Below are positions 1-64,000 of a DNA stretch of 64,000 nucleotides, piece by piece; position 1 is the stretch's first letter; each line of letters begins with the position of its first letter. A program made the position numbers and the translations under genes. This DNA is from Rhodoligotrophos appendicifer. GTDB lineage: Bacteria; Pseudomonadota; Alphaproteobacteria; Rhizobiales; Im1. Below the pieces are notes generated by a model, which had not been told where the DNA came from, searched no databases, and saw nothing but the letters and a program-made list of their open reading frames with translations. The stretch spans positions 62,001-126,000 of the forward strand of contig NZ_VHKL01000009.1 in assembly GCF_007474605.1 (NCBI RefSeq), given 5' to 3'.

Positions 1-1
1 T

Positions 2-295
2 CTCGCCGACAGCGATCGGTCGCTCACCATCGTGCTCGAATGCCCGAGTGTCGACGGCGTGAGGTCGGGTGTGAGGAATGGGCTGGGCGTGGCCCTGCTG
101 AGCCGACGGAACATCACGCCGGACCTGATCGAATTGGAGGCAGATCTGCCGGAATTTCCTAAGGTCATTCACGTCCTCCGCAGCCGTAATGCTATTGCGG
201 GCGAGCTGGAGCTCACCCTCAGCCGCGCGGTCGTCGAAGAGCTGAAGGAGGCCGATGCTGCGCCCTCAGCAAGGCCCCTCGGGCGCTTCGGTTGA
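2..295 (+). CDS. LysR-family regulator, C-terminal fragment (cut by window edge)
   Basis: The open frame runs in from the left edge without a start and ends at a TGA at 293-295. The visible ~97 residues look like the end of a LysR substrate-binding domain: the segment around NGLGVALLSR is the typical 'G-G-iallp' strand/turn before the last lobe-1 strand, and it is followed by a hydrophilic tail. The DNA-binding HTH and most of the effector pocket lie outside the window, so no target or ligand can be named. The next gene (AHSA1-like) is on the opposite strand and convergent. Confidence 0.7.
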   Translation, partial: LADSDRSLTIVLECPSVDGVRSGVRNGLGVALLSRRNITPDLIELEADLPEFPKVIHVLRSRNAIAGELELTLSRAVVEELKEADAAPSARPLGRFG

Positions 296-367
296 ACGTG
301 GAAAGGAACGGCCCGATGGTGAAGTGTTTCAGGGGGCGGCAGGCGAACCATCGCACCCCCTGATGTG

Positions 368-1183
368 TCATCGCGATGCGATGAAGCGGTCCAACTTCCC
401 CAGCGTCTCCAGTCCCAGCTCCACTGCTCCGAAGCCCTTGGCCTGCTGGAACTCGGCCGCCGTGGCAAAGACCATGCCGAGCGTCACCTTCGTGTGCCCG
501 TCCTGATCCTCGAACGACGCCCATGCATCGGCATGTTTCGGTCCGTTGTCGCCCCAGTGAAGCGTATAGCCAAATCCCTCTTCCGCCCTGACCTCACCAT
601 AGCGATGGTGGTTCGGGAAAACCGTGCCGTCCGGCCCAATCATATCGAAGACCCATTCGCCGCCCTGGCGCAGGTCGATCCGTTTCGTGCGACAGGAGAA
701 CCCCTCCGGTCCCCACCACAACGGCAAGGTCTCGGGGTTCATCCACGCGTTCCAGACCACCTCCCGAGGCGCCCGGATCACGCGCTGCAGCACCATGGTG
801 CGCTCGGCCACGCGAGCGAGATTGTCCATTCCTGCACCGAAGCCCTGCCGGTAGCCGGCTTCCATGTCTTCCGCCAGCGAGGACAGCTGCACCGTCACGA
901 CCAGCCCGCTGCGTTCGCCCAAGTCGGCGAAGTCCGCCGTGATCAATGCCGCCGATTGCGTCACATCCTCGGACGAGATCACCTCGTAGGTCACGGTCCG
1001 TATCGGGGGCTGCACCGCGAGCCAGCCGACTTCGCAGCGGAAGTCGGGCTGACCCTCCACCTTGCAGAGCGAGACCTCGCGTCCGCCGACCTTGGTATCG
1101 GCTTCCAAGAATTCCACGGTGACCGATGGCGACGGGGCAGCCCAGATCGCGCGCGCGGCCGGCGCCGTCCAGGCCTGCCACAC
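368..1183 (-). CDS. Two-domain AHSA1/SRPBCC protein, main open frame of a frameshifted gene
   Basis: The 271-residue frame holds two SRPBCC (Bet v1-like, AHSA1) folds in tandem. The first covers roughly residues 1-115. The second, from about residue 130, has the classic signatures VWNAWMNPETLPLWWGPEGF, then GGEWVFDM, and a C-terminal helix with LGKLDRFIA. Such proteins bind hydrophobic ligands in a cavity; the physiological ligand here is unknown. The frame opens with GTG (V-W-Q-A-W), which in the family is internal: the preceding strand (FATLTFERTVGAP) lies upstream in another reading frame. A single missing base near 1192-1194 would join the two. The gene sits directly behind an ArsR regulator, the usual arrangement for ArsR/AHSA1 pairs. 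Product identity is secure; whether it is functional is doubtful. Confidence 0.75.
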   Translation of the reverse strand: MWQAWTAPAARAIWAAPSPSVTVEFLEADTKVGGREVSLCKVEGQPDFRCEVGWLAVQPPIRTVTYEVISSEDVTQSAALITADFADLGERSGLVVTVQLSSLAEDMEAGYRQGFGAGMDNLARVAERTMVLQRVIRAPREVVWNAWMNPETLPLWWGPEGFSCRTKRIDLRQGGEWVFDMIGPDGTVFPNHHRYGEVRAEEGFGYTLHWGDNGPKHADAWASFEDQDGHTKVTLGMVFATAAEFQQAKGFGAVELGLETLGKLDRFIASR

Positions 1184-1293
1184 CGCCGATATGGCGCGCC
1201 CACGGTGCGCTCGAAGGTCAGCGTCGCAAAGCGGCCTCTCCCAGCATGAGGCGCCGGAATGGTCGTGCTGCTCGGCCTCGGGTTCAGTGTCAT
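1184..1293 (-). pseudogene. Displaced N-terminal segment of the AHSA1 gene (frameshift)
   Basis: The ATG at 1293-1291 overlaps the TGA of arsR (1292-1290) as ATGA. It reads about 33 residues that end in the family N-terminal strand, F-A-T-L-T-F-E-R-T-V-G-A-P. After codon cca (1194-1192) the frame departs. The expected continuation I-S-A-V-W-Q-A-W is read only if one base is inserted near 1192-1193. So the native gene probably ran 1293 to 368 with ATGA coupling to arsR, and this copy carries a -1 frameshift (mutation or sequencing error). Confidence 0.7.
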
Positions 1294-1631
1294 TTTCCGC
1301 GTTCCTTCATCACATCCATCACAAATGCGTCCAGTCGATCGAGCCTCGCTTCCCAGATGGTGCGCTGTTCATCGATCCATGTCCGGACCGGTTCCATGGC
1401 TTCGAGCACGATGGCGCAGGTGCGCACCCGCCCGTCCTTGGACGTCGCGATCAATCCTGCCTCCTCCAGCACCGAAAGGTGCCGCATGACCGTGGGCAGG
1501 CGCAGTCCCGTCGGGCCCGCCAAATCCGTCACCCGGGCGGGCCGTTCGGCCAGCTGTGTGAGGATGGAGCGTCGGGTCGGGTCCGCCAGCGCATGGAACA
1601 ACAGGGAAAGATCAGGATCATGCTTAGTCAT
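1290..1631 (-). CDS. ArsR-family winged-helix transcriptional regulator
   Basis: 113 residues, full length for the small ArsR family. The N-terminal helix L-F-H-A-L-A-D-P-T-R-R-S-I-L is the family signature. The recognition helix region is around LRLPTVMRHLSVLEEAGLI, followed by a wing (SKDGRVRTCAI). The metal-binding ELCVC cysteines are absent, so it is not an arsenite/cadmium sensor; it belongs to the subgroup paired with AHSA1 genes. It overlaps the AHSA1 start by ATGA, which implies one transcript and translational coupling. It probably represses its own operon. TTAGCAA-like motifs flank the start (1634-1640 and 1684-1690), and the first overlaps the translation start region, as an autorepressor site would. 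Confidence 0.88.
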   Translation of the reverse strand: MTKHDPDLSLLFHALADPTRRSILTQLAERPARVTDLAGPTGLRLPTVMRHLSVLEEAGLIATSKDGRVRTCAIVLEAMEPVRTWIDEQRTIWEARLDRLDAFVMDVMKERGK

Positions 1632-1800
1632 ATTGCTAACTATTCCGACAAGGCCGCGCGGCGCAAGAAAAAACTTCGTCGATTTGCTAAGTGTTTGGTT
1701 TCAGTTGTGAGAGCTCTGGGGAATTCGCTGACGGTCGTCGTGCCGCAGGGGCCGGCGAAGAAATGCGCCGGCGAATGCGGCGGGAGGCCGGGATTCCGGA

Positions 1801-2367
1801 TCAGAACAGGCGGGTGTCGTAGCGGACTTGCCCGTCGACCAGGAGGCGCTTTATGGCACCTCGGCCGTCCGGGTCGATGGCGATGTCCACGGCGAGCTTC
1901 TGATCGTTGCGCAATTGCTCCAGATCTCTGCCCTTGCCTTCAGGGACGAAGAACTGCTCCAGACCGTAGGTCACCCGGTAGGCTTTGCAGGGATCGCTGC
2001 AGCCCGGAGGGCTGATCTTGCCGTCGATGGTTCCGCGCAGGACGGCTCCGGCGCCATCGTCGGTCCTCTCGGAGTTCATGGCGGAGGCTTGCCAGACTTC
2101 CCCGTCGCTCCGCAGGGAGACGTAGACCGTGGAGCCGGCTTCAAAGTCGTCGGCCCCCCCCAGCTTCGCGGCATCGAGCTGGGAGATATCGTAGCTGAGG
2201 ACGACGTAATCCCCGCGCAGCAGGTCGCGCGGGTCAACGGGGCGCACCGCAAGCCGGATTTCCTTGCCCTCGGCCAGGAGGACGGCGCGGTCAGCAACCA
2301 TGTAGACCAGCAGGCCAGCCTGCAACAGGAAGGCGGCAACGAAGCCCCATATCGGAAGTCGCTTCAT
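1801..2367 (-). CDS. GDYXXLXY-motif membrane-anchored protein
   Basis: A start at ATG 2367 is preferred because it overlaps the TGA of the upstream DUF2157 gene as ATGA; a longer frame reaches 2400. From 2367 the protein is about 188 residues. A single N-terminal membrane helix (WGFVAAFLLQAGLLVYMVA) is followed by an extracytoplasmic domain containing the name-giving motif R-G-D-Y-V-V-L-S-Y and a C-terminal strand region. The domain is known almost only as partner of DUF2157 membrane proteins, and the adjacency here is the standard one. Function is unknown. Two cysteines (CSDPC) could form a disulfide outside the membrane. Confidence 0.85.
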   Translation of the reverse strand: MKRLPIWGFVAAFLLQAGLLVYMVADRAVLLAEGKEIRLAVRPVDPRDLLRGDYVVLSYDISQLDAAKLGGADDFEAGSTVYVSLRSDGEVWQASAMNSERTDDGAGAVLRGTIDGKISPPGCSDPCKAYRVTYGLEQFFVPEGKGRDLEQLRNDQKLAVDIAIDPDGRGAIKRLLVDGQVRYDTRLF

Positions 2368-3698
2368 GTGGCTGCGTTTCCTGGCTTCGCCCTCAGCCAA
2401 CGGTCCATCTTCAGCAACAGAACCGAGAGGCCGATAAGCAAGATGCCGCCGACGAGAAAGGCGAGAGCCGTGTCGATGAGGGTGCCGAGGGTCACGACGT
2501 AGAGATACAGAACCTCAACGCCAAAGCCGACCAGACCCGCGGTATGGGCGAATCGACCGGCGCGGCTATCGGCAATGCCGACCATCCACAGGGCGGTCGC
2601 GAGCACGACGACACCGATGGCGAGGCTCGGCCAGAGATCGACGACGCGATGCGCATCAGCGAGCCACCAACAGAAGGCGACCGCGCTCGCCGTGACAGCG
2701 ACGGCAAGCCCTGCATGGGCGCCATTAAACGCGCCGCGATAGGACGCGGAGAAAGACAGGAGGGCGCCCAGCGCCACAGCAGCCGCAGCGTAGTATTGCC
2801 ACCCCAGGCGAGCCCCGTCGTGGACCTCGGCCGCGAACTGGATGAAGAATACCGCCAGAAACAGCGCGATCATCACGGGCAAGACCAGATCTTCGCCGAG
2901 ATCGCCCAGGCGGCCACCCAAGCGTCCAGCGGTGAGCAGGGAGGCCAGGCTCCAGATACACAGTGCGAGTGCGGCCCCCAAGGAGAGAGCTCCCGCCGCC
3001 GACCAGTCCAGCGCTTCAGCCATTGCAATCAGGGTCATGGCGAGCCAGAACAGAAGGGCCACGATGAACGCCTTGCGGGTCATCGGCGTATTCAGCCAAA
3101 CCGAGAGGGCGCCGGCGGCGACAAGCACAGCGAGGCTCGGCCAGTGGGGAGCGATGCCGGCATCGACGGTCCACTCCCATGCCCAATAGCAGATCCCCGC
3201 CAGGCTCAGCACGGTGGCGGCGACCGAACGCGTGAGAAGGGCCGCACCAAGGCAGCCCACGATCCAGAGCAGCACCGCATCGCGGAACTCGCCCGAGAGA
3301 TGATAGGTCTGGCCGACCAGAGCAATGGCCGCCGCGAAGACAAGGCCGGCCACCAGGACCGCCGCATCAGCCATGGCCGGCAGGTCACGCTGCTTCAGGA
3401 TCGCGGCTATCAGGTAAGCCAAACCCAGGCCCGTGACCAGCATGATCAGGCGCACGAGTCGGGGAAAATCTTCCCAGTTGGCGGCGATGAAAGTGATCAC
3501 GCCGAGCCCCAGAAGAAGAGCGCCCAACATCGCGACGAGATTGGAGACGGTCAGCGTGGAGCGCTCGGCTGCAGCCGCAGACAATATGGCGGCGGCCCCC
3601 TCCTCCGTCACCCAACCCTGGGCGCGCCATTGGGGTAGATCGGCGGCCAGACGCTTCCGGTAGGATCTGACAAGCAGGGCATGTCTCCAACCGGGCAT
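2364..3698 (-). CDS. DUF2157 multi-spanning membrane protein
   Basis: About 444 residues from ATG 3698; an upstream TTG at 3737 is possible. The N-terminal ~45 residues form the soluble DUF2157 helical hairpin (RSYRKRLAADLPQWRAQGWV), followed by roughly ten or more hydrophobic helices to the C-terminus. The family is an inner-membrane protein of unknown role, regularly coupled to a GDYXXLXY protein, as here with an ATGA overlap. The cytoplasmic N-terminus plus a partner with a single extracytoplasmic domain suggests a two-component membrane complex. Nothing in the sequence reveals a substrate. Confidence 0.85.
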   Translation of the reverse strand: MPGWRHALLVRSYRKRLAADLPQWRAQGWVTEEGAAAILSAAAAERSTLTVSNLVAMLGALLLGLGVITFIAANWEDFPRLVRLIMLVTGLGLAYLIAAILKQRDLPAMADAAVLVAGLVFAAAIALVGQTYHLSGEFRDAVLLWIVGCLGAALLTRSVAATVLSLAGICYWAWEWTVDAGIAPHWPSLAVLVAAGALSVWLNTPMTRKAFIVALLFWLAMTLIAMAEALDWSAAGALSLGAALALCIWSLASLLTAGRLGGRLGDLGEDLVLPVMIALFLAVFFIQFAAEVHDGARLGWQYYAAAAVALGALLSFSASYRGAFNGAHAGLAVAVTASAVAFCWWLADAHRVVDLWPSLAIGVVVLATALWMVGIADSRAGRFAHTAGLVGFGVEVLYLYVVTLGTLIDTALAFLVGGILLIGLSVLLLKMDRWLRAKPGNAAT

Positions 3699-3814
3699 CG
3701 CCGGAACACCAGCTGTTCCCTCGGGGCCCGTGCGCAAGCATTACTCGGGCGCGCCATTCTTGTGAAGCGGGATTGCTGATGAGACTTCAGGTGGCTCTGG
3801 ACACCCGAGTCCGA

Positions 3815-4279
3815 TCAGGGGAGCGTTGCCGTGACCAGGAGCGCCAGCACGACGGCTATGGCATCCTCAAGGAAGCCCGCCGGGCGGTCGCTGCCGAAAA
3901 GCTCCGCCATCCTGGTTCGCACCGCGCTTCCACCCAAAGTCCCGACCACGGCGCCCAGGACCCCGGCGATTCCGCCCAAGACCGGGACGCCGGAATCGAG
4001 GCCGATCGCCAGTCCAGCCACGAGGCCGACGACGATGCGGGTGCCGAATTGCAGGGGAACCGTGCGGCTCGGCGTGGAGGGGAGCTGGTCGCCCACAAAC
4101 TCGCCGAGCGCCAGAAGAGTGAAGATCCAGGGGGTCCAGGCATGGCCGAGAAAGGCAAGCCACGTCTGGCTGAGATCCAGAAAGCCAAGGTGGGCCGACC
4201 ATGATATTGCAGCGGCAGCCACCATGGTCCTCAGGCCGGCGATCATCCCCATGAGGACTGAGAGCAATGCAACAATCAT
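3815..4279 (-). CDS. DUF4126 small membrane protein
   Basis: 154 residues with about four hydrophobic segments: an N-terminal helix with MIVALLSVLMGMIAGLRTM, a helix near residue 50, and a glycine-rich pair (IVVGLVAGLAIGLDSGVPVLGG) ending with a final helix LEDAIAVVLALLVT. The glycine-rich middle and the GLRTM start match DUF4126. It would sit in the inner membrane; function is unknown. It lies alone between DUF2157 (77 bp or more upstream on the same strand) and dps, and no clear Shine-Dalgarno sequence precedes the ATG. Confidence 0.75.
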   Translation of the reverse strand: MIVALLSVLMGMIAGLRTMVAAAAISWSAHLGFLDLSQTWLAFLGHAWTPWIFTLLALGEFVGDQLPSTPSRTVPLQFGTRIVVGLVAGLAIGLDSGVPVLGGIAGVLGAVVGTLGGSAVRTRMAELFGSDRPAGFLEDAIAVVLALLVTATLP

Positions 4280-4314
4280 CTACAATACCGTAGCCTGGTC
4301 GGACCGGCGGCCCT

Positions 4315-4827
4315 TTACCGCCTCGTCGCCTCGAACAGAAACCATGTACGCCGTTCGGCATCGTCGATCCACTGCTCGATGAGGCTCGCGGTCGCCACAT
4401 CATTATGCTCGTCGCAAAGGGCATGGGCTGCGCGCAGGAGGTCGGCCAGTTGACGGTTGTCGTCGCGCAGCTCAGCCAGCATGTCCTCGGGAGTGACGAA
4501 GTCGGCATCATTGTCGAGAAGGCGCAGAACCCGGGCAATGTGGCCGATGGATCGCACAGTCGTGCCGCCAATCTTGCGGGCGCGCTCGGCAATGGCATCG
4601 GTGGTGGCAAAGATCTGCTCGCCCTGCTCGTCGAGCATCAGGTGGTAGTCGCGGAAATGCGGGCCCGAGATGTGCCAATGGAAATTCTTCGTCTTCAGGT
4701 ACAGGGCGAACATGTCCGCCAACAGCGCCGTCAGGGAGGCGGAGATGTCCTGAGCGGCATTGCTGCTGAAACCGGACGGGGTTCTGAGATCGGCTTGACG
4801 GCGTTCATGTGCGAGGCGTTGATCCAT
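4315..4827 (-). CDS. dps: Dps-family ferritin-like DNA-binding protein
   Basis: 170 residues, the usual Dps length. The four-helix bundle carries the ferroxidase residues typical of Dps: K-N-F-H-W-H-I-S-G (His on helix A), then H-L-M-L-D-E-Q (Asp/Glu on helix B). The N-terminus is charged (R/H rich), as in Dps proteins that bind DNA. The role is to store iron and detoxify peroxide in a dodecameric shell and to protect DNA in stress. A strong AAGGAG stands eight bases before the ATG at 4827. It is divergent from nadE; no obvious OxyR or Fur site was recognised in the 200-bp gap. Confidence 0.92.
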   Translation of the reverse strand: MDQRLAHERRQADLRTPSGFSSNAAQDISASLTALLADMFALYLKTKNFHWHISGPHFRDYHLMLDEQGEQIFATTDAIAERARKIGGTTVRSIGHIARVLRLLDNDADFVTPEDMLAELRDDNRQLADLLRAAHALCDEHNDVATASLIEQWIDDAERRTWFLFEATRR

Positions 4828-5034
4828 AGACGTTCTCCTTCATCGATGGCGGCAGCATGAACGGAGCTCGTGGAGACATCTTTCGCCGTGGCGGCGCGTT
4901 TGCAAAATGGCACGATGTGGAATGGCGGCTCAGAGGGTGTCGCACAGGAAATGCGTGGTGAACCCGATAGCGCAGTCGCGTGTTTCGACTGTAATAAGCC
5001 CGGCCAGAGGGCATTTTTTCACGTGGAGTTCGCT

Positions 5035-7080
5035 GTGTCGTTTCGTTCGCTCTATTCGCACGGATTTGCCAGGGTTGCAGCAGCCACATATCGCTGCGCG
5101 ATCGCCGATCCGAAGTCGAACGCCAAGTCGATCCTGCGGCTTGCCCAGCAACTGCACGAGAAATCCGTCGCCGTGGCGGTGTTTCCGGAGCTCACCCTCT
5201 CAGGGTATGCGATCGACGACCTGCTGCTGCAGGAGGCCCTGCTCAACGCGGTGGAAGACGCGGCGGCACAGATCATCGAAGCATCCCGCGAGCTGCTGCC
5301 GCTGTTGCTGATCGGCGCCCCCGTTCGTTTCCGCAACCGGCTCTACAATGCGGCGCTCGTCATTCATCGCGGACGCCTGCTCGGGATCGTTCCCAAAAGC
5401 TATCTGCCCAATTATCGCGAATTCTACGAGCATCGCCACTTTGCGTCCGGCGCCGGCGTGACGGGGGAAGAGGCCTCCTTCGCAGGCCATGCAGTCCCCT
5501 TCGGAACCGACCTGCTTTTCTATGCGTCCGACCAACAAGGGCTGACGGTTCACGCTGAGATTTGCGAAGATGTCTGGGTGCCGGTGCCGCCGAGCTCGCA
5601 TGCGGCGATGGCAGGCGCCACCGTCATGGCAAACCTTTCGGCCTCCAACATCACGGTGGGAAAGGCCGAAACCCGCGAGGCCCTGTGCCGATCGCAGTCC
5701 GCGCGATGCCTGGGAGCCTATATCTATGCGGCCGCCGGCGCTGGTGAATCGACCACCGACCTCGCCTGGGACGGACAAGTGTCAATCCACGAGAATGGCG
5801 CCCTCCTGGCGAATGGCGAGCGCTTTCCGGCCGGAGACGAGGTCGTCATCGCCGATATCGACCTCGACCTGCTGGTTCAGGAACGCGCCCGCCAAGGCAC
5901 TTTCGACGACAATGCCCGACATCTCTCCCAAGGCATAATTTATCGGCGGGTCGCGTTCGAGCTGGCGCCGCCAATCCAAGACAGCGGATTTCATCGCACT
6001 GTCGAGCGCTTTCCCTTCGTCCCCTCAGATCCGGCTCAGCTCGCGCAAGACTGCTATGAAGCCTATAGCATTCAGGTCACCGGCCTCGCGCAGCGGCTCC
6101 GCGCGATCAATGTGAAAAAGGCGGTGATCGGCGTTTCCGGTGGGCTGGATTCAACGCATGCGCTGATCGTGGTGGCGCGGGCTTTCGATCAACTCGGACT
6201 GCCCCGAAGCAACATTCTCGCATACACAATGCCGGGCTTCGCCACCTCCGAAGGCACCAAGACGAATGCCATCCAACTGATGGCCGCGTTGCAAGTCTCC
6301 GCCGCCGAACTCGACATCAAACCCGCCGCGCGACAGATGCTCGGCGACATCGGCCATCCCTTTGGGATGGGGGAGCCGGTTTACGACGTCACCTTCGAAA
6401 ACGTGCAGGCAGGCCTCCGAACGGACTATCTCTTTCGGCTGGCGAACTACCATAGCGGCATCGTGATCGGCACCGGCGATCTCTCCGAGCTGGCGCTTGG
6501 ATGGTGCACTTATGGGGTCGGCGATCAGATGTCCCATTACAATGTGAATGCCGGCGTTCCCAAGACCTTGATCCAACATCTCATCCGGTGGATCGGCCGT
6601 TCAGGGCAGTTTCAGGACGAGGCGGTCGCCGGCATATTGGACTCCATCCTGGCGACGGAAATTTCCCCAGAGCTGATCCCCGTCGCGCCGGGAGAGGCGC
6701 CGCAGAGCACGCAGGCAAAAATCGGGCCCTATGAACTGCAGGACTTCACTCTGTTCTATACGCTCCGCTACGGCTACCGCCCCTCGAAGATCGCTTTCAT
6801 GGCCCTCATGGCTTGGGAGGAAAAGTCCCGAGGCCAGTGGCCCGTCGGGTTTCCGGAGGAAAGGCAGCGGCAGTATTCGCTGGCTGAGATCCGCCAATGG
6901 CTGAAGGTGTTCATCGAACGCTTCTTCGGCATGAGCCAGTTCAAGCGGTCGGCCATGCCGAATGGACCCAAAGTGGCGGCAGGCGGGTCATTGTCGCCGC
7001 GAGGCGACTGGCGGGCACCCTCGGATGGGAATGCGGCAGTCTGGCTGGAGGAACTCGCCCGGAACGTGCCCAGCCATTAG
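5035..7080 (+). CDS. nadE: Glutamine-dependent NAD(+) synthetase
   Basis: Makes NAD from deamido-NAD, ATP and glutamine in the cytoplasm. I choose GTG 5035 (681 residues) because GGAG lies six bases upstream and because homologous proteins begin with F-x-S-L-Y-x-H-G-F; the frame is open back to 4870. The N-terminal nitrilase-type glutaminase has its triad at E52 (FPELTLSGY), K121 (VPKSYLPNY) and C177 (AEICEDVWVP). The C-terminal N-type ATP pyrophosphatase has the P-loop SGGLDST at 368-374 and D-L-S-E-L-A-L-G-W further on. This is the long two-domain type, not the short ammonia-only enzyme. It is convergent with the EPS polymerase gene, with the stop codons overlapping by four bases. Confidence 0.93.
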   Translation: MSFRSLYSHGFARVAAATYRCAIADPKSNAKSILRLAQQLHEKSVAVAVFPELTLSGYAIDDLLLQEALLNAVEDAAAQIIEASRELLPLLLIGAPVRFRNRLYNAALVIHRGRLLGIVPKSYLPNYREFYEHRHFASGAGVTGEEASFAGHAVPFGTDLLFYASDQQGLTVHAEICEDVWVPVPPSSHAAMAGATVMANLSASNITVGKAETREALCRSQSARCLGAYIYAAAGAGESTTDLAWDGQVSIHENGALLANGERFPAGDEVVIADIDLDLLVQERARQGTFDDNARHLSQGIIYRRVAFELAPPIQDSGFHRTVERFPFVPSDPAQLAQDCYEAYSIQVTGLAQRLRAINVKKAVIGVSGGLDSTHALIVVARAFDQLGLPRSNILAYTMPGFATSEGTKTNAIQLMAALQVSAAELDIKPAARQMLGDIGHPFGMGEPVYDVTFENVQAGLRTDYLFRLANYHSGIVIGTGDLSELALGWCTYGVGDQMSHYNVNAGVPKTLIQHLIRWIGRSGQFQDEAVAGILDSILATEISPELIPVAPGEAPQSTQAKIGPYELQDFTLFYTLRYGYRPSKIAFMALMAWEEKSRGQWPVGFPEERQRQYSLAEIRQWLKVFIERFFGMSQFKRSAMPNGPKVAAGGSLSPRGDWRAPSDGNAAVWLEELARNVPSH

Positions 7081-8348
7081 GAGAACGCCGCCTTCTGGGC
7101 CGGTTCACCCTGGCGATCGAAGCCCCGATGAAAGACTATTCCATTCAGGACGCTGAAGGTCAGGAACAGCGCCATGGTCCGCAAGGGATAATCGACGAGG
7201 GAATGAAGCAGGATGAACAGCAGGGACAAAAAGGCCGCCTGCTGCAGAGGATTGCCGCGGATCTGAACAAATCTGAGGAATAGAAGAACAAGATAGGCAA
7301 GGATCGCAACGACGGTGAGCACGCCTCCCTCGAAGGTCAACTCCAAGTATTCGTTATGGGCATGATTGACGTAGGGCTGGAAGATCATGTCGCCTCTCTC
7401 ATAGAGCTGGTAGGCGGTCTGAAAAGTGCCAAAGCCCACTCCGACGGGCCAGTTTTCCTTTATGCCCGCGACCGTCGTGCTCGCAAATTCCGTGCGCCCA
7501 AATTCGGGGTCCAAGGTTTCCACTGTCAGCTTGGACCAAACGCCGATCGCATAGAGGGAGACCAGCGTGAATGCCAGGACCACGACGACACCCCTCAGAT
7601 TCGAACGCGCAGAGAGCAGGAATACGGCCGAGAGGGTGATGAGCAGTCCCAGGATGGCGCCAGCCCGGGACCCCGCGGCCAGCAGAAACAGCAAGATCGT
7701 CGCGAGAAGGAGCAGGGTCGCGCGGTAGTAGGATTTCGAGAGGCCATAGAAGATCATCAGCGGTATGGACACGTAGATCAGGGACGAGAAGTGATTCACG
7801 TTGGCGAAGAAACCCGCCTTGATCGTGAATGGCAGGAAGCCTTCCACCGATACGTCCTCGGCCAAGGAATACTGGATTGTCGCAGCCAGAAGATTACAGA
7901 TCACCCCGATGAAAAAGAATGGCAGCAAACCGACCACCTGATCGGGCCGAAGTTTCAGGACTGCCCAGAACATGCCGAGGCCAGCGCCCACATAGACAGC
8001 ACATTCGAGGGTGCGGTTGACGGCTGAACTGATGAAGCCGAAGCGCGGTCCATCGGGCGGGGATAAGCCGGACAAGAGGGGTGCACGCAGCGGCGCGAGC
8101 CATGCGCTCGGCCAGGGGAGAAGCTGCAGCACAAAGAGCGATGCTATGGCAAGGAACAGCCAGTGGAGTTTTCGATCGAGGGCGGGGGTCGGCGTGCCAT
8201 AGAGCACCCCGGCGGACGCGACGAGAACCCAGATCTGAATCATCAGATCCGTGTAGAGACCAGACGCGGTTCCTCCGCCGACGAGCAATGCCAGCAAAAG
8301 CCCCAATCCCAGAAGATATTTGGAGCCTTCTGCACGACCAAGGCTCAC
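7077..8348 (-). CDS. O-antigen ligase / Wzy-polymerase-like membrane protein
   Basis: 423 residues with about eleven hydrophobic helices and a large periplasmic loop before the last helices. Within that loop and the following helix lie W-P-V-G-V-G-F-G-T-F and N-H-A-H-N-E-Y-L-E, the Wzy_C signature (G-x-G-x-x-x-F ... HNxxL) shared by O-antigen ligases and polysaccharide polymerases. It is last in the EPS cluster, with its GTG overlapping the TGA of the TPR gene, so polymerising lipid-linked repeat units on the periplasmic face is the likely role. Ligase and polymerase cannot be told apart by sequence. No other polymerase candidate is present in the cluster. Confidence 0.82.
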   Translation of the reverse strand: MSLGRAEGSKYLLGLGLLLALLVGGGTASGLYTDLMIQIWVLVASAGVLYGTPTPALDRKLHWLFLAIASLFVLQLLPWPSAWLAPLRAPLLSGLSPPDGPRFGFISSAVNRTLECAVYVGAGLGMFWAVLKLRPDQVVGLLPFFFIGVICNLLAATIQYSLAEDVSVEGFLPFTIKAGFFANVNHFSSLIYVSIPLMIFYGLSKSYYRATLLLLATILLFLLAAGSRAGAILGLLITLSAVFLLSARSNLRGVVVVLAFTLVSLYAIGVWSKLTVETLDPEFGRTEFASTTVAGIKENWPVGVGFGTFQTAYQLYERGDMIFQPYVNHAHNEYLELTFEGGVLTVVAILAYLVLLFLRFVQIRGNPLQQAAFLSLLFILLHSLVDYPLRTMALFLTFSVLNGIVFHRGFDRQGEPAQKAAFS

Positions 8349-9589
8349 TCGGCGAGCTTCTCGATCCGCAGATCGCTCATCGTCAGTTCACCGGAGAACC
8401 GATAGAGCCAACTGTCCGTCGTCAGGCCACTGCTCAGTCGGAGGATCTGGGCTGGGCAATCCGCCTGGCCGACGGCGAAACTCGACTCAAGAGGCTGTGT
8501 CGCGAAGGACCCTTCGGGAATCTCCAGCCTCCCCAGTTCCTCCCGCGAATGCGCGCATTGAAGCGACCAGAACAGATCTTTGGGGAAATGCAGGGCTCGT
8601 CCAGAGACATTCACCCGAAGACGATAGCGGCCTGGTGGAACCTGCAGATATTGCTGCAACAGAACACCCTTTACCGGTTTGTCAAAGAAGCGGAGTTTTG
8701 CCCCCGTCTCTCGGCCGGGCGGCAGAAACGTCAGTTCAAAGCCGGACTGACGGGGGAAACTCCAGTCAAAGGGGCGGCGTGAGAAGATTGGCGCAAAGCT
8801 GCCGTTGAAGACATAGCCGGCAGAGGATCTCTCCTGCTCCGACAGAGTAAACAGAAAGACCCGGTAAGCCGTCTCATACCGTTTCTGCTGGACGTAACTG
8901 GCCAAGACGAGTGCCAGTTCATCGGGCGTCGGCGGGGCGGCGGAACTTCTGAGATCGAGCAAGAGACGACTTGCCTCGTCGGTGGTGGCCGGATCGCGGC
9001 CCAGGGACCGAAGGAGGGACAGCCGCCACGGCACATTGGCCACAAGTGCAGCACGGATGGAGGCGTAACCGTCGGGGTCTGCAAGAATGGCGGGAAAGGC
9101 TCCCGCCACATCGTCGAATTTTTCAGGCCAGCGCCGCAACAACACATTGATGCCGCCGACCGCGGAGGCCACGTCTGCCTCTTCTATCGACCTGACGATC
9201 TTTCGCTGAAGGGCGTGAATCTCCGCCTTCGACAGTTGAAGGGCGTGATCAAAGTATCGGTAAGCCTCTTCCGTCTGCCCGGTACGATACAAGACTTCAC
9301 CGACCAGACTATACAGTCTCGCGTCACCTACGTTAAACGGCAAGGCAGAGCGCAACCGATCATCCAGTCCCCGCAGTTCCGACGGCTGTTCGGATCGGTT
9401 CAACTGCTCCGTCGCCGTTAGGACAAGGGCTTCGACGTTCAGCGGATCCAGGGTGAGAGCCAGAGACGGCTCGATCCGCTCAAGACTTCGACTGAGCCCG
9501 ATCAACAACGCCATCACGATAAAGCCGAAGGCGACGAACAAGGTCAGAAAGCGCCGAATGCTTGCCGCGGACCCTCCGATCTGAGCCAT
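8345..9589 (-). CDS. Membrane-anchored TPR protein of the EPS cluster
   Basis: From ATG 9589 about 414 residues; an upstream ATG at 9628 is possible. One N-terminal membrane helix (FLTLFVAFGFIVMALLIGL) precedes a periplasmic part. TPR-like repeats follow at about residues 45-150 (LVGEVLYRTGQTEEAYRYFDHALQ), then an uncharacterised C-terminal beta-rich half. The 5' end overlaps the kinase gene upstream by about 110 bases, which is unusually long. The start of wzy overlaps its stop. By position it is likely an assembly or scaffold protein for polymerisation or export. I do not recognise a named family for the C-terminal half. Confidence 0.7.
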   Translation of the reverse strand: MAQIGGSAASIRRFLTLFVAFGFIVMALLIGLSRSLERIEPSLALTLDPLNVEALVLTATEQLNRSEQPSELRGLDDRLRSALPFNVGDARLYSLVGEVLYRTGQTEEAYRYFDHALQLSKAEIHALQRKIVRSIEEADVASAVGGINVLLRRWPEKFDDVAGAFPAILADPDGYASIRAALVANVPWRLSLLRSLGRDPATTDEASRLLLDLRSSAAPPTPDELALVLASYVQQKRYETAYRVFLFTLSEQERSSAGYVFNGSFAPIFSRRPFDWSFPRQSGFELTFLPPGRETGAKLRFFDKPVKGVLLQQYLQVPPGRYRLRVNVSGRALHFPKDLFWSLQCAHSREELGRLEIPEGSFATQPLESSFAVGQADCPAQILRLSSGLTTDSWLYRFSGELTMSDLRIEKLAE

Positions 9590-11852
9590 GCTCCCCCCGA
9601 TCGTCCAATTGTGCCCTCTCGGCCCCATAGGCGTAATATTGGTAATTCAGATGTTTGTAGTCATAGTCGAACTTGCTGATCGAAAATTTGGACATGGCCG
9701 CGCCGGCCACACTCGCACCAGCGGCGCGCAAGCGCTTCAGCGCGGCCTTGGCGGATTTCCGGGTTACCTGATTTGTTGAAATCACCATCAGCGTACCCTC
9801 GACCAACCGGCTCAAAATGGGTGCATCGGAGAGACCGACAACGGGCGGAGCATCAATGATGATGAGATCGAAGCTCCCGGTGAGACTGTCGAGGAGAGAA
9901 GCCATTCGGGGAGAGGAAAGAAGATCAGCCGGATTGGGAGGGATCGTTCCGGAGGTCAGCACGGTGACATTATCGAACTTGGTCGAGCGAAAGATGCCCG
10001 GAACATCTTCCCTTCGAACAGTATTGGTCAGCATGTTGCTGAGGCCGAGAATATTACTCAACCCAAACAGGCGGTGTAGACTAGGCTTTCGCATGTCGGC
10101 ATCAATCACAAGAACATTCGCACCCAGGATCGCGAAATCCTGCGCGAGCTTGAATGATGTGGTCGATTTTCCTTCGGAGGGTTCTGCGCTGGTGACCAAA
10201 AGGGTGTTCGGAACACCATCGGCACCCGAGAATTGCAAAGATGTCCTCAGGGACCGGTAAGCCTCGGAAAGGGCTGATTTCTGATCCGTAACGTTGGCCC
10301 CGAGGTCCCGATCATCGCTCTTGGGAAGAATGCCGAGAACGGTCAGGCCAAGCTCTTTCTCTACCTGCTCAGGCCTGGTGAATGTATTGTCCATCATCTC
10401 CAGGACATAGATTATCAAGGCTCCCAGCGACATGAAGAGCGCCAACCCCACTGCAACGTTCTTCAACATGCTCGGAGAAAAGGGGGCGGATGGCGCTATC
10501 GCAAGATCGACAATGGCAGCATTCTGACTTTTGAGCTCAGAGCCTATTGTTGCCTCGTTCATTTTCGATATCAGATTTTCATATTGAGACCTATTTGAAT
10601 CGACCTCACGCCGGAGGATCGTGTATTTTATACTTTTATCGTTAAATTCTATATTTTGCTTTTCCATATCAATGAGCTTAGCGCGGAGGTCGGATTCCTT
10701 GTTGATTGCTTCCTGATATTTCAACTTAATGGAATCAAGGATGGCCATGATCCCGTCATCGACCAACCGACGCAATTCTGCAATCTGGGCCAATAGCTGC
10801 TTCATTTCCGGGAAGTTCGGCTTCAGTAAGCCCAGCTTCTGCTGATACTGGCCGCTGAGATCAGCGATGGTCCCCCGCAGCTTCGTCAAACCTTCGCTCT
10901 CCAGCACCTGCGGCAGGCTGCCTCCCCTGCCCGCATCGATCTGCGCCACCAGACGGCCCGTGTCCAAGCGCTCCTGGATCGCGGTCGCCAATGCAGAGTT
11001 CAGGGTCTCGATGTTGGCGCCAATCAGCGAAAGCTCTTTTCCGGTTATGGTGATTCCGGCCGTGCGCGCGTATTCGACGAGCGCCTGCTCCGACTTCTGC
11101 AGCTTGTCCTTGACCTGCAGAACCTGTTCTTCAATGAACTGACGTGCCAGAGACGACGTCTCGCTCGTTCGGTCGACCCTCTGGTCGATGAAGCTCTGGG
11201 CAATCTGGTTGGCCACGTCCTTGGCAAAGAGAGGGCTCTGGTCTTGGAAGGTGATCGAGATCAAGCTCGTGCCCTGGACCAGACTTGCCGTGACTCCATG
11301 AAGAACGCGACCCACGGCCATGTTTTCACGCTGCTCCGACGACAGATCCTCAAGAGTCGGGGGCTGTCCCATCCCGAATGCTCTATAAAAGATGTTCGCG
11401 ACGGAGAATTCGGCCTTGGGGAACAGAAACTGAGGTTTCTCACTCAATTGAAGCGCATAGGCGACGCGCTGGGCCAGGGCGCGGCTGGTGAGCTTCTCAC
11501 GCGCCGTCAGGAACGCCCTGACGTCACTGGCTTCGCTGATCGCCTCCATATCCTGGAACACTTTTGCCGAGGGAACCAAGACCTCAAGGCGGGCGGTGGC
11601 CCGGTAGAGGGGCGTCTGCATCATGGTCACCGCCACGCCACACACCACGCCGGCCAAGCAGAGGACCAGGAGCAGCCAGCGATAACGAACGACATAGAGG
11701 AAGATTTTAAAGGGGGTGAGCCTGTCCTCCTTGTCGGTGTCTTCCCGACCATAATAAACATCGAGCTCACGCGGCCCCTCATGATGGGCCGGCAGGGCTT
11801 GCACAGGCGCCCCAATCGCTGCCCCGGGATAGCGGCCCTGCCTATCCAACAT
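9480..11852 (-). CDS. Wzz-type polysaccharide co-polymerase fused to BY-kinase (tyrosine autokinase)
   Basis: 790 residues. The Wzz domain starts at about residue 45 with a membrane helix at 58-78. A long coiled-coil periplasmic region lies at about 205-445 and a second helix at 463-485. The cytoplasmic BY-kinase has Walker A SAEPSEGKSTTS (555-566), Walker A' VLVIDADMRKP (580-590) and Walker B LIIIDAPP (663-670). A tyrosine cluster at 730-742 has six tyrosines and is the autophosphorylation site. Such proteins set polysaccharide chain length through cycles of phosphorylation and oligomerisation. The matching phosphatase is two genes upstream (12704-13507). Oddly, 48 residues follow the tyrosine cluster and overlap the next gene. 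AGGGG stands seven bases before the ATG. Confidence 0.93.
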   Translation of the reverse strand: MLDRQGRYPGAAIGAPVQALPAHHEGPRELDVYYGREDTDKEDRLTPFKIFLYVVRYRWLLLVLCLAGVVCGVAVTMMQTPLYRATARLEVLVPSAKVFQDMEAISEASDVRAFLTAREKLTSRALAQRVAYALQLSEKPQFLFPKAEFSVANIFYRAFGMGQPPTLEDLSSEQRENMAVGRVLHGVTASLVQGTSLISITFQDQSPLFAKDVANQIAQSFIDQRVDRTSETSSLARQFIEEQVLQVKDKLQKSEQALVEYARTAGITITGKELSLIGANIETLNSALATAIQERLDTGRLVAQIDAGRGGSLPQVLESEGLTKLRGTIADLSGQYQQKLGLLKPNFPEMKQLLAQIAELRRLVDDGIMAILDSIKLKYQEAINKESDLRAKLIDMEKQNIEFNDKSIKYTILRREVDSNRSQYENLISKMNEATIGSELKSQNAAIVDLAIAPSAPFSPSMLKNVAVGLALFMSLGALIIYVLEMMDNTFTRPEQVEKELGLTVLGILPKSDDRDLGANVTDQKSALSEAYRSLRTSLQFSGADGVPNTLLVTSAEPSEGKSTTSFKLAQDFAILGANVLVIDADMRKPSLHRLFGLSNILGLSNMLTNTVRREDVPGIFRSTKFDNVTVLTSGTIPPNPADLLSSPRMASLLDSLTGSFDLIIIDAPPVVGLSDAPILSRLVEGTLMVISTNQVTRKSAKAALKRLRAAGASVAGAAMSKFSISKFDYDYKHLNYQYYAYGAERAQLDDRGEHGSDRRVRGKHSALSDLVRRLRLYRDGVVDRAQSKS

Positions 11853-11921
11853 GGCCGACCCCTGCGGGTTGCGGCAGGTCCAAACAGTTCACGAGGAACC
11901 AGTTCATCGGGAGCCGGAGGT

Positions 11922-12707
11922 TCAAAGCGGCATCACCGCAAGACGCGTGGCGCTCGTCGCCATGCCCAAAGCCTGCATCAGATTATTCATCGCCACCTTG
12001 CTTTGGGACGTGAACACGACGATCACGTCGCCGCCATAGATGTTGGGGTTTGATCGTTCGCCGTTGCGGATCGCATCGACGTCGTAATTGGCGACCAATC
12101 TGCTGCCGCCATAGCTGCGATAGACATAGACCTTGGTGGGATCAGCGATGTTGCTCAAGCCGCCGGCCATGGCCACCGCATCGAGAAGAGAGGAATTGCT
12201 CGAGACCGGATAAATTCCCGCCTTGGTCACCTCCCCATCCATCGTCACCCGCTGACCGACGGACTCCTTCATGAAGACCGTGACGTCCGGCGACTGCAGG
12301 TAGTCTTCCTCGTAAGCCTTCTCGATCTCCTGCTCCAACTGGCGAACGCTCTTTCCTGCCGCAGCCACCGAGCCGATCAGCGGCAAAGAGACATTGCCGG
12401 TCGCATCGACCTGAACGGTGCGGTCAAGGCTGTCGACCTGAAAGACGTCTATGGCCAGAACATCATTGGCCGAGATGGGTTGCTCCGCACCATTGGTGTG
12501 ATCAGGAGGAGGGAGTTCGGACACCATCCGCAGACCAGCGCCCGCCTGACCTTTGCCAATCGCGGCAGGGTGGACCGTGCCATCGGCATTGGCTCCCGCC
12601 AGAACCACCCTTTCGGGCCCCCTTGCGGAACAGCCCAAAGAGTTGACACAGAGGATCACGACGAACACAGGCATGATCCGAGAAAATGCGCCGCAGCCTA
12701 TGATCAT
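11922..12707 (-). CDS. Polysaccharide export outer-membrane protein (Wza/OPX family)
   Basis: 261 residues. A hydrophobic signal segment ends at N-S-L-G-C (Cys26); the -3 position is Ser rather than Leu, so lipidation is plausible but the lipobox is imperfect. The poly_export domain follows (about 80-160: ISANDVLAIDVFQVDSLDRTVQVDATGNVSLPLIG), then a SLBB domain (about 165-245: MDGEVTKAGIYPV ... YGGDVIVV). It is the outer-membrane channel for the exported polymer and works with the Wzz/kinase encoded next. It starts inside the phosphatase stop (ATGA), so the two are translationally coupled. It is shorter than E. coli Wza (about 360 residues), as is common in short OPX proteins with one SLBB domain. 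Confidence 0.88.
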   Translation of the reverse strand: MIIGCGAFSRIMPVFVVILCVNSLGCSARGPERVVLAGANADGTVHPAAIGKGQAGAGLRMVSELPPPDHTNGAEQPISANDVLAIDVFQVDSLDRTVQVDATGNVSLPLIGSVAAAGKSVRQLEQEIEKAYEEDYLQSPDVTVFMKESVGQRVTMDGEVTKAGIYPVSSNSSLLDAVAMAGGLSNIADPTKVYVYRSYGGSRLVANYDVDAIRNGERSNPNIYGGDVIVVFTSQSKVAMNNLMQALGMATSATRLAVMPL

Positions 12708-13507
12708 GACGCGCCCCCAGAAAAGAGGCGGTCCAGCACTCCCTGCCTTTCAGGGCCAGACTTCTGCGCCTTTTCCGGCCGGCAGATCTGCGGCATCGGC
12801 TCATCAGCCAGAATGGCTGCCGGTCGGAATATGACCATGTTGTCGGCTTCCTCTTCGCCAACGAGCGTCGCCAAACCGGCTCTCGCTCGAGACAGGCAGG
12901 GACGACGGGCCTTCGTGCCGTGAGCATCCGTCGCAACGACAGCGACCCGACCCTCGGCCAGCAGTTTCTCGGAGTTGATCCGCGCGGCCCGTCCGAACGC
13001 GCCGGTAATGGATTCGGCGGTCAATTGCAGGAGGCAGCCAAGGTCATTGAGCTGCACCACCATCTCGTAATGAGTCTCGATCCACGTCATCCGCTCCGGA
13101 TGCGTCAGAACAGGCACAAATCCCTGCCGCATCAGACGCGCAACAAGATCTCCGATCCGAGGCGGCAAAACGTGGTGCGGCGGCTCGAACAGGAAGTATC
13201 TCGTCCCGTTGAGGGTGGGAACGTCCCCAAAGGCAAGCCTCTCCGGAAGGTTGGGCGCGATATGAACATCCGCCCCCACGTAAAGCTCCAGCGGAATATC
13301 CCGATTCAAAAGCTCATATCGCAGGTGCTCAGTCGCTTGCTCGATGGTGGACGTCGTGTTCTCAAACACCCCCGGCATGATGTGCGGCGTGCACACCATG
13401 TGCGTAATACCGTCATCTACAGCCATCCGGGCCATCTCAATCGATGTGGCCAGTGTCGGAGAGCCATCATCTATTCCGGGCAGAATGTGAGAATGCAGGT
13501 CGATCAT
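12704..13507 (-). CDS. PHP-type protein-tyrosine phosphatase (CpsB/YwqE-like)
   Basis: 267 residues from ATG 13507; a GTG lies one codon before. Metal-binding PHP motifs are complete: D-L-H-S-H near the start, G-I-D-D-G, C-T-P-H at about 40, L-T-H-P-E-R in the middle and A-T-D-A-H-G near residue 195. These enzymes use a metal cluster to dephosphorylate the tyrosine-rich tail of the cognate BY-kinase, which is encoded two genes downstream in the same transcript. CpsB-type phosphatases are best known from Gram-positive capsule loci; here the enzyme takes the place usually held by a low-molecular-weight phosphatase in proteobacterial EPS loci. Confidence 0.9.
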   Translation of the reverse strand: MIDLHSHILPGIDDGSPTLATSIEMARMAVDDGITHMVCTPHIMPGVFENTTSTIEQATEHLRYELLNRDIPLELYVGADVHIAPNLPERLAFGDVPTLNGTRYFLFEPPHHVLPPRIGDLVARLMRQGFVPVLTHPERMTWIETHYEMVVQLNDLGCLLQLTAESITGAFGRAARINSEKLLAEGRVAVVATDAHGTKARRPCLSRARAGLATLVGEEEADNMVIFRPAAILADEPMPQICRPEKAQKSGPERQGVLDRLFSGGAS

Positions 13508-13620
13508 CACCGGAACTCAGTCGTCAATGAAAACAGCGGGACAGATGGCAGGAACGGCCCCTGCCGGGGCAGCCCGGTCGGGCGAGCGCCGTGATCCAAG
13601 CCTCGTCGCGGCCGCGGCCA

Positions 13621-14124
13621 TTACTTGCTTACGGAATCGCGTTCATCATGAGAGCGTACGCGGACGAGTCCCCAGGTGACCCCTCCGCCGACGAGCAGGG
13701 CCGCCGCCGCGTACCCGTTAGGTCGCGGCCGTTGTCTTGGATCCGCCGAGGCCGCTTCAATGGAAACGCAAATGCCCCCAGGGGATTGCTCCACCCTCAG
13801 CGTCGAGTCCGACGGTAGTTCCAGGAAGCAGCCCCGGCCAAGATGCGCGGTGGCAGAGGACCGCTGACCGACAATTATGCGGTTACCGATCGAAATGGGC
13901 GTCAGGGCCTCCACGGGCAGATATCCCATTGCCTCCGAACGCATCACATCTCCCTTCACAGAATTGATCCGGCCAACCGCGGCGCCCCGGGGCTGCTGAG
14001 AGAGTATGCAAATGCATGGATCCACGGGCTCCGCCCTAAGAAGTTGTGCTGACGAAACAATAACCGCCCCTGTTACGGCACATTTCAACACGATTTTTCT
14101 CATTAGACGATTTTCTACCAACAT
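13621..14124 (-). CDS. FecR-like exported protein of the EPS cluster, function unknown
   Basis: 167 residues, starting at ATG 14124 (AGG eight bases upstream) or at an internal ATG at 14103. An N-terminal signal (IVLKCAVTGAVIVSSAQLLRA) is followed by a domain of about 90 residues with the pattern G-R-I-N-S-V-K-G-D-V ... I-G-N-R-I-I-V-G ... T-A-H-L-G, resembling the FecR/DUF4880-associated beta domain. A second hydrophobic stretch near the C-terminus (YAAAALLVGGGVTWGLV) may anchor it. Four cysteines lie in the mature part. It sits between the sugar transferase and the phosphatase genes on the same strand. A role in envelope assembly is inferred from position only. Confidence 0.65.
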   Translation of the reverse strand: MLVENRLMRKIVLKCAVTGAVIVSSAQLLRAEPVDPCICILSQQPRGAAVGRINSVKGDVMRSEAMGYLPVEALTPISIGNRIIVGQRSSATAHLGRGCFLELPSDSTLRVEQSPGGICVSIEAASADPRQRPRPNGYAAAALLVGGGVTWGLVRVRSHDERDSVSK

Positions 14125-14185
14125 TCACCAACCTGTACATTTAGAGTTATTTGTTCTTATTAGCCCAAGATAAATCTATTTGCTA

Positions 14186-15463
14186 TTATTTTGATCCAAA
14201 CCCCGTTATTATTGTTTGTATAGTCTTCAAGACAATGACCACGTCCAACCATGGCGAGAAATTCTTGATGTAGTAAAAGTCGTAGTGAAGTTTTCCGAGA
14301 ACATCATCGACGGCCGCGACATGGCCTTGGTTCACCTGCGCCCAGCCAGTGATCCCGGGGCGGACGATATGTCGGTATGGATAGAAGGGAAGTTCCTCCT
14401 CATACCAGCGAGACAACACCACTGCCTCAGGGCGAGGCCCAATCCAACTCATCTCGCCGCGAAGAATGTTCAGCAGCTGAGGCAGTTCATCGATACGGGA
14501 TCTTCGTAAGTAGCGGCCCAATCGGGTGATCCGTGCGTCCCCGACCTTGGTGATGGCCCGCTCTCTGTCGTGGCCCTCCTCATCACTGACCTTCATGGAG
14601 CGGAACTTGAAGACGGTGATCGGCTGGCCACGATAGCCAATCCGCTCCTGCCGGAAGAAGACCGGGCCCGGCGAGTCCAGCCTGATCAGGACTGAAACGG
14701 CTGCCAGGAACGGCAGAAGACCCAAAAGCGCGATCGCTGCGGTCAACCAATCAATGGCCTGCTTGATCTTGATGTAGGCATGATTGGGGCTCAAGGAGCC
14801 GAGGGTATTCTCAGACAAATGCTCAATTTCGACGCGCCCCGTGAGCGATTCACGTACCTGTTTGACGTGAAAGACAGGGATGCCTGAAAGGGCACTCTGG
14901 GTGATATACCGGACCCACTCCTGGGACAGGTTCGCGCGCAGATCCGCCACGACCCCGCTTATGTCGTGGACCTTCAGCTTTGCCGAAGTGACACGAAGCC
15001 AGTTCACGCCCGGGATCGTTTCCAGCTTCTCGACGTCGCCACCAGGGACAACCGCCAGCCGGTAGGGTTCGATGCCTCGCACGGCCACCCCATGGCCAAA
15101 ATACCAAAGGGTGCAGAGCAGAAAACTCGCCGCCGCCTGAAACCGACTATAGTCGAGCCGGAAGAAAAAGATCGAGAGGAAGACAGCGCCGTAGGTAATG
15201 GCAAAGGTCGGGATGATATAGCCTGCCGCCGCGACGCCAGGAAAATTGCCGATCCGGCGATAAGCAAAGAAGCCTGCGACATGAGCAAGGAAGGTGCCCA
15301 GTATCGTCGTTTGGAGATTTGCCTGGAGAATAACGGTACTATCGAGCGACATTCTGACAAGAGCAGGCGCCACGATAGCGAAGCAAAAACCCCCAATGAG
15401 CTGAAATCGAATACGCGAGATGAACTTTCTGCGAATTCCAAGATTTTCGGCGGCAATACTCAA
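14186..15463 (-). CDS. Undecaprenyl-phosphate sugar-phosphate transferase (priming enzyme)
   Basis: 425 residues, TTG start. Four to five hydrophobic segments fill the first ~130 residues, then a CoA-binding-like cytoplasmic domain, then a membrane hairpin (IDWLTAAIALLGLLPFLAAVSV) and the bacterial sugar transferase domain. The domain carries the invariant P-G-P-V-F-F-R-Q-E-R-I-G, F-K-F-R-S-M, R-R-S-R-I-D-E-L-P-Q, G-P-R-P-E and P-G-I-T-G-W-A-Q-V-N. It transfers a sugar-1-phosphate to undecaprenyl phosphate and starts each EPS repeat unit. The fused N-terminal membrane region is the PHPT/WbaP-long form. It is first in the EPS operon after the NusG paralogue, and an ops-like sequence lies in its leader (15521-15536). 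Confidence 0.9.
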   Translation of the reverse strand: MSIAAENLGIRRKFISRIRFQLIGGFCFAIVAPALVRMSLDSTVILQANLQTTILGTFLAHVAGFFAYRRIGNFPGVAAAGYIIPTFAITYGAVFLSIFFFRLDYSRFQAAASFLLCTLWYFGHGVAVRGIEPYRLAVVPGGDVEKLETIPGVNWLRVTSAKLKVHDISGVVADLRANLSQEWVRYITQSALSGIPVFHVKQVRESLTGRVEIEHLSENTLGSLSPNHAYIKIKQAIDWLTAAIALLGLLPFLAAVSVLIRLDSPGPVFFRQERIGYRGQPITVFKFRSMKVSDEEGHDRERAITKVGDARITRLGRYLRRSRIDELPQLLNILRGEMSWIGPRPEAVVLSRWYEEELPFYPYRHIVRPGITGWAQVNQGHVAAVDDVLGKLHYDFYYIKNFSPWLDVVIVLKTIQTIITGFGSK

Positions 15464-15520
15464 TGCACTTCAGGACGATATAATCGCTGCTCTTTAGAAA
15501 TGAAACGCTTAGTTCGCAGA

Positions 15521-15536
15521 GATAAAGCTACCGCAC
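15521..15536 (-). promoter_or_regulatory. ops-like element in the EPS operon leader
   Basis: Read on the minus strand, the leader between the NusG-paralogue gene and the sugar transferase contains GTGCGGTAGCTTTATC. It shares GCGGTAGC with the enterobacterial ops sequence (GGCGGTAGCGTG) that recruits RfaH to paused RNA polymerase. It stands about 60 bases upstream of the transferase start and immediately after a palindrome. The match is seven to nine bases and could be chance, but the position, directly downstream of an RfaH-like gene and ahead of a polysaccharide operon, is the one expected. Confidence 0.4.
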
Positions 15537-15558
15537 TCTCGGGTGACTCACCCGTGAG
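15536..15558. promoter_or_regulatory. 23-bp palindrome upstream of the ops-like element
   Basis: CGGGTGA / TCACCCG arms (15540-15546 and 15548-15554) flank one central base. After one mismatch on each side the symmetry continues with CTC / GAG, for 23 bp in all. On the minus strand a run of seven T lies before it rather than after it, so it is not an ordinary intrinsic terminator for the NusG gene. It may be an operator for the EPS promoter or a pause hairpin working with the ops-like motif. Confidence 0.45.
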
Positions 15559-15591
15559 ATGATAAAAAAACCGACTTCATGGCGGACTTAG

Positions 15592-16158
15592 TCAGGCTAT
15601 TGTGACTAGATCTTTTGATTCAAGCGTCACCAAGACTTCGCCGTTCATTATGCTGAGCAACACCTGAGCCCGCCCTCCCGGGCTGAGACGTTCAAGCTTT
15701 CCCACAAGTTGCGCGAAGGGTCCGGACGCAATTCGCACCGCACCGCCCTCCTGCAAGGTCGAACTAAAATCCAATAATCCCCGGTCATCAGCGAACTCGA
15801 TGAAGCTTTCCACCAAGCCGACGGGACAAGCCACCGGCAAGCCGCCCTGCATAATCAGCGAGCGGACTCCATAGGTGCCATTTATCGAGCGCCAGGTGTC
15901 GCGGGACAGATCAAGCGGCACGAACATGTATCCTGGAAAGAATGGTGCGAATCGCGTCAGAAGCCGCCTCGCGTGGCGAACGGTCTTCATCTGCCGCGGA
16001 AGAAAGGGCTGATAGCCCTGCATGCGCAGGTGATACGCGGCCTTCTCCTCCCGAGCCAAGTGGACGCCCACTGCGTACCACCGGCGCCGACATCGGCCGC
16101 CGCTCGATTCCCCCTGACTTCTCTCCCGAATGCTCTCTTCCGCTAAAGACATTCCCAT
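15592..16158 (-). CDS. NusG-family specialised elongation factor (RfaH-like), EPS cluster
   Basis: About 188 residues from ATG 16158, where GGAG is close upstream; another ATG at 16152 and an open frame to a TTG at 16302 are alternatives. The NGN domain (about 30-130) contains W-Y-A-V-G-V-H, P-F-L-P-R-Q, F-P-G-Y-M-F-V and G-V-R-S-L-I, typical of NusG paralogues in surface-polysaccharide loci. A KOW-like C-terminus follows (GGAVRIASGPFAQLVGKLERL). It is not the housekeeping NusG, which sits in the ribosomal-protein region. It precedes and is co-oriented with the EPS genes, so it probably prevents premature termination in this long operon. Confidence 0.85.
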   Translation of the reverse strand: MGMSLAEESIRERSQGESSGGRCRRRWYAVGVHLAREEKAAYHLRMQGYQPFLPRQMKTVRHARRLLTRFAPFFPGYMFVPLDLSRDTWRSINGTYGVRSLIMQGGLPVACPVGLVESFIEFADDRGLLDFSSTLQEGGAVRIASGPFAQLVGKLERLSPGGRAQVLLSIMNGEVLVTLESKDLVTIA

Positions 16159-16302
16159 CCATCTCCACGACCGGCGGCCGCTGAACTGGGCGCGACCCGG
16201 GCCGTTACGGCTCCACCGCTCGTCGACTTCACTCCAGAAGAAGACAAATCGGCCGCCTGAAACTTCATTCCCGGCCTCTGCGACCGTTTTCCTGACACCC
16301 AA

Positions 16303-16646
16303 CGGGGAGAGTCGTATTCCATGTAAATAATCTTAAGAGAGAAGGTCAACAAGGAAAATATCACGACCGTAAACAATGTTTGTACTTACATTACAGTCGT
16401 TCATGTAGTTATGTTCATAAAAGCTATACATTTATATTACAAGAAATTGCCGATAACGACAACATCCGACTTTGTCAATTTTGCAATGAAGGCGTTATCC
16501 TCCAGGGAACAGCGCGCGACGGAGGATTACATTGCCGTCACCATAAAGCGGCAGAGATCCGAACCGGGACTGCTTCTGCAACGGACCCCAAAAAAGAGGC
16601 GATCGCGACTATGTCGAGGAGATTGTGACTGCGCCTTTCGAGGGCA
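16303..16646. other. AT-rich intergenic region upstream of the EPS cluster
   Basis: About 340 bases without a convincing gene. From 16310 to about 16500 the composition is markedly AT-rich (TTTATATTAC, CTATACATTTAT, TTCATAAAAG), in contrast to the GC-rich flanks. Short open frames exist on both strands but show neither a known domain nor a good ribosome site. Because the NusG paralogue is transcribed leftward from here, this is the likely promoter and control region of the EPS cluster. Confidence 0.5.
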
Positions 16647-17117
16647 TCACAGGAAGCCGATCCAGCGGCCGGCCAACAAGACCAAGAGCCAAGCCACGCC
16701 CGAAAGAACCGCCAATACGCGAACGCGCAGCTCAATTTCACCGCCCGCCAGGGCGCGCCGGTACTGGTGGCCATAGTGCTGAAGGGCAACAATGACCAGC
16801 GCAGCCGCGATGATCACAACCTTGACCAGGAACGCCGGATTCGAGAGATATTCAGCCGGCTTTACAGAAAAAAGCCACAGGCCGGTGAGCACTGCCAAGC
16901 ACAACCCAAAAGCAGCCATGCGCGATAGAAAGGGGGCTAACACCTGCACCGGAACGGACCGAAAAAATCCCGCAAGCCTGAGGTCCAGCGGGAGAATCGC
17001 TCCGATCAGAAGAGCGATCCCGAGAATATGCGTTGCATTGACGAACAGATATGCAGTGCCGGACCGCCGAAGCAGGAGGGCCCCCGGCCAATTGCCGATC
17101 CATTCGACGACGGACAT
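16647..17117 (-). CDS. Four-helix small membrane protein (DUF6644/CopD-like)
   Basis: 156 residues with four hydrophobic helices at about 20-45, 60-85, 92-115 and 130-155. The first helices carry A-T-H-I-L-G-I-A-L-L-I-G and the third segment V-A-L-Q-H-Y-G-H, histidines in positions similar to CopD-type and DUF2214/DUF6644 proteins. It probably sits in the inner membrane. It is preceded by a DUF6152 gene with a 13-base gap on the same strand, a combination seen repeatedly in proteobacteria. No function is established. Confidence 0.65.
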   Translation of the reverse strand: MSVVEWIGNWPGALLLRRSGTAYLFVNATHILGIALLIGAILPLDLRLAGFFRSVPVQVLAPFLSRMAAFGLCLAVLTGLWLFSVKPAEYLSNPAFLVKVVIIAAALVIVALQHYGHQYRRALAGGEIELRVRVLAVLSGVAWLLVLLAGRWIGFL

Positions 17118-17130
17118 CCGACTATCCGGG

Positions 17131-17541
17131 TCAGTTCGATTTAATACGCTCCGGATACAAGTCGTAATTCTTGCCGGCGATGGTTATCCGAACGGCCTTC
17201 ATGTGCATCTTGCTCTTGTCCTGATTCTTGTTGCCAAGAACCGTGATCGCGTCACCCGGCTTTGCGGTATCGGCCGTGAACTTCGAGCGCTCCGTCTGCC
17301 GCGGATTGCCGAGGTCGACCTGCCAGACGACTCCGTCGGCCGCCGTCACCCTCAAACTGGGATGGGGCGGCGCCATGGAGATTTCCTTAATCGTGCCCTC
17401 CAATACGGTCTGTTGTTCCTCCGCCCACGACCATCCGTGATGAGCGAGCGCCGGCGCTGCCACGCTCGTCATCATGGCGATTGCAAGCCCTTGGATCAGA
17501 TGCCGCCTGGTTGCAAGACCGTCACTCGTTGGGATCCGCAT
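17131..17541 (-). CDS. DUF6152 exported protein
   Basis: About 136 residues from ATG 17541, which has GGAGG eight bases upstream. A signal segment with a twin-arginine-like start (T-R-R-H-L-I-Q-G) and the hydrophobic stretch LAIAMMTSVAAPALA ends just before H-H-G-W-S-W. The mature domain is a small OB-like beta fold with L-E-G-T-I-K-E-I and V-D-L-G-N-P. The H-H-G after the cleavage site and the G-T-I motif are typical of DUF6152. It is periplasmic and of unknown function, in an operon with the downstream four-helix membrane protein. Confidence 0.75.
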   Translation of the reverse strand: MRIPTSDGLATRRHLIQGLAIAMMTSVAAPALAHHGWSWAEEQQTVLEGTIKEISMAPPHPSLRVTAADGVVWQVDLGNPRQTERSKFTADTAKPGDAITVLGNKNQDKSKMHMKAVRITIAGKNYDLYPERIKSN

Positions 17542-17809
17542 CACCTCGTCCTCCACGCAATTTCGCCGCTTGACTCTTCAAGAGGTGAACAAGGAAAGCA
17601 GAAAAAAGCTTCATCCTGGAATGGCGGGGGCGATCAACTTTACTTCAGCCGGGCAATCATCCAGCGGTCGATCGGTACCTCGGATAGAGGCGAAAAAGCC
17701 TCAAGCAGTCATTAATACTAGCAAGCTCCGGACGCTTTTTCCCGCTTGTGGAGGTTCGATAAATACTCAATATGCGGTTGCAACTAGCTAAGGGCGGGGG
17801 AGGTGCTCA

Positions 17810-18919
17810 GTGAAAATCATTAAAACTGCTGCAATTATTTCGTTATTTCTTCTGTCTCTCAGCCCGGCGCAGGCGGCAAATCCCAGTCCTCCGACAGAGG
17901 GCCTTCCCCCTTACCTGCAGAGCCTTGCTGGGACGCCAACTCCACCCAAAGGGGCCGTGGCGAATGCCGACGTGCTGGCTCTGAACACCGCCATGTTCGA
18001 ACTGTACGGAAATGCCGCTCAGATCTTTACCCGAAACATCCTCGCCAAACACCCCGTGATCCTCGCCATGTTCTCCGGCGCCGGCGGCCGCCTGACCCTC
18101 TACCGGCCGGGCATGGAGCCCATCGAGGCGCCGTCGGTGCCGATCGTCTACCAGCTTCTGAAGTCGGTGGGCCACAGCACCATGGCGCTGGCAGAGATCG
18201 TGGGCCCATATGTCAACAATCCCAATGATCCGTCGTGGATCGCGCCGATGATGGCCTTTCGCACGCGCATGCAGTCGGCGCTCGACAGCTTAGGCGAAAC
18301 GGACATGCCGGACGCGTGGCGGGAGAACAATCGAATCATCCTGCAGGGCAATATCGACTTCATGGACGAATGCCTGAAGGCCGGTTCCATCTCCTTTGCC
18401 AACCTCGACAGCTTTGCAAAGAAGATCGCGCCGCATCTGGCTCAGGACGTGGAATGGGCCGCCCATACGCAAGTCGCGCATTGGATGGACGTCATGGCGA
18501 ACTGGAAGCAGATGCTGGGCGCGGACTGGGACAAGACCTATGCCGCCAGCAACACCATCTATGTGGCGCGGCAGAACAACGTGCTGTTCAGCGTGCTAGC
18601 ACAGTTCTTCGGACCGGAAGCCATCAATGACCGGTTGATGCTCATCGAGACGATCTCCTTCACGACCACGAAGGAAGACATGCTGGAATCCCTCACCCGC
18701 ATCATCGCCGACCGATCCGTGGGAGAGCTGTTCTTCGGCAATTATCATCTCATGGACTACGAGCTGATGGGCGGCGATGCGCGGGACGCCATTGAAGCGG
18801 AAACCAAGAAGCGCGGGATGGCAACCTTCCTGCCCCCGCTCGTGCCTTTCGGCTCGCACCAATGGCCCGCCCTGATCACCCCGGGCGATGGTCCCGGAAC
18901 AATCAAGCAGCTGCAATAG
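17810..18919 (+). CDS. Exported protein of unknown function, first gene of the molybdo-hydroxylase operon
   Basis: 369 residues, GTG start with GGGAGG seven bases upstream. A clear Sec signal (AAIISLFLLSLSPAQA, cleavage before ANPSP) leads into a mature domain of about 345 residues, largely helical, that I do not assign to a known family. Aromatic and acidic patches are frequent (W-M-D-V-M-A-N-W, M-D-Y-E-L-M-G-G-D-A). There are no heme-binding CXXCH motifs and hardly any cysteines. It is followed after 15 bases by the FAD subunit gene, so co-transcription is likely. Location would be the periplasm, although the oxidoreductase subunits that follow have no export signal. Confidence 0.72.
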   Translation: MKIIKTAAIISLFLLSLSPAQAANPSPPTEGLPPYLQSLAGTPTPPKGAVANADVLALNTAMFELYGNAAQIFTRNILAKHPVILAMFSGAGGRLTLYRPGMEPIEAPSVPIVYQLLKSVGHSTMALAEIVGPYVNNPNDPSWIAPMMAFRTRMQSALDSLGETDMPDAWRENNRIILQGNIDFMDECLKAGSISFANLDSFAKKIAPHLAQDVEWAAHTQVAHWMDVMANWKQMLGADWDKTYAASNTIYVARQNNVLFSVLAQFFGPEAINDRLMLIETISFTTTKEDMLESLTRIIADRSVGELFFGNYHLMDYELMGGDARDAIEAETKKRGMATFLPPLVPFGSHQWPALITPGDGPGTIKQLQ

Positions 18920-18934
18920 CAAGCGGGTTCCGAC

Positions 18935-19768
18935 ATGAACCTCAACGGCATCAAGGCGGTGAAGCGGCCGACGAACGCCCGTGATCTGGAGGATTGGCCG
19001 AAAGGACACGCCTGGCTCGCAGGCGGCACCTGGCTGTTCTCCGAGCCGCAGCGCGACATCGAAACGTTGGTCGACCTGGAGCGCCTGGCCTGGGCTGCCC
19101 TGGAGCTGCAAGACGACGGGCTCAAGATTGCTGCCACCTGCAAAATCGCAGAACTCCATGCGGCACGGCTGCCGGATCACTGGATCGCCGCGCCGCTGCT
19201 GCGCGAATGCTGCGACTGTCTCCTGGCCTCATTCAAAATCTGGAACGCAGCGACCGTCGGCGGCAATCTCTGCATGTCGCTGCCGGCCGGCGCGATGATC
19301 TCGCTCGTCACAGGGCTGGAGGGCATGTTGGAGCTGTGGCCGCTGGGAGGACCGCCTCGGCAGGTTCCGGCGCTGGACTTCGTGACCGGAAATCATCGCA
19401 ACATCCTGGCGCCAGGCGAGTTGCTGCGCTCGATCCACCTGCCCGCTGCTGCCCTTTCCAAACGGCATGCCGTTCGTCACAGTTCGCTCACCAAGCTCGG
19501 CCGGTCAGCAGCGCTGATCATCGGGACCAGCTCGGTCGACCGGCACGACCTGGTGCTGACCATCACGGCGGCGACGCCTCGGCCGGTGCAGCTCATCTTC
19601 GATGCAATCCCGGAAGCGGAAGACCTGCGCGAACGTATCGAGGCTGCCGTTCCCGCCGATGGGTGGTTCGATGACGTGCATGGGAAGGCGGCCTATAAGC
19701 GTCATCTCACGCATCACTTTGCAGAACAAATCCGGGAAGAGCTTTCGGCCGCGAGGACGGACGCATGA
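18935..19768 (+). CDS. FAD-binding subunit of a xanthine-dehydrogenase-family molybdo-hydroxylase
   Basis: 277 residues, the usual size of a separate FAD subunit (CoxM/XdhB type). The FAD pyrophosphate motif A-G-G-T-W-L is near residue 29. The second FAD motif, N-A-A-T-V-G-G-N-L-C, is near 105. The C-terminal CO_deh_flav_C region covers about 180-270. It would carry electrons from the iron-sulfur clusters of its partner to an acceptor. The stop overlaps the start of the molybdopterin subunit (ATGA), so the two are made in step. There is no signal peptide, so it is cytoplasmic. Confidence 0.88.
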   Translation: MNLNGIKAVKRPTNARDLEDWPKGHAWLAGGTWLFSEPQRDIETLVDLERLAWAALELQDDGLKIAATCKIAELHAARLPDHWIAAPLLRECCDCLLASFKIWNAATVGGNLCMSLPAGAMISLVTGLEGMLELWPLGGPPRQVPALDFVTGNHRNILAPGELLRSIHLPAAALSKRHAVRHSSLTKLGRSAALIIGTSSVDRHDLVLTITAATPRPVQLIFDAIPEAEDLRERIEAAVPADGWFDDVHGKAAYKRHLTHHFAEQIREELSAARTDA

Positions 19769-22473
19769 ACTGCACCATCAATGGCAGGCTGTTTTCGGTC
19801 GAGCCGGCTCCCGGCCAATGCCTCCGGACCTTCCTCCGCGAGCTCGGCCATTTCGGGGTCAAAAAGGGCTGCGATGCCGGCGATTGCGGGGCCTGCACGG
19901 TCTGGATGGACGGCAAGCCGATCCATTCCTGCCTGATGCCCGCCTTCCGCGCGGAGGGCCGCACGGTGACGACCATCGAGGGCCTCAGCACGGATGGGAT
20001 GCTGCATCCTATGCAGCAGGCGTTCCTGGATGCGCAAGCGTTTCAGTGCGGTTTCTGTGCTGCCGGAATGATCATGACCTCCGCAGCGCTGGACGCGGAT
20101 CAACGTCAGGACCTGCCACATGCGTTGAAAGGCAATCTCTGCCGCTGCACCGGCTATCGCAGCATCCTGGATGCCCTGGACGGCAAGACATCCGCCGAGG
20201 CGGATATTGCCGGCCAGGCCTGCGGCGCCAGTCTCGGCAATCCCTTCGGCGCCGGGATCGTGACCGGTCATGCCCGCTACACCATGGATGTGGAGATGGC
20301 AGGACTGCTCCATCTCAAGGTGCTGCGGTCACCGCATGCCCATGCCCGCATCCGGCACATCGATCGGACCAAGGCACTCGCGCTGCCAGGCGTCATCACC
20401 ATTCTCACCTGGGAGGACGCCGCTCGCCGACTCTACAGCACAGCGACGCATGAAGACCATCTCGTGGACCCGGACGATACGTGTCTGCTCGACGATACGA
20501 TGCGGTTCGTCGGACAGCGGGTCGCGGCGGTGGTCGCGGAGACGGAAGCCATTGCCGACCTTGCCTGCCATCTGCTTGAGGTGGATTACGAGATCCTGCC
20601 CGCCGTCTTCGATCCGTTGATCGCCATGGAGCCGGGGGCCCCGCTTCTGCATCACAAGGGAACGACGGCACGCGGCAATATCTTCGCCGACATCCAGGGC
20701 GAAGTGGGGAACGTGAAGAACGGCTTCGAGGCGGCCGACGCGGTGCATGAGCGCACATACTCCACGACCCGCGTGCAGCATGTGCATCTGGAAACGCACG
20801 GGTCCATCGCCTGGACCGGCGAAGACGGGCGGATCCATGTCCGCACCAGCACACAGGCGCCGTTCATCACCCATCAGAAGCTGTGCTACATTTTCGGGCT
20901 GCGGCCCACGCAGCTGCATGTGTTCACAGAACGGGTCGGCGGCGGGTTCGGCGGCAAACAGGAGATGCTGTCGGAGGATCTCTGCGTCCTGGCGACCATG
21001 AAAACAGGGCGCCCCGTGAAATGGGAGTTTACGCGCGAGGAGCAGTTTACCAGCGCCTCCACGCGCCATCAAATGACGACAAGGATCAAGATCGGGGCAC
21101 TTCGCGATGGAACGCTGACGGCCATAGAAGCGCATGTCGTCTCGAATACCGGCGCCTATGGAGGACATGGCAGCGAAACTCTGGCCGCCGCCCTGGGCAG
21201 CCCGCTGACAGCCTATCGCTGCGACAACAAGAAGGCGTCGGGCTATGCCGTCTACACCAATGTCGTTCCCGGCGGCGGGTTCAGAGGCTATGGCGCTTCG
21301 CAGACGACCTATGCGGTCGAGTGCGCCATGGACGAGCTGGCGGAGCTCCTGGGGATCGATCCCTTCGAGATCCGGCGGAAGAACATGGTGCGGCCAGGAG
21401 ACCCCATCGAGTCGATCTGGAAGGAGCCTTCGGACGTCGAGTTCGGAAGCTACGGCCTGGAGCAGTGTCTCGACTCCCTCGAGGCTGCGCTCGCCACTCC
21501 AGGAGGGCTAGACAAGCCGGACGGCGCGGACTGGGCGGAGGGGACCGGCATTGCCATCGCAATGCTGGATTGCGGGCCGCCGACGGAGCACCGATCGGGA
21601 TCGGTGATCGAGCTGCTGGCTGACGGCTCCTATCACCTGGCGGTCGGGTCCAGCGAGATGGGCAACGGTTCCGTAACCTCGCACCGGCAGATCGCGGCCT
21701 CGGTCCTCAACACCCGTGCGGATGCGATCGCGATCATCAATGCCGATACGGACCTGACACCGTACGACACCGGCACGTTCGCCTCGACCGGCACGGTGGT
21801 GGCGGGAAAAGGGGTGGCGCTGGCGGCCGAGGCCCTGAAGGAGAACATCCTCACCTTCGCGTCGCAGCTCAAGGGCCTGGACGTTTCGAACTGCCGCATG
21901 GATGACGATGGCGTCATCATCGGCAACGAGCGGATCGCCCTGACGGAGTTGCATCAGGCCGGCCGCGTGCGAGGGCACCGGTTCGAGGCCAAGCGCAAGG
22001 CGTACCTGGCCCCGAGGACCACCGCCTTCAACGTGCAGGGCATCAGACTCGCCGTGAACCTCATCACAGGGGAGATCCGGATCCTGCGCAGCATTCACGG
22101 GGCCGATATCGGCCGGCCCATCAACCCGGCGCAATGCCTCGGGCAGATCGACGGTGCCATCGCCATGGGCATCGGATGGGCCCTCACCGAATCGATGATT
22201 CACGACGAACACGGCCAGGTGGTCAATCCATCGCTGCGGAACTACCGCATCCCGGCACTCGCCGACGTGCCACGGTCAGAGGTGTTCTTCGCCGATACCT
22301 ACGACACGATCGGGCCGCTCGGCGCGAAGTCGCAAGGGGAATGCTCGATCAATCCGGTCGCACCCGCCATTGCGAACGCGCTGAAAAATGCCACCGGGGT
22401 TCGCTTTCCACATCTTCCTTTCACTCCAGACCGGATCTTCGATCAGTTGCAACCCGTTGCCGTCCATGGCTGA
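19765..22473 (+). CDS. Molybdopterin hydroxylase with fused 2Fe-2S domains (aldehyde/xanthine oxidoreductase family)
   Basis: 902 residues. The plant-type [2Fe-2S] domain has C36, C41, C44 and C56. The second, helical [2Fe-2S] domain has C95, C98, C126 and C128 (QCGFCAAG, NLCRCTGYR). The Mo-cofactor domains then run from about 155 to the end, with G-G-G-F-G-G-K, P-G-G-G-F-R-G-Y-G and the catalytic base E859 in K-S-Q-G-E-C. All key residues are present, so it should be active. The layout, FeS-FeS-Mo without an internal FAD domain, and the size resemble Desulfovibrio-type aldehyde oxidoreductase, but here an FAD subunit is encoded immediately upstream. The substrate cannot be read from the sequence. 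No dedicated maturation factor (XdhC/CoxF) lies nearby. Confidence 0.9.
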   Translation: MNCTINGRLFSVEPAPGQCLRTFLRELGHFGVKKGCDAGDCGACTVWMDGKPIHSCLMPAFRAEGRTVTTIEGLSTDGMLHPMQQAFLDAQAFQCGFCAAGMIMTSAALDADQRQDLPHALKGNLCRCTGYRSILDALDGKTSAEADIAGQACGASLGNPFGAGIVTGHARYTMDVEMAGLLHLKVLRSPHAHARIRHIDRTKALALPGVITILTWEDAARRLYSTATHEDHLVDPDDTCLLDDTMRFVGQRVAAVVAETEAIADLACHLLEVDYEILPAVFDPLIAMEPGAPLLHHKGTTARGNIFADIQGEVGNVKNGFEAADAVHERTYSTTRVQHVHLETHGSIAWTGEDGRIHVRTSTQAPFITHQKLCYIFGLRPTQLHVFTERVGGGFGGKQEMLSEDLCVLATMKTGRPVKWEFTREEQFTSASTRHQMTTRIKIGALRDGTLTAIEAHVVSNTGAYGGHGSETLAAALGSPLTAYRCDNKKASGYAVYTNVVPGGGFRGYGASQTTYAVECAMDELAELLGIDPFEIRRKNMVRPGDPIESIWKEPSDVEFGSYGLEQCLDSLEAALATPGGLDKPDGADWAEGTGIAIAMLDCGPPTEHRSGSVIELLADGSYHLAVGSSEMGNGSVTSHRQIAASVLNTRADAIAIINADTDLTPYDTGTFASTGTVVAGKGVALAAEALKENILTFASQLKGLDVSNCRMDDDGVIIGNERIALTELHQAGRVRGHRFEAKRKAYLAPRTTAFNVQGIRLAVNLITGEIRILRSIHGADIGRPINPAQCLGQIDGAIAMGIGWALTESMIHDEHGQVVNPSLRNYRIPALADVPRSEVFFADTYDTIGPLGAKSQGECSINPVAPAIANALKNATGVRFPHLPFTPDRIFDQLQPVAVHG

Positions 22474-23416
22474 GCCTTTAGCGGGCATTGTCGCCATCGT
22501 CACGCAGACGCGGGCTCTGCCCGGCTGCGAGCAGCAGTTCGCGCTGTGGCAGGAGGAGATGGGCCGCGCCATCGCTCAAGAACCGGGATTCATCGATCAA
22601 AAGGTCATGCCGCCGAGCCCGCCGGCCCAAGTCGACTGGGTGATCCTGCAACGCTTCGAAAGCTCGGAGACCGCCGTCGCGTGGCTGCACTCCGACAATC
22701 GTTTGGCGATGCTGTCCCGTGGCCAGAGCCTCAGGGCGGGAGGGGACGATGTTCACCTGGTCAGCGACAGCTCGGCCGGCGTGCTTCCCTCGCCCGCGTC
22801 GGCGGTCATTTCCACCCGGGTCAAGCCCGGCCACGAGACCGACTATCAGAAATGGGAGCAGCGGATCGCCGCCGCCCAGTCGCGGGCACCGGGCTTTCAA
22901 GGCTATCGCATCGAGCCGCCCGTCCCAGGCGTGCAGGAGGATTGGCTGGCGATCGTGCGTTTCGATTCGGAAGACCGGCTGCAGAACTGGCTCAATTCGG
23001 AGGAACGCAAGGCGCTGCTGAAGGAGACACCATCCTTCATCGAGACATTTCACGCCCGTGTCGTCCGCACGGGATTCGACCAGTGGTTTCCGGAACCACA
23101 AGGCAGCGCGGCACCACCCGCATGGAAGCAGAACATGATCGTGGTGCTGATGCTCTATCCGGTCGTCTTCCTCTTCGGGCACCTGGTGCAGGCGCCCCTG
23201 CTGATCGAGCGGGCCGGAATTCCCTTCTGGCTGGCGCTGTTCATCGGCAACGTGGTGAGCGTCATATTGCTGAATTTTCTCGTCCCCTGGACCAGCAACC
23301 GGTTCCGGTGGTGGCTGCAGCCGGGAGCGAATGGCGGATTGCGGATCGCTGCGGCCGGGGCCGCGATAATCATGGGATTTTATGCAGTCTTGCTGCTGAT
23401 CTTCTCACAGATCTGA
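22466..23416 (+). CDS. Tandem ABM-domain protein with C-terminal membrane helices
   Basis: 316 residues from ATG 22466, which overlaps the stop of the molybdoenzyme gene by eight bases. Two antibiotic-biosynthesis-monooxygenase (ABM) ferredoxin-like domains follow each other (about 8-95 and 105-200), each with the pattern P-G-x-E-x-x-F/Y-x-x-W near the start and W-x-x-x-x-R-F in the middle. Three hydrophobic helices close the protein (about 222-315). Tandem ABM plus membrane proteins are known from proteobacteria, but their function is not established. Tight coupling to the hydroxylase operon suggests it takes part in the same pathway, for instance by handling the product at the membrane. Confidence 0.78.
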   Translation: MAEPLAGIVAIVTQTRALPGCEQQFALWQEEMGRAIAQEPGFIDQKVMPPSPPAQVDWVILQRFESSETAVAWLHSDNRLAMLSRGQSLRAGGDDVHLVSDSSAGVLPSPASAVISTRVKPGHETDYQKWEQRIAAAQSRAPGFQGYRIEPPVPGVQEDWLAIVRFDSEDRLQNWLNSEERKALLKETPSFIETFHARVVRTGFDQWFPEPQGSAAPPAWKQNMIVVLMLYPVVFLFGHLVQAPLLIERAGIPFWLALFIGNVVSVILLNFLVPWTSNRFRWWLQPGANGGLRIAAAGAAIIMGFYAVLLLIFSQI

Positions 23417-23508
23417 CACGGGTGTCCGGACCCGCCAGATCACCGTCCTCGCGATGTGACGAAAATCCATATTCTGTTTTCGTTCCCCGTCGGCTAAACA
23501 ACTCTGAG

Positions 23509-24717
23509 ATGACAGCCGAGGACATATCCGAAACAGAAGAGGTTCAGCGCGACCTGGCGCTGATCGCCGGCATCGAGGCCGTGCCCAAGATCCTGGATGT
23601 GGTCTGCGGCATCACCGGGATGGGTTTCGCCGCCGTCGCTCGGGTCACCGGCACCCGCTGGCTGGCCTGTGCGGTCCGCGACGACATCGGATTCGGACTG
23701 GGAGCTGGCGAACAGCTGCCGCTGAAGACCACTCTTTGTGATGAGATCCGTATCAGCAGGTCGCCTGTGGTCGTCGACAATTTCGCCGAGGACGAGCATT
23801 ATCGCGACCACCATACGCCCGCAACCTACGGGCTTCAGAGCTATATATCGTTCCCCATCATCCGCGCGAATGGAGAGGTTTTCGGCACGCTGTGCGCCGT
23901 GGATCCGGGGCCAGCCAGCATTTCCAAGCCCGAGATCAAGGAGACGTTCCGGCTCTTCGCGGAGCTCATCGCGTTCCACCTGGATGCGGCGGACCGCATC
24001 GCCGTCTCTGAGGCCGCGCTGATCGATGCCAAGGAGGCTGCGGTTCTGCGGGAGCAGTTCGTCGCCGTATTGGGGCACGACCTGCGCAACTCCGTCGCTG
24101 CCATCCAAGGCGGCGCAAGGCTGCTGGAGAAACGGGAGCTCGACGAGAAGGGCCGGTACATCGTTCAGCAAGTGGGGGACAGTGCGCGGCGGATGGAACG
24201 CCTGATCTCGGATGTCCTGGATTTCGCGCGAGGACGACTGGGCGGAGGAATCGCGCTCAACTTCAAGCCAAAGACAGATGTCAGAGCGCTCATCGAGAGG
24301 GTCGTCAACGAGGTGCGAATGGCCTGGCCGGATCGTCACATCGCCATCGGCGGCGACGCGGCGCTCTCGATGACCTGCGATCCGGAGCGCATCAGCCAAT
24401 TGCTGTCGAACCTGCTGGCCAATGCGATCTCGCACGGCTCGCCCGACGGCACCGTCGAGGTCGAGGCGCGATTCGAAGGGGACAGCTTCGCTCTCTCCGT
24501 GGCCAATTCCGGAAAGCCCATCGCCGCGGACGCGCTTCCCCAGCTATTCCAGCCGTTCAAGCGGCGCTCAGAAGGAGTGCCACAGGCTGGGCTCGGACTT
24601 GGCCTCTATATCGCCTCGTCGATCGCAAAGGGGCATGGAGGCCGACTGGACGTCGCCTCCACACCGGCAAGAACGAGTTTCCGCCTCGTGATCCCGCGAG
24701 ACCAAGCGCAAGGGTGA
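23509..24717 (+). CDS. GAF-domain sensor histidine kinase
   Basis: 402 residues from ATG 23509; the frame is open much further upstream only as a shadow of the preceding gene. A GAF domain (about 20-160) has the typical L-C-D-E-I and F-G-T-L-C-A-V-D-P motifs. A dimerisation/phosphoacceptor helix has H190 in L-G-H-D-L-R-N. The HATPase_c domain carries N-A-I-S-H-G, a shortened D-box region and the G2 box G-L-G-L-G-L-Y-I. There are no membrane helices, so it is a soluble kinase. No response regulator is adjacent, which makes it an orphan. It is separated from the ABM gene by 92 bases and convergent with DUF1993. Confidence 0.88.
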   Translation: MTAEDISETEEVQRDLALIAGIEAVPKILDVVCGITGMGFAAVARVTGTRWLACAVRDDIGFGLGAGEQLPLKTTLCDEIRISRSPVVVDNFAEDEHYRDHHTPATYGLQSYISFPIIRANGEVFGTLCAVDPGPASISKPEIKETFRLFAELIAFHLDAADRIAVSEAALIDAKEAAVLREQFVAVLGHDLRNSVAAIQGGARLLEKRELDEKGRYIVQQVGDSARRMERLISDVLDFARGRLGGGIALNFKPKTDVRALIERVVNEVRMAWPDRHIAIGGDAALSMTCDPERISQLLSNLLANAISHGSPDGTVEVEARFEGDSFALSVANSGKPIAADALPQLFQPFKRRSEGVPQAGLGLGLYIASSIAKGHGGRLDVASTPARTSFRLVIPRDQAQG

Positions 24718-24723
24718 CCTTGC

Positions 24724-25242
24724 CTAAAACTCGCCCAGGAAGTCCATCTTGCCGACTTCGACACCCTTATGGCGAAGGATGCCGTAGGCGGTCGTCGCAT
24801 GAAAGAAGACATTGGGCAGGGCGAAGTTCAGAAGGTAGGCGGAGCCGGACATCGTATGCGGCTGCTTGCGAATATTGATGGTCACCGGCCGTTCGCCTGC
24901 ACCATCGAAGCTTGCCGGCGAGAATGTCTCGAGATAGGCGACGGTCTTGGCAATGCGCTCCTGAAGATCCCGGATGGTGACCTCGTCGTCCGGAAAACCA
25001 GGGATCTCGGTGCCGGTCAGACGGGCGGCGCAGCCCTTGGCAGAGTCGCTGACACGTTGAACCTGACCGGAGAGAGGATACATGTCCGGCGCCAAGCGCG
25101 CGTTCACAAGATCAGCCTCAGCCATGCCAGTGGCAGCGGCGTGAGCCACTCCCTTGTCAAGAATTCCCGAAAGGTTCTTCAGAACCCGGACAAGGACCGG
25201 AACGGAGGCGTCATAGAGGGAGATGGACAAGGCAATTCCCAT
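24724..25242 (-). CDS. DUF1993 protein
   Basis: 172 residues, full length for the family. The start S-L-Y-D-A-S-V-P-V and the region with L-A-P-D-M-Y-P-L-S-G-Q-V-Q and H-A-T-T-A-Y-G-I-L-R-H are characteristic of DUF1993, a DinB-like four-helix bundle of unknown function. Cytoplasmic. It is convergent with the histidine kinase gene (six bases between the stops). It shares its strand with the azoreductase gene further right but is separated from it by about 100 bases. Confidence 0.85.
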   Translation of the reverse strand: MGIALSISLYDASVPVLVRVLKNLSGILDKGVAHAAATGMAEADLVNARLAPDMYPLSGQVQRVSDSAKGCAARLTGTEIPGFPDDEVTIRDLQERIAKTVAYLETFSPASFDGAGERPVTINIRKQPHTMSGSAYLLNFALPNVFFHATTAYGILRHKGVEVGKMDFLGEF

Positions 25243-25339
25243 TCAGAGTTGGAGGACCGGACATTCCCTCCGGTCGGCAGGTCCTAGACATCTACCTCTT
25301 TGACGCGTCTCCCATCCAATGAATTCGCAACGGACCGCG

Positions 25340-25957
25340 TCAGGCCGCAAGAGCCAGACGCTGGGTCTGCTGCAAGGCTCCGGCCACAGCCTGCGCCTCG
25401 GCTTCGGGACCCATGCCGACACCCTCGATCCTGACGACTTCAATGTCGGTCATGCCAAGGAACGACAAAACCGTCTTCAGGTAAGGGACGGCGTGATCAA
25501 AAGCGACCGCAGCACCGTCAGAGTACACTCCGCCAGAGGCCAGAACGAGGTAGACCTTCTTGCCTTTGACGAGGCCGACAGGCCCATCCGCCGTATAGTT
25601 GAAGGTCAGCCCCTTGCGGGCGATGTGGTCGATCCAAGCCTTCAGGGTGGAGGATATGCCGAAGTTGATGAAGCCGGTGGAGATGATCACCGTGTCAGCA
25701 GCAAGCAGCTCTTCAACCGCCGCATCGGATACAGTCACGGCGTGTTGTTGCGACGGCGTGCGGGTGTCCGCAGGCGTGTATATGCCGGTGGCGTAGTCGG
25801 CCACGATGTGCGGCAGCGGGTTCTGCGCCAGGTCACGCGTCACGATGTGAGCGCCAGGGTCGGACTGCGCAAGCTTTTCAGCCAAATCGCGTGCGACCTT
25901 CGTGGAATGGGACGCCTCGCCTCGCGGACTCGATGTGACCAACAAAATTGACGACAT
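25340..25957 (-). CDS. azoR: FMN-dependent NADH azoreductase
   Basis: 205 residues from ATG 25957. Flavodoxin-like fold with the N-terminal phosphate-binding loop S-S-P-R-G-E-A-S-H-S and the family motif around M/F-N-F-G-I-S-S-T-L-K-A-W-I-D. The later segment A-S-G-G-V-Y matches the FMN isoalloxazine loop. AzoR-type enzymes reduce quinones and azo compounds with NADH through FMN; the physiological role is probably quinone or electrophile detoxification. It is divergent from a LysR gene that very likely controls it. A longer open frame to 26326 is an artefact of antisense coding. Confidence 0.92.
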   Translation of the reverse strand: MSSILLVTSSPRGEASHSTKVARDLAEKLAQSDPGAHIVTRDLAQNPLPHIVADYATGIYTPADTRTPSQQHAVTVSDAAVEELLAADTVIISTGFINFGISSTLKAWIDHIARKGLTFNYTADGPVGLVKGKKVYLVLASGGVYSDGAAVAFDHAVPYLKTVLSFLGMTDIEVVRIEGVGMGPEAEAQAVAGALQQTQRLALAA

Positions 25958-25979
25958 GGCACTGCTCCTTGGTGGAAGC

Positions 25980-25996
25980 GGCATCCCGCGGATGCC
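25980..25996. promoter_or_regulatory. Inverted repeat in the azoR-lysR divergent promoter
   Basis: GGCATCC and GGATGCC form a perfect 7-bp inverted repeat around CGC, 23 bases upstream of the azoR start and 87 bases before the lysR start. Dyads of this kind in a gap between a LysR gene and its divergent target commonly serve as the regulator's site. It overlaps where the azoR ribosome or promoter region should lie, so it could act as a repression site. Confidence 0.45.
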
Positions 25997-26083
25997 AAAT
26001 GAGACAGCTGCAATATCGGCGTCGACATCCATTGAAAAAACCGGTGAAATATCGATCGAAAGCATCCATGGAATAGATAAGAC

Positions 26084-27001
26084 GTGCAACCCCAACCCAC
26101 ACTCGATCAGCTTCAAGTCTTCACCGCGGTCGCTCGCAGCGGGAGCTTTTCCGGTGCCGCACGGCTGCTGCATCGCTCGCAGTCGGTCGTCAGCTACACC
26201 ATCGCCAATCTGGAGGCACAGCTCGAATTGCAGTTGTTCGAGCGTGTCGGCACGCGTGAACCTCGCCTGACCGAGGCGGGAAAAGCCATGCTGGAGGAGG
26301 CGCAGCGCATGATCTCGGCGCTGCAAAGCCTGCGATCCCGTGCGTCAGGACTCAAGGAGGGGCTGGAGGCGGAAGTGTCCATCGCCGTCGACGTGATGCT
26401 GCCCTCGCCGGTCCTTACATGCGCGCTGAAGGCCTTTCAGGAGCAGTTTCCAACTGTCGGCCTCAAGCTCTTCGTTGGGGCTCTCGGGATGATCTGGGAG
26501 CTGGCGATGAAGCAGCAGGTCAGCATATCCATTGGCGGAGAGCCGGGTCGAGATTGCGGCCATCTGGTCTCGAGGCGTCTCGGGCATTCGACCATGATTC
26601 CGGTTGCAGCTCCGCATCATCCCTTGGCACTCCAGCCGGGCCCCCTGCCGCTCGCGGCGATCCGAGACCATGTGCAAATCGTGATCACGGATCTCACGGA
26701 GGTGACGAAGGGACGGGAGTTCAACGTCTTCTCCTATTCGACGTGGCGGCTCACAGATCTCGGCACGAAGCACGACCTGCTTCTCGCCGGGCTCGGCTGG
26801 GGCGGCCTACCGAAATGGATGGTCGCCGAAGACATCGCTGCGGGGCGCCTGGTCCAGCTTCGCATCGAGGCCTATCCGGAGACTTCCTACCCGCTGCTGG
26901 CCTTCCATTCAGCCGACTCCCTTCCGGGACCTGCGGCCACATGGCTCATCAACAGGTTCGAACAGTCGCTGCAAGCGTTGGAGTTAGGCTCGCTTCGGTG
27001 A
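26084..27001 (+). CDS. LysR-family regulator, divergent from azoR
   Basis: 305 residues, GTG start. The N-terminal winged HTH is classic (L-Q-V-F-T-A-V-A-R-S-G-S-F-S-G-A-A-R-L-L ... Q-S-V-V-S-Y-T-I-A-N-L-E), followed by a linker helix and a substrate-binding domain of two lobes (about 95-295). It stands back to back with azoR across a 126-base gap that holds a dyad, so it is the probable regulator of azoR and of itself. The inducer is unknown; for azoreductases of this type it is often a quinone or electrophile. Confidence 0.92.
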   Translation: MQPQPTLDQLQVFTAVARSGSFSGAARLLHRSQSVVSYTIANLEAQLELQLFERVGTREPRLTEAGKAMLEEAQRMISALQSLRSRASGLKEGLEAEVSIAVDVMLPSPVLTCALKAFQEQFPTVGLKLFVGALGMIWELAMKQQVSISIGGEPGRDCGHLVSRRLGHSTMIPVAAPHHPLALQPGPLPLAAIRDHVQIVITDLTEVTKGREFNVFSYSTWRLTDLGTKHDLLLAGLGWGGLPKWMVAEDIAAGRLVQLRIEAYPETSYPLLAFHSADSLPGPAATWLINRFEQSLQALELGSLR

Positions 27002-29056
27002 TCACCGAGGAGAGGCTTGGCGATTTTCCATCACCCTGGCAATGACCTCATCGAGGGCATCGATACCGAAGGGCTTGGCCAAGCGCATCAGGCTGTCCGG
27101 AGTGTCTTCGGCGACCTCGCCGTAGCCGGTTGCCAAGATGATCGGCAGTCCCGGCTTTTCCGCGAAGACGATATTGGCGAGATCCACGCCACTCATTCGA
27201 GGCATGACTTGGTCGGTGATCAGCAAATCAACTGGAGAGCTGCGCATCGTCTCCAGTGCCTCCTTGCCCGAATGCGCTTGAAGAACGCGATGGCCAAGCT
27301 CATCCAACATCGCAACCGTGTTCGTGAGCACGAGAGGATCATCATCGACCACCAGCACCGTCAGATTCGGCGGCTGGCGGGGAGCGAGATGCTTGGCGGG
27401 ACTTGGTGCAGGCGATTCCACCGATCCGCAACTGACCGGAAGCCAAAGCTCGGCAACGGTCCCTTTCTTCGGCTGGCTGGTCATAAGGAGCCGCCCTCCG
27501 GACTGCCTGGCCATGCCATGAACCATGGAAAGACCGAGCCCGGTCCCCTTCCCCACGCCTTTGGTGGTGAAAAAGGGCTCCATCGCACGAGACAAGGTCT
27601 CGGCATCCATCCCTTCTCCCGTATCGGCGACGGAAAGGCATAGGTAACTGCCCGGCCGGAGTTCCCCCAGATTGTCCGCTCCGATCTCCCTCCGATCAGC
27701 AGAAATCGTGACCTTGCCTCCCTCGGGCATCGCATCCCGCGCATTGACGGCAAGATTGAGCAGGGCAAGCTCCAATTGATTGGCATCCGCATTCACGGCG
27801 GGCAGCCGGTCCGGAAAATCGAGCTCGATCTCCACCGTGGGGCCGATCGAGTGCTTCAGGAGATCCGCCATGCCCCGGACCAGGGCATGGATGTCAACAT
27901 GCTCCAAATTAAGATCCTGCCGGCGGGCGAAGGCCAGCATCCGCTGCGTCAGGGCTGCGCCACGCTGAGCAGCCTGAACGGCATTGTCGAGGAGGGACAG
28001 GACTCGCGCGCCCTCCGGCACACGCTTCCGGGCAAGGTCGAGACTCCCAAGGATAACCATGAGCAGGTTGTTGAAATCATGGGCTATGCCGCCGGTCAGC
28101 TGCCCGATCGCATCCATCTTCTGGGATTGGAGGAGTGCCTCGCGCGCCCTTTCGAGCTCGTCCTGGGCCTCCTTGCGTTCGGTGATATCCCGCGTGACCT
28201 TGGAGAAGCCGATGAGGTCACCCGCCTCACTGCGAATCGGATCGATGACTACGCTCGCCCAGAAGCGGCTGCCATCCTTGCGAACGCACCATCCCTCCTT
28301 GCCGAAGCGGCCTTCGGTGGCGGCCATCTCGAGAGCACGTTGAGGTAATCCTGCCCGCTTGTCTTCCTCGGTGTAGAAGCGGGAAAAATGCTCTCCGACA
28401 ATCTCGTTCGGGCGGTATCCCTTGATCCGTTCGGCGCCGGCATTCCAATTGGTGACGTAACCATCGGGATCGAGCATGAAGATCGCATAGTCGGTCACGC
28501 TCTGCACGAGGAGCCGAAACTGATCCTCGCTTTCGCGAAGGGCATCCGCAGCCAGGCGACGATCAGTCAGATCCCGGGTGATCTTCGCGAAACCCAATAA
28601 ACTGCCGTCAGGAGAGCGTATGGGGTCGATGACCACGTGAGCCCAGAACCTGCTGCCGTCCTTGCGAATGCGCCAGCCCTCGTTCTCGAACCGGCCTTCC
28701 GTGGCGGCCGCATGAAGCGCCCTGGCGGGCTGTCCCCTCTTCCGATCCTCCTCGCCATAGAATCGCGAGAAGTGATGACCGATGATCTCAGCTTCCGTAT
28801 ATCCCTTGAACCGCTGAGCGCCGGCGTTCCAGCTCGTCACATATCCGTCGGGATCGAGCATATAGATGGCGTAGTCGAAGACCGCGTCGATGAGCAGGCG
28901 ATATCTGCTCTCGTCGGCCGGCATCACCCTAATCTGGTCCCCGTCTCCCAATTCGTCTCGCCCCTCGACCAGGAGAACATTCACTGCGGCAGTGCTAAAG
29001 CACGGCGCCTCCATTGGTTGCAAAAAACCATAGAACGTGCAGTCGAACATTACCAT
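27002..29056 (-). CDS. Hybrid histidine kinase: PAS-PAS-HisKA-HATPase-REC
   Basis: Up to 684 residues; a start at residue 45 (MPADESRYRLL) would remove an unremarkable leader. Two PAS domains (about 50-165 and 179-293) are so alike, roughly two thirds identical by eye, that they must come from an internal duplication. The phosphoacceptor is H326 (G-G-I-A-H-D-F-N-N-L-L). The ATPase has N-A-R-D-A-M and G-K-G-T-G-L-G-L-S. The C-terminal receiver has D615 in L-L-I-T-D-Q-V-M-P. There are no transmembrane segments. The signal is probably internal redox, light or a ligand bound by PAS; no flavin-binding cysteine motif (NCRFLQ) is present. It is an orphan by location. Confidence 0.9.
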   Translation of the reverse strand: MVMFDCTFYGFLQPMEAPCFSTAAVNVLLVEGRDELGDGDQIRVMPADESRYRLLIDAVFDYAIYMLDPDGYVTSWNAGAQRFKGYTEAEIIGHHFSRFYGEEDRKRGQPARALHAAATEGRFENEGWRIRKDGSRFWAHVVIDPIRSPDGSLLGFAKITRDLTDRRLAADALRESEDQFRLLVQSVTDYAIFMLDPDGYVTNWNAGAERIKGYRPNEIVGEHFSRFYTEEDKRAGLPQRALEMAATEGRFGKEGWCVRKDGSRFWASVVIDPIRSEAGDLIGFSKVTRDITERKEAQDELERAREALLQSQKMDAIGQLTGGIAHDFNNLLMVILGSLDLARKRVPEGARVLSLLDNAVQAAQRGAALTQRMLAFARRQDLNLEHVDIHALVRGMADLLKHSIGPTVEIELDFPDRLPAVNADANQLELALLNLAVNARDAMPEGGKVTISADRREIGADNLGELRPGSYLCLSVADTGEGMDAETLSRAMEPFFTTKGVGKGTGLGLSMVHGMARQSGGRLLMTSQPKKGTVAELWLPVSCGSVESPAPSPAKHLAPRQPPNLTVLVVDDDPLVLTNTVAMLDELGHRVLQAHSGKEALETMRSSPVDLLITDQVMPRMSGVDLANIVFAEKPGLPIILATGYGEVAEDTPDSLMRLAKPFGIDALDEVIARVMENRQASPR

Positions 29057-29207
29057 CCACCAGCTTATCGCCCCTCAACTCCAGCCAGCCTCAGGAGCAC
29101 GGCCGTCCTTTCAACAATCGGAAAAGATAGGCAGCGCGTGCATGGACCCGGCCCGGTCGCGCATGTAGGTTGTGGCGCTTTTCGTCTTCTCCAGGCAGGA
29201 TCCAGCC

Positions 29208-30491
29208 ATGTCACGCCAAATGCATTTCGTCGCGTTCCTCATCGTCGGCCCCACCTCGCATCACCACGGCATGTGGCGGCATCCCGAATCGGAGAACCGA
29301 TTCCTGGATCCTGGTTTTTGGGAAACGCTGGCACAGACCCTGGAGGCGGGGCGGTTCGATGCCTTGTTCTTTGCGGACGTGCTGACCTTCTACAACGACA
29401 CAATCATGCGGAAGGGCGGCCAGATGTCGTTGCTGGATCCGGTTCCCCTCGTCGCGATGATGGCTCGGGCGACGCAGCGAATCGGGCTTGGTCTGACCAT
29501 GTCGACCAGCTTCCTGCCTGCCTATTCGGTGGCTCGGACGCTTGCATCCCTCGACTTCCTCAGCGGTGGGCGCGTCGCATGGAACGTGGTGACCTCGACG
29601 GCCGATCGCGAAGCCCAGATCCATGGGGCCGGCGAGTTGCTGCCCCGCAACGAACGCTATGAACGCGCCGACGAGATGCTGAAGATCTGCCAGGACCTGT
29701 GGACCGGATGGTCCGAGGGCGCCATCGTGATGGACAAGGACAGCGGCCGGTTCATCGACGAAGCACAGATGCGCCGCACCGATTTCCAAGGACGGTATCT
29801 GAGCGCCAACGGGGTGTTCCCGGTGCCGCCGAGCGCTCAAGGCCATCCGGTGATCATGCAGGCCGGCTCATCCCCCCGCGGCCGCGAATTTGCGGCGGAG
29901 TGGGCGGAGATGATCTTCACGCTGCAGCATTCGCTGCGCGACATGCAGGCCTTCTACACCGACATCAAGGAGCGCGTCGCCAAGGCGGGACGCAACCCGG
30001 ACCATTGCAAGATCCTGACCTCCGTCGACCCCATCATCGGAGAGACAGAGGCGATTGCGCGGGAGAAGCAGGCCTATATCAACGACCGCGTCGATCCCGA
30101 ACTCGCGGTCGCACTGGTCTCCTCTCATGTGGGAATCGACCTTTCCCACTATCCCCTGGACAAGCCGATCAGCGACATCAATGCGGAAGCCGGTTCGCGG
30201 GGGTCCATGGACGTCATTCTGCAGGCCGGCGGCCTCACTCTCGGAGAAGCCGCCAAGCGCTTTGCGACAAGCGAGTTGTGCCCGCAGGTCGTGGGGACCG
30301 CCGAACAAGTGGCGGACCAGCTTCAGGTGTTCTTCGAGGAGAAGGGCTGCGACGGCTTCATCATGACGCCGACGGAGATGCCGGGGTCCTTCGAGAGCTT
30401 CACGCGCTCGGTGGTCCCCATCCTGCAAAAGAGAGGGCTTTACAGGAAGGACTATCCCGGCACCACCCTGCGTCAGACGCTTCAAGACTGA
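29208..30491 (+). CDS. FMN-dependent monooxygenase, NtaA/SnaA/DmoA family
   Basis: 427 residues from ATG 29208, with AGGA upstream. It has the LLM (bacterial luciferase-like) TIM barrel of the NtaA branch: H-H-x-M-W-R-H-P near residue 20, F-F-A-D-V-L, S-G-G-R-V-A-W-N-V-V-T and the F-M-x-D-x-x-x-G-R insert. These enzymes use FMNH2 from a separate reductase to oxidise sulfur or aminopolycarboxylate compounds, for example nitrilotriacetate, dimethyl sulfide or DszA substrates. No reductase gene or transporter is adjacent, so the substrate stays open. It is divergent from the hybrid kinase, across about 150 bases. Confidence 0.88.
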   Translation: MSRQMHFVAFLIVGPTSHHHGMWRHPESENRFLDPGFWETLAQTLEAGRFDALFFADVLTFYNDTIMRKGGQMSLLDPVPLVAMMARATQRIGLGLTMSTSFLPAYSVARTLASLDFLSGGRVAWNVVTSTADREAQIHGAGELLPRNERYERADEMLKICQDLWTGWSEGAIVMDKDSGRFIDEAQMRRTDFQGRYLSANGVFPVPPSAQGHPVIMQAGSSPRGREFAAEWAEMIFTLQHSLRDMQAFYTDIKERVAKAGRNPDHCKILTSVDPIIGETEAIAREKQAYINDRVDPELAVALVSSHVGIDLSHYPLDKPISDINAEAGSRGSMDVILQAGGLTLGEAAKRFATSELCPQVVGTAEQVADQLQVFFEEKGCDGFIMTPTEMPGSFESFTRSVVPILQKRGLYRKDYPGTTLRQTLQD

Positions 30492-30610
30492 CCCACCGCT
30501 GCCCCGCTCCTGAGGGTGTGGCAAAACGCACAGACGCGGTCTTCTTCTTCGCGGAAGCTCCCTCTCGGCTGGAGGCCTGGTCCCCAGCCGAGTGACCAGG
30601 AGCGGAAACC

Positions 30611-31213
30611 ATGTTGAACAGAGACAGGTCCTCAGAACCTGAACTGCTGAATTCCCTCACCGCCACCGACATTCTGCGGTTTTCCAGACTCGCCAGTGAT
30701 CTTCAGCGGCTTTGGCTGACTGTGGCCATTTCGGATGCGAAGCGCATGCGCCCTTCCGGCCTCGTGGAGAACGAAGTCGGAGACATCATCACGCGGCTTT
30801 CCGACGATGGAGCCTTCATCGGGAGCCTGCTGCAGCAGATCGGCGAGCAAGCTCTACAGGCCTGTTTTGACAGGGTGCTCATTTCAGACGAACGAGTCGC
30901 AATCGAGTTCCGGGAGCTGGGCCGGCGTCAGGGGCTCGTGTCGTTCTTTGCGCAGCGTCTGGTGCGAATCAAACCCGACCTCCGCCGGGAAGCGACACGA
31001 CTCATGGGCAATCAGTGCCTGTTGGCGGGGGACAGCCCTTCGAACAGGCTCATCGATTCCGGCGCACCCCATTGCGGACTGCTGCTGATCACGGCGGGGA
31101 CGGGACTTGCCATGGTGGCCATCGGCGACTTCACCCGGAACCTGTTCATGCGGGACGCGGGGGGCGTTGCGCTCGACTTCGGACTCACGGGGCTTTTCCA
31201 CGAATGTCTGTAA
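30611..31213 (+). CDS. Hypothetical protein
   Basis: 200 residues with GGAG eight bases before the ATG. I recognise no family. The first 120 residues are probably helical and soluble; near residues 150-175 a more hydrophobic stretch (PHCGLLLITAGTGLAMVAIGDFTRNLF) could be a buried or membrane-associated segment. Codon usage matches the neighbours, which supports a real gene. It is downstream of the monooxygenase on the same strand but 119 bases away, so an operon is uncertain. Confidence 0.6.
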   Translation: MLNRDRSSEPELLNSLTATDILRFSRLASDLQRLWLTVAISDAKRMRPSGLVENEVGDIITRLSDDGAFIGSLLQQIGEQALQACFDRVLISDERVAIEFRELGRRQGLVSFFAQRLVRIKPDLRREATRLMGNQCLLAGDSPSNRLIDSGAPHCGLLLITAGTGLAMVAIGDFTRNLFMRDAGGVALDFGLTGLFHECL

Positions 31214-31380
31214 CGAAACTCTTCATCCCCTTAACCAATCCCGATCAAATAGCTCTCCGTAGAATGTCCAGGAGGAATTTACGCCTATATCTCCGCTTTC
31301 CGACGATCTATTGAATAGGAGCGAGACGGATCCCTGCCTGTTCAATGGGGCCCGTCTGCATTCAGTTCTGAAACGGGGGT

Positions 31381-31401
31381 ACGGACAGTCGCACTGTCCG
31401 T
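31381..31401. promoter_or_regulatory. 21-bp perfect inverted repeat before a small gene
   Basis: ACGGACAGT and ACTGTCCGT form a perfect 9-bp inverted repeat around CGC, ending six bases before the ATG at 31408. No T run follows, so it is not an intrinsic terminator. The length and spacing suit a homodimeric repressor (TetR- or LuxR-like) or an RNA hairpin that would mask the ribosome binding region of the small gene. Confidence 0.5.
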
Positions 31402-31407
31402 TCGATC

Positions 31408-31623
31408 ATGCGTAATCTTTGTTATGTCACCCGACAAGGCGAGGGGTGGGTCTATAGCCTTGGCGGTACTGTTTCCCCCATCTATGGAATGCAATCGATG
31501 GCGGAGGTCCATGCCATCGAGGCCATGAAACTCCAGCATAAACAGGGCGACCATTCGGAGGTCCTGGTGCAGAGGAGTGGCGGATTGTGGCGGTGCATCT
31601 GGTCTTCCGACGTTCAGACGTAA
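31408..31623 (+). CDS. Small DUF2188-like protein
   Basis: 71 residues. The pattern V-T-R-Q-G-E-G-W-V-Y-S-L near the start, a central helix (Q-S-M-A-E-V-H-A-I-E-A-M-K), then L-V-Q-R-S-G-G-L-W-R resembles the short beta-alpha-beta DUF2188 proteins (GWxV ... A-x-x-A-A ... VHGRDGRI). The match is loose. Function is unknown. The perfect palindrome directly upstream suggests dedicated regulation. The gene is short and could be spurious, but the fold-like pattern and the start context favour a real one. Confidence 0.5.
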   Translation: MRNLCYVTRQGEGWVYSLGGTVSPIYGMQSMAEVHAIEAMKLQHKQGDHSEVLVQRSGGLWRCIWSSDVQT

Positions 31624-31753
31624 GACTGACCGCCCGTGCCATAACGGTGTTCCTGCAGATGTCATGTTCCGCATCCCCGTTTTCGACGGTTCGCCACGGG
31701 ATCGACGCTTTGCCATGATAGATCGGTCGGATTCACATTCCTGAGCCTCGGGG

Positions 31754-33637
<1,884 letters not shown>

Positions 33638-33747
33638 GCTGAGGCCTTAGACGCGGACTGCCCGATGTCGGCGGGGACATCTCGAGCGGAGAGGCGCCTG
33701 GCGTCGAGGCAATGCGCCCACGCCATGCGCCTTTTGCGAGCAATAAC

Positions 33748-34203
33748 TTACAGGGACCGGCGGAGGTAAGCCGGTTCGTCCGGGCAGGCCATGAGCGCCG
33801 TCAACAGACCCAGCGGGGAGCGCTTCGCGGGTGCGCGACGGCTACTGCGGGGCAAAAGGGCAGCGGACAAATCGGCGATGACCTCATCGATCTCCGCCTC
33901 GGTTTCAGCCAGCAAATGCACATGCACCTCGTTCACCCCGAAGCGGCGGGCGAGACCTGACGGCAGAAGCGACGCCAAGCCATCGAAGGCCGACGAAAAG
34001 CGGCTAATGGCGCAGACGGTGCGGCGACCACTGGCATCTCTTCTTACGGCAATGTAAATGGCGCCGGGCAAAGGCGGGCATTCGCCCAGGCGGTAGACGC
34101 TGTGGATATAGGCGCGACCAGAGGCACCATTCCAATACCAGAAACGATCGCCAAAGCGGCCGTCGCGGTTGACTGTTGCTGAGTGGGACAGGTTCGTGAT
34201 CAT
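33748..34203 (-). CDS. Putative SOS-induced protein of unknown function
   Basis: 151 residues with no recognised domain. It begins with a hydrophilic, aromatic-rich part (R-F-W-Y-W-N-G-A-S-G-R-A-Y-I-H-S-V-Y), continues with alternating strands (G-A-I-Y-I-A-V-R-R, V-N-E-V-H-V-H-L-L) and an acidic helix (E-A-E-I-D-E-V-I-A-D-L), then ends in a basic tail. Soluble and cytoplasmic. A perfect alphaproteobacterial LexA box (34217-34231) lies 13 bases before the ATG, so expression should be DNA-damage induced. The gene follows nrdJ on the same strand after 53 bases but has its own promoter region. Confidence 0.68.
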   Translation of the reverse strand: MITNLSHSATVNRDGRFGDRFWYWNGASGRAYIHSVYRLGECPPLPGAIYIAVRRDASGRRTVCAISRFSSAFDGLASLLPSGLARRFGVNEVHVHLLAETEAEIDEVIADLSAALLPRSSRRAPAKRSPLGLLTALMACPDEPAYLRRSL

Positions 34204-34216
34204 GAAAGTGAGATTA

Positions 34217-34231
34217 GAACAAAACAGGAAC
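34217..34231 (-). promoter_or_regulatory. LexA (SOS) box
   Basis: On the minus strand the sequence is GTTC-CTGTTTT-GTTC, an exact match to the alphaproteobacterial LexA consensus GTTC-N7-GTTC including the usual T-rich spacer. It lies 13 bases upstream of the ATG of the 151-residue gene, so LexA bound here would block the promoter or initiation. The position and perfect match make chance unlikely. Confidence 0.85.
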
Positions 34232-34256
34232 TTTTGTCAAGCACTCGTGTAAGAGG

Positions 34257-36611
34257 TCAGTTGCACAGGGAATAGCCGCAGGAGAGGCAGGTCGAGCAGC
34301 CTTCCTGAAACACCAGAGCGGCCGAACCACATTTCGTACACTGAGCGGGTGGCCGGCCGCCGACGGATAAGTCCGAGACACCGGCGGTCGAGTCCCCCTG
34401 GAACCCTGTGCCGCCCGGCAAGAAGCCCGTATCGATCATGTGCTTTTCGATGACGCCGCCGATGGCCGCCAACAGGCTCGGCACATAGCGGCCCTCCATC
34501 CACTGGCCACCCCGGGGATCGAACACGGCCTTCAGTTCCTCCACGACGAAGGAAACATCCCCGCCGCGGCGGAACACCGCCGAAATCATCCGCGTCAGCG
34601 CGACCGTCCAGGCGTAGTGCTCCATGTTCTTCGAGTTGATGAAAATCTCGAAGGGACGACGGCGGCCTCCAACAACGATATCATTCATGGTGATGTAGAT
34701 GGCGTGGCCGGAATCAGCCCATTTCAGCTTGTATGTGAAGCCGGGGAGGACTGCCTCCCGCTCCATGGGGCGCTTGATGTACCCGAACTCGCCATCCCCG
34801 TCCGTCGGGACGGGCGGCGCCGGCAGGGACAGGCTGGGCTGATCGGCAGGCGACGACTGCCGGGGGAGCTCCGGCTGCGCCGGCGTACCGGGCGCGGTTT
34901 CCGTCAGGCTCAGAACCGCACCGGTGATGTCGTTCGGGCGGTAGGTGGTGCAGCCCTTCAGCCCCATGTCGTAGGCATCCGCATAGACCTGCCGGAAACT
35001 CTCGAAGGTGATGTCGCGGGGGACGTTGACGGTCTTGGAGATCGAACTGTCCACATGCGCCTGCAAGGCAGCCTCCATCACCAGATGCTCGCGGGGCGAG
35101 AGGTCATGGGTGGCCACGAAATAGTCCGGCAGTGCCGTCTCCGCCCCGAACAAGGCCCGAAACATGCGGTAGGCATGGTCCGATACCTGCTCGGTGCGAT
35201 GAGTGCCGTCAGCGAGAAGGACGCGGCGCTGGTAGCTGTAGCTGAAGATGGGTTCCACACCGCTGGAGACGTTGTCGGCAAAGAGCGAAATGGTGCCAGT
35301 GGGGGCAATGGAGGTCAGGAGCGCGTTGCGAATGCCATGTTCCGCGATGCTCGCACGAATGTCCGGTGCAAGCCGTGAGATGTGGCGGCCAGCCAGATAA
35401 GGCTCGGCATCGAAGAGGGGAAAGGGCCCCTTTTCGGCGGCAAGACCTGCGCTGGCCTGGTAGGCGGCATGCTCGATGGCGGCCATCCATTGCCTCGCCT
35501 GAGCAGCGGCCTCCTCGGTGCCATAACGGAGCCGGCACATGATCAAGGCATCCGCCAAGCCCGTGACGCCGAGACCAATGCGGCGCTTCGACTTGGCCTC
35601 GCGACGTTGGGCCTCCAAAGGAAAATCGGACACCTCGATGACATTGTCCATCATGCGCACCGCGGTCGCCACCAGGTCACGCAGCTCGCGCTCGTCGATG
35701 CGGGCCTGGCCCGAGAAGGGATCAAGGACGAGCCTGGCGAGATTGACAGAGCCCAGCAGGCAAGCGCCATAGGGCGGCAGAGGCTGCTCCCCACAGGGAT
35801 TGGTCGAGCCTATGGTCTCGCAATAATGAAGATTGTTCAGGGCGTTCACCCTGTCGATGAAGATGACGCCGGGCTCGGCATAGTCGTAGGTCGCGCGCAT
35901 GATCCGGTCCCAGAGACCGCGCGCCTGCACCGTCTTGTAACGGCGGCCGTCGAATATCAGCGGCCATTCGGCGTCTTCCCTGACCGCCTCCATGAAGGCG
36001 TCGGTGACGAGAACGGAGAGGTTGAACATGCGAAGGCGAGCGGAGTCGCGCTTGGCATCGATGAAGTCCTCTATGTCCGGATGGTCGCAGCGCATGGTGG
36101 CCATCATGGCGCCCCGGCGCGATCCAGCCGACATAATCGTCCGACACATGGCGTCCCAGACGTCCATGAAGCTCAGCGGGCCGGAAGCATCCGCCCCGAC
36201 GCCCTTCACCTCCGCTCCGCGCGGTCGGAGGGTGGAGAAATCATGCCCGATCCCACCCCCCTGCTGCATGGTCAGAGCTGCTTCGCGCAGGCCATCAAAG
36301 ATCCCGCCCATATCGTCGGAAATGATCCCCATGACGAAGCAGTTGAACAGGGTCACCCGGCGACCCGTTCCGGCGCCGGCCAGGATCCGTCCCGCTGGAA
36401 GAAAGCGGTAATCGGCCATGGCACCGTGGAACCGGGCGGCGATCTCGTCGCGGCGCGATTCGGCTTCCGGCGCCGCCAATGCACGCGCCACGCGCCACCA
36501 GGTATCATCGACCGTGAGATCGACCGGGGTGCCATCCTGACGCTTGAAACGGTACTTCATGTCCCAGATTTCGTGCGCGATCGGGGACAGTTCTCGGGTC
36601 AACTCGGTCAT
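34257..36611 (-). CDS. nrdJ: Adenosylcobalamin-dependent (class II) ribonucleotide reductase
   Basis: 784 residues. The ten-stranded barrel shows C91 (F-N-C-F-V), the active-site N271-x-C273-x-E275 (NPCGEQPLP), and the finger-loop region with P-T-G-T-I-S near 455. A TSCPD domain follows at about 620-730, and a C-terminal cysteine cluster (C-T-K-C ... C-S-T-C-L-S-C ... C) provides the redox-active/zinc tail. It makes deoxynucleotides with or without oxygen, using coenzyme B12. Its cofactor is made by the PduO-type enzyme encoded at 45402-45986. No cobalamin riboswitch is seen upstream, where one would sit only if the host used it to repress B12-dependent genes' alternatives. Confidence 0.95.
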   Translation of the reverse strand: MTELTRELSPIAHEIWDMKYRFKRQDGTPVDLTVDDTWWRVARALAAPEAESRRDEIAARFHGAMADYRFLPAGRILAGAGTGRRVTLFNCFVMGIISDDMGGIFDGLREAALTMQQGGGIGHDFSTLRPRGAEVKGVGADASGPLSFMDVWDAMCRTIMSAGSRRGAMMATMRCDHPDIEDFIDAKRDSARLRMFNLSVLVTDAFMEAVREDAEWPLIFDGRRYKTVQARGLWDRIMRATYDYAEPGVIFIDRVNALNNLHYCETIGSTNPCGEQPLPPYGACLLGSVNLARLVLDPFSGQARIDERELRDLVATAVRMMDNVIEVSDFPLEAQRREAKSKRRIGLGVTGLADALIMCRLRYGTEEAAAQARQWMAAIEHAAYQASAGLAAEKGPFPLFDAEPYLAGRHISRLAPDIRASIAEHGIRNALLTSIAPTGTISLFADNVSSGVEPIFSYSYQRRVLLADGTHRTEQVSDHAYRMFRALFGAETALPDYFVATHDLSPREHLVMEAALQAHVDSSISKTVNVPRDITFESFRQVYADAYDMGLKGCTTYRPNDITGAVLSLTETAPGTPAQPELPRQSSPADQPSLSLPAPPVPTDGDGEFGYIKRPMEREAVLPGFTYKLKWADSGHAIYITMNDIVVGGRRRPFEIFINSKNMEHYAWTVALTRMISAVFRRGGDVSFVVEELKAVFDPRGGQWMEGRYVPSLLAAIGGVIEKHMIDTGFLPGGTGFQGDSTAGVSDLSVGGRPPAQCTKCGSAALVFQEGCSTCLSCGYSLCN

Positions 36612-36737
36612 GGTTTCGGCCGCCGGTTGGTTGGAAAGAGAATATAGGCCGAGGAGGGACGAGAGTCGAGGCGTTGTTCTCTATTTGTGCCATAGCCGGA
36701 GGAGTTCCCGACTCGCGGCCGTCGAGCCAGGCACGGC

Positions 36738-37475
36738 CTAACGGGCCGGCTCTCCTTGCGATTTCAGCCCTTCCGCGACAAGGCTCGCCGTAGCGTTTTC
36801 AATCCGCTCCTGAAGCACGCGGTCAAAGCTTCGTCTGTCCAATCCGGGGGGTACGGGGTCCAAGATTTCGACGATGATCGTGCCGGGATAGCGCATGAAG
36901 CGCCGGCGCGGCCAGAACAGGCCAGAGTTCAGCGCAATGGGCACACATTGCACACCAAGCTTCCTGTAGAGCGCCGCAGTGCCGGGCCGATAGGCGGCTT
37001 CGGCGCCTGGCGGGCGACGGGTCCCCTCAGGGAACACAACAATCTGGCGGCCCTGGGCGGCGGCCTTCGTGGCTCGTTCGAGCATCCGACGCAAGGCCGT
37101 GGAGCCCGCGCCGCGATCGACGGGGATCATCTGGAACTTCAGGGCGAACCAGCCGAAAAGAGGAATGAAGGTGAGCTCTCGCTTCAAGACCACAGCAGGG
37201 TCGGCGAAAAGAGGCAGGAGCGCGAAGGTCTCCCACAAGGATTGATGCTTTGAGGCGACCAGGACAGGTCCTGGAGGAAGGTTTTCCCGGCCGCGAATCT
37301 CCATGGTCGTGCCCACCACCACCCGCAAGAGGAGAAGAGAGGCTCGAGCCCAGACCTTGAGCGCAGCCATCGACCAAGCCCGGGGGGTCACATAGAAGAC
37401 GCAGCCGATGACCATGAAGGCAATCAGGTTCACGTAGAAGAGGGCGTTGAACAGGAGAGACCTGAGCGCGATCAC
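36738..37475 (-). CDS. plsC: 1-acyl-sn-glycerol-3-phosphate acyltransferase
   Basis: 245 residues from GTG 37475; the frame is open to 37547 but that would overlap the YdcF gene. An N-terminal hydrophobic segment (LLFNALFYVNLIAFMVIGCVFYV) precedes the acyltransferase domain. Block I reads K-H-Q-S-L-W-E (about 76-82), with the catalytic His, and Glu in place of the more common Asp of HX4D. Block III is F-P-E-G-T-R-R (about 148-154). The enzyme acylates lysophosphatidate at the inner membrane to make phosphatidic acid. It lies 13 bases behind the YdcF gene, the usual ftsE-ftsX-ydcF-plsC order of this group. Confidence 0.9.
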   Translation of the reverse strand: MIALRSLLFNALFYVNLIAFMVIGCVFYVTPRAWSMAALKVWARASLLLLRVVVGTTMEIRGRENLPPGPVLVASKHQSLWETFALLPLFADPAVVLKRELTFIPLFGWFALKFQMIPVDRGAGSTALRRMLERATKAAAQGRQIVVFPEGTRRPPGAEAAYRPGTAALYRKLGVQCVPIALNSGLFWPRRRFMRYPGTIIVEILDPVPPGLDRRSFDRVLQERIENATASLVAEGLKSQGEPAR

Positions 37476-37488
37476 TTCATGATTCCAC

Positions 37489-38196
37489 TCAGGGCTTGGC
37501 AGAAGGACGTGCTGCCGACGCGCGGCCAGCCGCCTCCATACGCGCATAGGCCACCAGATATTTGAAATACTCGGTGACCAGCAGTCTGAAGCCGGTCCGG
37601 TCGGACACTATGTTGCCGGGAGAAATGGTGTCGATGGGATAGGCCACCAGGGAGGCGCTGGGAAGGTATCGCTGGAACTCAACCAAACTCCGCGGCATGT
37701 GATAATCGCTGGTCACCACGATCACGCTGGCGAAGCCCTGATCCCGCACCCAAGCGGCAGCTTCGGCGGCGTTCCCCTCGGTGTTGATGGCAGCCCGCCC
37801 CAGATCTACGCAGCAATCGAATAAGCCTTTATCCGCGCCGACCTCGGTGCGGATGGCTTCACGGCTCGTGGAGAGGTTGACGCCGGTGATCAACAATCGC
37901 TTGGCGTTGCCGGAGCGCAGCAGCTTGACGGCCTGGGAGATCCGGGCGGCGCCGCCCGTGAGCACCACGATGCCGTCCGCATGCGGATCGCCCTGGGGAC
38001 GGCCCTGGGCCACCTTGTTCGCGAAAGAGAGAAGGCCTAATCCCAGGCCGATCGTCGCGACCACAAGGATGCCAAGCATCGTCATCAGGCCCCAGCGGCG
38101 CCGACGCCGCGGTGCATCAAGCGGACCCGCGACGCCAATCGATGCTGCCGTCGTATTGCCACCCGTACGCTCTTGATGACGGTGATCGCCGTTCAT
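37489..38196 (-). CDS. YdcF-family (DUF218) membrane-anchored protein
   Basis: 235 residues. A basic N-terminus (R-R-R-R-R-W) and one membrane helix (MTMLGILVVATIGLGLGLL) lead into the DUF218 domain: D-G-I-V-V-L-T-G-G at about 75, L-I-T-G-V-N, N-T-E-G-N-A-A-E-A and V-V-T-S-D-Y-H-M-P-R-S. The family includes E. coli YdcF and SanA/ElyC, which influence the cell envelope; the reaction is not established. It sits between ftsX and plsC, all on the same strand, and is likely part of a cell-division/envelope transcript. Confidence 0.87.
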   Translation of the reverse strand: MNGDHRHQERTGGNTTAASIGVAGPLDAPRRRRRWGLMTMLGILVVATIGLGLGLLSFANKVAQGRPQGDPHADGIVVLTGGAARISQAVKLLRSGNAKRLLITGVNLSTSREAIRTEVGADKGLFDCCVDLGRAAINTEGNAAEAAAWVRDQGFASVIVVTSDYHMPRSLVEFQRYLPSASLVAYPIDTISPGNIVSDRTGFRLLVTEYFKYLVAYARMEAAGRASAARPSAKP

Positions 38197-38213
38197 GGAA
38201 TGCCCATACCGGG

Positions 38214-39197
38214 TTACAGCACGCCACTCAAGATGCGCATGACGGTAAAGCGGGCGGTGACAAGGCTGATCACTGTCGCAACCACGGGCACCAGCAGAAG
38301 CAGCCCATAGCTCATCCAGCCGAGCGTCGTCGATCCGAACATCAGGGAACGGCTGGCATCGGTCAGTCCGCCGGGGACGTCACTCGGGCCCATGAAGGCA
38401 AGAACCACCACGCTGAGGACGCCCGCGGCCGTGCCAATCACTCCGGAACGGAAGGCGAGCTTTATGAAATGTCCTTCCACTTGGCGAGCGATGAATCGGT
38501 CGCGGGCCCCCACCAGGTGGAGCACCTCGACCACGCTGCGGTTGCTGTTGATGGCGGCCCGGGTCGCGAAGACGATAACGGCCGCCGTCGCCAAGGAGAT
38601 GATGGCAAGGACGCCATAGCCGATCCATCGCAAGGTATTGGCGGTGCGGCCGAGCTGCGCTTCCCACTGACGATGCGTGTCCAGGGCAGCGCCGACGACG
38701 CTGCTCTCGAGTGATTGCTTGAGGGAGGCAAGATCGGGCGGAGCGCGTTGATCGGTCTCCACGGCGATCATTCGGGGAATGGGAAGCTCGCTGATGAGCG
38801 GCATGTCGCCAAGCCAGGGCTCCAGGAGCTTGGCTGCCTGTGACTGGTCAATGACACGGATTCCGGTCACGCCAGGGGTTTGCTTGAGCAATTCGGCAGC
38901 CTTCGCCACCTCGCCCTCCAGATCGGTGCCTTCGACCGGTCTTATCTGGACAGTGATCTCCCGCGAGATATCGGCGCTCCAAACGGCGACTGCCTGGGTG
39001 ATGATGAGTACGCCGGCCAAAGCGAGGCAGGCGAGGTAACACATGAGAATGACGACCAAAGCCAAGGAACGGCCGGCGACAGTGCGCTTGGGCATGATCG
39101 AACCCGGCTGGCGATGGGCAAGCGCCGCCTCCGGAGATGCAGCCGGCCGCTGCGCCGCTGTCGGCGAGAATGTGGGCTCTCGGCGAATGGACGTCAT
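38214..39197 (-). CDS. ftsX: Cell division ABC transporter permease FtsX
   Basis: 327 residues. A cytoplasmic N-terminal tail of about 45 residues precedes the first membrane helix. A periplasmic domain (about 75-200) carries P-G-V-T-G-I-R-V-I. Three C-terminal helices with the FtsX signature N-S-N-R-S-V-V-E-V-L-H-L-V-G-A-R-D follow. FtsEX at the division site links cytokinesis to activation of peptidoglycan hydrolases. Its ATG overlaps the ftsE stop by ATGA, so the partners are translationally coupled. Confidence 0.92.
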   Translation of the reverse strand: MTSIRREPTFSPTAAQRPAASPEAALAHRQPGSIMPKRTVAGRSLALVVILMCYLACLALAGVLIITQAVAVWSADISREITVQIRPVEGTDLEGEVAKAAELLKQTPGVTGIRVIDQSQAAKLLEPWLGDMPLISELPIPRMIAVETDQRAPPDLASLKQSLESSVVGAALDTHRQWEAQLGRTANTLRWIGYGVLAIISLATAAVIVFATRAAINSNRSVVEVLHLVGARDRFIARQVEGHFIKLAFRSGVIGTAAGVLSVVVLAFMGPSDVPGGLTDASRSLMFGSTTLGWMSYGLLLLVPVVATVISLVTARFTVMRILSGVL

Positions 39198-39853
39198 GGG
39201 GATAACTCGAGATCGCCATCCGACAGCATCAGCTTCGGCGCTCTCAGCTCCTCCATCAGCGCGACATCATGGGTGGCGATCAGAATCGTCGATCCAAATC
39301 GATTGAGTTCGACGAAGAGGCGCAGCAGACGGCGGGCCAGTTCAGGATCGACATTCCCGGTCGGCTCATCCGCCAGCACAATCTCCGGCTTGCCGACAAC
39401 AGCCCTGGCGATGGCTGCCCGCTGCTGTTCGCCTCCCGAGAGAATGGCTGGATAGGCGTCCACCCGATCTCCAAGCCCAACCCAGTCCAGCAGTTCGAGC
39501 ACGTTGTCGCGATAATGCTCCACCCGCTCCCCCCGAACACGAAGCGGCAGGGCGACATTGTCGAAGGTGGTCAGATGATCGAGAAGCCTGAAGTCCTGGA
39601 ACACGACCCCGATACGACGGCGCACGTCCGGCAATTGGCGGCGGCTCATGGCGGACACGTCGCGATTGAACAGTGTGATCACGCCGCGGGTCGGCTGCAG
39701 CGACAAAAAGAGCAGGCGCAACAGCGACGTCTTCCCGGCACCGGAGGGGCCCGTGAGGAAATGGAAGGACCCGCTGGCGAGTTCGAAGCTCACGTCCCGG
39801 AGGACCTCTCGACCCTTACCGTACCGCAGCCCAACATTCTCGAAACGGATCAC
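39194..39853 (-). CDS. ftsE: Cell division ATP-binding protein FtsE
   Basis: 219 residues, GTG start with GGAGAGG upstream. A complete ABC ATPase: Walker A T-G-P-S-G-A-G-K-T-S, Q-loop V-F-Q-D-F-R, signature L-S-G-G-E-Q-Q-R, Walker B I-V-L-A-D-E-P-T-G-N-V-D and switch His in A-T-H-D-V. V-F-Q-D-F-R-L-L and the D-E-P-T-G-N-V-D sequence distinguish FtsE from general LolD-type ATPases. It is the partner of FtsX. It is divergent from the DUF3426 gene across 152 bases that include the AT-rich promoter region. Confidence 0.94.
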   Translation of the reverse strand: MIRFENVGLRYGKGREVLRDVSFELASGSFHFLTGPSGAGKTSLLRLLFLSLQPTRGVITLFNRDVSAMSRRQLPDVRRRIGVVFQDFRLLDHLTTFDNVALPLRVRGERVEHYRDNVLELLDWVGLGDRVDAYPAILSGGEQQRAAIARAVVGKPEIVLADEPTGNVDPELARRLLRLFVELNRFGSTILIATHDVALMEELRAPKLMLSDGDLELSP

Positions 39854-40005
39854 AGACGCCTCTCCGGATCACGACGCATGCCGGCAGGATTTGCCACCCT
39901 AAAAAGCACAGGAGAGTTTAACCCGCCCTTAACCATGCGCCCGCATCAATATCTCAGGTCAGAAAACGACCGGTTCAGTTCCGTATAAAGCAGTTTGCGA
40001 TTTCA

Positions 40006-40695
40006 ATGATAGTGTCCTGCCCCGCCTGCGCAACGCGTTCGGCCAGCCCGCCGACGACATGGCTGGGCCGCCGAGAGGCTATTTCCTGCCCGAGCTGCGG
40101 CCATATGTGGCTGCTGCCCCGAACCCCCGACGACGTCTCCGAAGGCCTCGAGGCAAAACTGAATTTGATCGAGCAGGCAAAACAGCGCTCACGAGAAAAG
40201 ACACAGCCGCGGAGAGCTCCGCTCCACCAGCACGCCGGAGGACGGCGGGACCGTTGGCAGTGGCTCAGCCTGGGCGCCATGGTCGCAATGCTGGGCATCG
40301 CCATCGGGCTCTGGCCGCAGCAGATCGTCATGGCGTTTCCAGCGGCCGCGAAGCTCTATGCACAGGTGGGGGTGAAGGTGAACCTCGCCGGATTCACCAT
40401 CGATCACGTCGTGCCCCGACTGGAGTATGCAGAGGGCGAGCCGGTGCTGGTCATCTCAGGCGTCGTCAATAACGTATCCGGCCGACAACGGGCCGTTCCC
40501 AAGCTGCAGCTCGTCCTGCTGGACGATGCCGAGCAGGAGATCTACGCCTGGTCGATCGTGATGGCGGAGAGCCCCGTGGCAGCTCACGAAGCACTCAGTT
40601 TCGAAACCCGCGTGCCGGCCCCTCCGGAAAAAGCGGAGGCCGTCGAGATTCGCTTTGTGCGAAGCGATGAAATCACGGCATCTGTTTCACCATGA
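40006..40695 (+). CDS. MJ0042 zinc-ribbon / DUF3426 membrane protein
   Basis: 229 residues. An N-terminal zinc ribbon of the MJ0042 type (C-P-A-C ... C-P-S-C-G-H-M-W) occupies the first ~35 residues. A charged linker, one membrane helix (LSLGAMVAMLGIAIGLWPQQIV) and a C-terminal DUF3426 beta-sandwich outside the membrane (about 120-225: V-I-S-G-V-V-N-N-V-S-G) follow. The topology suggests a sensor-like protein with an inside zinc ribbon and an outside domain; no role is known. The stop overlaps the hpt start by ATGA, as in many Hyphomicrobiales. Confidence 0.88.
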   Translation: MIVSCPACATRSASPPTTWLGRREAISCPSCGHMWLLPRTPDDVSEGLEAKLNLIEQAKQRSREKTQPRRAPLHQHAGGRRDRWQWLSLGAMVAMLGIAIGLWPQQIVMAFPAAAKLYAQVGVKVNLAGFTIDHVVPRLEYAEGEPVLVISGVVNNVSGRQRAVPKLQLVLLDDAEQEIYAWSIVMAESPVAAHEALSFETRVPAPPEKAEAVEIRFVRSDEITASVSP

Positions 40696-41261
40696 CAAGC
40701 ATCACCATCGGTCCTCACCACATCGACGTCCTCTACGACGAAGCGACCATCGCGGAGCGCATCGACTCGCTCGCCGCCGAGATCGCCGGCATGGACCTCA
40801 CACGACTGCTGGTCGTGCCGATATTGAAGGGCAGTTTCATGTTCGCCGCGGACCTCATCCGCGCGATGCACAAAGCCGGACTGCGGCCGGAGGTCGACTT
40901 TCTCATGCTCTCGAGCTACCGGACCAACACCGTGTCTTCCGGGGCCGTCAACATCCTGCGAGACATCGAGACCGATGTGAGCGGCCGGGGCATTCTCCTC
41001 GTCGACGACATACTGGAGTCAGGGCGAACGCTCGCCTTTGCCAAGGACCTGATCATGGCCCGAGGCGCAGAGGAAGTTCGCACCGCCGTGTTGCTGGAGA
41101 AACCCATGCACAGGGCGGTCGCCATCGACGCAGACGCCGTCGGCTTCAACTGTCCGGACTGCTTCGTCATCGGCTATGGCATGGACATGGCGCATCATTT
41201 TCGAGAACTTCCCTTCGTGGGCGTTCTCCGGGACCCGGCCCCCACCTCGCCGGATCAATAG
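40692..41261 (+). CDS. hpt: Hypoxanthine phosphoribosyltransferase
   Basis: 189 residues, typical length. The PRPP-binding loop I-L-L-V-D-D-I-L-E-S-G-R-T covers residues 101-113. The PPi loop (L-K-G-S near 46) and the purine-contact region with C-P-D-C-F-V-I-G-Y-G-M-D follow. It converts hypoxanthine (and usually guanine) with PRPP to the nucleotide for purine salvage. It is translationally coupled to the DUF3426 gene before it. The 3' end overlaps by seven bases the 3' end of the TIGR02302 gene, which is on the other strand. Confidence 0.94.
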   Translation: MTSITIGPHHIDVLYDEATIAERIDSLAAEIAGMDLTRLLVVPILKGSFMFAADLIRAMHKAGLRPEVDFLMLSSYRTNTVSSGAVNILRDIETDVSGRGILLVDDILESGRTLAFAKDLIMARGAEEVRTAVLLEKPMHRAVAIDADAVGFNCPDCFVIGYGMDMAHHFRELPFVGVLRDPAPTSPDQ

Positions 41262-43768
41262 ATGCCGCGCAACAGCCGCTCGAAATAGTCCAGCTCAGGC
41301 CTTGGCCTGGCCGGGTCATTCAGGCGTTCCCGCAAGATGCGAAGGACGTCCTGGGCACGCATGACCCTTAATTCGTCCGGCACCACGTTGCGATTCTCAC
41401 CGAACTGCTCGCCGTTCGTCGGCCCGGGCCTGCCCAGGGGATCGATGTTCTGGCCGGTGCGACCGCGTCCATCGGGACCCTGATTGCCGGCCTGGCCCTG
41501 ACCCTGCTGCATCTGCTGGGCCATGGCCTCGGCACCCTGGCGCATCTGATCGAGGGCCTCGCCCTGCTGCTGCAGCGCTCCTTCCCGATCGCCGCGGCCC
41601 AAGGCCTCGGCGGCTCCGCGCATGGCCTCCTGGGCCTTGCCCAGGGCTCCCGGCGCACGCATTCCCTGCTGGCCCATCTGGTCCAACAGCTGCTGCAGCA
41701 TCTGACCCAACGACCCCTGCCGGTCACTGAGCCCGCCCTGCCCCTGCTGACCTTGTTGGCCCTGCTGACCTTGTTGCCCCTGCTGGCCCTGCTCCCCCTG
41801 TTGCCCCTGCTGACCGGGCATGCGGTGGGTCTGATCCATGAGCTGCTGCTGACGACCCATCATTTCTCCGAGCTGACGGAGCGCCTGACCCATCGGAGAG
41901 CCCTGCTGATTCTGCTGCCCCATCATCGGACGCAGACCCTGGAGAATGTTGTTGAGTTCAGCCAGGAGCTGCTGAGCGGCATCGCGGGCCCCGGTCTTCG
42001 CAAGACGCTCGATCATGTCCATCATGCGCTGCAGATCCTGAGGTTGGACCATCTGCATGTTGGGATCGGCGGGTTGCATCTGGCCGTTCTGCATGTTGCG
42101 GCGGGCCTGCTCCATCAGAGCCTGCAAGTAGCGGTTCATCGCCTCACGCAGCTTCTGCATGAGTTCCTGGATCTTGGCGTCCGGAGCGTTCTCCGCGAGT
42201 GCCTGCTGCAGCTCGCGCTGCAACGCCTGAAGCTCGCGCTCGGCCAAAGACAGATCACCATCCTCAACGGCCAGGGCGATCTCCCAAAGGAGGTCGGTGA
42301 CCTCCGCCATCTGTTCGCGATCCTGAGCATGCAGGAGGCGCTGGTAAGCGGTGCGGATGCCGAGATAGACGCCACTGGTCTCGATCAGATCGTCCGGATA
42401 GATGGTGAGCGCTTCAAGCGTGCGCGCGACGATGGTCTGCTGATCAGGATCCTGCAGCAATTCCCGTCGCTGCTCGACCAAGGCCTGCGCCAGAGGTTTG
42501 GTGAAGGGGCGCTCCGGCAGAATGATGGTGACGGTCTTGCTGCGGCCGATCTGGCCGCGCTCATCCACCGCCTCCAGCCACATGTCGACATTGGCACCGG
42601 CCCAGGGATGCGCCGTCAGATCCCGCTGTTCCTTGCCCTTGGCCTGGCGCGGCTTGGAGCCCTGCATGACGACGTCGAAATCCGGGGATTCAAACATCAG
42701 CAGGCCAGGTGCCTCGAGGCCTTCCTTGCCATTCTGCATGTCAGACAGCTCGAAGCGCGTTCTCAGGCGGGTCACAGCGTAGTCGTCAGCGGCCTCATAT
42801 TGGAAGGACAAGGCACCCGAGGGTTCGACGCCCGGGCCGGCGACGATCTCCACAGTCGGCGGATTGTCGGGAATGATCTTGATGGGCCAGCTGCCATAAG
42901 AGCCGTTGGCGTCTTCGACCTGAAGTGTCACGGGGCCGGTCAGCTTCGCCTTCAGCTCATGAACAGACTGGGCGATCTGGGGGACGGATGTCTCCTTGGG
43001 CTCGGATCCTTCCGCCTCGGCAACGAGCCGGATCTTAGGATCCTCGGCATTGTTGAAGCGGAGAACCAGTTCACTGTCCTGAGGGACGATGATCTCGGGC
43101 GACGTACCAGTCGCAGCCTTGGCCAGCTCGGAGGCGTTGCCCGCCAAGAACACCGGGGGCCTCCCTGTATAACGCGGCGGTGTTATCCATGCATCCAGCG
43201 ACGTGACGATGGTCGGATCGGCCTTGTGAATGGTCACGGCCTGCTTCAGCTGGCCGCGCCAATTGTCGCCGGTGAGCACGATCGCAGCCAGCAGCGACAA
43301 AAGGAGCGCGCTGCGCAACGCTATCGGATCACGCCTATGGACATGCGACTGTGGCCAGCCGGTGCGCAAGGCGGCGATCCGGCGGCGAAGGTTCAGCTTA
43401 TGCGCATGCCAAAGAGCCAAGCTCGCGGAGTTGGAGGGCTCGTCGGAAAGAGTGTCGCTGTAGGAGGTCGCGGGGCGATGCGCCTGGCCGGAGCGGCGCT
43501 CCAAATGGCGAAGGGCATCCTCCTGCGAGGGCCAACGGAGCGACGCTATAGGACGGAGCGACCACCCCAGGGCAAGGACGAAAAGCACCAGCACCGCGAT
43601 GTGCCAGGCGGGGGGCAAGATGCCAAACAGGCCGACGAGGGATGCGAGAACAAACAGGCCGCCGAGAGCCAAAGCGGGAAATACCGCGCTCCACAGCGCC
43701 TCAAAGAACAATACGGACTTCGCCCGTGCCGTCTTGCGGCTAAGTTCCTGGTCCGAACGATCGATCAT
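41255..43768 (-). CDS. TIGR02302 (DUF4175) membrane protein with Gln/Gly-rich region
   Basis: 837 residues. Two or three hydrophobic helices near the N-terminus (FPALALGGLFVLASLVGLFG, IAVLVLFVLALGWSL, SALLLSLLAAIVLTG) anchor a long extracytoplasmic part. Beta-rich domains run to about 450, a helical Gln-rich region (about 480-640) follows, then a run of G-Q-Q repeats (about 650-680) and a final helical region. This is the alphaproteobacterial TIGR02302 family, function unknown, always near lysA. The repeat tract (41740-41817) is the obvious oddity and probably varies in length between strains. It follows lysA after 93 bases on the same strand. Confidence 0.9.
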   Translation of the reverse strand: MIDRSDQELSRKTARAKSVLFFEALWSAVFPALALGGLFVLASLVGLFGILPPAWHIAVLVLFVLALGWSLRPIASLRWPSQEDALRHLERRSGQAHRPATSYSDTLSDEPSNSASLALWHAHKLNLRRRIAALRTGWPQSHVHRRDPIALRSALLLSLLAAIVLTGDNWRGQLKQAVTIHKADPTIVTSLDAWITPPRYTGRPPVFLAGNASELAKAATGTSPEIIVPQDSELVLRFNNAEDPKIRLVAEAEGSEPKETSVPQIAQSVHELKAKLTGPVTLQVEDANGSYGSWPIKIIPDNPPTVEIVAGPGVEPSGALSFQYEAADDYAVTRLRTRFELSDMQNGKEGLEAPGLLMFESPDFDVVMQGSKPRQAKGKEQRDLTAHPWAGANVDMWLEAVDERGQIGRSKTVTIILPERPFTKPLAQALVEQRRELLQDPDQQTIVARTLEALTIYPDDLIETSGVYLGIRTAYQRLLHAQDREQMAEVTDLLWEIALAVEDGDLSLAERELQALQRELQQALAENAPDAKIQELMQKLREAMNRYLQALMEQARRNMQNGQMQPADPNMQMVQPQDLQRMMDMIERLAKTGARDAAQQLLAELNNILQGLRPMMGQQNQQGSPMGQALRQLGEMMGRQQQLMDQTHRMPGQQGQQGEQGQQGQQGQQGQQGQQGQGGLSDRQGSLGQMLQQLLDQMGQQGMRAPGALGKAQEAMRGAAEALGRGDREGALQQQGEALDQMRQGAEAMAQQMQQGQGQAGNQGPDGRGRTGQNIDPLGRPGPTNGEQFGENRNVVPDELRVMRAQDVLRILRERLNDPARPRPELDYFERLLRGIY
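41740..41817 (-). repeat. Tandem G-Q-Q coding repeat in the TIGR02302 gene
   Basis: Nine-base units encoding Gly-Gln-Gln (CAG/CAA glutamines alternate, with one E and one single-Q variation) repeat for about 26 codons. The reading frame is kept. Synonymous differences between units mean it is not a pure simple-sequence repeat, but slippage could still alter length. The tract separates two helical parts and is likely a disordered linker. Confidence 0.8.
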
Positions 43769-43861
43769 TTCCCGCTACTTTAACACAGGCCCTTGGCAAG
43801 TCTTTGGCGATCGCGACCATAGAGCATCACGTCCTCGCGATGCGTAGCTCCGGTGCAACAG

Positions 43862-45136
43862 TCAGTCCGAAAGCCGCTGCCAATCCGCGAAGCTATCGAG
43901 GTCGATCATCTCGTCATATGTAGGGCGCCGCCGCACCAGTGCAAAGCGATCGCCACTGACCAGGACCTCCGGGACCAGCGGGCGGGTGTTGTAGGTTCCG
44001 GATTGAACGGCTCCATAAGCTCCGGCCGTCATCACGGCCAGGAGGTCGCCGCGCTCGACCTGCGGCAGAATGCGGTCCTGAGCGAGGAAGTCTCCGCTCT
44101 CGCAGATGGGGCCCACAAGATCGGCAAGCATGCCCTCACCGCGATCTTCTGCGACCACAGGACGAATTTCGTGGAAGGCCTCGTAAAGGGTCGGCCGGAT
44201 CAAGTCGTTCATCGCGCCGTCGGCAATCACGAAGGTCTTGGCGTCTCCGCGCTTCACGTAAATCACCCGGGTGACCATGATGCCGGCATTGCCCGCGATC
44301 AACCGGCCCGGCTCCAGTATGAACTTGCAACCGAGATGGCCCAGGGTGCGCTTGGCCATTTCGGCGTAGGCCGCCGGCAGAGGCGGCACGGGATCGCTGT
44401 CGCGGTAGGGGATCCCCAGGCCGCCTCCTAGATCGATATGGTGTAGGTCATGACCCGCGGCGCGCAACCGCTCCACCAGGCTGCCGATCAGGATGCAGGC
44501 CTTCTCGAAAGGTTCGAGCGACGTGATCTGGCTGCCGATGTGCATATCCACACCGATGATCCGGAGGCCCGGCATGTTTCGCGCGCGGTCGTAGATCGAT
44601 TCCGCATCCGCCCAGGAGATGCCAAACTTATTCTCGGCTTTGCCCGTGGAGATCTTCTGGTGGGTCTGCGCGTCGACATCGGGGTTGATGCGCAGAGAGA
44701 TGCGCGCCGTCTTGCCTTTCGACGCCGCAATCTGACTCAGGACCTCAAGTTCCGGGACGGACTCGACATTGAAGCAATGAATGTCCTCATCCAGGGCATA
44801 GGAGATCTCGCGATCGGTCTTGCCGACCCCGGAGAAGACGATCCGGGAGGCAGGGACGCCGGCGCGACGGGCCCGGCGAAGCTCGCCTTCGGAGACCACG
44901 TCCATGCCAGCGCCGAGTTCTGCCAGCGTGCGCATGACGGCCAGATTCGAATTGGCCTTGGGCGAGTAGCAGATCATGTGCTCGACACCGGCAAACGCCT
45001 CGTCGAACACGCGGTAATGCCGCTCCAGAGTGGCGCGGGAATAACAGTAGAAGGGCGTTCCGACCTCAGCCGCGATGGTGCGCAGGTCTACATCTTCGGC
45101 ATGCATGATGCCGTCACGATACTCGAAGAAATGCAT
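43862..45136 (-). CDS. lysA: Diaminopimelate decarboxylase
   Basis: 424 residues. PLP-dependent fold-III enzyme that makes lysine from meso-diaminopimelate. K60 in C-Y-S-P-K-A-N-S-N is the Schiff-base lysine. The glycine-rich phosphate site H-I-D-L-G-G-G-L-G-I-P-Y is near residue 225, and the C-terminal active-site segment G-P-I-C-E-S-G-D-F carries the cysteine that acts across the dimer. It lies 15 bases downstream of the short lptM gene and ahead of the TIGR02302 gene, the conserved lptM-lysA-TIGR02302 order. Confidence 0.95.
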   Translation of the reverse strand: MHFFEYRDGIMHAEDVDLRTIAAEVGTPFYCYSRATLERHYRVFDEAFAGVEHMICYSPKANSNLAVMRTLAELGAGMDVVSEGELRRARRAGVPASRIVFSGVGKTDREISYALDEDIHCFNVESVPELEVLSQIAASKGKTARISLRINPDVDAQTHQKISTGKAENKFGISWADAESIYDRARNMPGLRIIGVDMHIGSQITSLEPFEKACILIGSLVERLRAAGHDLHHIDLGGGLGIPYRDSDPVPPLPAAYAEMAKRTLGHLGCKFILEPGRLIAGNAGIMVTRVIYVKRGDAKTFVIADGAMNDLIRPTLYEAFHEIRPVVAEDRGEGMLADLVGPICESGDFLAQDRILPQVERGDLLAVMTAGAYGAVQSGTYNTRPLVPEVLVSGDRFALVRRRPTYDEMIDLDSFADWQRLSD

Positions 45137-45151
45137 GGATAAGCGACCGAG

Positions 45152-45307
45152 CTAAGGTTTCGGGATAATGAGGGGATCGAGGAGAACCGGTTTATCCCGA
45201 TCGCGCTCCTCAGAACCAGGGGGCGCTTCAACCGGGCCCCGCACGCCGCAGGCACTCAAGGCGGAGGCGGCCAGGATCAATGCTGCGATCATCATCGTCG
45301 GCCGCAA
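45152..45307 (-). CDS. lptM: Short LptM-type lipoprotein (YifL-like)
   Basis: 51 residues from TTG 45307 (GAGG seven bases upstream) or 47 from ATG 45295. A lipoprotein signal peptide ends in the lipobox L-S-A-C, followed by G-V-R-G-P-V-E-A-P-P, the hallmark Cys-Gly-x-x-G-x-x-x-x-P-P of LptM/YifL proteins, and a short hydrophilic tail ending L-I-I-P-K-P. LptM helps maturation of the LPS translocon protein LptD in enterobacteria; in alphaproteobacteria the gene is usually found just before lysA, as here (15-base gap). It is too short to be found by length-filtered gene calling. Confidence 0.85.
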   Translation of the reverse strand: MRPTMMIAALILAASALSACGVRGPVEAPPGSEERDRDKPVLLDPLIIPKP

Positions 45308-45328
45308 GGCTCAACCTCATTCGGCATT

Positions 45329-45349
45329 GCAGGGGACCCACTCCCCTGC
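45329..45349. other. Hairpin between pduO and lptM
   Basis: GCAGGGGA and TCCCCTGC form a perfect 8-bp stem with a five-base loop, 22 bases upstream of the lptM TTG start on the minus strand and 53 bases after the pduO stop. On the minus strand no T run follows, so it is at best a weak or Rho-assisted terminator, or an mRNA structure ahead of lptM. On the plus strand it is followed by CTTTCTTTCT, but no plus-strand gene leads into it. Confidence 0.45.
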
Positions 45350-45401
45350 CCTTTCTTTCTACTCCATCGGGCAGAGAAACGCCAAGAGGCGGTTTTCCAA
45401 C

Positions 45402-45986
45402 TCAACGATTGGCTCCGGGCGTCCAGAGCACGTCACCTTCTCCCTTCGCATTCACCCAGCGGCTGGCGACGAAGAAGAAATCGGACAGGCGGTTCATATA
45501 GCGCATTGCGGGCTCACCCACGGGCTCGTCGTCCAGGTTGCGCAGCCGCACCATCAAACGCTCGGCGCGACGGCTCACGGTACGACAGACGTGCAATGCC
45601 GCTGCAGCAGGGTGTCCCGCCGGCAGAACGAAGGAGCGCAGAGGCGCGAGTTCAGCATTCAGTTCATCGATCTCCCGTTCCAGCCGATCCACCTGGGAGG
45701 GTATGATGCGCAAGGGTTCGTAGCCGAGTTCCTCGCCGCGGTCCGGCGTGCAGAGATCGGCACCGAGATCGAAGAGATCGTTCTGGATGCGGACCAGCAT
45801 CTTGTCCAAGATCGCGAATTCAGGCGACCGAAGATACTGGCGCGCGACCCCGATGGTGGCATTGGTTTCGTCGACCGTTCCGTAGCTTTCAATACGGATA
45901 TGGGACTTTGGCAGGCGCTCACCGGTGGACAGAGCCGTAGAGCCATCATCGCCGGTGCGCGTGTAGATCTTGTTGAGTACGACCAT
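45402..45986 (-). CDS. Cob(I)alamin adenosyltransferase, PduO type
   Basis: 194 residues, GGAGG five bases before the ATG. The N-terminal ATP motif T-R-T-G-D-D-G-S-T-A-L is intact. S-Y-G-T-V-D-E-T-N-A follows near 35, and the conserved R-R-A-E-R and N-R-L-S-D-F-F-F segments appear in the C-terminal half. It transfers adenosyl from ATP to cob(I)alamin to give coenzyme B12 in the cytoplasm. The obvious consumer in the window is NrdJ. It is divergent from the LMW phosphatase gene across a 115-base gap. Confidence 0.93.
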   Translation of the reverse strand: MVVLNKIYTRTGDDGSTALSTGERLPKSHIRIESYGTVDETNATIGVARQYLRSPEFAILDKMLVRIQNDLFDLGADLCTPDRGEELGYEPLRIIPSQVDRLEREIDELNAELAPLRSFVLPAGHPAAAALHVCRTVSRRAERLMVRLRNLDDEPVGEPAMRYMNRLSDFFFVASRWVNAKGEGDVLWTPGANR

Positions 45987-46101
45987 GAAATCCTCCGCTT
46001 CAGCCTGTTCTGGGCATGGGATGAGGTCTGGTCAAGGACCAGAGATTTCGCGGAGGCAGGAAATGGTCTAGGATCGGGCTCCCACGCAGGCTCAGTTCAC
46101 C

Positions 46102-46572
46102 ATGCAGAAGCTGCTATTCGTCTGTCTCGGAAATATCTGCCGTTCTCCGCTGGCAGCGGAGACCATGAGGCTGGAAGCCGCCGCCGCGGGCCTTGACGCG
46201 TTGGAGGTCGATTCGGCTGCGACGGGGTCATGGCATCTGGACGAGGGTCCCGATCCGCGGGCGCTGGAGGCTGGGCTCGGTCGCGGCATCGACATCAGCG
46301 GACACCGCTCACGGCTGATCGAGAAGAACGACTTCATCCTCAGCGACATGATCCTGGCCCTGGACGAAGACGTGCACGCCACCCTGACCAAAATGGCCGA
46401 CGCGCAGACGGTCACGAAGATCCGGCTGCTCCTCGATTTCGCGGAGACGACCACGGAACAAGAGATCCCGACGCCCTATTTCGGCGACGATTCGGATTTC
46501 GAGCTCGCGCTGGACCTGATCGAGGACGGGGTCCGGGGACTGACCTCCTATCTGAAGTCGCTCAGAGCGTAA
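46102..46572 (+). CDS. Low-molecular-weight protein-tyrosine-phosphatase-like protein
   Basis: 156 residues, usual LMW-PTP length. The P-loop C8-L-G-N-I-C-R14-S is intact, with the second cysteine (C13) and S15. The catalytic general-acid loop, normally D-P-Y, reads I-P-T124-P-Y-F-G: Asp is replaced by Thr. Such enzymes remove phosphate from tyrosine; without the Asp the activity may be low or the substrate may differ. It is far from the EPS kinase, which has its own PHP phosphatase. The 3' end overlaps the convergent thpR gene by 25 bases. Confidence 0.88.
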   Translation: MQKLLFVCLGNICRSPLAAETMRLEAAAAGLDALEVDSAATGSWHLDEGPDPRALEAGLGRGIDISGHRSRLIEKNDFILSDMILALDEDVHATLTKMADAQTVTKIRLLLDFAETTTEQEIPTPYFGDDSDFELALDLIEDGVRGLTSYLKSLRA

Positions 46573-47120
46573 TATTCCTCAGAATAGTCCTTCAGTGGAT
46601 AGATCTCCTCCACGGCATAGGGGCCGCCCCCGCGAGAGGGCCGCGAGGAGAAGAGGACGAACTCGTTCACGTCGAATTCGCGGCTCTCAAACAGACTGTG
46701 GGAGGCCACGAATTCATTGACGTTGCCAACGTCGGCTTCCTTCAGGCGCGCCAGGGTCACGTGCGGCGTGTATTTGCGGGCTTCGGATCTGAGGCCCACT
46801 AATTGACAGACACGCTCATGGGAGGACTGAAGCCGCCGAAGGGTTTCATCCCCATCCACGCCCGCCCAAATCGAGCGGGGTTTGGCCCCACCAAAGCTCC
46901 CGACGCCTTTGAGCTTCAACGAGAAGGCCGGGGCGTCCACGTCATCGAGGGCTTCGACGAGCTCGCGCGCCTGGCCTTCGGAGATATCGCCAACAAAGCG
47001 AAGGGTTATGTGAAAGGACTCGCGCTCGATCCAGCGTGCGCCCCATACGCCACCGCGCATGAGTTCAAGTTCGTCGCAAATGTCTGCTGGAATTTCGAGG
47101 CCGGTGAAGAGACGAGGCAT
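46548..47120 (-). CDS. thpR: RNA 2',3'-cyclic phosphodiesterase (2H family)
   Basis: 190 residues. The two catalytic H-x-T-x motifs of the 2H phosphoesterase family are present: H37-I-T-L and H120-V-T-L. The N-terminal R-L-F-T-G-L-E-I-P and the R-F-V-G-D strand are typical of ThpR/LigT. The enzyme opens 2',3'-cyclic phosphate ends to 2'-phosphates in RNA. It overlaps the 3' end of the phosphatase gene on the opposite strand by 25 bases. Confidence 0.93.
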   Translation of the reverse strand: MPRLFTGLEIPADICDELELMRGGVWGARWIERESFHITLRFVGDISEGQARELVEALDDVDAPAFSLKLKGVGSFGGAKPRSIWAGVDGDETLRRLQSSHERVCQLVGLRSEARKYTPHVTLARLKEADVGNVNEFVASHSLFESREFDVNEFVLFSSRPSRGGGPYAVEEIYPLKDYSEEYYALSDFR

Positions 47121-47282
47121 AATCGCACCTCCTGGTCATCAGCCGAATACACAGGGCCACGATGTCCACGCTATACGGATTCGTCGGCGATGCAACATCA
47201 GCTGAACAACGGGCGCACGACCGCTCCGTTCCAGAGCTTTGATGCAACAGCAATTCCGAACAGGATCCTTAGACTCTGGAGA

Positions 47283-48323
47283 TCAAGGACAGGGATTCTT
47301 GCGAATCGCGTGGATCGCATCGATCTCCTCGATCAGTTCGGCGTCCAGGACGAGGTCGGCTGCGGCCATGTCGGTCTCAAGCTGCTGCAGGTTGGTGGCA
47401 CCCACAATCACGGAGGTCACAAATGATTGACGAGCAACGAAGGCGGTCGCCATCCGCGCGGGGTCAAGGCCATAGCGCCTGGCGAGATCGACATAGGCCT
47501 GGATCGCTTCCTGACTCCCGGGGCCTTCATAACGCTGAAGCCGATTGAAGAGAGCCTTCCGACTCCCGGGCGGCAGGGCGCCGTTCAGATATTTTCCGGT
47601 GAGATAGCCCTGGGCCAAGGTGGAATAAGCCAGAAGGCCGACCTGCTCGCGCAATGCGATCTCAGCCAAGCCGTCCTCAAAGGTGCGGTTCACGAGGGAA
47701 TAGGCATTCTGGATCGACTGCACCCGGGGAAGCGTCTTGGACTCCGAGGCAGACAGAAAGCGCATGACGCCCCATGGGGTCTCGTTGGAAAGACCGACAT
47801 GCCGCACCTTGCCCTTTTCCACTAATCTGGCGAGAGCGCCCAGCTGCTCCTGGATCGGCACTTCGTCCTTCTCGAAGTCCACGGTGCGACGCTCGCCGAA
47901 GATGGAGACGATGCGATCGGGCCAATGGAGCTGATAGAGATCGATGTAGTCCGTCTGTAAACGAGCCAGGCTCTTGTCGCACGCCTCGAAGATCTGGTTT
48001 GGCGTCAGCCGAGCCGGGACATCACCATTGCGGAAGTAGGTGCGATCGGTGCGGCCGACAATCTTGGTCGCCAGGATCACCTTATGGCGGAGGCCACGGG
48101 CCCGGAACCAGGTCCCGATGTGACGTTCCGTGCTGCCCTGGGTCTCCGGCTTCGGAGGAATTGAGTAAAGCTCGGCGGTGTCGAAGAAATTCACGCCCTT
48201 GTCGACGGCACAATCCATCTGGACGTGGGCTTCCGCCTCAGAGTTCTGCTCGCCCCAGGTCATGGTTCCCAGGCAGACAAGGCTGACGTCCAGGCCGGTC
48301 CGACCGAGCTTGCGGTAACGCAC
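47283..48323 (-). CDS. Aldo/keto reductase (Tas-like)
   Basis: 346 residues from GTG 48323, where a strong purine-rich site (GAGGGGGGA) lies just upstream; a TTG five codons earlier is less likely. It is an NADPH-dependent TIM barrel with the catalytic tetrad D-T-A-E-L-Y (Asp and Tyr), L-A-T-K (Lys) and L-Y-Q-L-H-W (His). The C-terminal cofactor site is V-I-V-G-A-T-N-L-Q-Q-L. The 346-residue length and the inserts around the E-R-H-I-G and R-T-D segments match the Tas subgroup. The carbonyl substrate is unknown. It is downstream of the arylesterase gene on the same strand. Confidence 0.9.
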   Translation of the reverse strand: MRYRKLGRTGLDVSLVCLGTMTWGEQNSEAEAHVQMDCAVDKGVNFFDTAELYSIPPKPETQGSTERHIGTWFRARGLRHKVILATKIVGRTDRTYFRNGDVPARLTPNQIFEACDKSLARLQTDYIDLYQLHWPDRIVSIFGERRTVDFEKDEVPIQEQLGALARLVEKGKVRHVGLSNETPWGVMRFLSASESKTLPRVQSIQNAYSLVNRTFEDGLAEIALREQVGLLAYSTLAQGYLTGKYLNGALPPGSRKALFNRLQRYEGPGSQEAIQAYVDLARRYGLDPARMATAFVARQSFVTSVIVGATNLQQLETDMAAADLVLDAELIEEIDAIHAIRKNPCP

Positions 48324-48406
48324 GCATTCCCCCCTCAACGACTCGTCTTCAGCCGTTACCCGAGCGACACAAGCCTGTCCAGCACCATGGCCGCGGGGCG
48401 GGCTCG

Positions 48407-49033
48407 CTACTTCGAGATCCTTGCCAGGAGCGCTTCGACCTTGGGCATAATGTTCTTCACGATCATGGCGACCCCTTCGGCGTTGGGATGCATGCCATCG
48501 GGCAAGTTCAGGGCATCGTCCGCCGCTATGTCCTCGAGGAAGAAGGGGTAGAGGATCGCGTCATGCTTCGCGGCGAGACGGGCATAGATCGGGTTGAAAG
48601 CCTCCGCGTAGTCAGGCCCCATGTTGGGCGGTGCGATCATGCCTGCCAGCAAGACCGGAATGTCGCGCTCAGCCAAGGCAGCGAGGATCTGGTCGAGGGC
48701 ACGTTCCGTGATGCTGGGGTCTACACCGCGAAGGGCATCGTTGGCGCCGAGTTCCAAGATCACACCCTGTGTGCCTTCGGGTACGGCCCAATCCAGCCGC
48801 GACAATCCCCCGGAGGCCGTATCGCCAGACACTCCGGCATTGGCGACCGCGACATCACGACCGGACGCCTTGAGAGCCGCCTCCAACTGTGCGGGAAAAC
48901 TTTCGCCGGGAGCCAGCTCGTAGCCGGCGGACAGGCTGTCGCCCAGCGCGACGAGCCTGATCGTCTCGGCCTTTGCAGCACCCGCGAACAGGATGAGGCC
49001 CATGAGGAGTAACACCGTCTTGATTTGCCGCAT
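48407..49033 (-). CDS. Arylesterase / SGNH hydrolase (TesA-like), periplasmic
   Basis: 208 residues from ATG 49033. A Sec signal (TVLLLMGLILFAGAAKA, cleaved before E-T-I-R) is followed by SGNH hydrolase block I with the nucleophile in L-G-D-S-L-S-A-G-Y, block III (G-A-N-D) and block V (D-G-M-H-P). It is related to E. coli TesA (thioesterase I/protease I). The divergent gene pair is a YbbA-type ATPase and a YbbP-type permease, the same arrangement as tesA-ybbA-ybbP in E. coli. This suggests a conserved functional tie between the esterase and the transporter. Confidence 0.92.
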   Translation of the reverse strand: MRQIKTVLLLMGLILFAGAAKAETIRLVALGDSLSAGYELAPGESFPAQLEAALKASGRDVAVANAGVSGDTASGGLSRLDWAVPEGTQGVILELGANDALRGVDPSITERALDQILAALAERDIPVLLAGMIAPPNMGPDYAEAFNPIYARLAAKHDAILYPFFLEDIAADDALNLPDGMHPNAEGVAMIVKNIMPKVEALLARISK

Positions 49034-49102
49034 CACCTATCCATATGCCGAAAGTTATCAAAATCCTCAAATTCGAAGGCGTGTCCGCCCTTGCCCCAGC
49101 CC

Positions 49103-49795
49103 ATGATCGACATGTCCGACGTTCGCTTGACGCTGCCCAGCCGCGCCGGGCCGGTCGAGATCCTGAGGGGCGTGGACCTCAACGTCAACGCCGGCGAGGC
49201 GATGGGGCTCGTGGGCCCCTCCGGCTCCGGCAAGACGACACTGCTCATGGTGATGGCGGGTTTGGAGGCAGTGACCTCCGGTGCGGTCACCATCGCGACA
49301 AACGATCTCACCGTCCTGAAGGAAGATGATCTCGCCGCGTTCCGCCGCGACAATGTCGGCATCGTGTTCCAGGCCTTCCATCTAATCCCCACCATGACCG
49401 CCTTGGAGAATGTGGCTGTCCCCCTGGAATTCAAGGGGGCGCGCAATGCCTTCGCCAGGGCGCGGACGCAGCTGGAGAGGGTGCGGCTCGGGCATCGGCT
49501 GGATCACTACCCGGGCCAACTGTCCGGCGGGGAACAGCAGCGGGTGGCGATCGCGCGAGCTCTCGCGGCCGGCGCCAGGATCCTTCTGGCGGACGAGCCC
49601 ACGGGCAATCTCGACCAGGAAACCGGTGCACAGATCGTCGACCTGCTCTTCGGTCTGCAACGGGAGGAGAACGCAACGCTGGTCTTGGTCACGCATGACC
49701 CTTCCCTCGCAAACCGCTGTTCGCGGGTGATCCACATGGCAGATGGGCGGATCCAGCAGGAGCGTCATAACAGCCTCGCCAGCGAGCCGGCATGA
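49103..49795 (+). CDS. ABC transporter ATP-binding protein (YbbA/LolD type)
   Basis: 230 residues from ATG 49103; the start is uncertain because no clear ribosome site is visible and the frame is open to 49025. A complete ATPase: G-P-S-G-S-G-K-T-T, V-F-Q-A-F-H-L, L-S-G-G-E-Q-Q-R, L-L-A-D-E-P-T-G-N-L-D, V-T-H-D. It is a MacB/LolD-class ATPase that powers mechanotransmission or lipoprotein-type transport with an FtsX-fold permease, here encoded next with an ATGA overlap. It is divergent from the arylesterase gene, with start regions only about 70 bases apart. Confidence 0.9.
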   Translation: MIDMSDVRLTLPSRAGPVEILRGVDLNVNAGEAMGLVGPSGSGKTTLLMVMAGLEAVTSGAVTIATNDLTVLKEDDLAAFRRDNVGIVFQAFHLIPTMTALENVAVPLEFKGARNAFARARTQLERVRLGHRLDHYPGQLSGGEQQRVAIARALAAGARILLADEPTGNLDQETGAQIVDLLFGLQREENATLVLVTHDPSLANRCSRVIHMADGRIQQERHNSLASEPA

Positions 49796-52383
49796 CCATC
49801 TCCGAAACGGGTGCGTTGCGGGCGAATGAAGCGACGAGCAGGCCCACTGGCTCGCATGCCTTCGGAACAAGCGTCCGCGTCGCCATGCGCGAATTGCGAT
49901 CAGGACTGCAGGGGTTCTGGATCTTCTTGTCCTGCCTGATCCTGGGGGTCGCCGCACTGGCGAGCGTGCAGTCCGTCTCAACCGCCATCGAGGGCGGCCT
50001 CGCCGAGCGCGGGCAGACGATCCTGGGGGGCGACGCAGAATTCACCCTGGTCCACCGGGAAGCCGGAGCGCCTGAACAAGCACTGCTCAGGAGCCGCGGA
50101 CAAGTCAGTGAGCTTTTCACCCTCAGGGCTATGGCCAGAGCGGTGAACGGCGACGGTCGCACGCTGGTCGAGGCGAAGGCGGTCGACGATGCCTATCCCC
50201 TGTTCGGGGAGGTGCGACTGGCGAATGATGCCGGCTTCGACGACGCCCTGGCCTTCAAGGACGGCCATTGGGGCGCCGTGGCGGACCCGATCCTCCTCAC
50301 CCGAATCGGTGCGAAGGAAGGCGACCTGATCCAGATCGGTAGCCTGCAGCTGCAGGTGCGTGCACCGGTGGTGAATGAGCCAGACCGCCTGTCCGATGGA
50401 TTGATGTTCGGCCCGCGGCTGTTCATGACGCGAGAGGCGCTGTTGGCCAGTGGGTTAGTCCAGCCCGGCAGCCTGATTACACGCGCCTATCGGATCAAGC
50501 TGAACGCCCCCAACGACGATGCGGCCCTGGGGAGCTTTCTGAACGAGGTCCGTGAGACATTCCCCGATGCCGGATGGCGGATCAAATCGCGGCAGAACGC
50601 AGCGCCGGGGGTCCAGCGCTTCATCGACCGGCTGACGCTGTTCCTGTCGCTGGTCGGCCTCACCGCCTTGTTCGTGGGCGGCGTGGGCATCGCCAATGCG
50701 GTTACCAATTTCCTGGACGGGCGACGACGCAACATCGCCATCCTCAAATGCCTCGGTGCCCCGGGCCGTGCGATATTCCAGATCTATCTCATCCAAGTCC
50801 TGATCCTCGCGGCCCTGGGGATCATGATCGGGGTGAGTATCGGAGCCATCGTTCCATTCGTGCTGCAGAGCACCCTGCAGGACATCCTGCCGCTGCCGCT
50901 GGAGGCTCAGTTCTATCCGATGCCGCTCCTGGCCGCGGCGACCTTCGGGGTCCTGGTGACGCTGGCCTTCGCCATCTGGCCGCTTGGGCGCGCCCGGGAT
51001 CTTCCGGCGCAGGCCCTCTTCCGCGATGCGATCAGCCCGTCCCGGTCGATCCCCCGGATTGGTTACATCATCGCGACAGTCATCGTGCTGGTGCTCCTGA
51101 TCGGGCTTGCGCTGCTGACCTTTCCTGATCGCATGCTGACACTTTGGTATGCGGTCGGGCTGGCAGTGGCCTTCGTCATCCTCGTGGGCATGGGTCGGGC
51201 ACTCATGTGGGCCTCGGCGCGGATCCCGTTCCGACGGGGTCCGATCCTCCGGCTGGCGATCTCCAACCTGCATCGGCCGGCAGCACCCACCGTCTCCGTC
51301 GTGCTGTCGCTCGGGCTGGGGCTCTCCCTGTTCGTGACACTCGCCATGGTGGACGACAATTTAACACGCGAGCTGCAGCGGAACGTCCCCGGCCAAGCGC
51401 CCTCGTTCTTCTTTCTCGACATCCAACCCGACCAGCATGATCGCTTCGAGCAAATGCTGACTGCGGAAAAAGGCGCGCATGACGTTCAAAGCGTGCCCAT
51501 GCTGCGGGGCCAAGTAAGTGCGGTGAACGGCGTTCCGGCCCGTGAGGTGAAGGCGGATCCCGAGGTGGCCTGGGTGCTGCGCGGCGATCGGGGCCTCACC
51601 TATTCGGAGACGCCTCCCGCCAATGCCGTGATCACCCAAGGAGAATGGTGGCCGCCGAATTACGAGGGCGAGCCGCTGGTTTCCATGGCGGAGGAGGCGG
51701 CACAGGGCATTGGCCTCACGGTCGGCGACAGCATCACGGTCAACGTGCTGGGCCGCGAGATCACCGCGAAGATCGCGAGCCTGCGGCAGGTCGAGTGGCG
51801 TTCATTGTCGATGAATTTCGTGCTGGTGTTCTCCCCCAACGCACTCAGGGGAGCACCGCACACCTTCCTGGTGACCGTGAAGGCATCGACAGAGGACGAG
51901 CCGCGGATCTTGAAGACCATGTCGGATGCCTTCACCAATGTCACGGCGGTGAGGGTCAAAGAGGCTCTGGACACCGTCAATGAGCTCATGTCGCAATTGC
52001 TGCTCGCCGTGCGCGGTGCCAACGCCGTCACGTTGCTGGTGGGAATCCTGGTGCTGGCCGGTGCGATGGCGACGGGCCTGCGAACGCGGATCTATGATGC
52101 CGTCGTGCTGAAGACCTTCGGAGCGAGCCGGCACCAACTCCTTGCGGCCTATGCGTTGGAGTATGCCCTGCTGGGCCTGGTGACGGCGCTCTTCGCCCTG
52201 ATCGCCGGGACCCTCGCCAGTCTCGCCATCGTGCAACTGGCCATGCAAACCGATTGGAGCTTCGTGCCGGAGGTTGCCTTCACGACGGCCTTCCTCGCAA
52301 CGGTCCTGACGATTTCGGCAGGTCTGATCACCACGTGGAGCGCCTTGAGGGCTAAAGCATCGCCCATTCTTAGAAATGAATAA
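49792..52383 (+). CDS. FtsX-like ABC permease (YbbP type)
   Basis: 863 residues with two FtsX-like domains, each with three helices (about 280-420 and 730-855), a central pair of helices near 425-490, an N-terminal helix (about 45-65) and two periplasmic MacB-like domains. Repeated motifs N-I-A-I-L-K-C-L-G-A and A-V-V-L-K-T-F-G-A-S are the FtsX signature. It belongs to the large YbbP class, thought to act with YbbA and a TesA-type esterase on a periplasmic lipid or hydrophobic substrate. The start overlaps the ATPase stop (ATGA). Confidence 0.92.
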   Translation: MTISETGALRANEATSRPTGSHAFGTSVRVAMRELRSGLQGFWIFLSCLILGVAALASVQSVSTAIEGGLAERGQTILGGDAEFTLVHREAGAPEQALLRSRGQVSELFTLRAMARAVNGDGRTLVEAKAVDDAYPLFGEVRLANDAGFDDALAFKDGHWGAVADPILLTRIGAKEGDLIQIGSLQLQVRAPVVNEPDRLSDGLMFGPRLFMTREALLASGLVQPGSLITRAYRIKLNAPNDDAALGSFLNEVRETFPDAGWRIKSRQNAAPGVQRFIDRLTLFLSLVGLTALFVGGVGIANAVTNFLDGRRRNIAILKCLGAPGRAIFQIYLIQVLILAALGIMIGVSIGAIVPFVLQSTLQDILPLPLEAQFYPMPLLAAATFGVLVTLAFAIWPLGRARDLPAQALFRDAISPSRSIPRIGYIIATVIVLVLLIGLALLTFPDRMLTLWYAVGLAVAFVILVGMGRALMWASARIPFRRGPILRLAISNLHRPAAPTVSVVLSLGLGLSLFVTLAMVDDNLTRELQRNVPGQAPSFFFLDIQPDQHDRFEQMLTAEKGAHDVQSVPMLRGQVSAVNGVPAREVKADPEVAWVLRGDRGLTYSETPPANAVITQGEWWPPNYEGEPLVSMAEEAAQGIGLTVGDSITVNVLGREITAKIASLRQVEWRSLSMNFVLVFSPNALRGAPHTFLVTVKASTEDEPRILKTMSDAFTNVTAVRVKEALDTVNELMSQLLLAVRGANAVTLLVGILVLAGAMATGLRTRIYDAVVLKTFGASRHQLLAAYALEYALLGLVTALFALIAGTLASLAIVQLAMQTDWSFVPEVAFTTAFLATVLTISAGLITTWSALRAKASPILRNE

Positions 52384-52494
52384 TCAACCTCTCCAGCAGA
52401 TTGCTATATGTTAAGGCGCGCGCCACGGCGGCGCGGCTTGTACGGGCCGTCAAACTGGCCCATATCTGGTGCAAGTTAGGGGTGGAGAACCATT

Positions 52495-53271
52495 ATGGCT
52501 GACTTGAACAATCGAGGATATGCGAGGAATACCGGCGTCGCCGGTACCGCCTATGCCGTTGATGAAGGCCTGCGGGCCTATATGCTGCGCGTCTACAACT
52601 ACATGGCGATCGGCCTGGCCATCACCGGCGTTGCCGCGATGATCGTCTATGCCCTGTCGGTGACCAGCGTCGAGAGCGAAGCGGTGGCCCGCATCGGCAC
52701 CACGATGCTGACCAATGTCGGGTATGCGATCTTCGTCAGCCCGTTGAAGTGGGTCGTGATCCTGGCGCCCCTCGCGATGGTGTTCTTCCTCAGCTTTCGC
52801 GTCAATTCGATGAGCGTGTCCGCAGCCCAGATGTCGTTCTGGGTGTTCTCGCTGCTCATGGGCATCTCGCTGGCATCGATCTTCCTGGTCTATACCCAGG
52901 CCTCGATCGCGCGCGTGTTCTTCATCACCGCTATCTCCTTCGGCGGCTTGAGCCTGTGGGGCTACACGACCAAGCGCGATCTGTCGGGCTGGGGATCATT
53001 CCTGATGATGGGCCTCATCGGCATCATCGTCGCGTCGGTGGTCAACATCTTCCTGCAGAGTTCCGGCATGGAATGGGTGATCTCCGTTGCCGGCGTGCTG
53101 ATCTTCGCCGGCCTGACCGCCTACGACACGCAGTCGATCAAGGAAATGTACTTCTCTGGAGACAGCCAGGACGTCGCCGGCCGCAAGGCCATCATGGGCG
53201 CTCTCAGGCTGTATCTGGACTTCATCAACATGTTCCTCATGCTGCTGCGCCTGTTCGGAAACCGGAACTGA
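52495..53271 (+). CDS. Bax inhibitor-1 / YccA family membrane protein
   Basis: 258 residues with seven hydrophobic helices, GGAG eight bases before the ATG. The family pattern is clear: an N-terminal soluble stretch, then L-R-V-Y-N-Y-M-A-I-G-L-A-I-T-G, L-T-A-Y-D-T-Q in helix 6-7 and D-F-I-N-M-F-L-M-L-L-R-L-F-G at the end. Two acidic residues in the last helices (D of AYDTQ and D of LDFIN) form the pH-sensing pair known for this fold, which conducts Ca2+. Bacterial members' roles are not firmly known. Followed by a strong hairpin at 53296-53323. Confidence 0.92.
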   Translation: MADLNNRGYARNTGVAGTAYAVDEGLRAYMLRVYNYMAIGLAITGVAAMIVYALSVTSVESEAVARIGTTMLTNVGYAIFVSPLKWVVILAPLAMVFFLSFRVNSMSVSAAQMSFWVFSLLMGISLASIFLVYTQASIARVFFITAISFGGLSLWGYTTKRDLSGWGSFLMMGLIGIIVASVVNIFLQSSGMEWVISVAGVLIFAGLTAYDTQSIKEMYFSGDSQDVAGRKAIMGALRLYLDFINMFLMLLRLFGNRN

Positions 53272-53292
53272 GTTCGCAGCTATCGGACGATC

Positions 53293-53323
53293 AAAAAACC
53301 CCCGGGATCACTCCCGGGGGTTT
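53293..53323. terminator. Bidirectional intrinsic terminator
   Basis: AAACCCCCGGGA and TCCCGGGGGTTT form a perfect 12-bp stem with a four-base loop, 24 bases after the Bax-inhibitor gene and 42 bases after the end of the convergent DUF2794 gene. On the minus strand the stem is followed by a run of six T; on the plus strand by three T. It should terminate both converging transcripts, more strongly the leftward one. Confidence 0.9.
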
Positions 53324-53364
53324 CTGCTGACGCCTCCCCTTTTAACTCGGCTGTCAGAAACGGA

Positions 53365-53760
53365 TCAAATGCTCACAAGCTTGGGCTGTCGATCGATAAC
53401 CTTCAGGACCTGCCGGATATCGTGGCCGCGACGCAGAATCGCGCCCGTCTGGGCGATGATGGCGTAAAGGCCCTGCTTGTTGCGCAGAGTCGGCTGCTTC
53501 TCAATCCTATAGAGCGGCACCTCGCTGGTGCGCCGGAAGATCGAAAAAGTCGCCTTGTCGCGAGAGTGATCAATTGCGTAGTCGCGCCACACGCCTTCCG
53601 CGACTCGCCTGCCATATACGGTGAGGATGGCCGAGAGCTCTTGTCGGTCGAAGGCTGTGGGCATTTGAGCTTGGGCAGAGGCGTGCTTGCCGCTTCGTGC
53701 CTGGGGTGCCGTTTCTGTGGTCCGCACCCCAAACTGAACTATCGGTTCAGTGTCGCTCAT
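53365..53760 (-). CDS. DUF2794 protein
   Basis: 131 residues from ATG 53760; the frame extends ten codons upstream. After a variable polar leader the conserved part begins (F-D-R-Q-E-L-S-A-I-L-T-V-Y-G-R-R-V-A), continues with W-R-D-Y-A-I-D and R-R-T-S-E-V-P-L-Y-R-I-E-K, and ends R-R-G-H-D-I-R-Q-V-L-K-V-I. The family is restricted to Alphaproteobacteria and has no known function. Cytoplasmic. It shares a terminator with the Bax-inhibitor-like gene. Confidence 0.88.
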   Translation of the reverse strand: MSDTEPIVQFGVRTTETAPQARSGKHASAQAQMPTAFDRQELSAILTVYGRRVAEGVWRDYAIDHSRDKATFSIFRRTSEVPLYRIEKQPTLRNKQGLYAIIAQTGAILRRGHDIRQVLKVIDRQPKLVSI

Positions 53761-53854
53761 CGCCCCTCCCTGTGTGGCGGGTTCATCCAATCGTCACATG
53801 ATGGCCCAGTCGGCGGCGCTTGACAAGGCTCACCAGAAGTTTTCGGAGCAAAGC

Positions 53855-54499
53855 TCAGGAGCCCTTGGCATCACGCGCGAGGGCGGCCTCGATCAGAGCA
53901 ATGGCGTCAGGGGAATCCCACACCGCGGGTCCGAGCAGACGCCCCAGCTCCTGCCCCTGGGGATCGATCAACACCGTGGTGGGAAGTCCGACACCCTTGA
54001 GAAGGCCCAATGTCTTGGTGGTCTTATCCAGGTAAATCGCGAGGTCCTTCACACCGATCTCATCGAGGAAAGCCTTGGCGACCGGCGCGCCCTTCTGGTC
54101 GATGCTGATGGCCACGACCTCGAAATTTTCACCGCCGTACTTCTTTTGCAGAGCCGCCAGCGCCGGCATCTCCTCGCGGCAGGGCGCACACCACGTGGCC
54201 CAGAGATTGAGGAGAACGGTCTTGCCCTGCCAATCCGCCATGCTCAGGGGCTTGCCTTCCGCGTCGGTGAAGCTGAGCGGCGGGAGCTCCCGCGGCGTCT
54301 TGTGAATCAGGAAGGCCGCCATGTCTCCGTGGGCCAGGCCAGCCGGGATTACCGCGGAACCCGCTGCCGTGCCCGCATTCTGGACATTGCGCGGTTCGGT
54401 GATGATCAGGTAAAGGGCTGCAGCCAGGGCCACCAGCACGACGAGCCCCAGCACTACCATCAGGCGGGAGCCCCGTCGGCCAGACGTCGTATCGCTCAT
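53855..54499 (-). CDS. tlpA: TlpA-type thiol:disulfide oxidoreductase, membrane-anchored
   Basis: 214 residues. One N-terminal membrane helix (MVVLGLVVLVALAAALYLII) holds a periplasmic thioredoxin domain (about 70-205) with the active site W-C104-A-P-C107 and the cis-Pro segment V-G-L-P-T-T. It resembles rhizobial TlpA, which reduces cysteines in cytochrome oxidase subunit II and its copper chaperone. The gene is back to back with argH (44 bases), the standard arrangement in this group. Confidence 0.92.
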   Translation of the reverse strand: MSDTTSGRRGSRLMVVLGLVVLVALAAALYLIITEPRNVQNAGTAAGSAVIPAGLAHGDMAAFLIHKTPRELPPLSFTDAEGKPLSMADWQGKTVLLNLWATWCAPCREEMPALAALQKKYGGENFEVVAISIDQKGAPVAKAFLDEIGVKDLAIYLDKTTKTLGLLKGVGLPTTVLIDPQGQELGRLLGPAVWDSPDAIALIEAALARDAKGS

Positions 54500-54543
54500 G
54501 ATGTCTAACCCGCTAGCAGATCGTTGAAGACAAGAGGCATATT

Positions 54544-55923
54544 TTGACCAACCGAATGTGGGGCGGACGCTTCGCCGAGACGCCCAGCGAGATCATGGAG
54601 GAGGTGAACACCTCCATCGACTTCGATAAGCGGTTGTTCGCAGAGGATATCGCCGGATCGAAGGCACACTGCAAGATGCTTGCGGCGACCGGCATCATCT
54701 CCGCCGATGACGCAGCGGAAATTAGGCGCGGACTGGAGCAGGTGCAATCGGAGATCGCGGCTGGAGAATTCACATTCTCGCGCAGCCTCGAGGACATCCA
54801 CATGAATGTGGAATCGCGGCTCGCCGAGATCATCGGTCCCACGGCAGGCCGGTTGCATACTGCCCGGTCCCGCAACGACCAGGTCGCGACAGACCTGCGC
54901 CTCTATGTGCGCGGCGTCATCGACCATCTCGACGAGCAGTTGAAAGGGTTGCAGCGGGCGCTGGCGCGGCAGGCGAAGGCCCATGCGGACGCGATCATGC
55001 CCGGCTTCACTCATCTGCAGACTGCGCAGCCCGTCACCTTTGGGCATCATTGCCTCGCCTATGTCGAAATGCTGGGACGGGACAGGGAAAGATTCGCGGG
55101 CGCCCGGAAGCGGGTGAACGAAAATCCGCTGGGGGCCGCTGCGTTGGCGGGGACGTCGTTTCCCATCGACCGAGAGATGACGTCGCGCGAGCTCGGCTTC
55201 GCGTCGCCAATGCGGAATTCCCTGGATGCCGTCTCCGCCCGGGACTTCGCCATCGAGACGATGGCAGCGGCGGCGATCTGCGCCGTGCACCTGTCGCGCT
55301 TCGCCGAGGAACTGGTGCTTTGGACATCGGCCCAGTTCAGGTTCATCAAGCTGTCGGACCGGTTCACCACGGGCTCGTCGATTATGCCGCAGAAGCGAAA
55401 TCCGGATGCGGCGGAGCTGGTGCGAGGAAAGGCCGGGCGGGTGATCGGCGCGCTGGTCACGCTGATGGTGATGATGAAGGGCCTGCCCCTCGCTTATGGC
55501 AAGGACATGCAGGAGGACAAGGAGCCGGTCTTCGATGCGCTCGACACGCTGTCGCTGACCGTCGCCGCAACGACGGGCATGGTCGAGGACCTGCAACCGG
55601 ATCGGGATGCGTTGCGGGCGGCTGCCGACAGCGGCTTTGCCACGGCAACCGACCTGGCGGATTGGCTGGTGCGGGTGCTGGGCCTGCCTTTCCGGGCGGC
55701 CCATCATGTCACCGGCGCCCTGGTGGCGAAAGCGGAAGCGAAAGGCGTCGACCTCGCCGGGCTCGACCTCGGGGAGATGCAGGCTGTCGAAGCCGGGATC
55801 ACCGAGGATGTCTATTCGGTCCTCACGGTCGAGGCTTCCGTGCGCTCGCGCAGGAGCCTGGGGGGTACCGCTCCCGAAAACGTGGCCGCCGAAGCCGCAC
55901 GGTGGCTGAAGCTGTTGGGCTGA
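54544..55923 (+). CDS. argH: Argininosuccinate lyase
   Basis: 459 residues, TTG start with AGAGG upstream. The fumarase/aspartase-superfamily signature [12 protein letters not shown] is near residue 280, with S-R-N-D-Q near 115 and T-H-L-Q near 160 (catalytic His). It splits argininosuccinate to arginine and fumarate. In many relatives argH is followed directly by lptM and lysA; here these genes are about 9 kb to the left on the other strand. A short GC-rich hairpin without a T run follows the stop (55945-55964). Confidence 0.95.
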
Positions 55924-55944
55924 GTTTGTCCTGTGTGCAGGCGC

Positions 55945-55964
55945 GTCCCGGTCGTCTTCGGGAC
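55945..55964. other. GC-rich hairpin after argH
   Basis: GTCCCG and CGGGAC form a 6-bp stem with an eight-base loop, beginning 21 bases after the argH stop. No T run follows. It may contribute to termination or protect the mRNA end. The rest of the 230-base gap to etfB shows no gene. Confidence 0.35.
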
Positions 55965-56154
55965 GACATGCTGTCGCAGATGGCCGTGTATTCATCGGCA
56001 ATTTCGTTGACGAGTGTTGCACTGCCCACTAGCGTGCGCCCCGCGCAGGATATTACTGGTTTGTGAGACCCTGACCGGTTCGTGGATCTTGAGGAACTAG
56101 GCTCAACGGGCCGCCGAGACGAGGGACCGTGTTGGACAAGGGAGTTGGGACACG

Positions 56155-56904
56155 ATGAAGGTACTGATCGCCGTCAAACGGGTAGTCGACTACAACGTCA
56201 AGATCCGGGTGAAATCGGACGGGTCGGGCGTCGAGCTCGCCAATGTGAAGATGTCTATGAACCCGTTCGACGAAATCGCCGTCGAGGAAGCCGTGCGATT
56301 GAAGGAGGCCGGAAAGGCGACCGAGATCGTGGCCGTCTCCATAGGCCCACAACAGGCGCAGGAGACGATCCGCACCGCGCTCGCCATGGGTGCCGATCGC
56401 GGCATATTGGTGAAGCATGACGGCATCCTGGAGCCGCTGGCGGTCGCGAAAATCCTCAAAGGCGTCTGTGCGGAGGAGAAGCCTGACCTGGTGATCCTGG
56501 GCAAGCAGGCCATCGACGACGATGCCAATCAGACCGGACAGATGCTCTCGGCCTTGCTGAACTGGCCGCAGGCAACCTTCTGCTCCAAGATCGAGCTGGG
56601 CGACGGCGAAGCCACGATCACCCGGGAAATCGACGGGGGCCTGCAGACGTTGAAGGTGAAGGCACCCTTCATCGCGACGACCGATCTGCGTCTCAACCAG
56701 CCGCGCTATGCGTCGCTGCCCAACATCATGAAGGCGAAGAAGAAGCCGATCGACGAGAAGACGCCTGCGGATTACGGCGTCGATACCGCACCGCGGCTGA
56801 AGGTCATCACCACAGGCGAACCGCCAAAGCGCCAGGGTGGCGTCAAGGTCGGTTCCATCGCCGAACTCGTCGGCAAGCTGAAGAACGAAGCAGGAGTGAT
56901 CTGA
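56155..56904 (+). CDS. etfB: Electron transfer flavoprotein, beta subunit
   Basis: 249 residues. It begins [14 protein letters not shown] and contains the ETF-beta signature region ([18 protein letters not shown]) and the recognition loop before it (L-N-W-P-Q-A-T-F). It binds AMP and, with EtfA, shuttles electrons from acyl-CoA and other flavin dehydrogenases to ETF:quinone oxidoreductase. etfA follows after two bases. Confidence 0.95.
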
Positions 56905-56906
56905 TC

Positions 56907-57848
56907 ATGGCAACTCTGCTGATTGCCGAACACGACAACGCCTCCCTGAAGGATGCGACCCATAAGGCCCTGACCGCCGCGACCGAAATCGGCGGCGAAG
57001 TGCATGTGCTCGTCGCAGGAAAGGGCGCGGACGCCGCCGCCAAGGAAGCCGCTGGCCTCCAAGGTGTGTCCAAAGTCCTGCATGTGGAGGATTCAGGCCT
57101 CGAGCGTCCGTTGGCGGAAGCCATGGCGACGCTGGTCGTCGGTCTGGCCGACGCTTACGACGTGCTGATCGCGCCGGCGACATCCAACGGCAAGAACTAC
57201 ATGCCGCGGATCGCCGCCCTGCTGGACGTCATGCAAGTCTCGGACATCATCGCCGTCAAGGGCAAGGACACTTTCGAGCGTCCGATCTATGCCGGCAACG
57301 CCATCCAGACCGTACAGGCCACGGACCCCAAGATCGTCATCACCGTCCGCACCTCGGCCTTCCAGGCCACGGGCACGGGCGGTTCGGCTGCGATCGAGAC
57401 CGTCGCCGCACCGGCGGATGCGGGCCAGTCCAGCTATGTCTCGGAAAATCTCTCCAAATCCGACCGGCCCGATCTCACATCGGCGAAGATCGTCATCTCG
57501 GGTGGTCGCGGGATGCAGTCCGGCGACAATTTCCACATGCTGGAGAAAGTGGCGGACCGCCTCGGCGCGGCGGTTGGCGCCTCTCGCGCGGCTGTCGATG
57601 CGGGCTTCGTGCCCAACAATTATCAGGTCGGCCAGACCGGCAAGGTCGTGTCACCGGATCTCTACATCGCGGTGGGCATTTCCGGCGCGATTCAGCATCT
57701 GGCGGGGATGAAGGACAGCAAGGTCATCGTCGCCATCAACAAAGACGAAGAGGCCCCCATCTTCCAAGTGGCCGATTACGGCTATGTCGGCGATTTGTTT
57801 TCCGCCATTCCTGAACTCGAGCAGGAACTGGCAAAGGCCGGCTACTGA
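56907..57848 (+). CDS. etfA: Electron transfer flavoprotein, alpha subunit
   Basis: 313 residues. The C-terminal FAD-binding domain is clear: [34 protein letters not shown], and the signature [14 protein letters not shown] with [12 protein letters not shown]. It carries the FAD of the heterodimer. It lies in the etfBA-hbd cluster, the last gene after about 100 bases. Confidence 0.95.
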
Positions 57849-57948
57849 GCTTAAGCAACATTCAGACGGTCGCGAGCCGCACGCATTTCCTTCGACAGGT
57901 TTTATGCGTTAGTCTCGCGGCCCTTCAAGGCCGTTCGTGGTGGGAATA

Positions 57949-58824
57949 ATGGAAATCCGCAAGGTTGGGGTGATTGGCGCAGGCCAGATGGGCAATGGCA
58001 TTGCCCATGTCGCGGCGCTGGCTGGTCACGATGTCTTCCTCAATGATTTGTCGCGGGAGAATATCGAGTCGGCACTCGCCACCATCAATGGGAACATGGC
58101 CCGGCAGGCCCGCAACGGCAAGATTACCGAAGATCAACGACGACAAGCTCTTGACCGCATCCACATCGCCGAGAACCTCGAGAGTCTCGAAGTTTGCGAT
58201 CTGGTGATCGAATCGGCCAGCGAAGACGAGCAGGTCAAACGCAAGATCTTCGCCGCACTCTGTCCATTGATCCGGCCGGAGACGATCGTCGCCACCAATA
58301 CTTCATCCATCTCCATCACCCGCCTCGCAGCCTCAACGGATCGACCCGAGCGATTCATGGGGATTCACTTCATGAATCCCGTCCCGCTGATGGAGCTGGT
58401 CGAATTGATTCGCGGCATCGCCACGGATGACGCGACGTTCACGAGCGTCCGCCAGTTCACCCTGACGCTCGGCAAGACGATCGCGGTGGCGGAGGACTTT
58501 CCCGCCTTCATCGTCAATCGAATCCTGCTGCCGATGATCAATGAGGCGGTCTACACGCTTTATGAAGGTGTCGGCACGGTGGAGGCCATCGACAGCGCCA
58601 TGAAGCTTGGCGCGCATCATCCGATGGGACCTCTGGAGCTGGCCGACTTCATCGGTCTCGATACCTGCCTGTCGATCATGCAGGTGCTCTATGAGGGGCT
58701 CGCTGATTCGAAATACCGCCCCTGCCCGCTGCTGGTCAAGTATGTTGAGGCCGGCTGGCTGGGACGGAAGACACAGCGTGGATTCTACGATTATCGGGGC
58801 GAGAAGCCGGTTCCGACCCGCTAG
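57949..58824 (+). CDS. hbdA: 3-hydroxybutyryl-CoA dehydrogenase
   Basis: 291 residues from ATG 57949 (GGGA five bases before); an upstream GTG at 57937 is possible. Rossmann NAD(P) motif G-A-G-Q-M-G-N-G near residue 10, catalytic region with H-F-M-N-P-V-P-L-M-E-L-V-E near 140, C-terminal helical domain with G-A-H-H-P-M-G-P-L-E-L-A-D-F-I-G-L-D. It interconverts acetoacetyl-CoA and 3-hydroxybutyryl-CoA, in beta-oxidation or PHB metabolism. It is co-oriented with etfBA, as is usual in alphaproteobacteria. Confidence 0.94.
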   Translation: MEIRKVGVIGAGQMGNGIAHVAALAGHDVFLNDLSRENIESALATINGNMARQARNGKITEDQRRQALDRIHIAENLESLEVCDLVIESASEDEQVKRKIFAALCPLIRPETIVATNTSSISITRLAASTDRPERFMGIHFMNPVPLMELVELIRGIATDDATFTSVRQFTLTLGKTIAVAEDFPAFIVNRILLPMINEAVYTLYEGVGTVEAIDSAMKLGAHHPMGPLELADFIGLDTCLSIMQVLYEGLADSKYRPCPLLVKYVEAGWLGRKTQRGFYDYRGEKPVPTR

Positions 58825-59015
58825 CTTGACCGTAGCGCTTGATCGCCTTGCATCATTATTGCCGACATCATTGATCGGTATCCACCCGGCCGCCCTCTCG
58901 GCGGGCGCGCGCGTTTGCAAAAGCGAGCCGGGATAACACAGCACCGCCACACACTCGTCGATCTTTGCCGCCAGTTCGGATGCATGCCGTGTCCGTTGCG
59001 CAAAGGTCGAGAGGT

Positions 59016-59810
59016 ATGGAGGATGGTGACGTTCCCCTCTTGGGAGGATCACGATCGATCGTCACTCGACGCGGCGACGTCGTTTTTCGAGAGGCGGCGC
59101 CCTGGTCCAGAACGGTCATCGCCCTTCTGAGACATCTGGAAGCCGTGGGCTTCGATCATGCCCCGCGCGTCGTCTCTGGAGGCTTCGATCCTTCGGGACG
59201 GGAGATGCTCAGCTTCGTCGAAGGCACCTTTGTCCACCCTAAAGCCTGGAACGACGATGCCCTGCCCGCGCTCGGACGAATGCTCCGAGAGTTGCACGAG
59301 GCGACGGCCTCCTTCAGGCCTGACGATACTCCCCAATGGCAATCCTGGTTCGGACGAAGGCTGGGCATCCCCTCTGTCATCGGTCATTGCGACACCGGCC
59401 CGTGGAACATCGTCAGCCGCGACCAGATGCCGGTCGCCCTTATTGATTGGGAGGTCGCGGGACCCGTCGATCCCCGCGTTGAACTTTGCCAAGCCTGCTG
59501 GCTCAATGCACATCTCGTGGATGACGACATCGCAGAGTTGCATGGCTTTCCGTCAGTGGAGATGAGGGCGCGGCAGTTGTGCATGCTCCTCGATGGCTAT
59601 GGCCTATCGCGACGGGAGCGCATCGGCTTCATCGATCTCATTCGCGATTTCGTGGTGCTCTGCGCTGCCGACATCGCTACGGAAGCGCGTGTCACTCGGG
59701 ATGCGACGGTCAATCCGAGGCTCTGGGGAATTGCGTGGCGCGCGCGTAGTGCCGGCTGGATCACACGGCACAGAAGCACCCTCGAGCGCGTCCTCAACGC
59801 GTCGGCATAA
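59016..59810 (+). CDS. Aminoglycoside-phosphotransferase-fold kinase (APH family), substrate unknown
   Basis: 264 residues from ATG 59016; an earlier ATG at 58965 is in frame but lacks conserved sequence. The catalytic loop is H124-C-D126-T-G-P-W-N131 (Brenner's motif), and the metal-binding Asp is D144 in L-I-D-W-E. The N-terminal lobe with W-S-R-T-V and L-S-F-V-E-G-T-F matches the large APH-like group that includes homoserine, choline and macrolide kinases as well as many unassigned members. It does not resemble characterised resistance enzymes specifically. It stands alone after hbdA. Confidence 0.85.
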   Translation: MEDGDVPLLGGSRSIVTRRGDVVFREAAPWSRTVIALLRHLEAVGFDHAPRVVSGGFDPSGREMLSFVEGTFVHPKAWNDDALPALGRMLRELHEATASFRPDDTPQWQSWFGRRLGIPSVIGHCDTGPWNIVSRDQMPVALIDWEVAGPVDPRVELCQACWLNAHLVDDDIAELHGFPSVEMRARQLCMLLDGYGLSRRERIGFIDLIRDFVVLCAADIATEARVTRDATVNPRLWGIAWRARSAGWITRHRSTLERVLNASA

Positions 59811-60080
59811 AAAATACTCCGACTGCAGGACGTCCTGTTTCGGCAGGAAGTAAAGGAAAAACAGGCTGGTCTCGACGGGCCATGCGCCTAAAACTGTGCA
59901 TCTTTGTTTTGCCACGAACCAGCCCTTCTGCAGCCGAATTGCAGAAGCACATTGGCATCGTTGCCTCTAGTGGTTCGGTTCTGGCGAGGGTGTCGGAGAT
60001 CTCAGCCCCCCAGCCCCCCCGATGCTCCCAAAGGAGCCGGACCATCGAGTATCTCCCTTGAGTTCAGTCAGTAAGGGCAA
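59811..60080. other. Intergenic region before htpG, no gene seen
   Basis: No convincing gene here. Noted within it: a perfect 12-bp palindrome CAGGAC/GTCCTG at 59826-59837 just after the phosphotransferase stop, and a short direct repeat of CAGCCCCCC at about 60004-60020. The region together with the following hairpin precedes htpG. Confidence 0.5.
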
Positions 60081-60125
60081 CAGACTGAGTCGATGATCGG
60101 GTTTCCCGGTTATCGACTCGGGCTG
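60081..60125. promoter_or_regulatory. Long imperfect hairpin upstream of htpG
   Basis: GAGTCGAT (60087-60094) and ATCGACTC (60112-60119) pair, as do the inner CGGG and CCCG around a TTT loop. With G-U pairs and a single mismatch the stem continues outward to CAG/CTG, about 20 pairs in 45 bases. There is no T run on either side, so it is not a standard intrinsic terminator, and it does not match the CIRCE element of HrcA. It lies about 95 bases before the htpG start. Confidence 0.5.
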
Positions 60126-60153
60126 ACTGCCCAGCTCTTTCCCTTCCCGACAT

Positions 60154-60182
60154 CTTGATTTCGAAATTCAGCTCGCCGATAT
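60154..60182 (+). promoter_or_regulatory. Candidate heat-shock (sigma-32) promoter of htpG
   Basis: CTTGAT at 60154-60159 and CCGATAT at 60176-60182, 16 bases apart, resemble the alphaproteobacterial RpoH pattern (CTTGAA/T and CCxxAT). A transcript from here would start about 35 bases before the htpG ATG. Judged by eye only. Confidence 0.35.
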
Positions 60183-60222
60183 CGGCGCTGTGTTGCGATG
60201 ATTTCCAGGGGATTGAGAATTG

Positions 60223-62157
60223 ATGCGTGCGTCGAATGAAACTGACGGCGGAGCAACCGTCGAAGCCCAGGGATCCGGCGAGACCCATTCCTTTCAGGCG
60301 GAGGTCTCGCGTCTGCTGCACCTCATGGTGCATTCGGTCTATTCCGACCGAGACGTGTTTCTCCGGGAGCTGATTTCCAACGCCGCCGATGCCTGCGACA
60401 AGCTGCGCTATGAAGCGTTGTCACGGCCCGAGCTGCTTGCCGACGATCCCGAACTCAGCATCACGCTCGCTATCGACAAGGCGAACGGCACGTTGACGGT
60501 CTCCGACAACGGGATCGGAATGAGCCGTGACGAGCTGGTGGACAATCTCGGCACCATTGCGCGGTCCGGAACGCATGCCTTCATGGAGAAGCTCGGCCAG
60601 GGGGAAGGCTCTCCGAAGCTCATCGGACAGTTCGGCGTAGGGTTCTACGCGGCCTTCATGGTTGCTGCCAGGGTGGACGTCACGTCCCGTCGAGCCGGAT
60701 CGGACGAGGCCTGGGTGTGGTCCTCCGACGGCACGGGCACTTTTACCGTGGAGCCGTTCGCGGGCGAGGATGCTCCCAAGCGCGGCACCTCGATCCGGCT
60801 GACTCTGAAGGAGGATGCGAAGGACTTCCTGGAGCCTTGGAAAATCGAGCAGGTGGTGCGGGCCTATTCCGACCATGTGGCCATTCCCATCAGAATCGCG
60901 ACGATCGAGCAAAAGGATGAGGAGCCGCGGCAGATCAACAACGCGGCCGCTCTCTGGATGCGCCCAAAATCCGAGATCACAGAGGAGCAGTACAAGGAGT
61001 TCTTCGGTGCCATCGCAGGCATCTACAGTGATCCCGCACTCATCATCCACTACCGGGCCGAGGGACGGCACGAATATACGGTGCTGCTGGCAGTCCCATC
61101 AGAGCAACCGTTCGATCTGTTCGATCCGGAGCGGAGAGGGCGCCAAAAGCTTTATGTCAGGCGCGTCTACATCACCGACGATGCCGAATTCCTGCCCGGC
61201 TATCTCCGGTTCGTGCGGGGGGTCATCGATAGCGAAGACATGCCGCTCAACCTGTCTCGGGAAATGCTGCAGAACAATCCGCTCGTGGCGCAAATCCGCA
61301 AGGCAGTGACGAAGCGCGTTCTCTCCGAGCTGAAGAAGACTGCCGAACAGAATAGCGAGACCTATGGGAAGATCTGGTCGGCCTTCGGTGCGGTGATCAA
61401 GGAAGGGCTCTATGAGGATATGGAACGGCGGGACGAGCTGTTCGAGATCGCCCGCTTCCGGACCACGACGTCCCCGGAGGGGGAGACGCGGTCCTTGAAG
61501 GACTATGTCGGGTCCCTGAAGACCAACCAGACGGCCATCTATTATGTGGCCGCAGACGATGCGACCAAGGCTGCCGCGGCGCCGCAAATCGAGGGGTTCA
61601 AAGCGCGCGGCATCGAAGTGCTGCTGCTCACCGACCCCGTCGATAATTTCTGGACGCGCACGGCCCTGGGCTTCGATGGAAAGCCGTTCCGCTCAGTCAC
61701 ACAGGGCGCCGCCGACCTCGCCGGTATTCCGGTGGAGAAAAGCGATGAGGCGACGGAGAGCGATGCTCAAGACAAGCCGGCTCTGGGCACGCTCGTCGCC
61801 GCCATGAAACAAACGCTGGGCGATGCCGTGAGCGATGTGCGCCTCTCCGACCGCCTGACATCATCGCCCGTCTGCCTCGTGGCCGACGTACAGGGCATGG
61901 ACAGGAACATGGAACGGCTGCTCGCTAAGCAAAAGCCGGGAGCCAAGCACAGCCAACCGATCCTGGAGATCAATCCCACGCATCCCATGGTAACCGGACT
62001 GGCAAAGCGGGCCAAAGAGCACGGCGTCTCGGATGAGATCTCGGATGCGGCCTGGTTGCTCCTGGATGAGGCCTATGTCCTGGAAGGCGAACCGGTGCCA
62101 GATCCAGCCGCCTTCGCTCGGCGGCTCAGCGGGGTGATGGCCCGGATCCTCGGCTAG
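60223..62157 (+). CDS. htpG: Chaperone HtpG (Hsp90)
   Basis: 644 residues from ATG 60223; a TTG precedes it by one codon. GHKL ATPase N-domain with E-L-I-S-N-A-A-D-A (E that activates water), D-N-G-I-G-M, and G-Q-F-G-V-G-F-Y-A-A-F-M. The middle domain has R-G-V-I-D-S-E-D-M-P-L-N-L-S-R-E-M-L-Q, and the C-terminal dimer domain ends without the eukaryotic MEEVD. It refolds or stabilises client proteins under heat and oxidative stress. It is monocistronic, with a probable heat-shock promoter and a hairpin upstream. Confidence 0.96.
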   Translation: MRASNETDGGATVEAQGSGETHSFQAEVSRLLHLMVHSVYSDRDVFLRELISNAADACDKLRYEALSRPELLADDPELSITLAIDKANGTLTVSDNGIGMSRDELVDNLGTIARSGTHAFMEKLGQGEGSPKLIGQFGVGFYAAFMVAARVDVTSRRAGSDEAWVWSSDGTGTFTVEPFAGEDAPKRGTSIRLTLKEDAKDFLEPWKIEQVVRAYSDHVAIPIRIATIEQKDEEPRQINNAAALWMRPKSEITEEQYKEFFGAIAGIYSDPALIIHYRAEGRHEYTVLLAVPSEQPFDLFDPERRGRQKLYVRRVYITDDAEFLPGYLRFVRGVIDSEDMPLNLSREMLQNNPLVAQIRKAVTKRVLSELKKTAEQNSETYGKIWSAFGAVIKEGLYEDMERRDELFEIARFRTTTSPEGETRSLKDYVGSLKTNQTAIYYVAADDATKAAAAPQIEGFKARGIEVLLLTDPVDNFWTRTALGFDGKPFRSVTQGAADLAGIPVEKSDEATESDAQDKPALGTLVAAMKQTLGDAVSDVRLSDRLTSSPVCLVADVQGMDRNMERLLAKQKPGAKHSQPILEINPTHPMVTGLAKRAKEHGVSDEISDAAWLLLDEAYVLEGEPVPDPAAFARRLSGVMARILG

Positions 62158-62172
62158 GCTCGCAAGGCTCGG

Positions 62173-62934
62173 TTAGGGCGTAAGATCAACAATGGCGCTG
62201 GCGGCAATGATCGGGCCGCCATCGTCTTCCTGGAGAAGAACGACACCATTTGGCGCCTCCTCGCTCACGAGTTCCGCCGCAGGCAAAGTGACCGACATGG
62301 GCGAGCCGTGCCACATCCCGACCGGGATCATCTTGCGCACGACATTCGTGTAGATGATTTCCCGGTCAATGTTCTCGCCCTTCGTAATGGCGACGTGGGC
62401 TTCGGGCTGGATCATCATCAACCAGACCGTCGCATCGAAGGGTTTCCCCTCGGGGCCTACTCCAACCGAAATTTCGAGCTCACGGCCCTTATTCCGGACG
62501 ACCAGCGGCACCTCCGGCTCCGTTTCATCCGCGAGCCGCTTCTTAATCAACGCATCGACTTCGTGGCGACGGCTGCCGACAACATGGACCAGGCCATCGA
62601 TGACCATCTGCGGGGTATAAACATCCTTGTCGCCGCGGCGCTTGGCGTATTCACGCTGACGTTTGGTGTTTTCAGGATTGCCAAGCGTGTCCTTCCAACC
62701 GAGATAATCCCAATAATCGACATTGAAGGTCAGGGCGACCACGTCGGGGCGCTTTGCAAGATCCTTCATGAAGTTGTCGGCGGCCGGGCACGCCGAGCAT
62801 CCCTGGCTCGTGAAAAGCTCGACGACAGCGCGTTCCTCCGCGGCCGCAGTGGCGGATGCACCCAAGAGCACCCATCCCACCGCCGCAGCGGTGAGAGTGG
62901 CTCGTTTCCAGCGGTCTGCAGCGTTTGAAAGCAT
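62173..62934 (-). CDS. DUF1223 secreted thioredoxin-like protein
   Basis: 253 residues from ATG 62934; the frame is open to 63048 but the signal peptide follows the inner ATG. Sec signal (TLTAAAVGWVLLGASATAAA) then a thioredoxin-fold domain with V-E-L-F-T-S-Q-G-C-S-A-C-P-A-A-D, where a CxxC pair sits at the position of the redox motif, then V-D-Y-W-D-Y-L-G-W-K-D and Y-T-P-Q-M-V-I-D-G. DUF1223 proteins are periplasmic with unknown partners. Located just behind acnA on the same strand, a recurring neighbourhood in Hyphomicrobiales. Confidence 0.87.
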   Translation of the reverse strand: MLSNAADRWKRATLTAAAVGWVLLGASATAAAEERAVVELFTSQGCSACPAADNFMKDLAKRPDVVALTFNVDYWDYLGWKDTLGNPENTKRQREYAKRRGDKDVYTPQMVIDGLVHVVGSRRHEVDALIKKRLADETEPEVPLVVRNKGRELEISVGVGPEGKPFDATVWLMMIQPEAHVAITKGENIDREIIYTNVVRKMIPVGMWHGSPMSVTLPAAELVSEEAPNGVVLLQEDDGGPIIAASAIVDLTP

Positions 62935-63048
62935 GGGGCAACCTAGGCTTTCGTCCGTGGAGCTGGCGAGTAACGATGGGGTGAGACGGTCCTTCTCCGC
63001 ATCACGTTTTTGGAGAGCGCGATGCGAAGCCATCAGCATCCGGCCCAC

Positions 63049-64000
63049 TCAGGCCGCACGCACCAAGTTGCGGAGGACGTAGTGGAGGATGCCACCGCTG
63101 CGGAAATAATCGAGTTCGTCCAAGGTATCGATCCGGCAGAAGAGCGGAACAGTGCGAACGGTGCCGTCCGCAGACTCGATCCGCGCGTCGACCACGGTGC
63201 GAGGCTGGAGTTTGTCCATGCCGCTTATCGAAATCTTCTCATCGCCCTTCAGCCCGAGAGCCTGCCAGCTATCGCCCAGCTCGAACTGCAGGGGCAGAAC
63301 ACCCATTCCCACCAGATTGGAACGATGAATGCGCTCGAAGCTCTCAGCAACGACCGCGCGGACCCCGAGGAGACGCGTGCCCTTGGCCGCCCAGTCGCGG
63401 CTCGATCCCGTGCCGTATTCCTTACCGGCAAAGATCACCAGCGGCACATGCTCCTGCTGGTATTCCATGGCGGCGTCGTAGATCGGCATCTGCTGCCCCG
63501 ACGGGTAGTGCTTCGTGATACCGCCCTCGACACCAGGAACCATCTGGTTCTTGATGCGAATATTCGCAAAGGTGCCGCGCATCATGACCTCATGATTGCC
63601 GCGGCGCGCGCCGTATGAATTGAAGTCCATCACATCAACGCCGTGCTCAGACAGATATTTGCCGGCGGGGCTATCCCTCTTGATGGAGCCGGCAGGCGAG
63701 ATGTGGTCGGTTGTTATCGAATCGAGGAAGAGGCCCAGTATGCGGGCGCCTTCTATATCTTCGACCGGCTTCGGTGCAGCCGTCATACCCTCGAAGTAAG
63801 GCGGGTTCTGCACGTAGGTCGAGTTGCTGTCCCAGGCGTAGGTCAGTCCGCCGGTGACGTCGATCTTCTGCCAGGATTCGTCGCCCTTGAAGACGTCGCT
63901 GTAGCGCTCCTGGAACATTGCCCGAGTGACGGACTCGCGGACCGTGTCCGCGATCTCCTTGGTGCTGGGCCAGATATCCTTCAAGTAAACGGGCTGACCA
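63049..64000 (-). CDS. acnA: Aconitate hydratase, C-terminal part (5' end beyond window)
   Basis: About 317 C-terminal residues; the frame continues through the right edge (Q-P-V-Y-L-K-D-I-W-P). The swivel domain is complete: D-S-I-T-T-D-H-I-S-P-A-G, N-S-Y-G-A-R-R-G-N-H-E-V-M-M-R-G-T-F, G-K-E-Y-G-T-G-S-S-R-D-W-A-A-K-G (substrate-binding Ser/Arg) and S-F-E-R-I-H-R-S-N-L. This is the AcnA/IRP type of aconitase in the TCA cycle; the Fe-S cysteines lie outside. The DUF1223 gene follows on the same strand. Confidence 0.95.
   Translation of the reverse strand, partial: GQPVYLKDIWPSTKEIADTVRESVTRAMFQERYSDVFKGDESWQKIDVTGGLTYAWDSNSTYVQNPPYFEGMTAAPKPVEDIEGARILGLFLDSITTDHISPAGSIKRDSPAGKYLSEHGVDVMDFNSYGARRGNHEVMMRGTFANIRIKNQMVPGVEGGITKHYPSGQQMPIYDAAMEYQQEHVPLVIFAGKEYGTGSSRDWAAKGTRLLGVRAVVAESFERIHRSNLVGMGVLPLQFELGDSWQALGLKGDEKISISGMDKLQPRTVVDARIESADGTVRTVPLFCRIDTLDELDYFRSGGILHYVLRNLVRAA

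Follow-up and report, generated by a model that had tools for sequence, protein, structure and literature searches.

A hairpin joined to an ops-like core as a candidate recruitment signal for divergent RfaH-like NusG paralogues of Alphaproteobacteria

In the 64,000-nucleotide stretch of Rhodoligotrophos appendicifer DNA analysed here (the window; Pseudomonadota, Alphaproteobacteria, Rhizobiales in the GTDB lineage), a gene for an RfaH-like NusG paralogue stands directly ahead of a run of exopolysaccharide (EPS) genes, and the question that this locus raises is whether the leader between them tells RNA polymerase to take up the paralogue. According to the accessible text of a 2020 survey, 18% of RfaH-like genes are in Alphaproteobacteria and E. 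coli RfaH was then the only RfaH-like protein whose recruitment was known in detail (PMC7593976). We conclude that the leader very probably holds a cis signal, composed of a nascent-RNA hairpin and an ops-like core, that is read by the adjacent paralogue.

All features of the locus lie on the minus strand. The paralogue (15592..16158, with an in-frame ATG at 16158) has the NGN and KOW architecture of the NusG family (Pfam NusG PF02357, 53.7 bits) and exists alongside a separate housekeeping NusG encoded elsewhere in the genome. A 128-nt leader (15464..15591) runs from its stop (15592) to the start of the sugar-transferase ORF (15463), and in this leader GTGCGGTAGCTTTATC occupies 15536-15521, with an exact GCGGTAGC octamer, the ops-like core, at 15534-15527. 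The hairpin (15536..15558) is an inverted repeat of two 11-nt arms, 15536-15546 and 15548-15558, with 1 nt between them and 91% complementarity; its 5' arm is 15558-15548, and its 3' arm, 15546-15536, holds a conserved TCACCC that is separated from the core by a 6-nt spacer, GAGAGT. The whole hairpin-ops element (15521..15557) is matched by a covariance model, R1, from whose seed it was left out. The first gene past the element encodes a sugar transferase (Bac_transf, 14186..15463) and is followed by a 167-aa ORF without a Pfam match that we presume to be a member of the operon (13621..14124, from the ORF list), a CpsB/CapC-type phosphatase (12704..13510), a polysaccharide export protein (Poly_export and SLBB, 11922..12707), a chain-length/tyrosine-kinase-like protein (9480..11852; Wzz just above its cut-off and a ParA-type ATPase, with GNVR below cut-off), a TPR-like protein (8345..9628; TPR matches below their cut-offs) and a Wzy_C polymerase/ligase-like protein (7077..8348), the final same-strand gene ahead of a convergent NAD synthase. 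Pfam matches to the paralogue and to the ORFs downstream bear out the preliminary description of an RfaH-like NusG gene directly ahead of same-strand EPS genes; its coordinates for the 128-base leader and for the ops-like sequence are all right, and the ops core that it saw there is exact. The 23-bp palindrome that it noted in passing beside the core is likewise real, as an 11+1+11-nt inverted repeat, and is an integral half of the signal, a covarying hairpin joined to the core.

Within the window the octamer is not rare. GCGGTAGC occurs twice against 1.29 expected, and 39 of 100 shuffles reach two; with up to three mismatches, GCGGTAGCNTTAT is found at chance level (28 versus 30.0 expected), the leader site being its only exact match. 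Arithmetic from the window-wide expectation gives ~0.0013 copies of GCGGTAGC for one strand of the 128-nt leader. The fold of the whole leader has no unusual stability (z 0.36) and is uninformative; the hairpin part folds at -12.2 kcal/mol, compared with a mean of -5.2 when the upstream arm is shuffled. With about 1.3 copies of the bare octamer to be expected in the window, the case depends on related loci.

We searched the window protein against 397 genomes of the host order and took a match at E < 1e-14 to define a paralogue genome, of which there are 77; the set of 80 paralogue loci of the order is completed by G350 (4e-13) and by a second locus each in G000 and G202. A search for bare GCGGYAGC up to 700 nt past the paralogue stop gave matches at 25 of 32 loci, and CACCC stands just ahead of GCGGYAGC at all 25 even though the search pattern was without it; one extra match, at +520 in L033, lacks CACCC. 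Among the seven misses, L005, L018, L027 and L041 have no nearby element, and in L024 an exact element lies upstream of the paralogue gene. The other two, same-genus relatives (L006 2047-2087 and L007 1369-1410), keep the hairpin and have a GCGGAGC core without the T that RfaH reads in ops. Across the order, an element lies within 1.3 kb at 45 of the 80 paralogue loci and no further than 240 nt from the stop at 43, the remaining two being L078, at 1.1 kb, and L058, where the distance is overstated because the gene has an internal stop; at 35 of the 80, no element lies within 1.3 kb. An overlapping set of 80 named loci has an element within 700 nt in 61 cases. Elements are present at 19 of 22 Mesorhizobium-labelled loci, with the window-type 6-nt spacer and compensating 5' arms (for example ACTTCCGG/CCGGAAGT in L139). 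The comparison of leaders across orthologous loci, set beforehand as the test that could refute the proposal, thus finds the GCGGTAGC block conserved on each count (25/32, 45/80 and, in the overlapping set, 61/80).

The consensus right after the hairpin 3' arm TCACCC is [T/G]GCGGTAGCNT, with T or G ahead of the core. The window's TGCGGTAGCTTT agrees with the E. coli 12-mer GGCGGTAGCGTG at 9 of 12 positions, including all 8 of the core. Among 61 distinct rows, position 11 of the 12-mer is occupied by T in 45 rows and by C in 3, and position 12 is G in 33; the core T, the base that RfaH is said to flip out, is T in 59 rows, the search pattern having allowed C as the sole alternative. We note that elements past the 32-locus set were gathered with patterns demanding CACCC and GCGG(Y)AGC, and that these letters do not vary is therefore partly an effect of selection; hairpin pairing, spacer covariation and position are free of it. 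Several loci differ in copy number or core. L189 has a tandem pair of hairpin-ops elements (3525-3568 and 3593-3638) downstream of one paralogue, L149 has a second same-strand element (5329-5365) ~1.8 kb downstream of its first (3571-3607), and G230 also has two pattern matches, while elements in opposite orientations (1433-1470, minus; 2817-2858, plus) flank one paralogue in L060. The core is GCGGAAGC, a change of T to A, in L178 (3787-3830) and L180 (3848-3892), ~270 nt downstream of the paralogue.

The association also holds at the level of whole genomes. The exact pattern TCACCC-N5/6-GCGGTAGC occurs in 58 of the 77 paralogue genomes, compared with 16 of the 320 genomes that lack a paralogue match (Fisher 4.7e-38, with kinship ignored). 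Restricted to 5-nt spacers of the form NNAN[TG], the counts are 50/77 and 3/320, and 13 of the 16 matches in genomes without the paralogue are therefore off-consensus; G039 and G011, which are among the 58, have only off-consensus 6-nt spacers. The strict pattern is absent genome-wide from 19 of the 77 paralogue genomes, of which G002 and G003 hold a near-copy without the T and G068 has GCGGCAGC. Many paralogue genomes without an adjacent copy carry one elsewhere. We fetched 20 distant sites, mostly from such genomes, and at 12 of them ran one chosen ORF starting within 1.2 kb downstream (the first ORF or a later one) against Pfam. All 12 ORFs encode enzymes of the kind that polysaccharide or nucleotide-sugar loci would be expected to contain: UDP-glucose/GDP-mannose dehydrogenase, GDP-mannose dehydratase/epimerases, ManC, a WecB-type epimerase, DegT aminotransferases, a nucleotidyltransferase, a glycosyltransferase and, least specific, an enzyme of the asparagine synthase type (L108). 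One of the 20 sites, L120, looks like chance, and several overlap open frames on one or both strands. In G138, two near-identical elements with identical local context (L104 and L105; C1:468435, plus, and C1:506500, minus) face opposite ways at a distance of ~38 kb, with the paralogue (~500.6 kb) between them, and look like an inverted duplication.

Evidence for the hairpin comes from folding and from covariation. In their minimum-energy folds, 59 of 64 elements have four or all five of the CACCC bases paired. When spacers were swapped among 63 elements with the 5' arms kept, the elements' own combinations gave -857.0 kcal/mol compared with -731.7 (sd 13.1), and 0 of 2000 permutations were as good; the same procedure on 114 unique elements gave 0 of 5000 for those with a 5-nt spacer (n=93) and 1 of 5000 for those with a 6-nt spacer (n=21). 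A MAFFT alignment of the hairpin misaligned the 5' arms, and pair counts were therefore taken from a model-based alignment, together with the alignment-free spacer swap. In the model-based alignment, which leans to its own structure and includes 8 reverse-strand matches among 71, 89.8% of cells pair, 5 of 10 pairs have changed at both partners (a count attained by 2 of 500 shuffles) and the covariation score is 0.142 versus 0.048 shuffled, a value reached by 0 of 500 shuffles. At the level of sequence, this covariation indicates that the hairpin forms. Stems are mostly 8-11 bp with TCACCC, and their last paired base abuts GCGG in 47 of 114 elements and lies 1-5 nt away in 67, which would place the stem end roughly 10-15 nt behind a pause at core position 11, the position that we infer from the E. 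coli ops pause and the pause consensus.

The host genome offers a second case. Three NusG-family genes were found in it, namely the housekeeping NusG (C17), the window gene (C9) and a further paralogue (C4). The C4 leader, which was read before the motif search there, has the same anatomy as the window element, CCGGGTGAC..GTCACCCGG then GCGGCAGCATTTTC; this element (about 6470-6410 on the minus strand of L013; C4:198426-198466 in G000) has a GCGGCAGC core and a 5-nt spacer, and ORFs for ManC, a sulfotransferase, Wzy_C and a glycosyltransferase (Pfam) lie downstream. Covariance model R1 was built from ten elements, with that of C4 included and that of the window excluded, and recovers the window element at 28.3 bits (E 7.3e-7 over 389,012 bases). 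At E <= 0.001 it finds two sites only in the whole host genome, the window and C4, the latter by construction and both under strict filters with which weak matches can be lost. A plain pattern with up to two mismatches is unselective, its 206 matches being barely above the 161 of a reversed control. A third exact pattern match in this genome, C7:335903, was rejected, as it lies inside a 694-aa ORF on the other strand and no hairpin was seen there. The combined signal is absent from the housekeeping nusG loci examined (L001, L009-L011); in L009 there is just an isolated GCGGCAGC on the opposite strand.

Proteins that have an element in cis or in trans occur throughout most of the paralogue tree, on which presence of the cis element requires 12 changes against 27 for shuffled labels. 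The window and C4 paralogues lie on different branches, and that of C4 joins same-genus relatives in a group whose cores are altered too (GCGGCAGC or GCGGAGC), which suggests, without proving, that the two units were separately inherited and are perhaps insulated from each other. Seven paralogues without an adjacent element (L068, L073, L082, L093, L096, L097 and L098) group with E. coli RfaH (support 87) and are possibly a second RfaH-like lineage in the order, the grouping being uncertain because the E. coli RfaH branch is long; G039, the genome of one of the seven, has two off-consensus pattern matches elsewhere.

The protein itself is RfaH-like and divergent. The best NCBIfam model for the window protein is RfaH TIGR01955, at 74 bits versus a cut-off of 144.5, and RfaH is the best model for all ten proteins tested (74-136, all below cut-off). 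Membership of LoaP (52 versus the NF033641 cut-off of 125) and of UpxY (57.8 versus the NF033644 cut-off of 100) was rejected for the window protein, and a PDB sequence search did not separate RfaH from NusG (5e-7 versus 8e-7). We counted residues in an alignment with E. coli RfaH of 105 element-bearing rows, which include repeats because the named loci overlap the genomes of the order search, and 53 rows without an adjacent element. The element-bearing rows keep W4, F51, Y54 and F56 (105/105 each), T72 (103), G74 (104) and R138 (101). The autoinhibition residue E48, whose replacement is reported to free RfaH from autoinhibition (PMC7593976), is E in only 2 of 105 and A in 61, the window protein having A. 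The RfaH H65-T66-T67 site is mostly R-W-R (R 80, W 105 and R 103 of 105), and at the position of the NusG Rho contact F165, which is I in RfaH, 103 of the 105 rows have M or L (loop positions as given in PMC7593976). Five residues of RfaH are described as contacting ops, namely K10, R16, H20, T72 and R73 (PMC2871177); in the element-bearing rows T72 is kept in 103, H20 in 46, R16 in 20, R73 in 6 and K10 in 4, and T72 is equally general without an adjacent element (52/53). Among the positions compared, N70 differs most between the two sets (95/105 with an element versus 32/53 without). Since most of the contact residues are missing, DNA readout cannot be a simple copy of that by RfaH, and another set of side chains may read the same ops DNA.

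AlphaFold2 models both the window protein (pLDDT 86.3) and the L074 protein (pLDDT 83.3) with a beta-barrel KOW, models that are indicative only, since the fold that AlphaFold2 picks for an RfaH homologue is reported to vary with the alignment used (preprint PMC13015549). In G138, the genome of L074, the elements lie 5 and 32 kb away from the paralogue gene, with none just downstream. Whole-length Foldseek matches of the window model include NusG and recruited RfaH, at TM-scores of ~0.4-0.5; RfaH on the ops-paused complex (8phk, 6c6s) reaches only ~0.45-0.52, and only 95-101 columns were aligned with autoinhibited RfaH. Judging from the models and the residue counts, the autoinhibited alpha-helical KOW and the E48-R138 salt bridge that mark RfaH appear to be lacking.

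The element extends beyond the host order. At E <= 0.001 the covariance model matches in 61 of 385 genomes of the host class, and 14 of the best 20 loci of that search (one of which is the host's own C4 site) have an RfaH-like ORF within 1.5 kb, on the other strand in L215. At E <= 1e-5, 11 of 349 genomes of the host phylum match, 8 within the class and 3 from one outside family; of these three loci outside the class, L228 has an RfaH-like ORF, and none was seen in the stretch examined at L229 and L236. The hairpin-ops element has no Rfam match. Identity with the JUMPstart RNA (RF01707) was rejected, as that covariance model matches 0 of 121 genomes of the host order under strict filters, with which, among 14 control genomes, it rings only in E. 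coli; it finds three leader sites in the two E. coli K-12 regions scanned. In those three ops leaders a 5-bp CUGGU/GCCAG stem is followed by two G and then GCGGTAGCGTG, the same order of stem and core as in the hairpin-ops element, and the architecture is therefore shared and the stem rebuilt. In the literature searched, to which subscription papers are mostly external, we found no description of an ops-type element in Alphaproteobacteria. The RfaH/ops-type control unit that the preliminary description had proposed is supported by conservation and refined in two respects, in that the protein falls below the RfaH cut-off and the element is not JUMPstart according to Rfam. We read it as a widespread RfaH/ops-type control unit with a divergent RfaH-like protein, for which a mechanism can be drawn from homology and anatomy.

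By analogy with E. coli RfaH, we infer a sequence of pausing, non-template-strand readout, NusG exclusion, antitermination and ribosome recruitment. RNA polymerase, having transcribed the paralogue, would pause at the core, which fits the pause consensus, with the hairpin ~10-15 nt behind the RNA 3' end. The NGN domain of the paralogue would then bind the exposed non-template GCGGTAGC on the paused polymerase, and the bound paralogue would displace or pre-empt NusG and travel with the enzyme, on which it could suppress Rho-dependent polarity and couple translation across the EPS operon (15463-7077). We note that the E. coli ops pause is described as of the backtrack type and not a hairpin pause (PMC6391919).

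It might be argued instead that the protein chiefly recognises the nascent RNA hairpin, in the manner of LoaP, and that GCGGTAGC is merely a pause that gives it time. The hairpin covaries and TCACCC is kept, the RfaH-type DNA contacts K10 and R73 are mostly missing, and LoaP is reported to need an RNA hairpin and to be aided by a downstream pause (PMC12691694). However, the core is the E. coli ops octamer and not just any pause, it was found by a search that did not require a hairpin, the T described as the flipped-out base read by RfaH (PMC7819879) is T in 59 of 61 distinct rows, and the window protein scores 52 against the LoaP family cut-off of 125; we therefore consider a purely LoaP-like mode of recognition unlikely. 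A combination of the two is a tentative possibility to which we give rather more weight: one protein, without RfaH-type autoinhibition, might read both the RNA hairpin, as LoaP does, and the non-template ops core, as RfaH does, so that the two-part signal would replace fold-switching as the source of specificity. Pairs of paralogue and element might in that case have drifted apart, such that two can coexist in one genome, as with the 6-nt spacer and GCGGTAGC of the window and the 5-nt spacer and GCGGCAGC of C4.

Two other explanations would deny the element any role in recruitment. A hairpin that lies just past the paralogue stop codon, as it does in most element-bearing loci, could be an attenuator, a terminator or an RNA-processing site at the 3' end of the paralogue mRNA. 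Yet no T-run directly follows the stem, the sole terminator-like site in 15300-16800 being 16463-16446; copies also precede other polysaccharide genes at sites not next to the paralogue, and the sequence past the stem is conserved, so that we regard this explanation as very improbable. That the GCGGTAGC match is a coincidence can be given next to no credence: an octamer expected ~1.3 times per 64 kb invites the suspicion, but conservation, genome association and covariation refute it, and the window element was recovered by a covariance model built without it. A hairpin and ops-like core that form a signal for the adjacent RfaH-like paralogue are the reading that we prefer.

These results put forward a candidate cis signal for much of the alphaproteobacterial set of RfaH-like genes; the element is compact and has no Rfam match, and with it regulons can be predicted from sequence. 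Its targets appear to be exopolysaccharide genes, in groups such as Mesorhizobium, Methylocystis, Labrys and Rhodoblastus. The results also bear on the evolution of RfaH. In a 2026 preprint, the loss of autoinhibition is tied to action in cis without ops (PMC13015549), whereas the proteins described here, which look non-autoinhibited, pair with an ops-type signal, including away from their own gene; that pairing makes the link of fold-switching to sequence-specific recruitment directly testable.

Lastly, the unit can be set beside the systems already known. Like E. coli RfaH with ops/JUMPstart (RF01707), it consists of a NusG paralogue and a GCGGTAGC core in the leaders of long polysaccharide operons, with a stem just upstream of the core and targets away from the gene. 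It differs in that the stem, 5 bp of CUGGU/GCCAG in JUMPstart, is mostly of 8-11 bp with TCACCC, in that the element often follows directly on the paralogue gene, and in that the protein rarely has E48 (2/105), K10 (4/105) or R73 (6/105) and has a KOW modelled as a beta barrel. LoaP and the dfn leader hairpin of Bacillota likewise join a NusG paralogue to a leader hairpin and a nearby pause; that hairpin, however, is of the UNCG type, no ops sequence is described for the dfn leader in the accessible part of the source (PMC12691694), and the window protein is far below the LoaP cut-off. For UpxY of Bacteroidota, likewise a NusG paralogue, the gene is reported to lie inside its own polysaccharide operon (PMC7593976), as here, although the window protein scores 57.8 against a UpxY cut-off of 100. 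The 'monomorphic' beta-RfaH proteins of the preprint (PMC13015549) are similar to ours in that they are predicted to have a non-autoinhibited beta-KOW and lie beside long polysaccharide operons; for those, the preprint text proposes ops-independent co-translational recruitment in cis, whereas here there is a conserved ops-type signal, which is also found away from the gene. The type of control worked out in detail in E. coli thus appears to have a widespread, differently built cousin.
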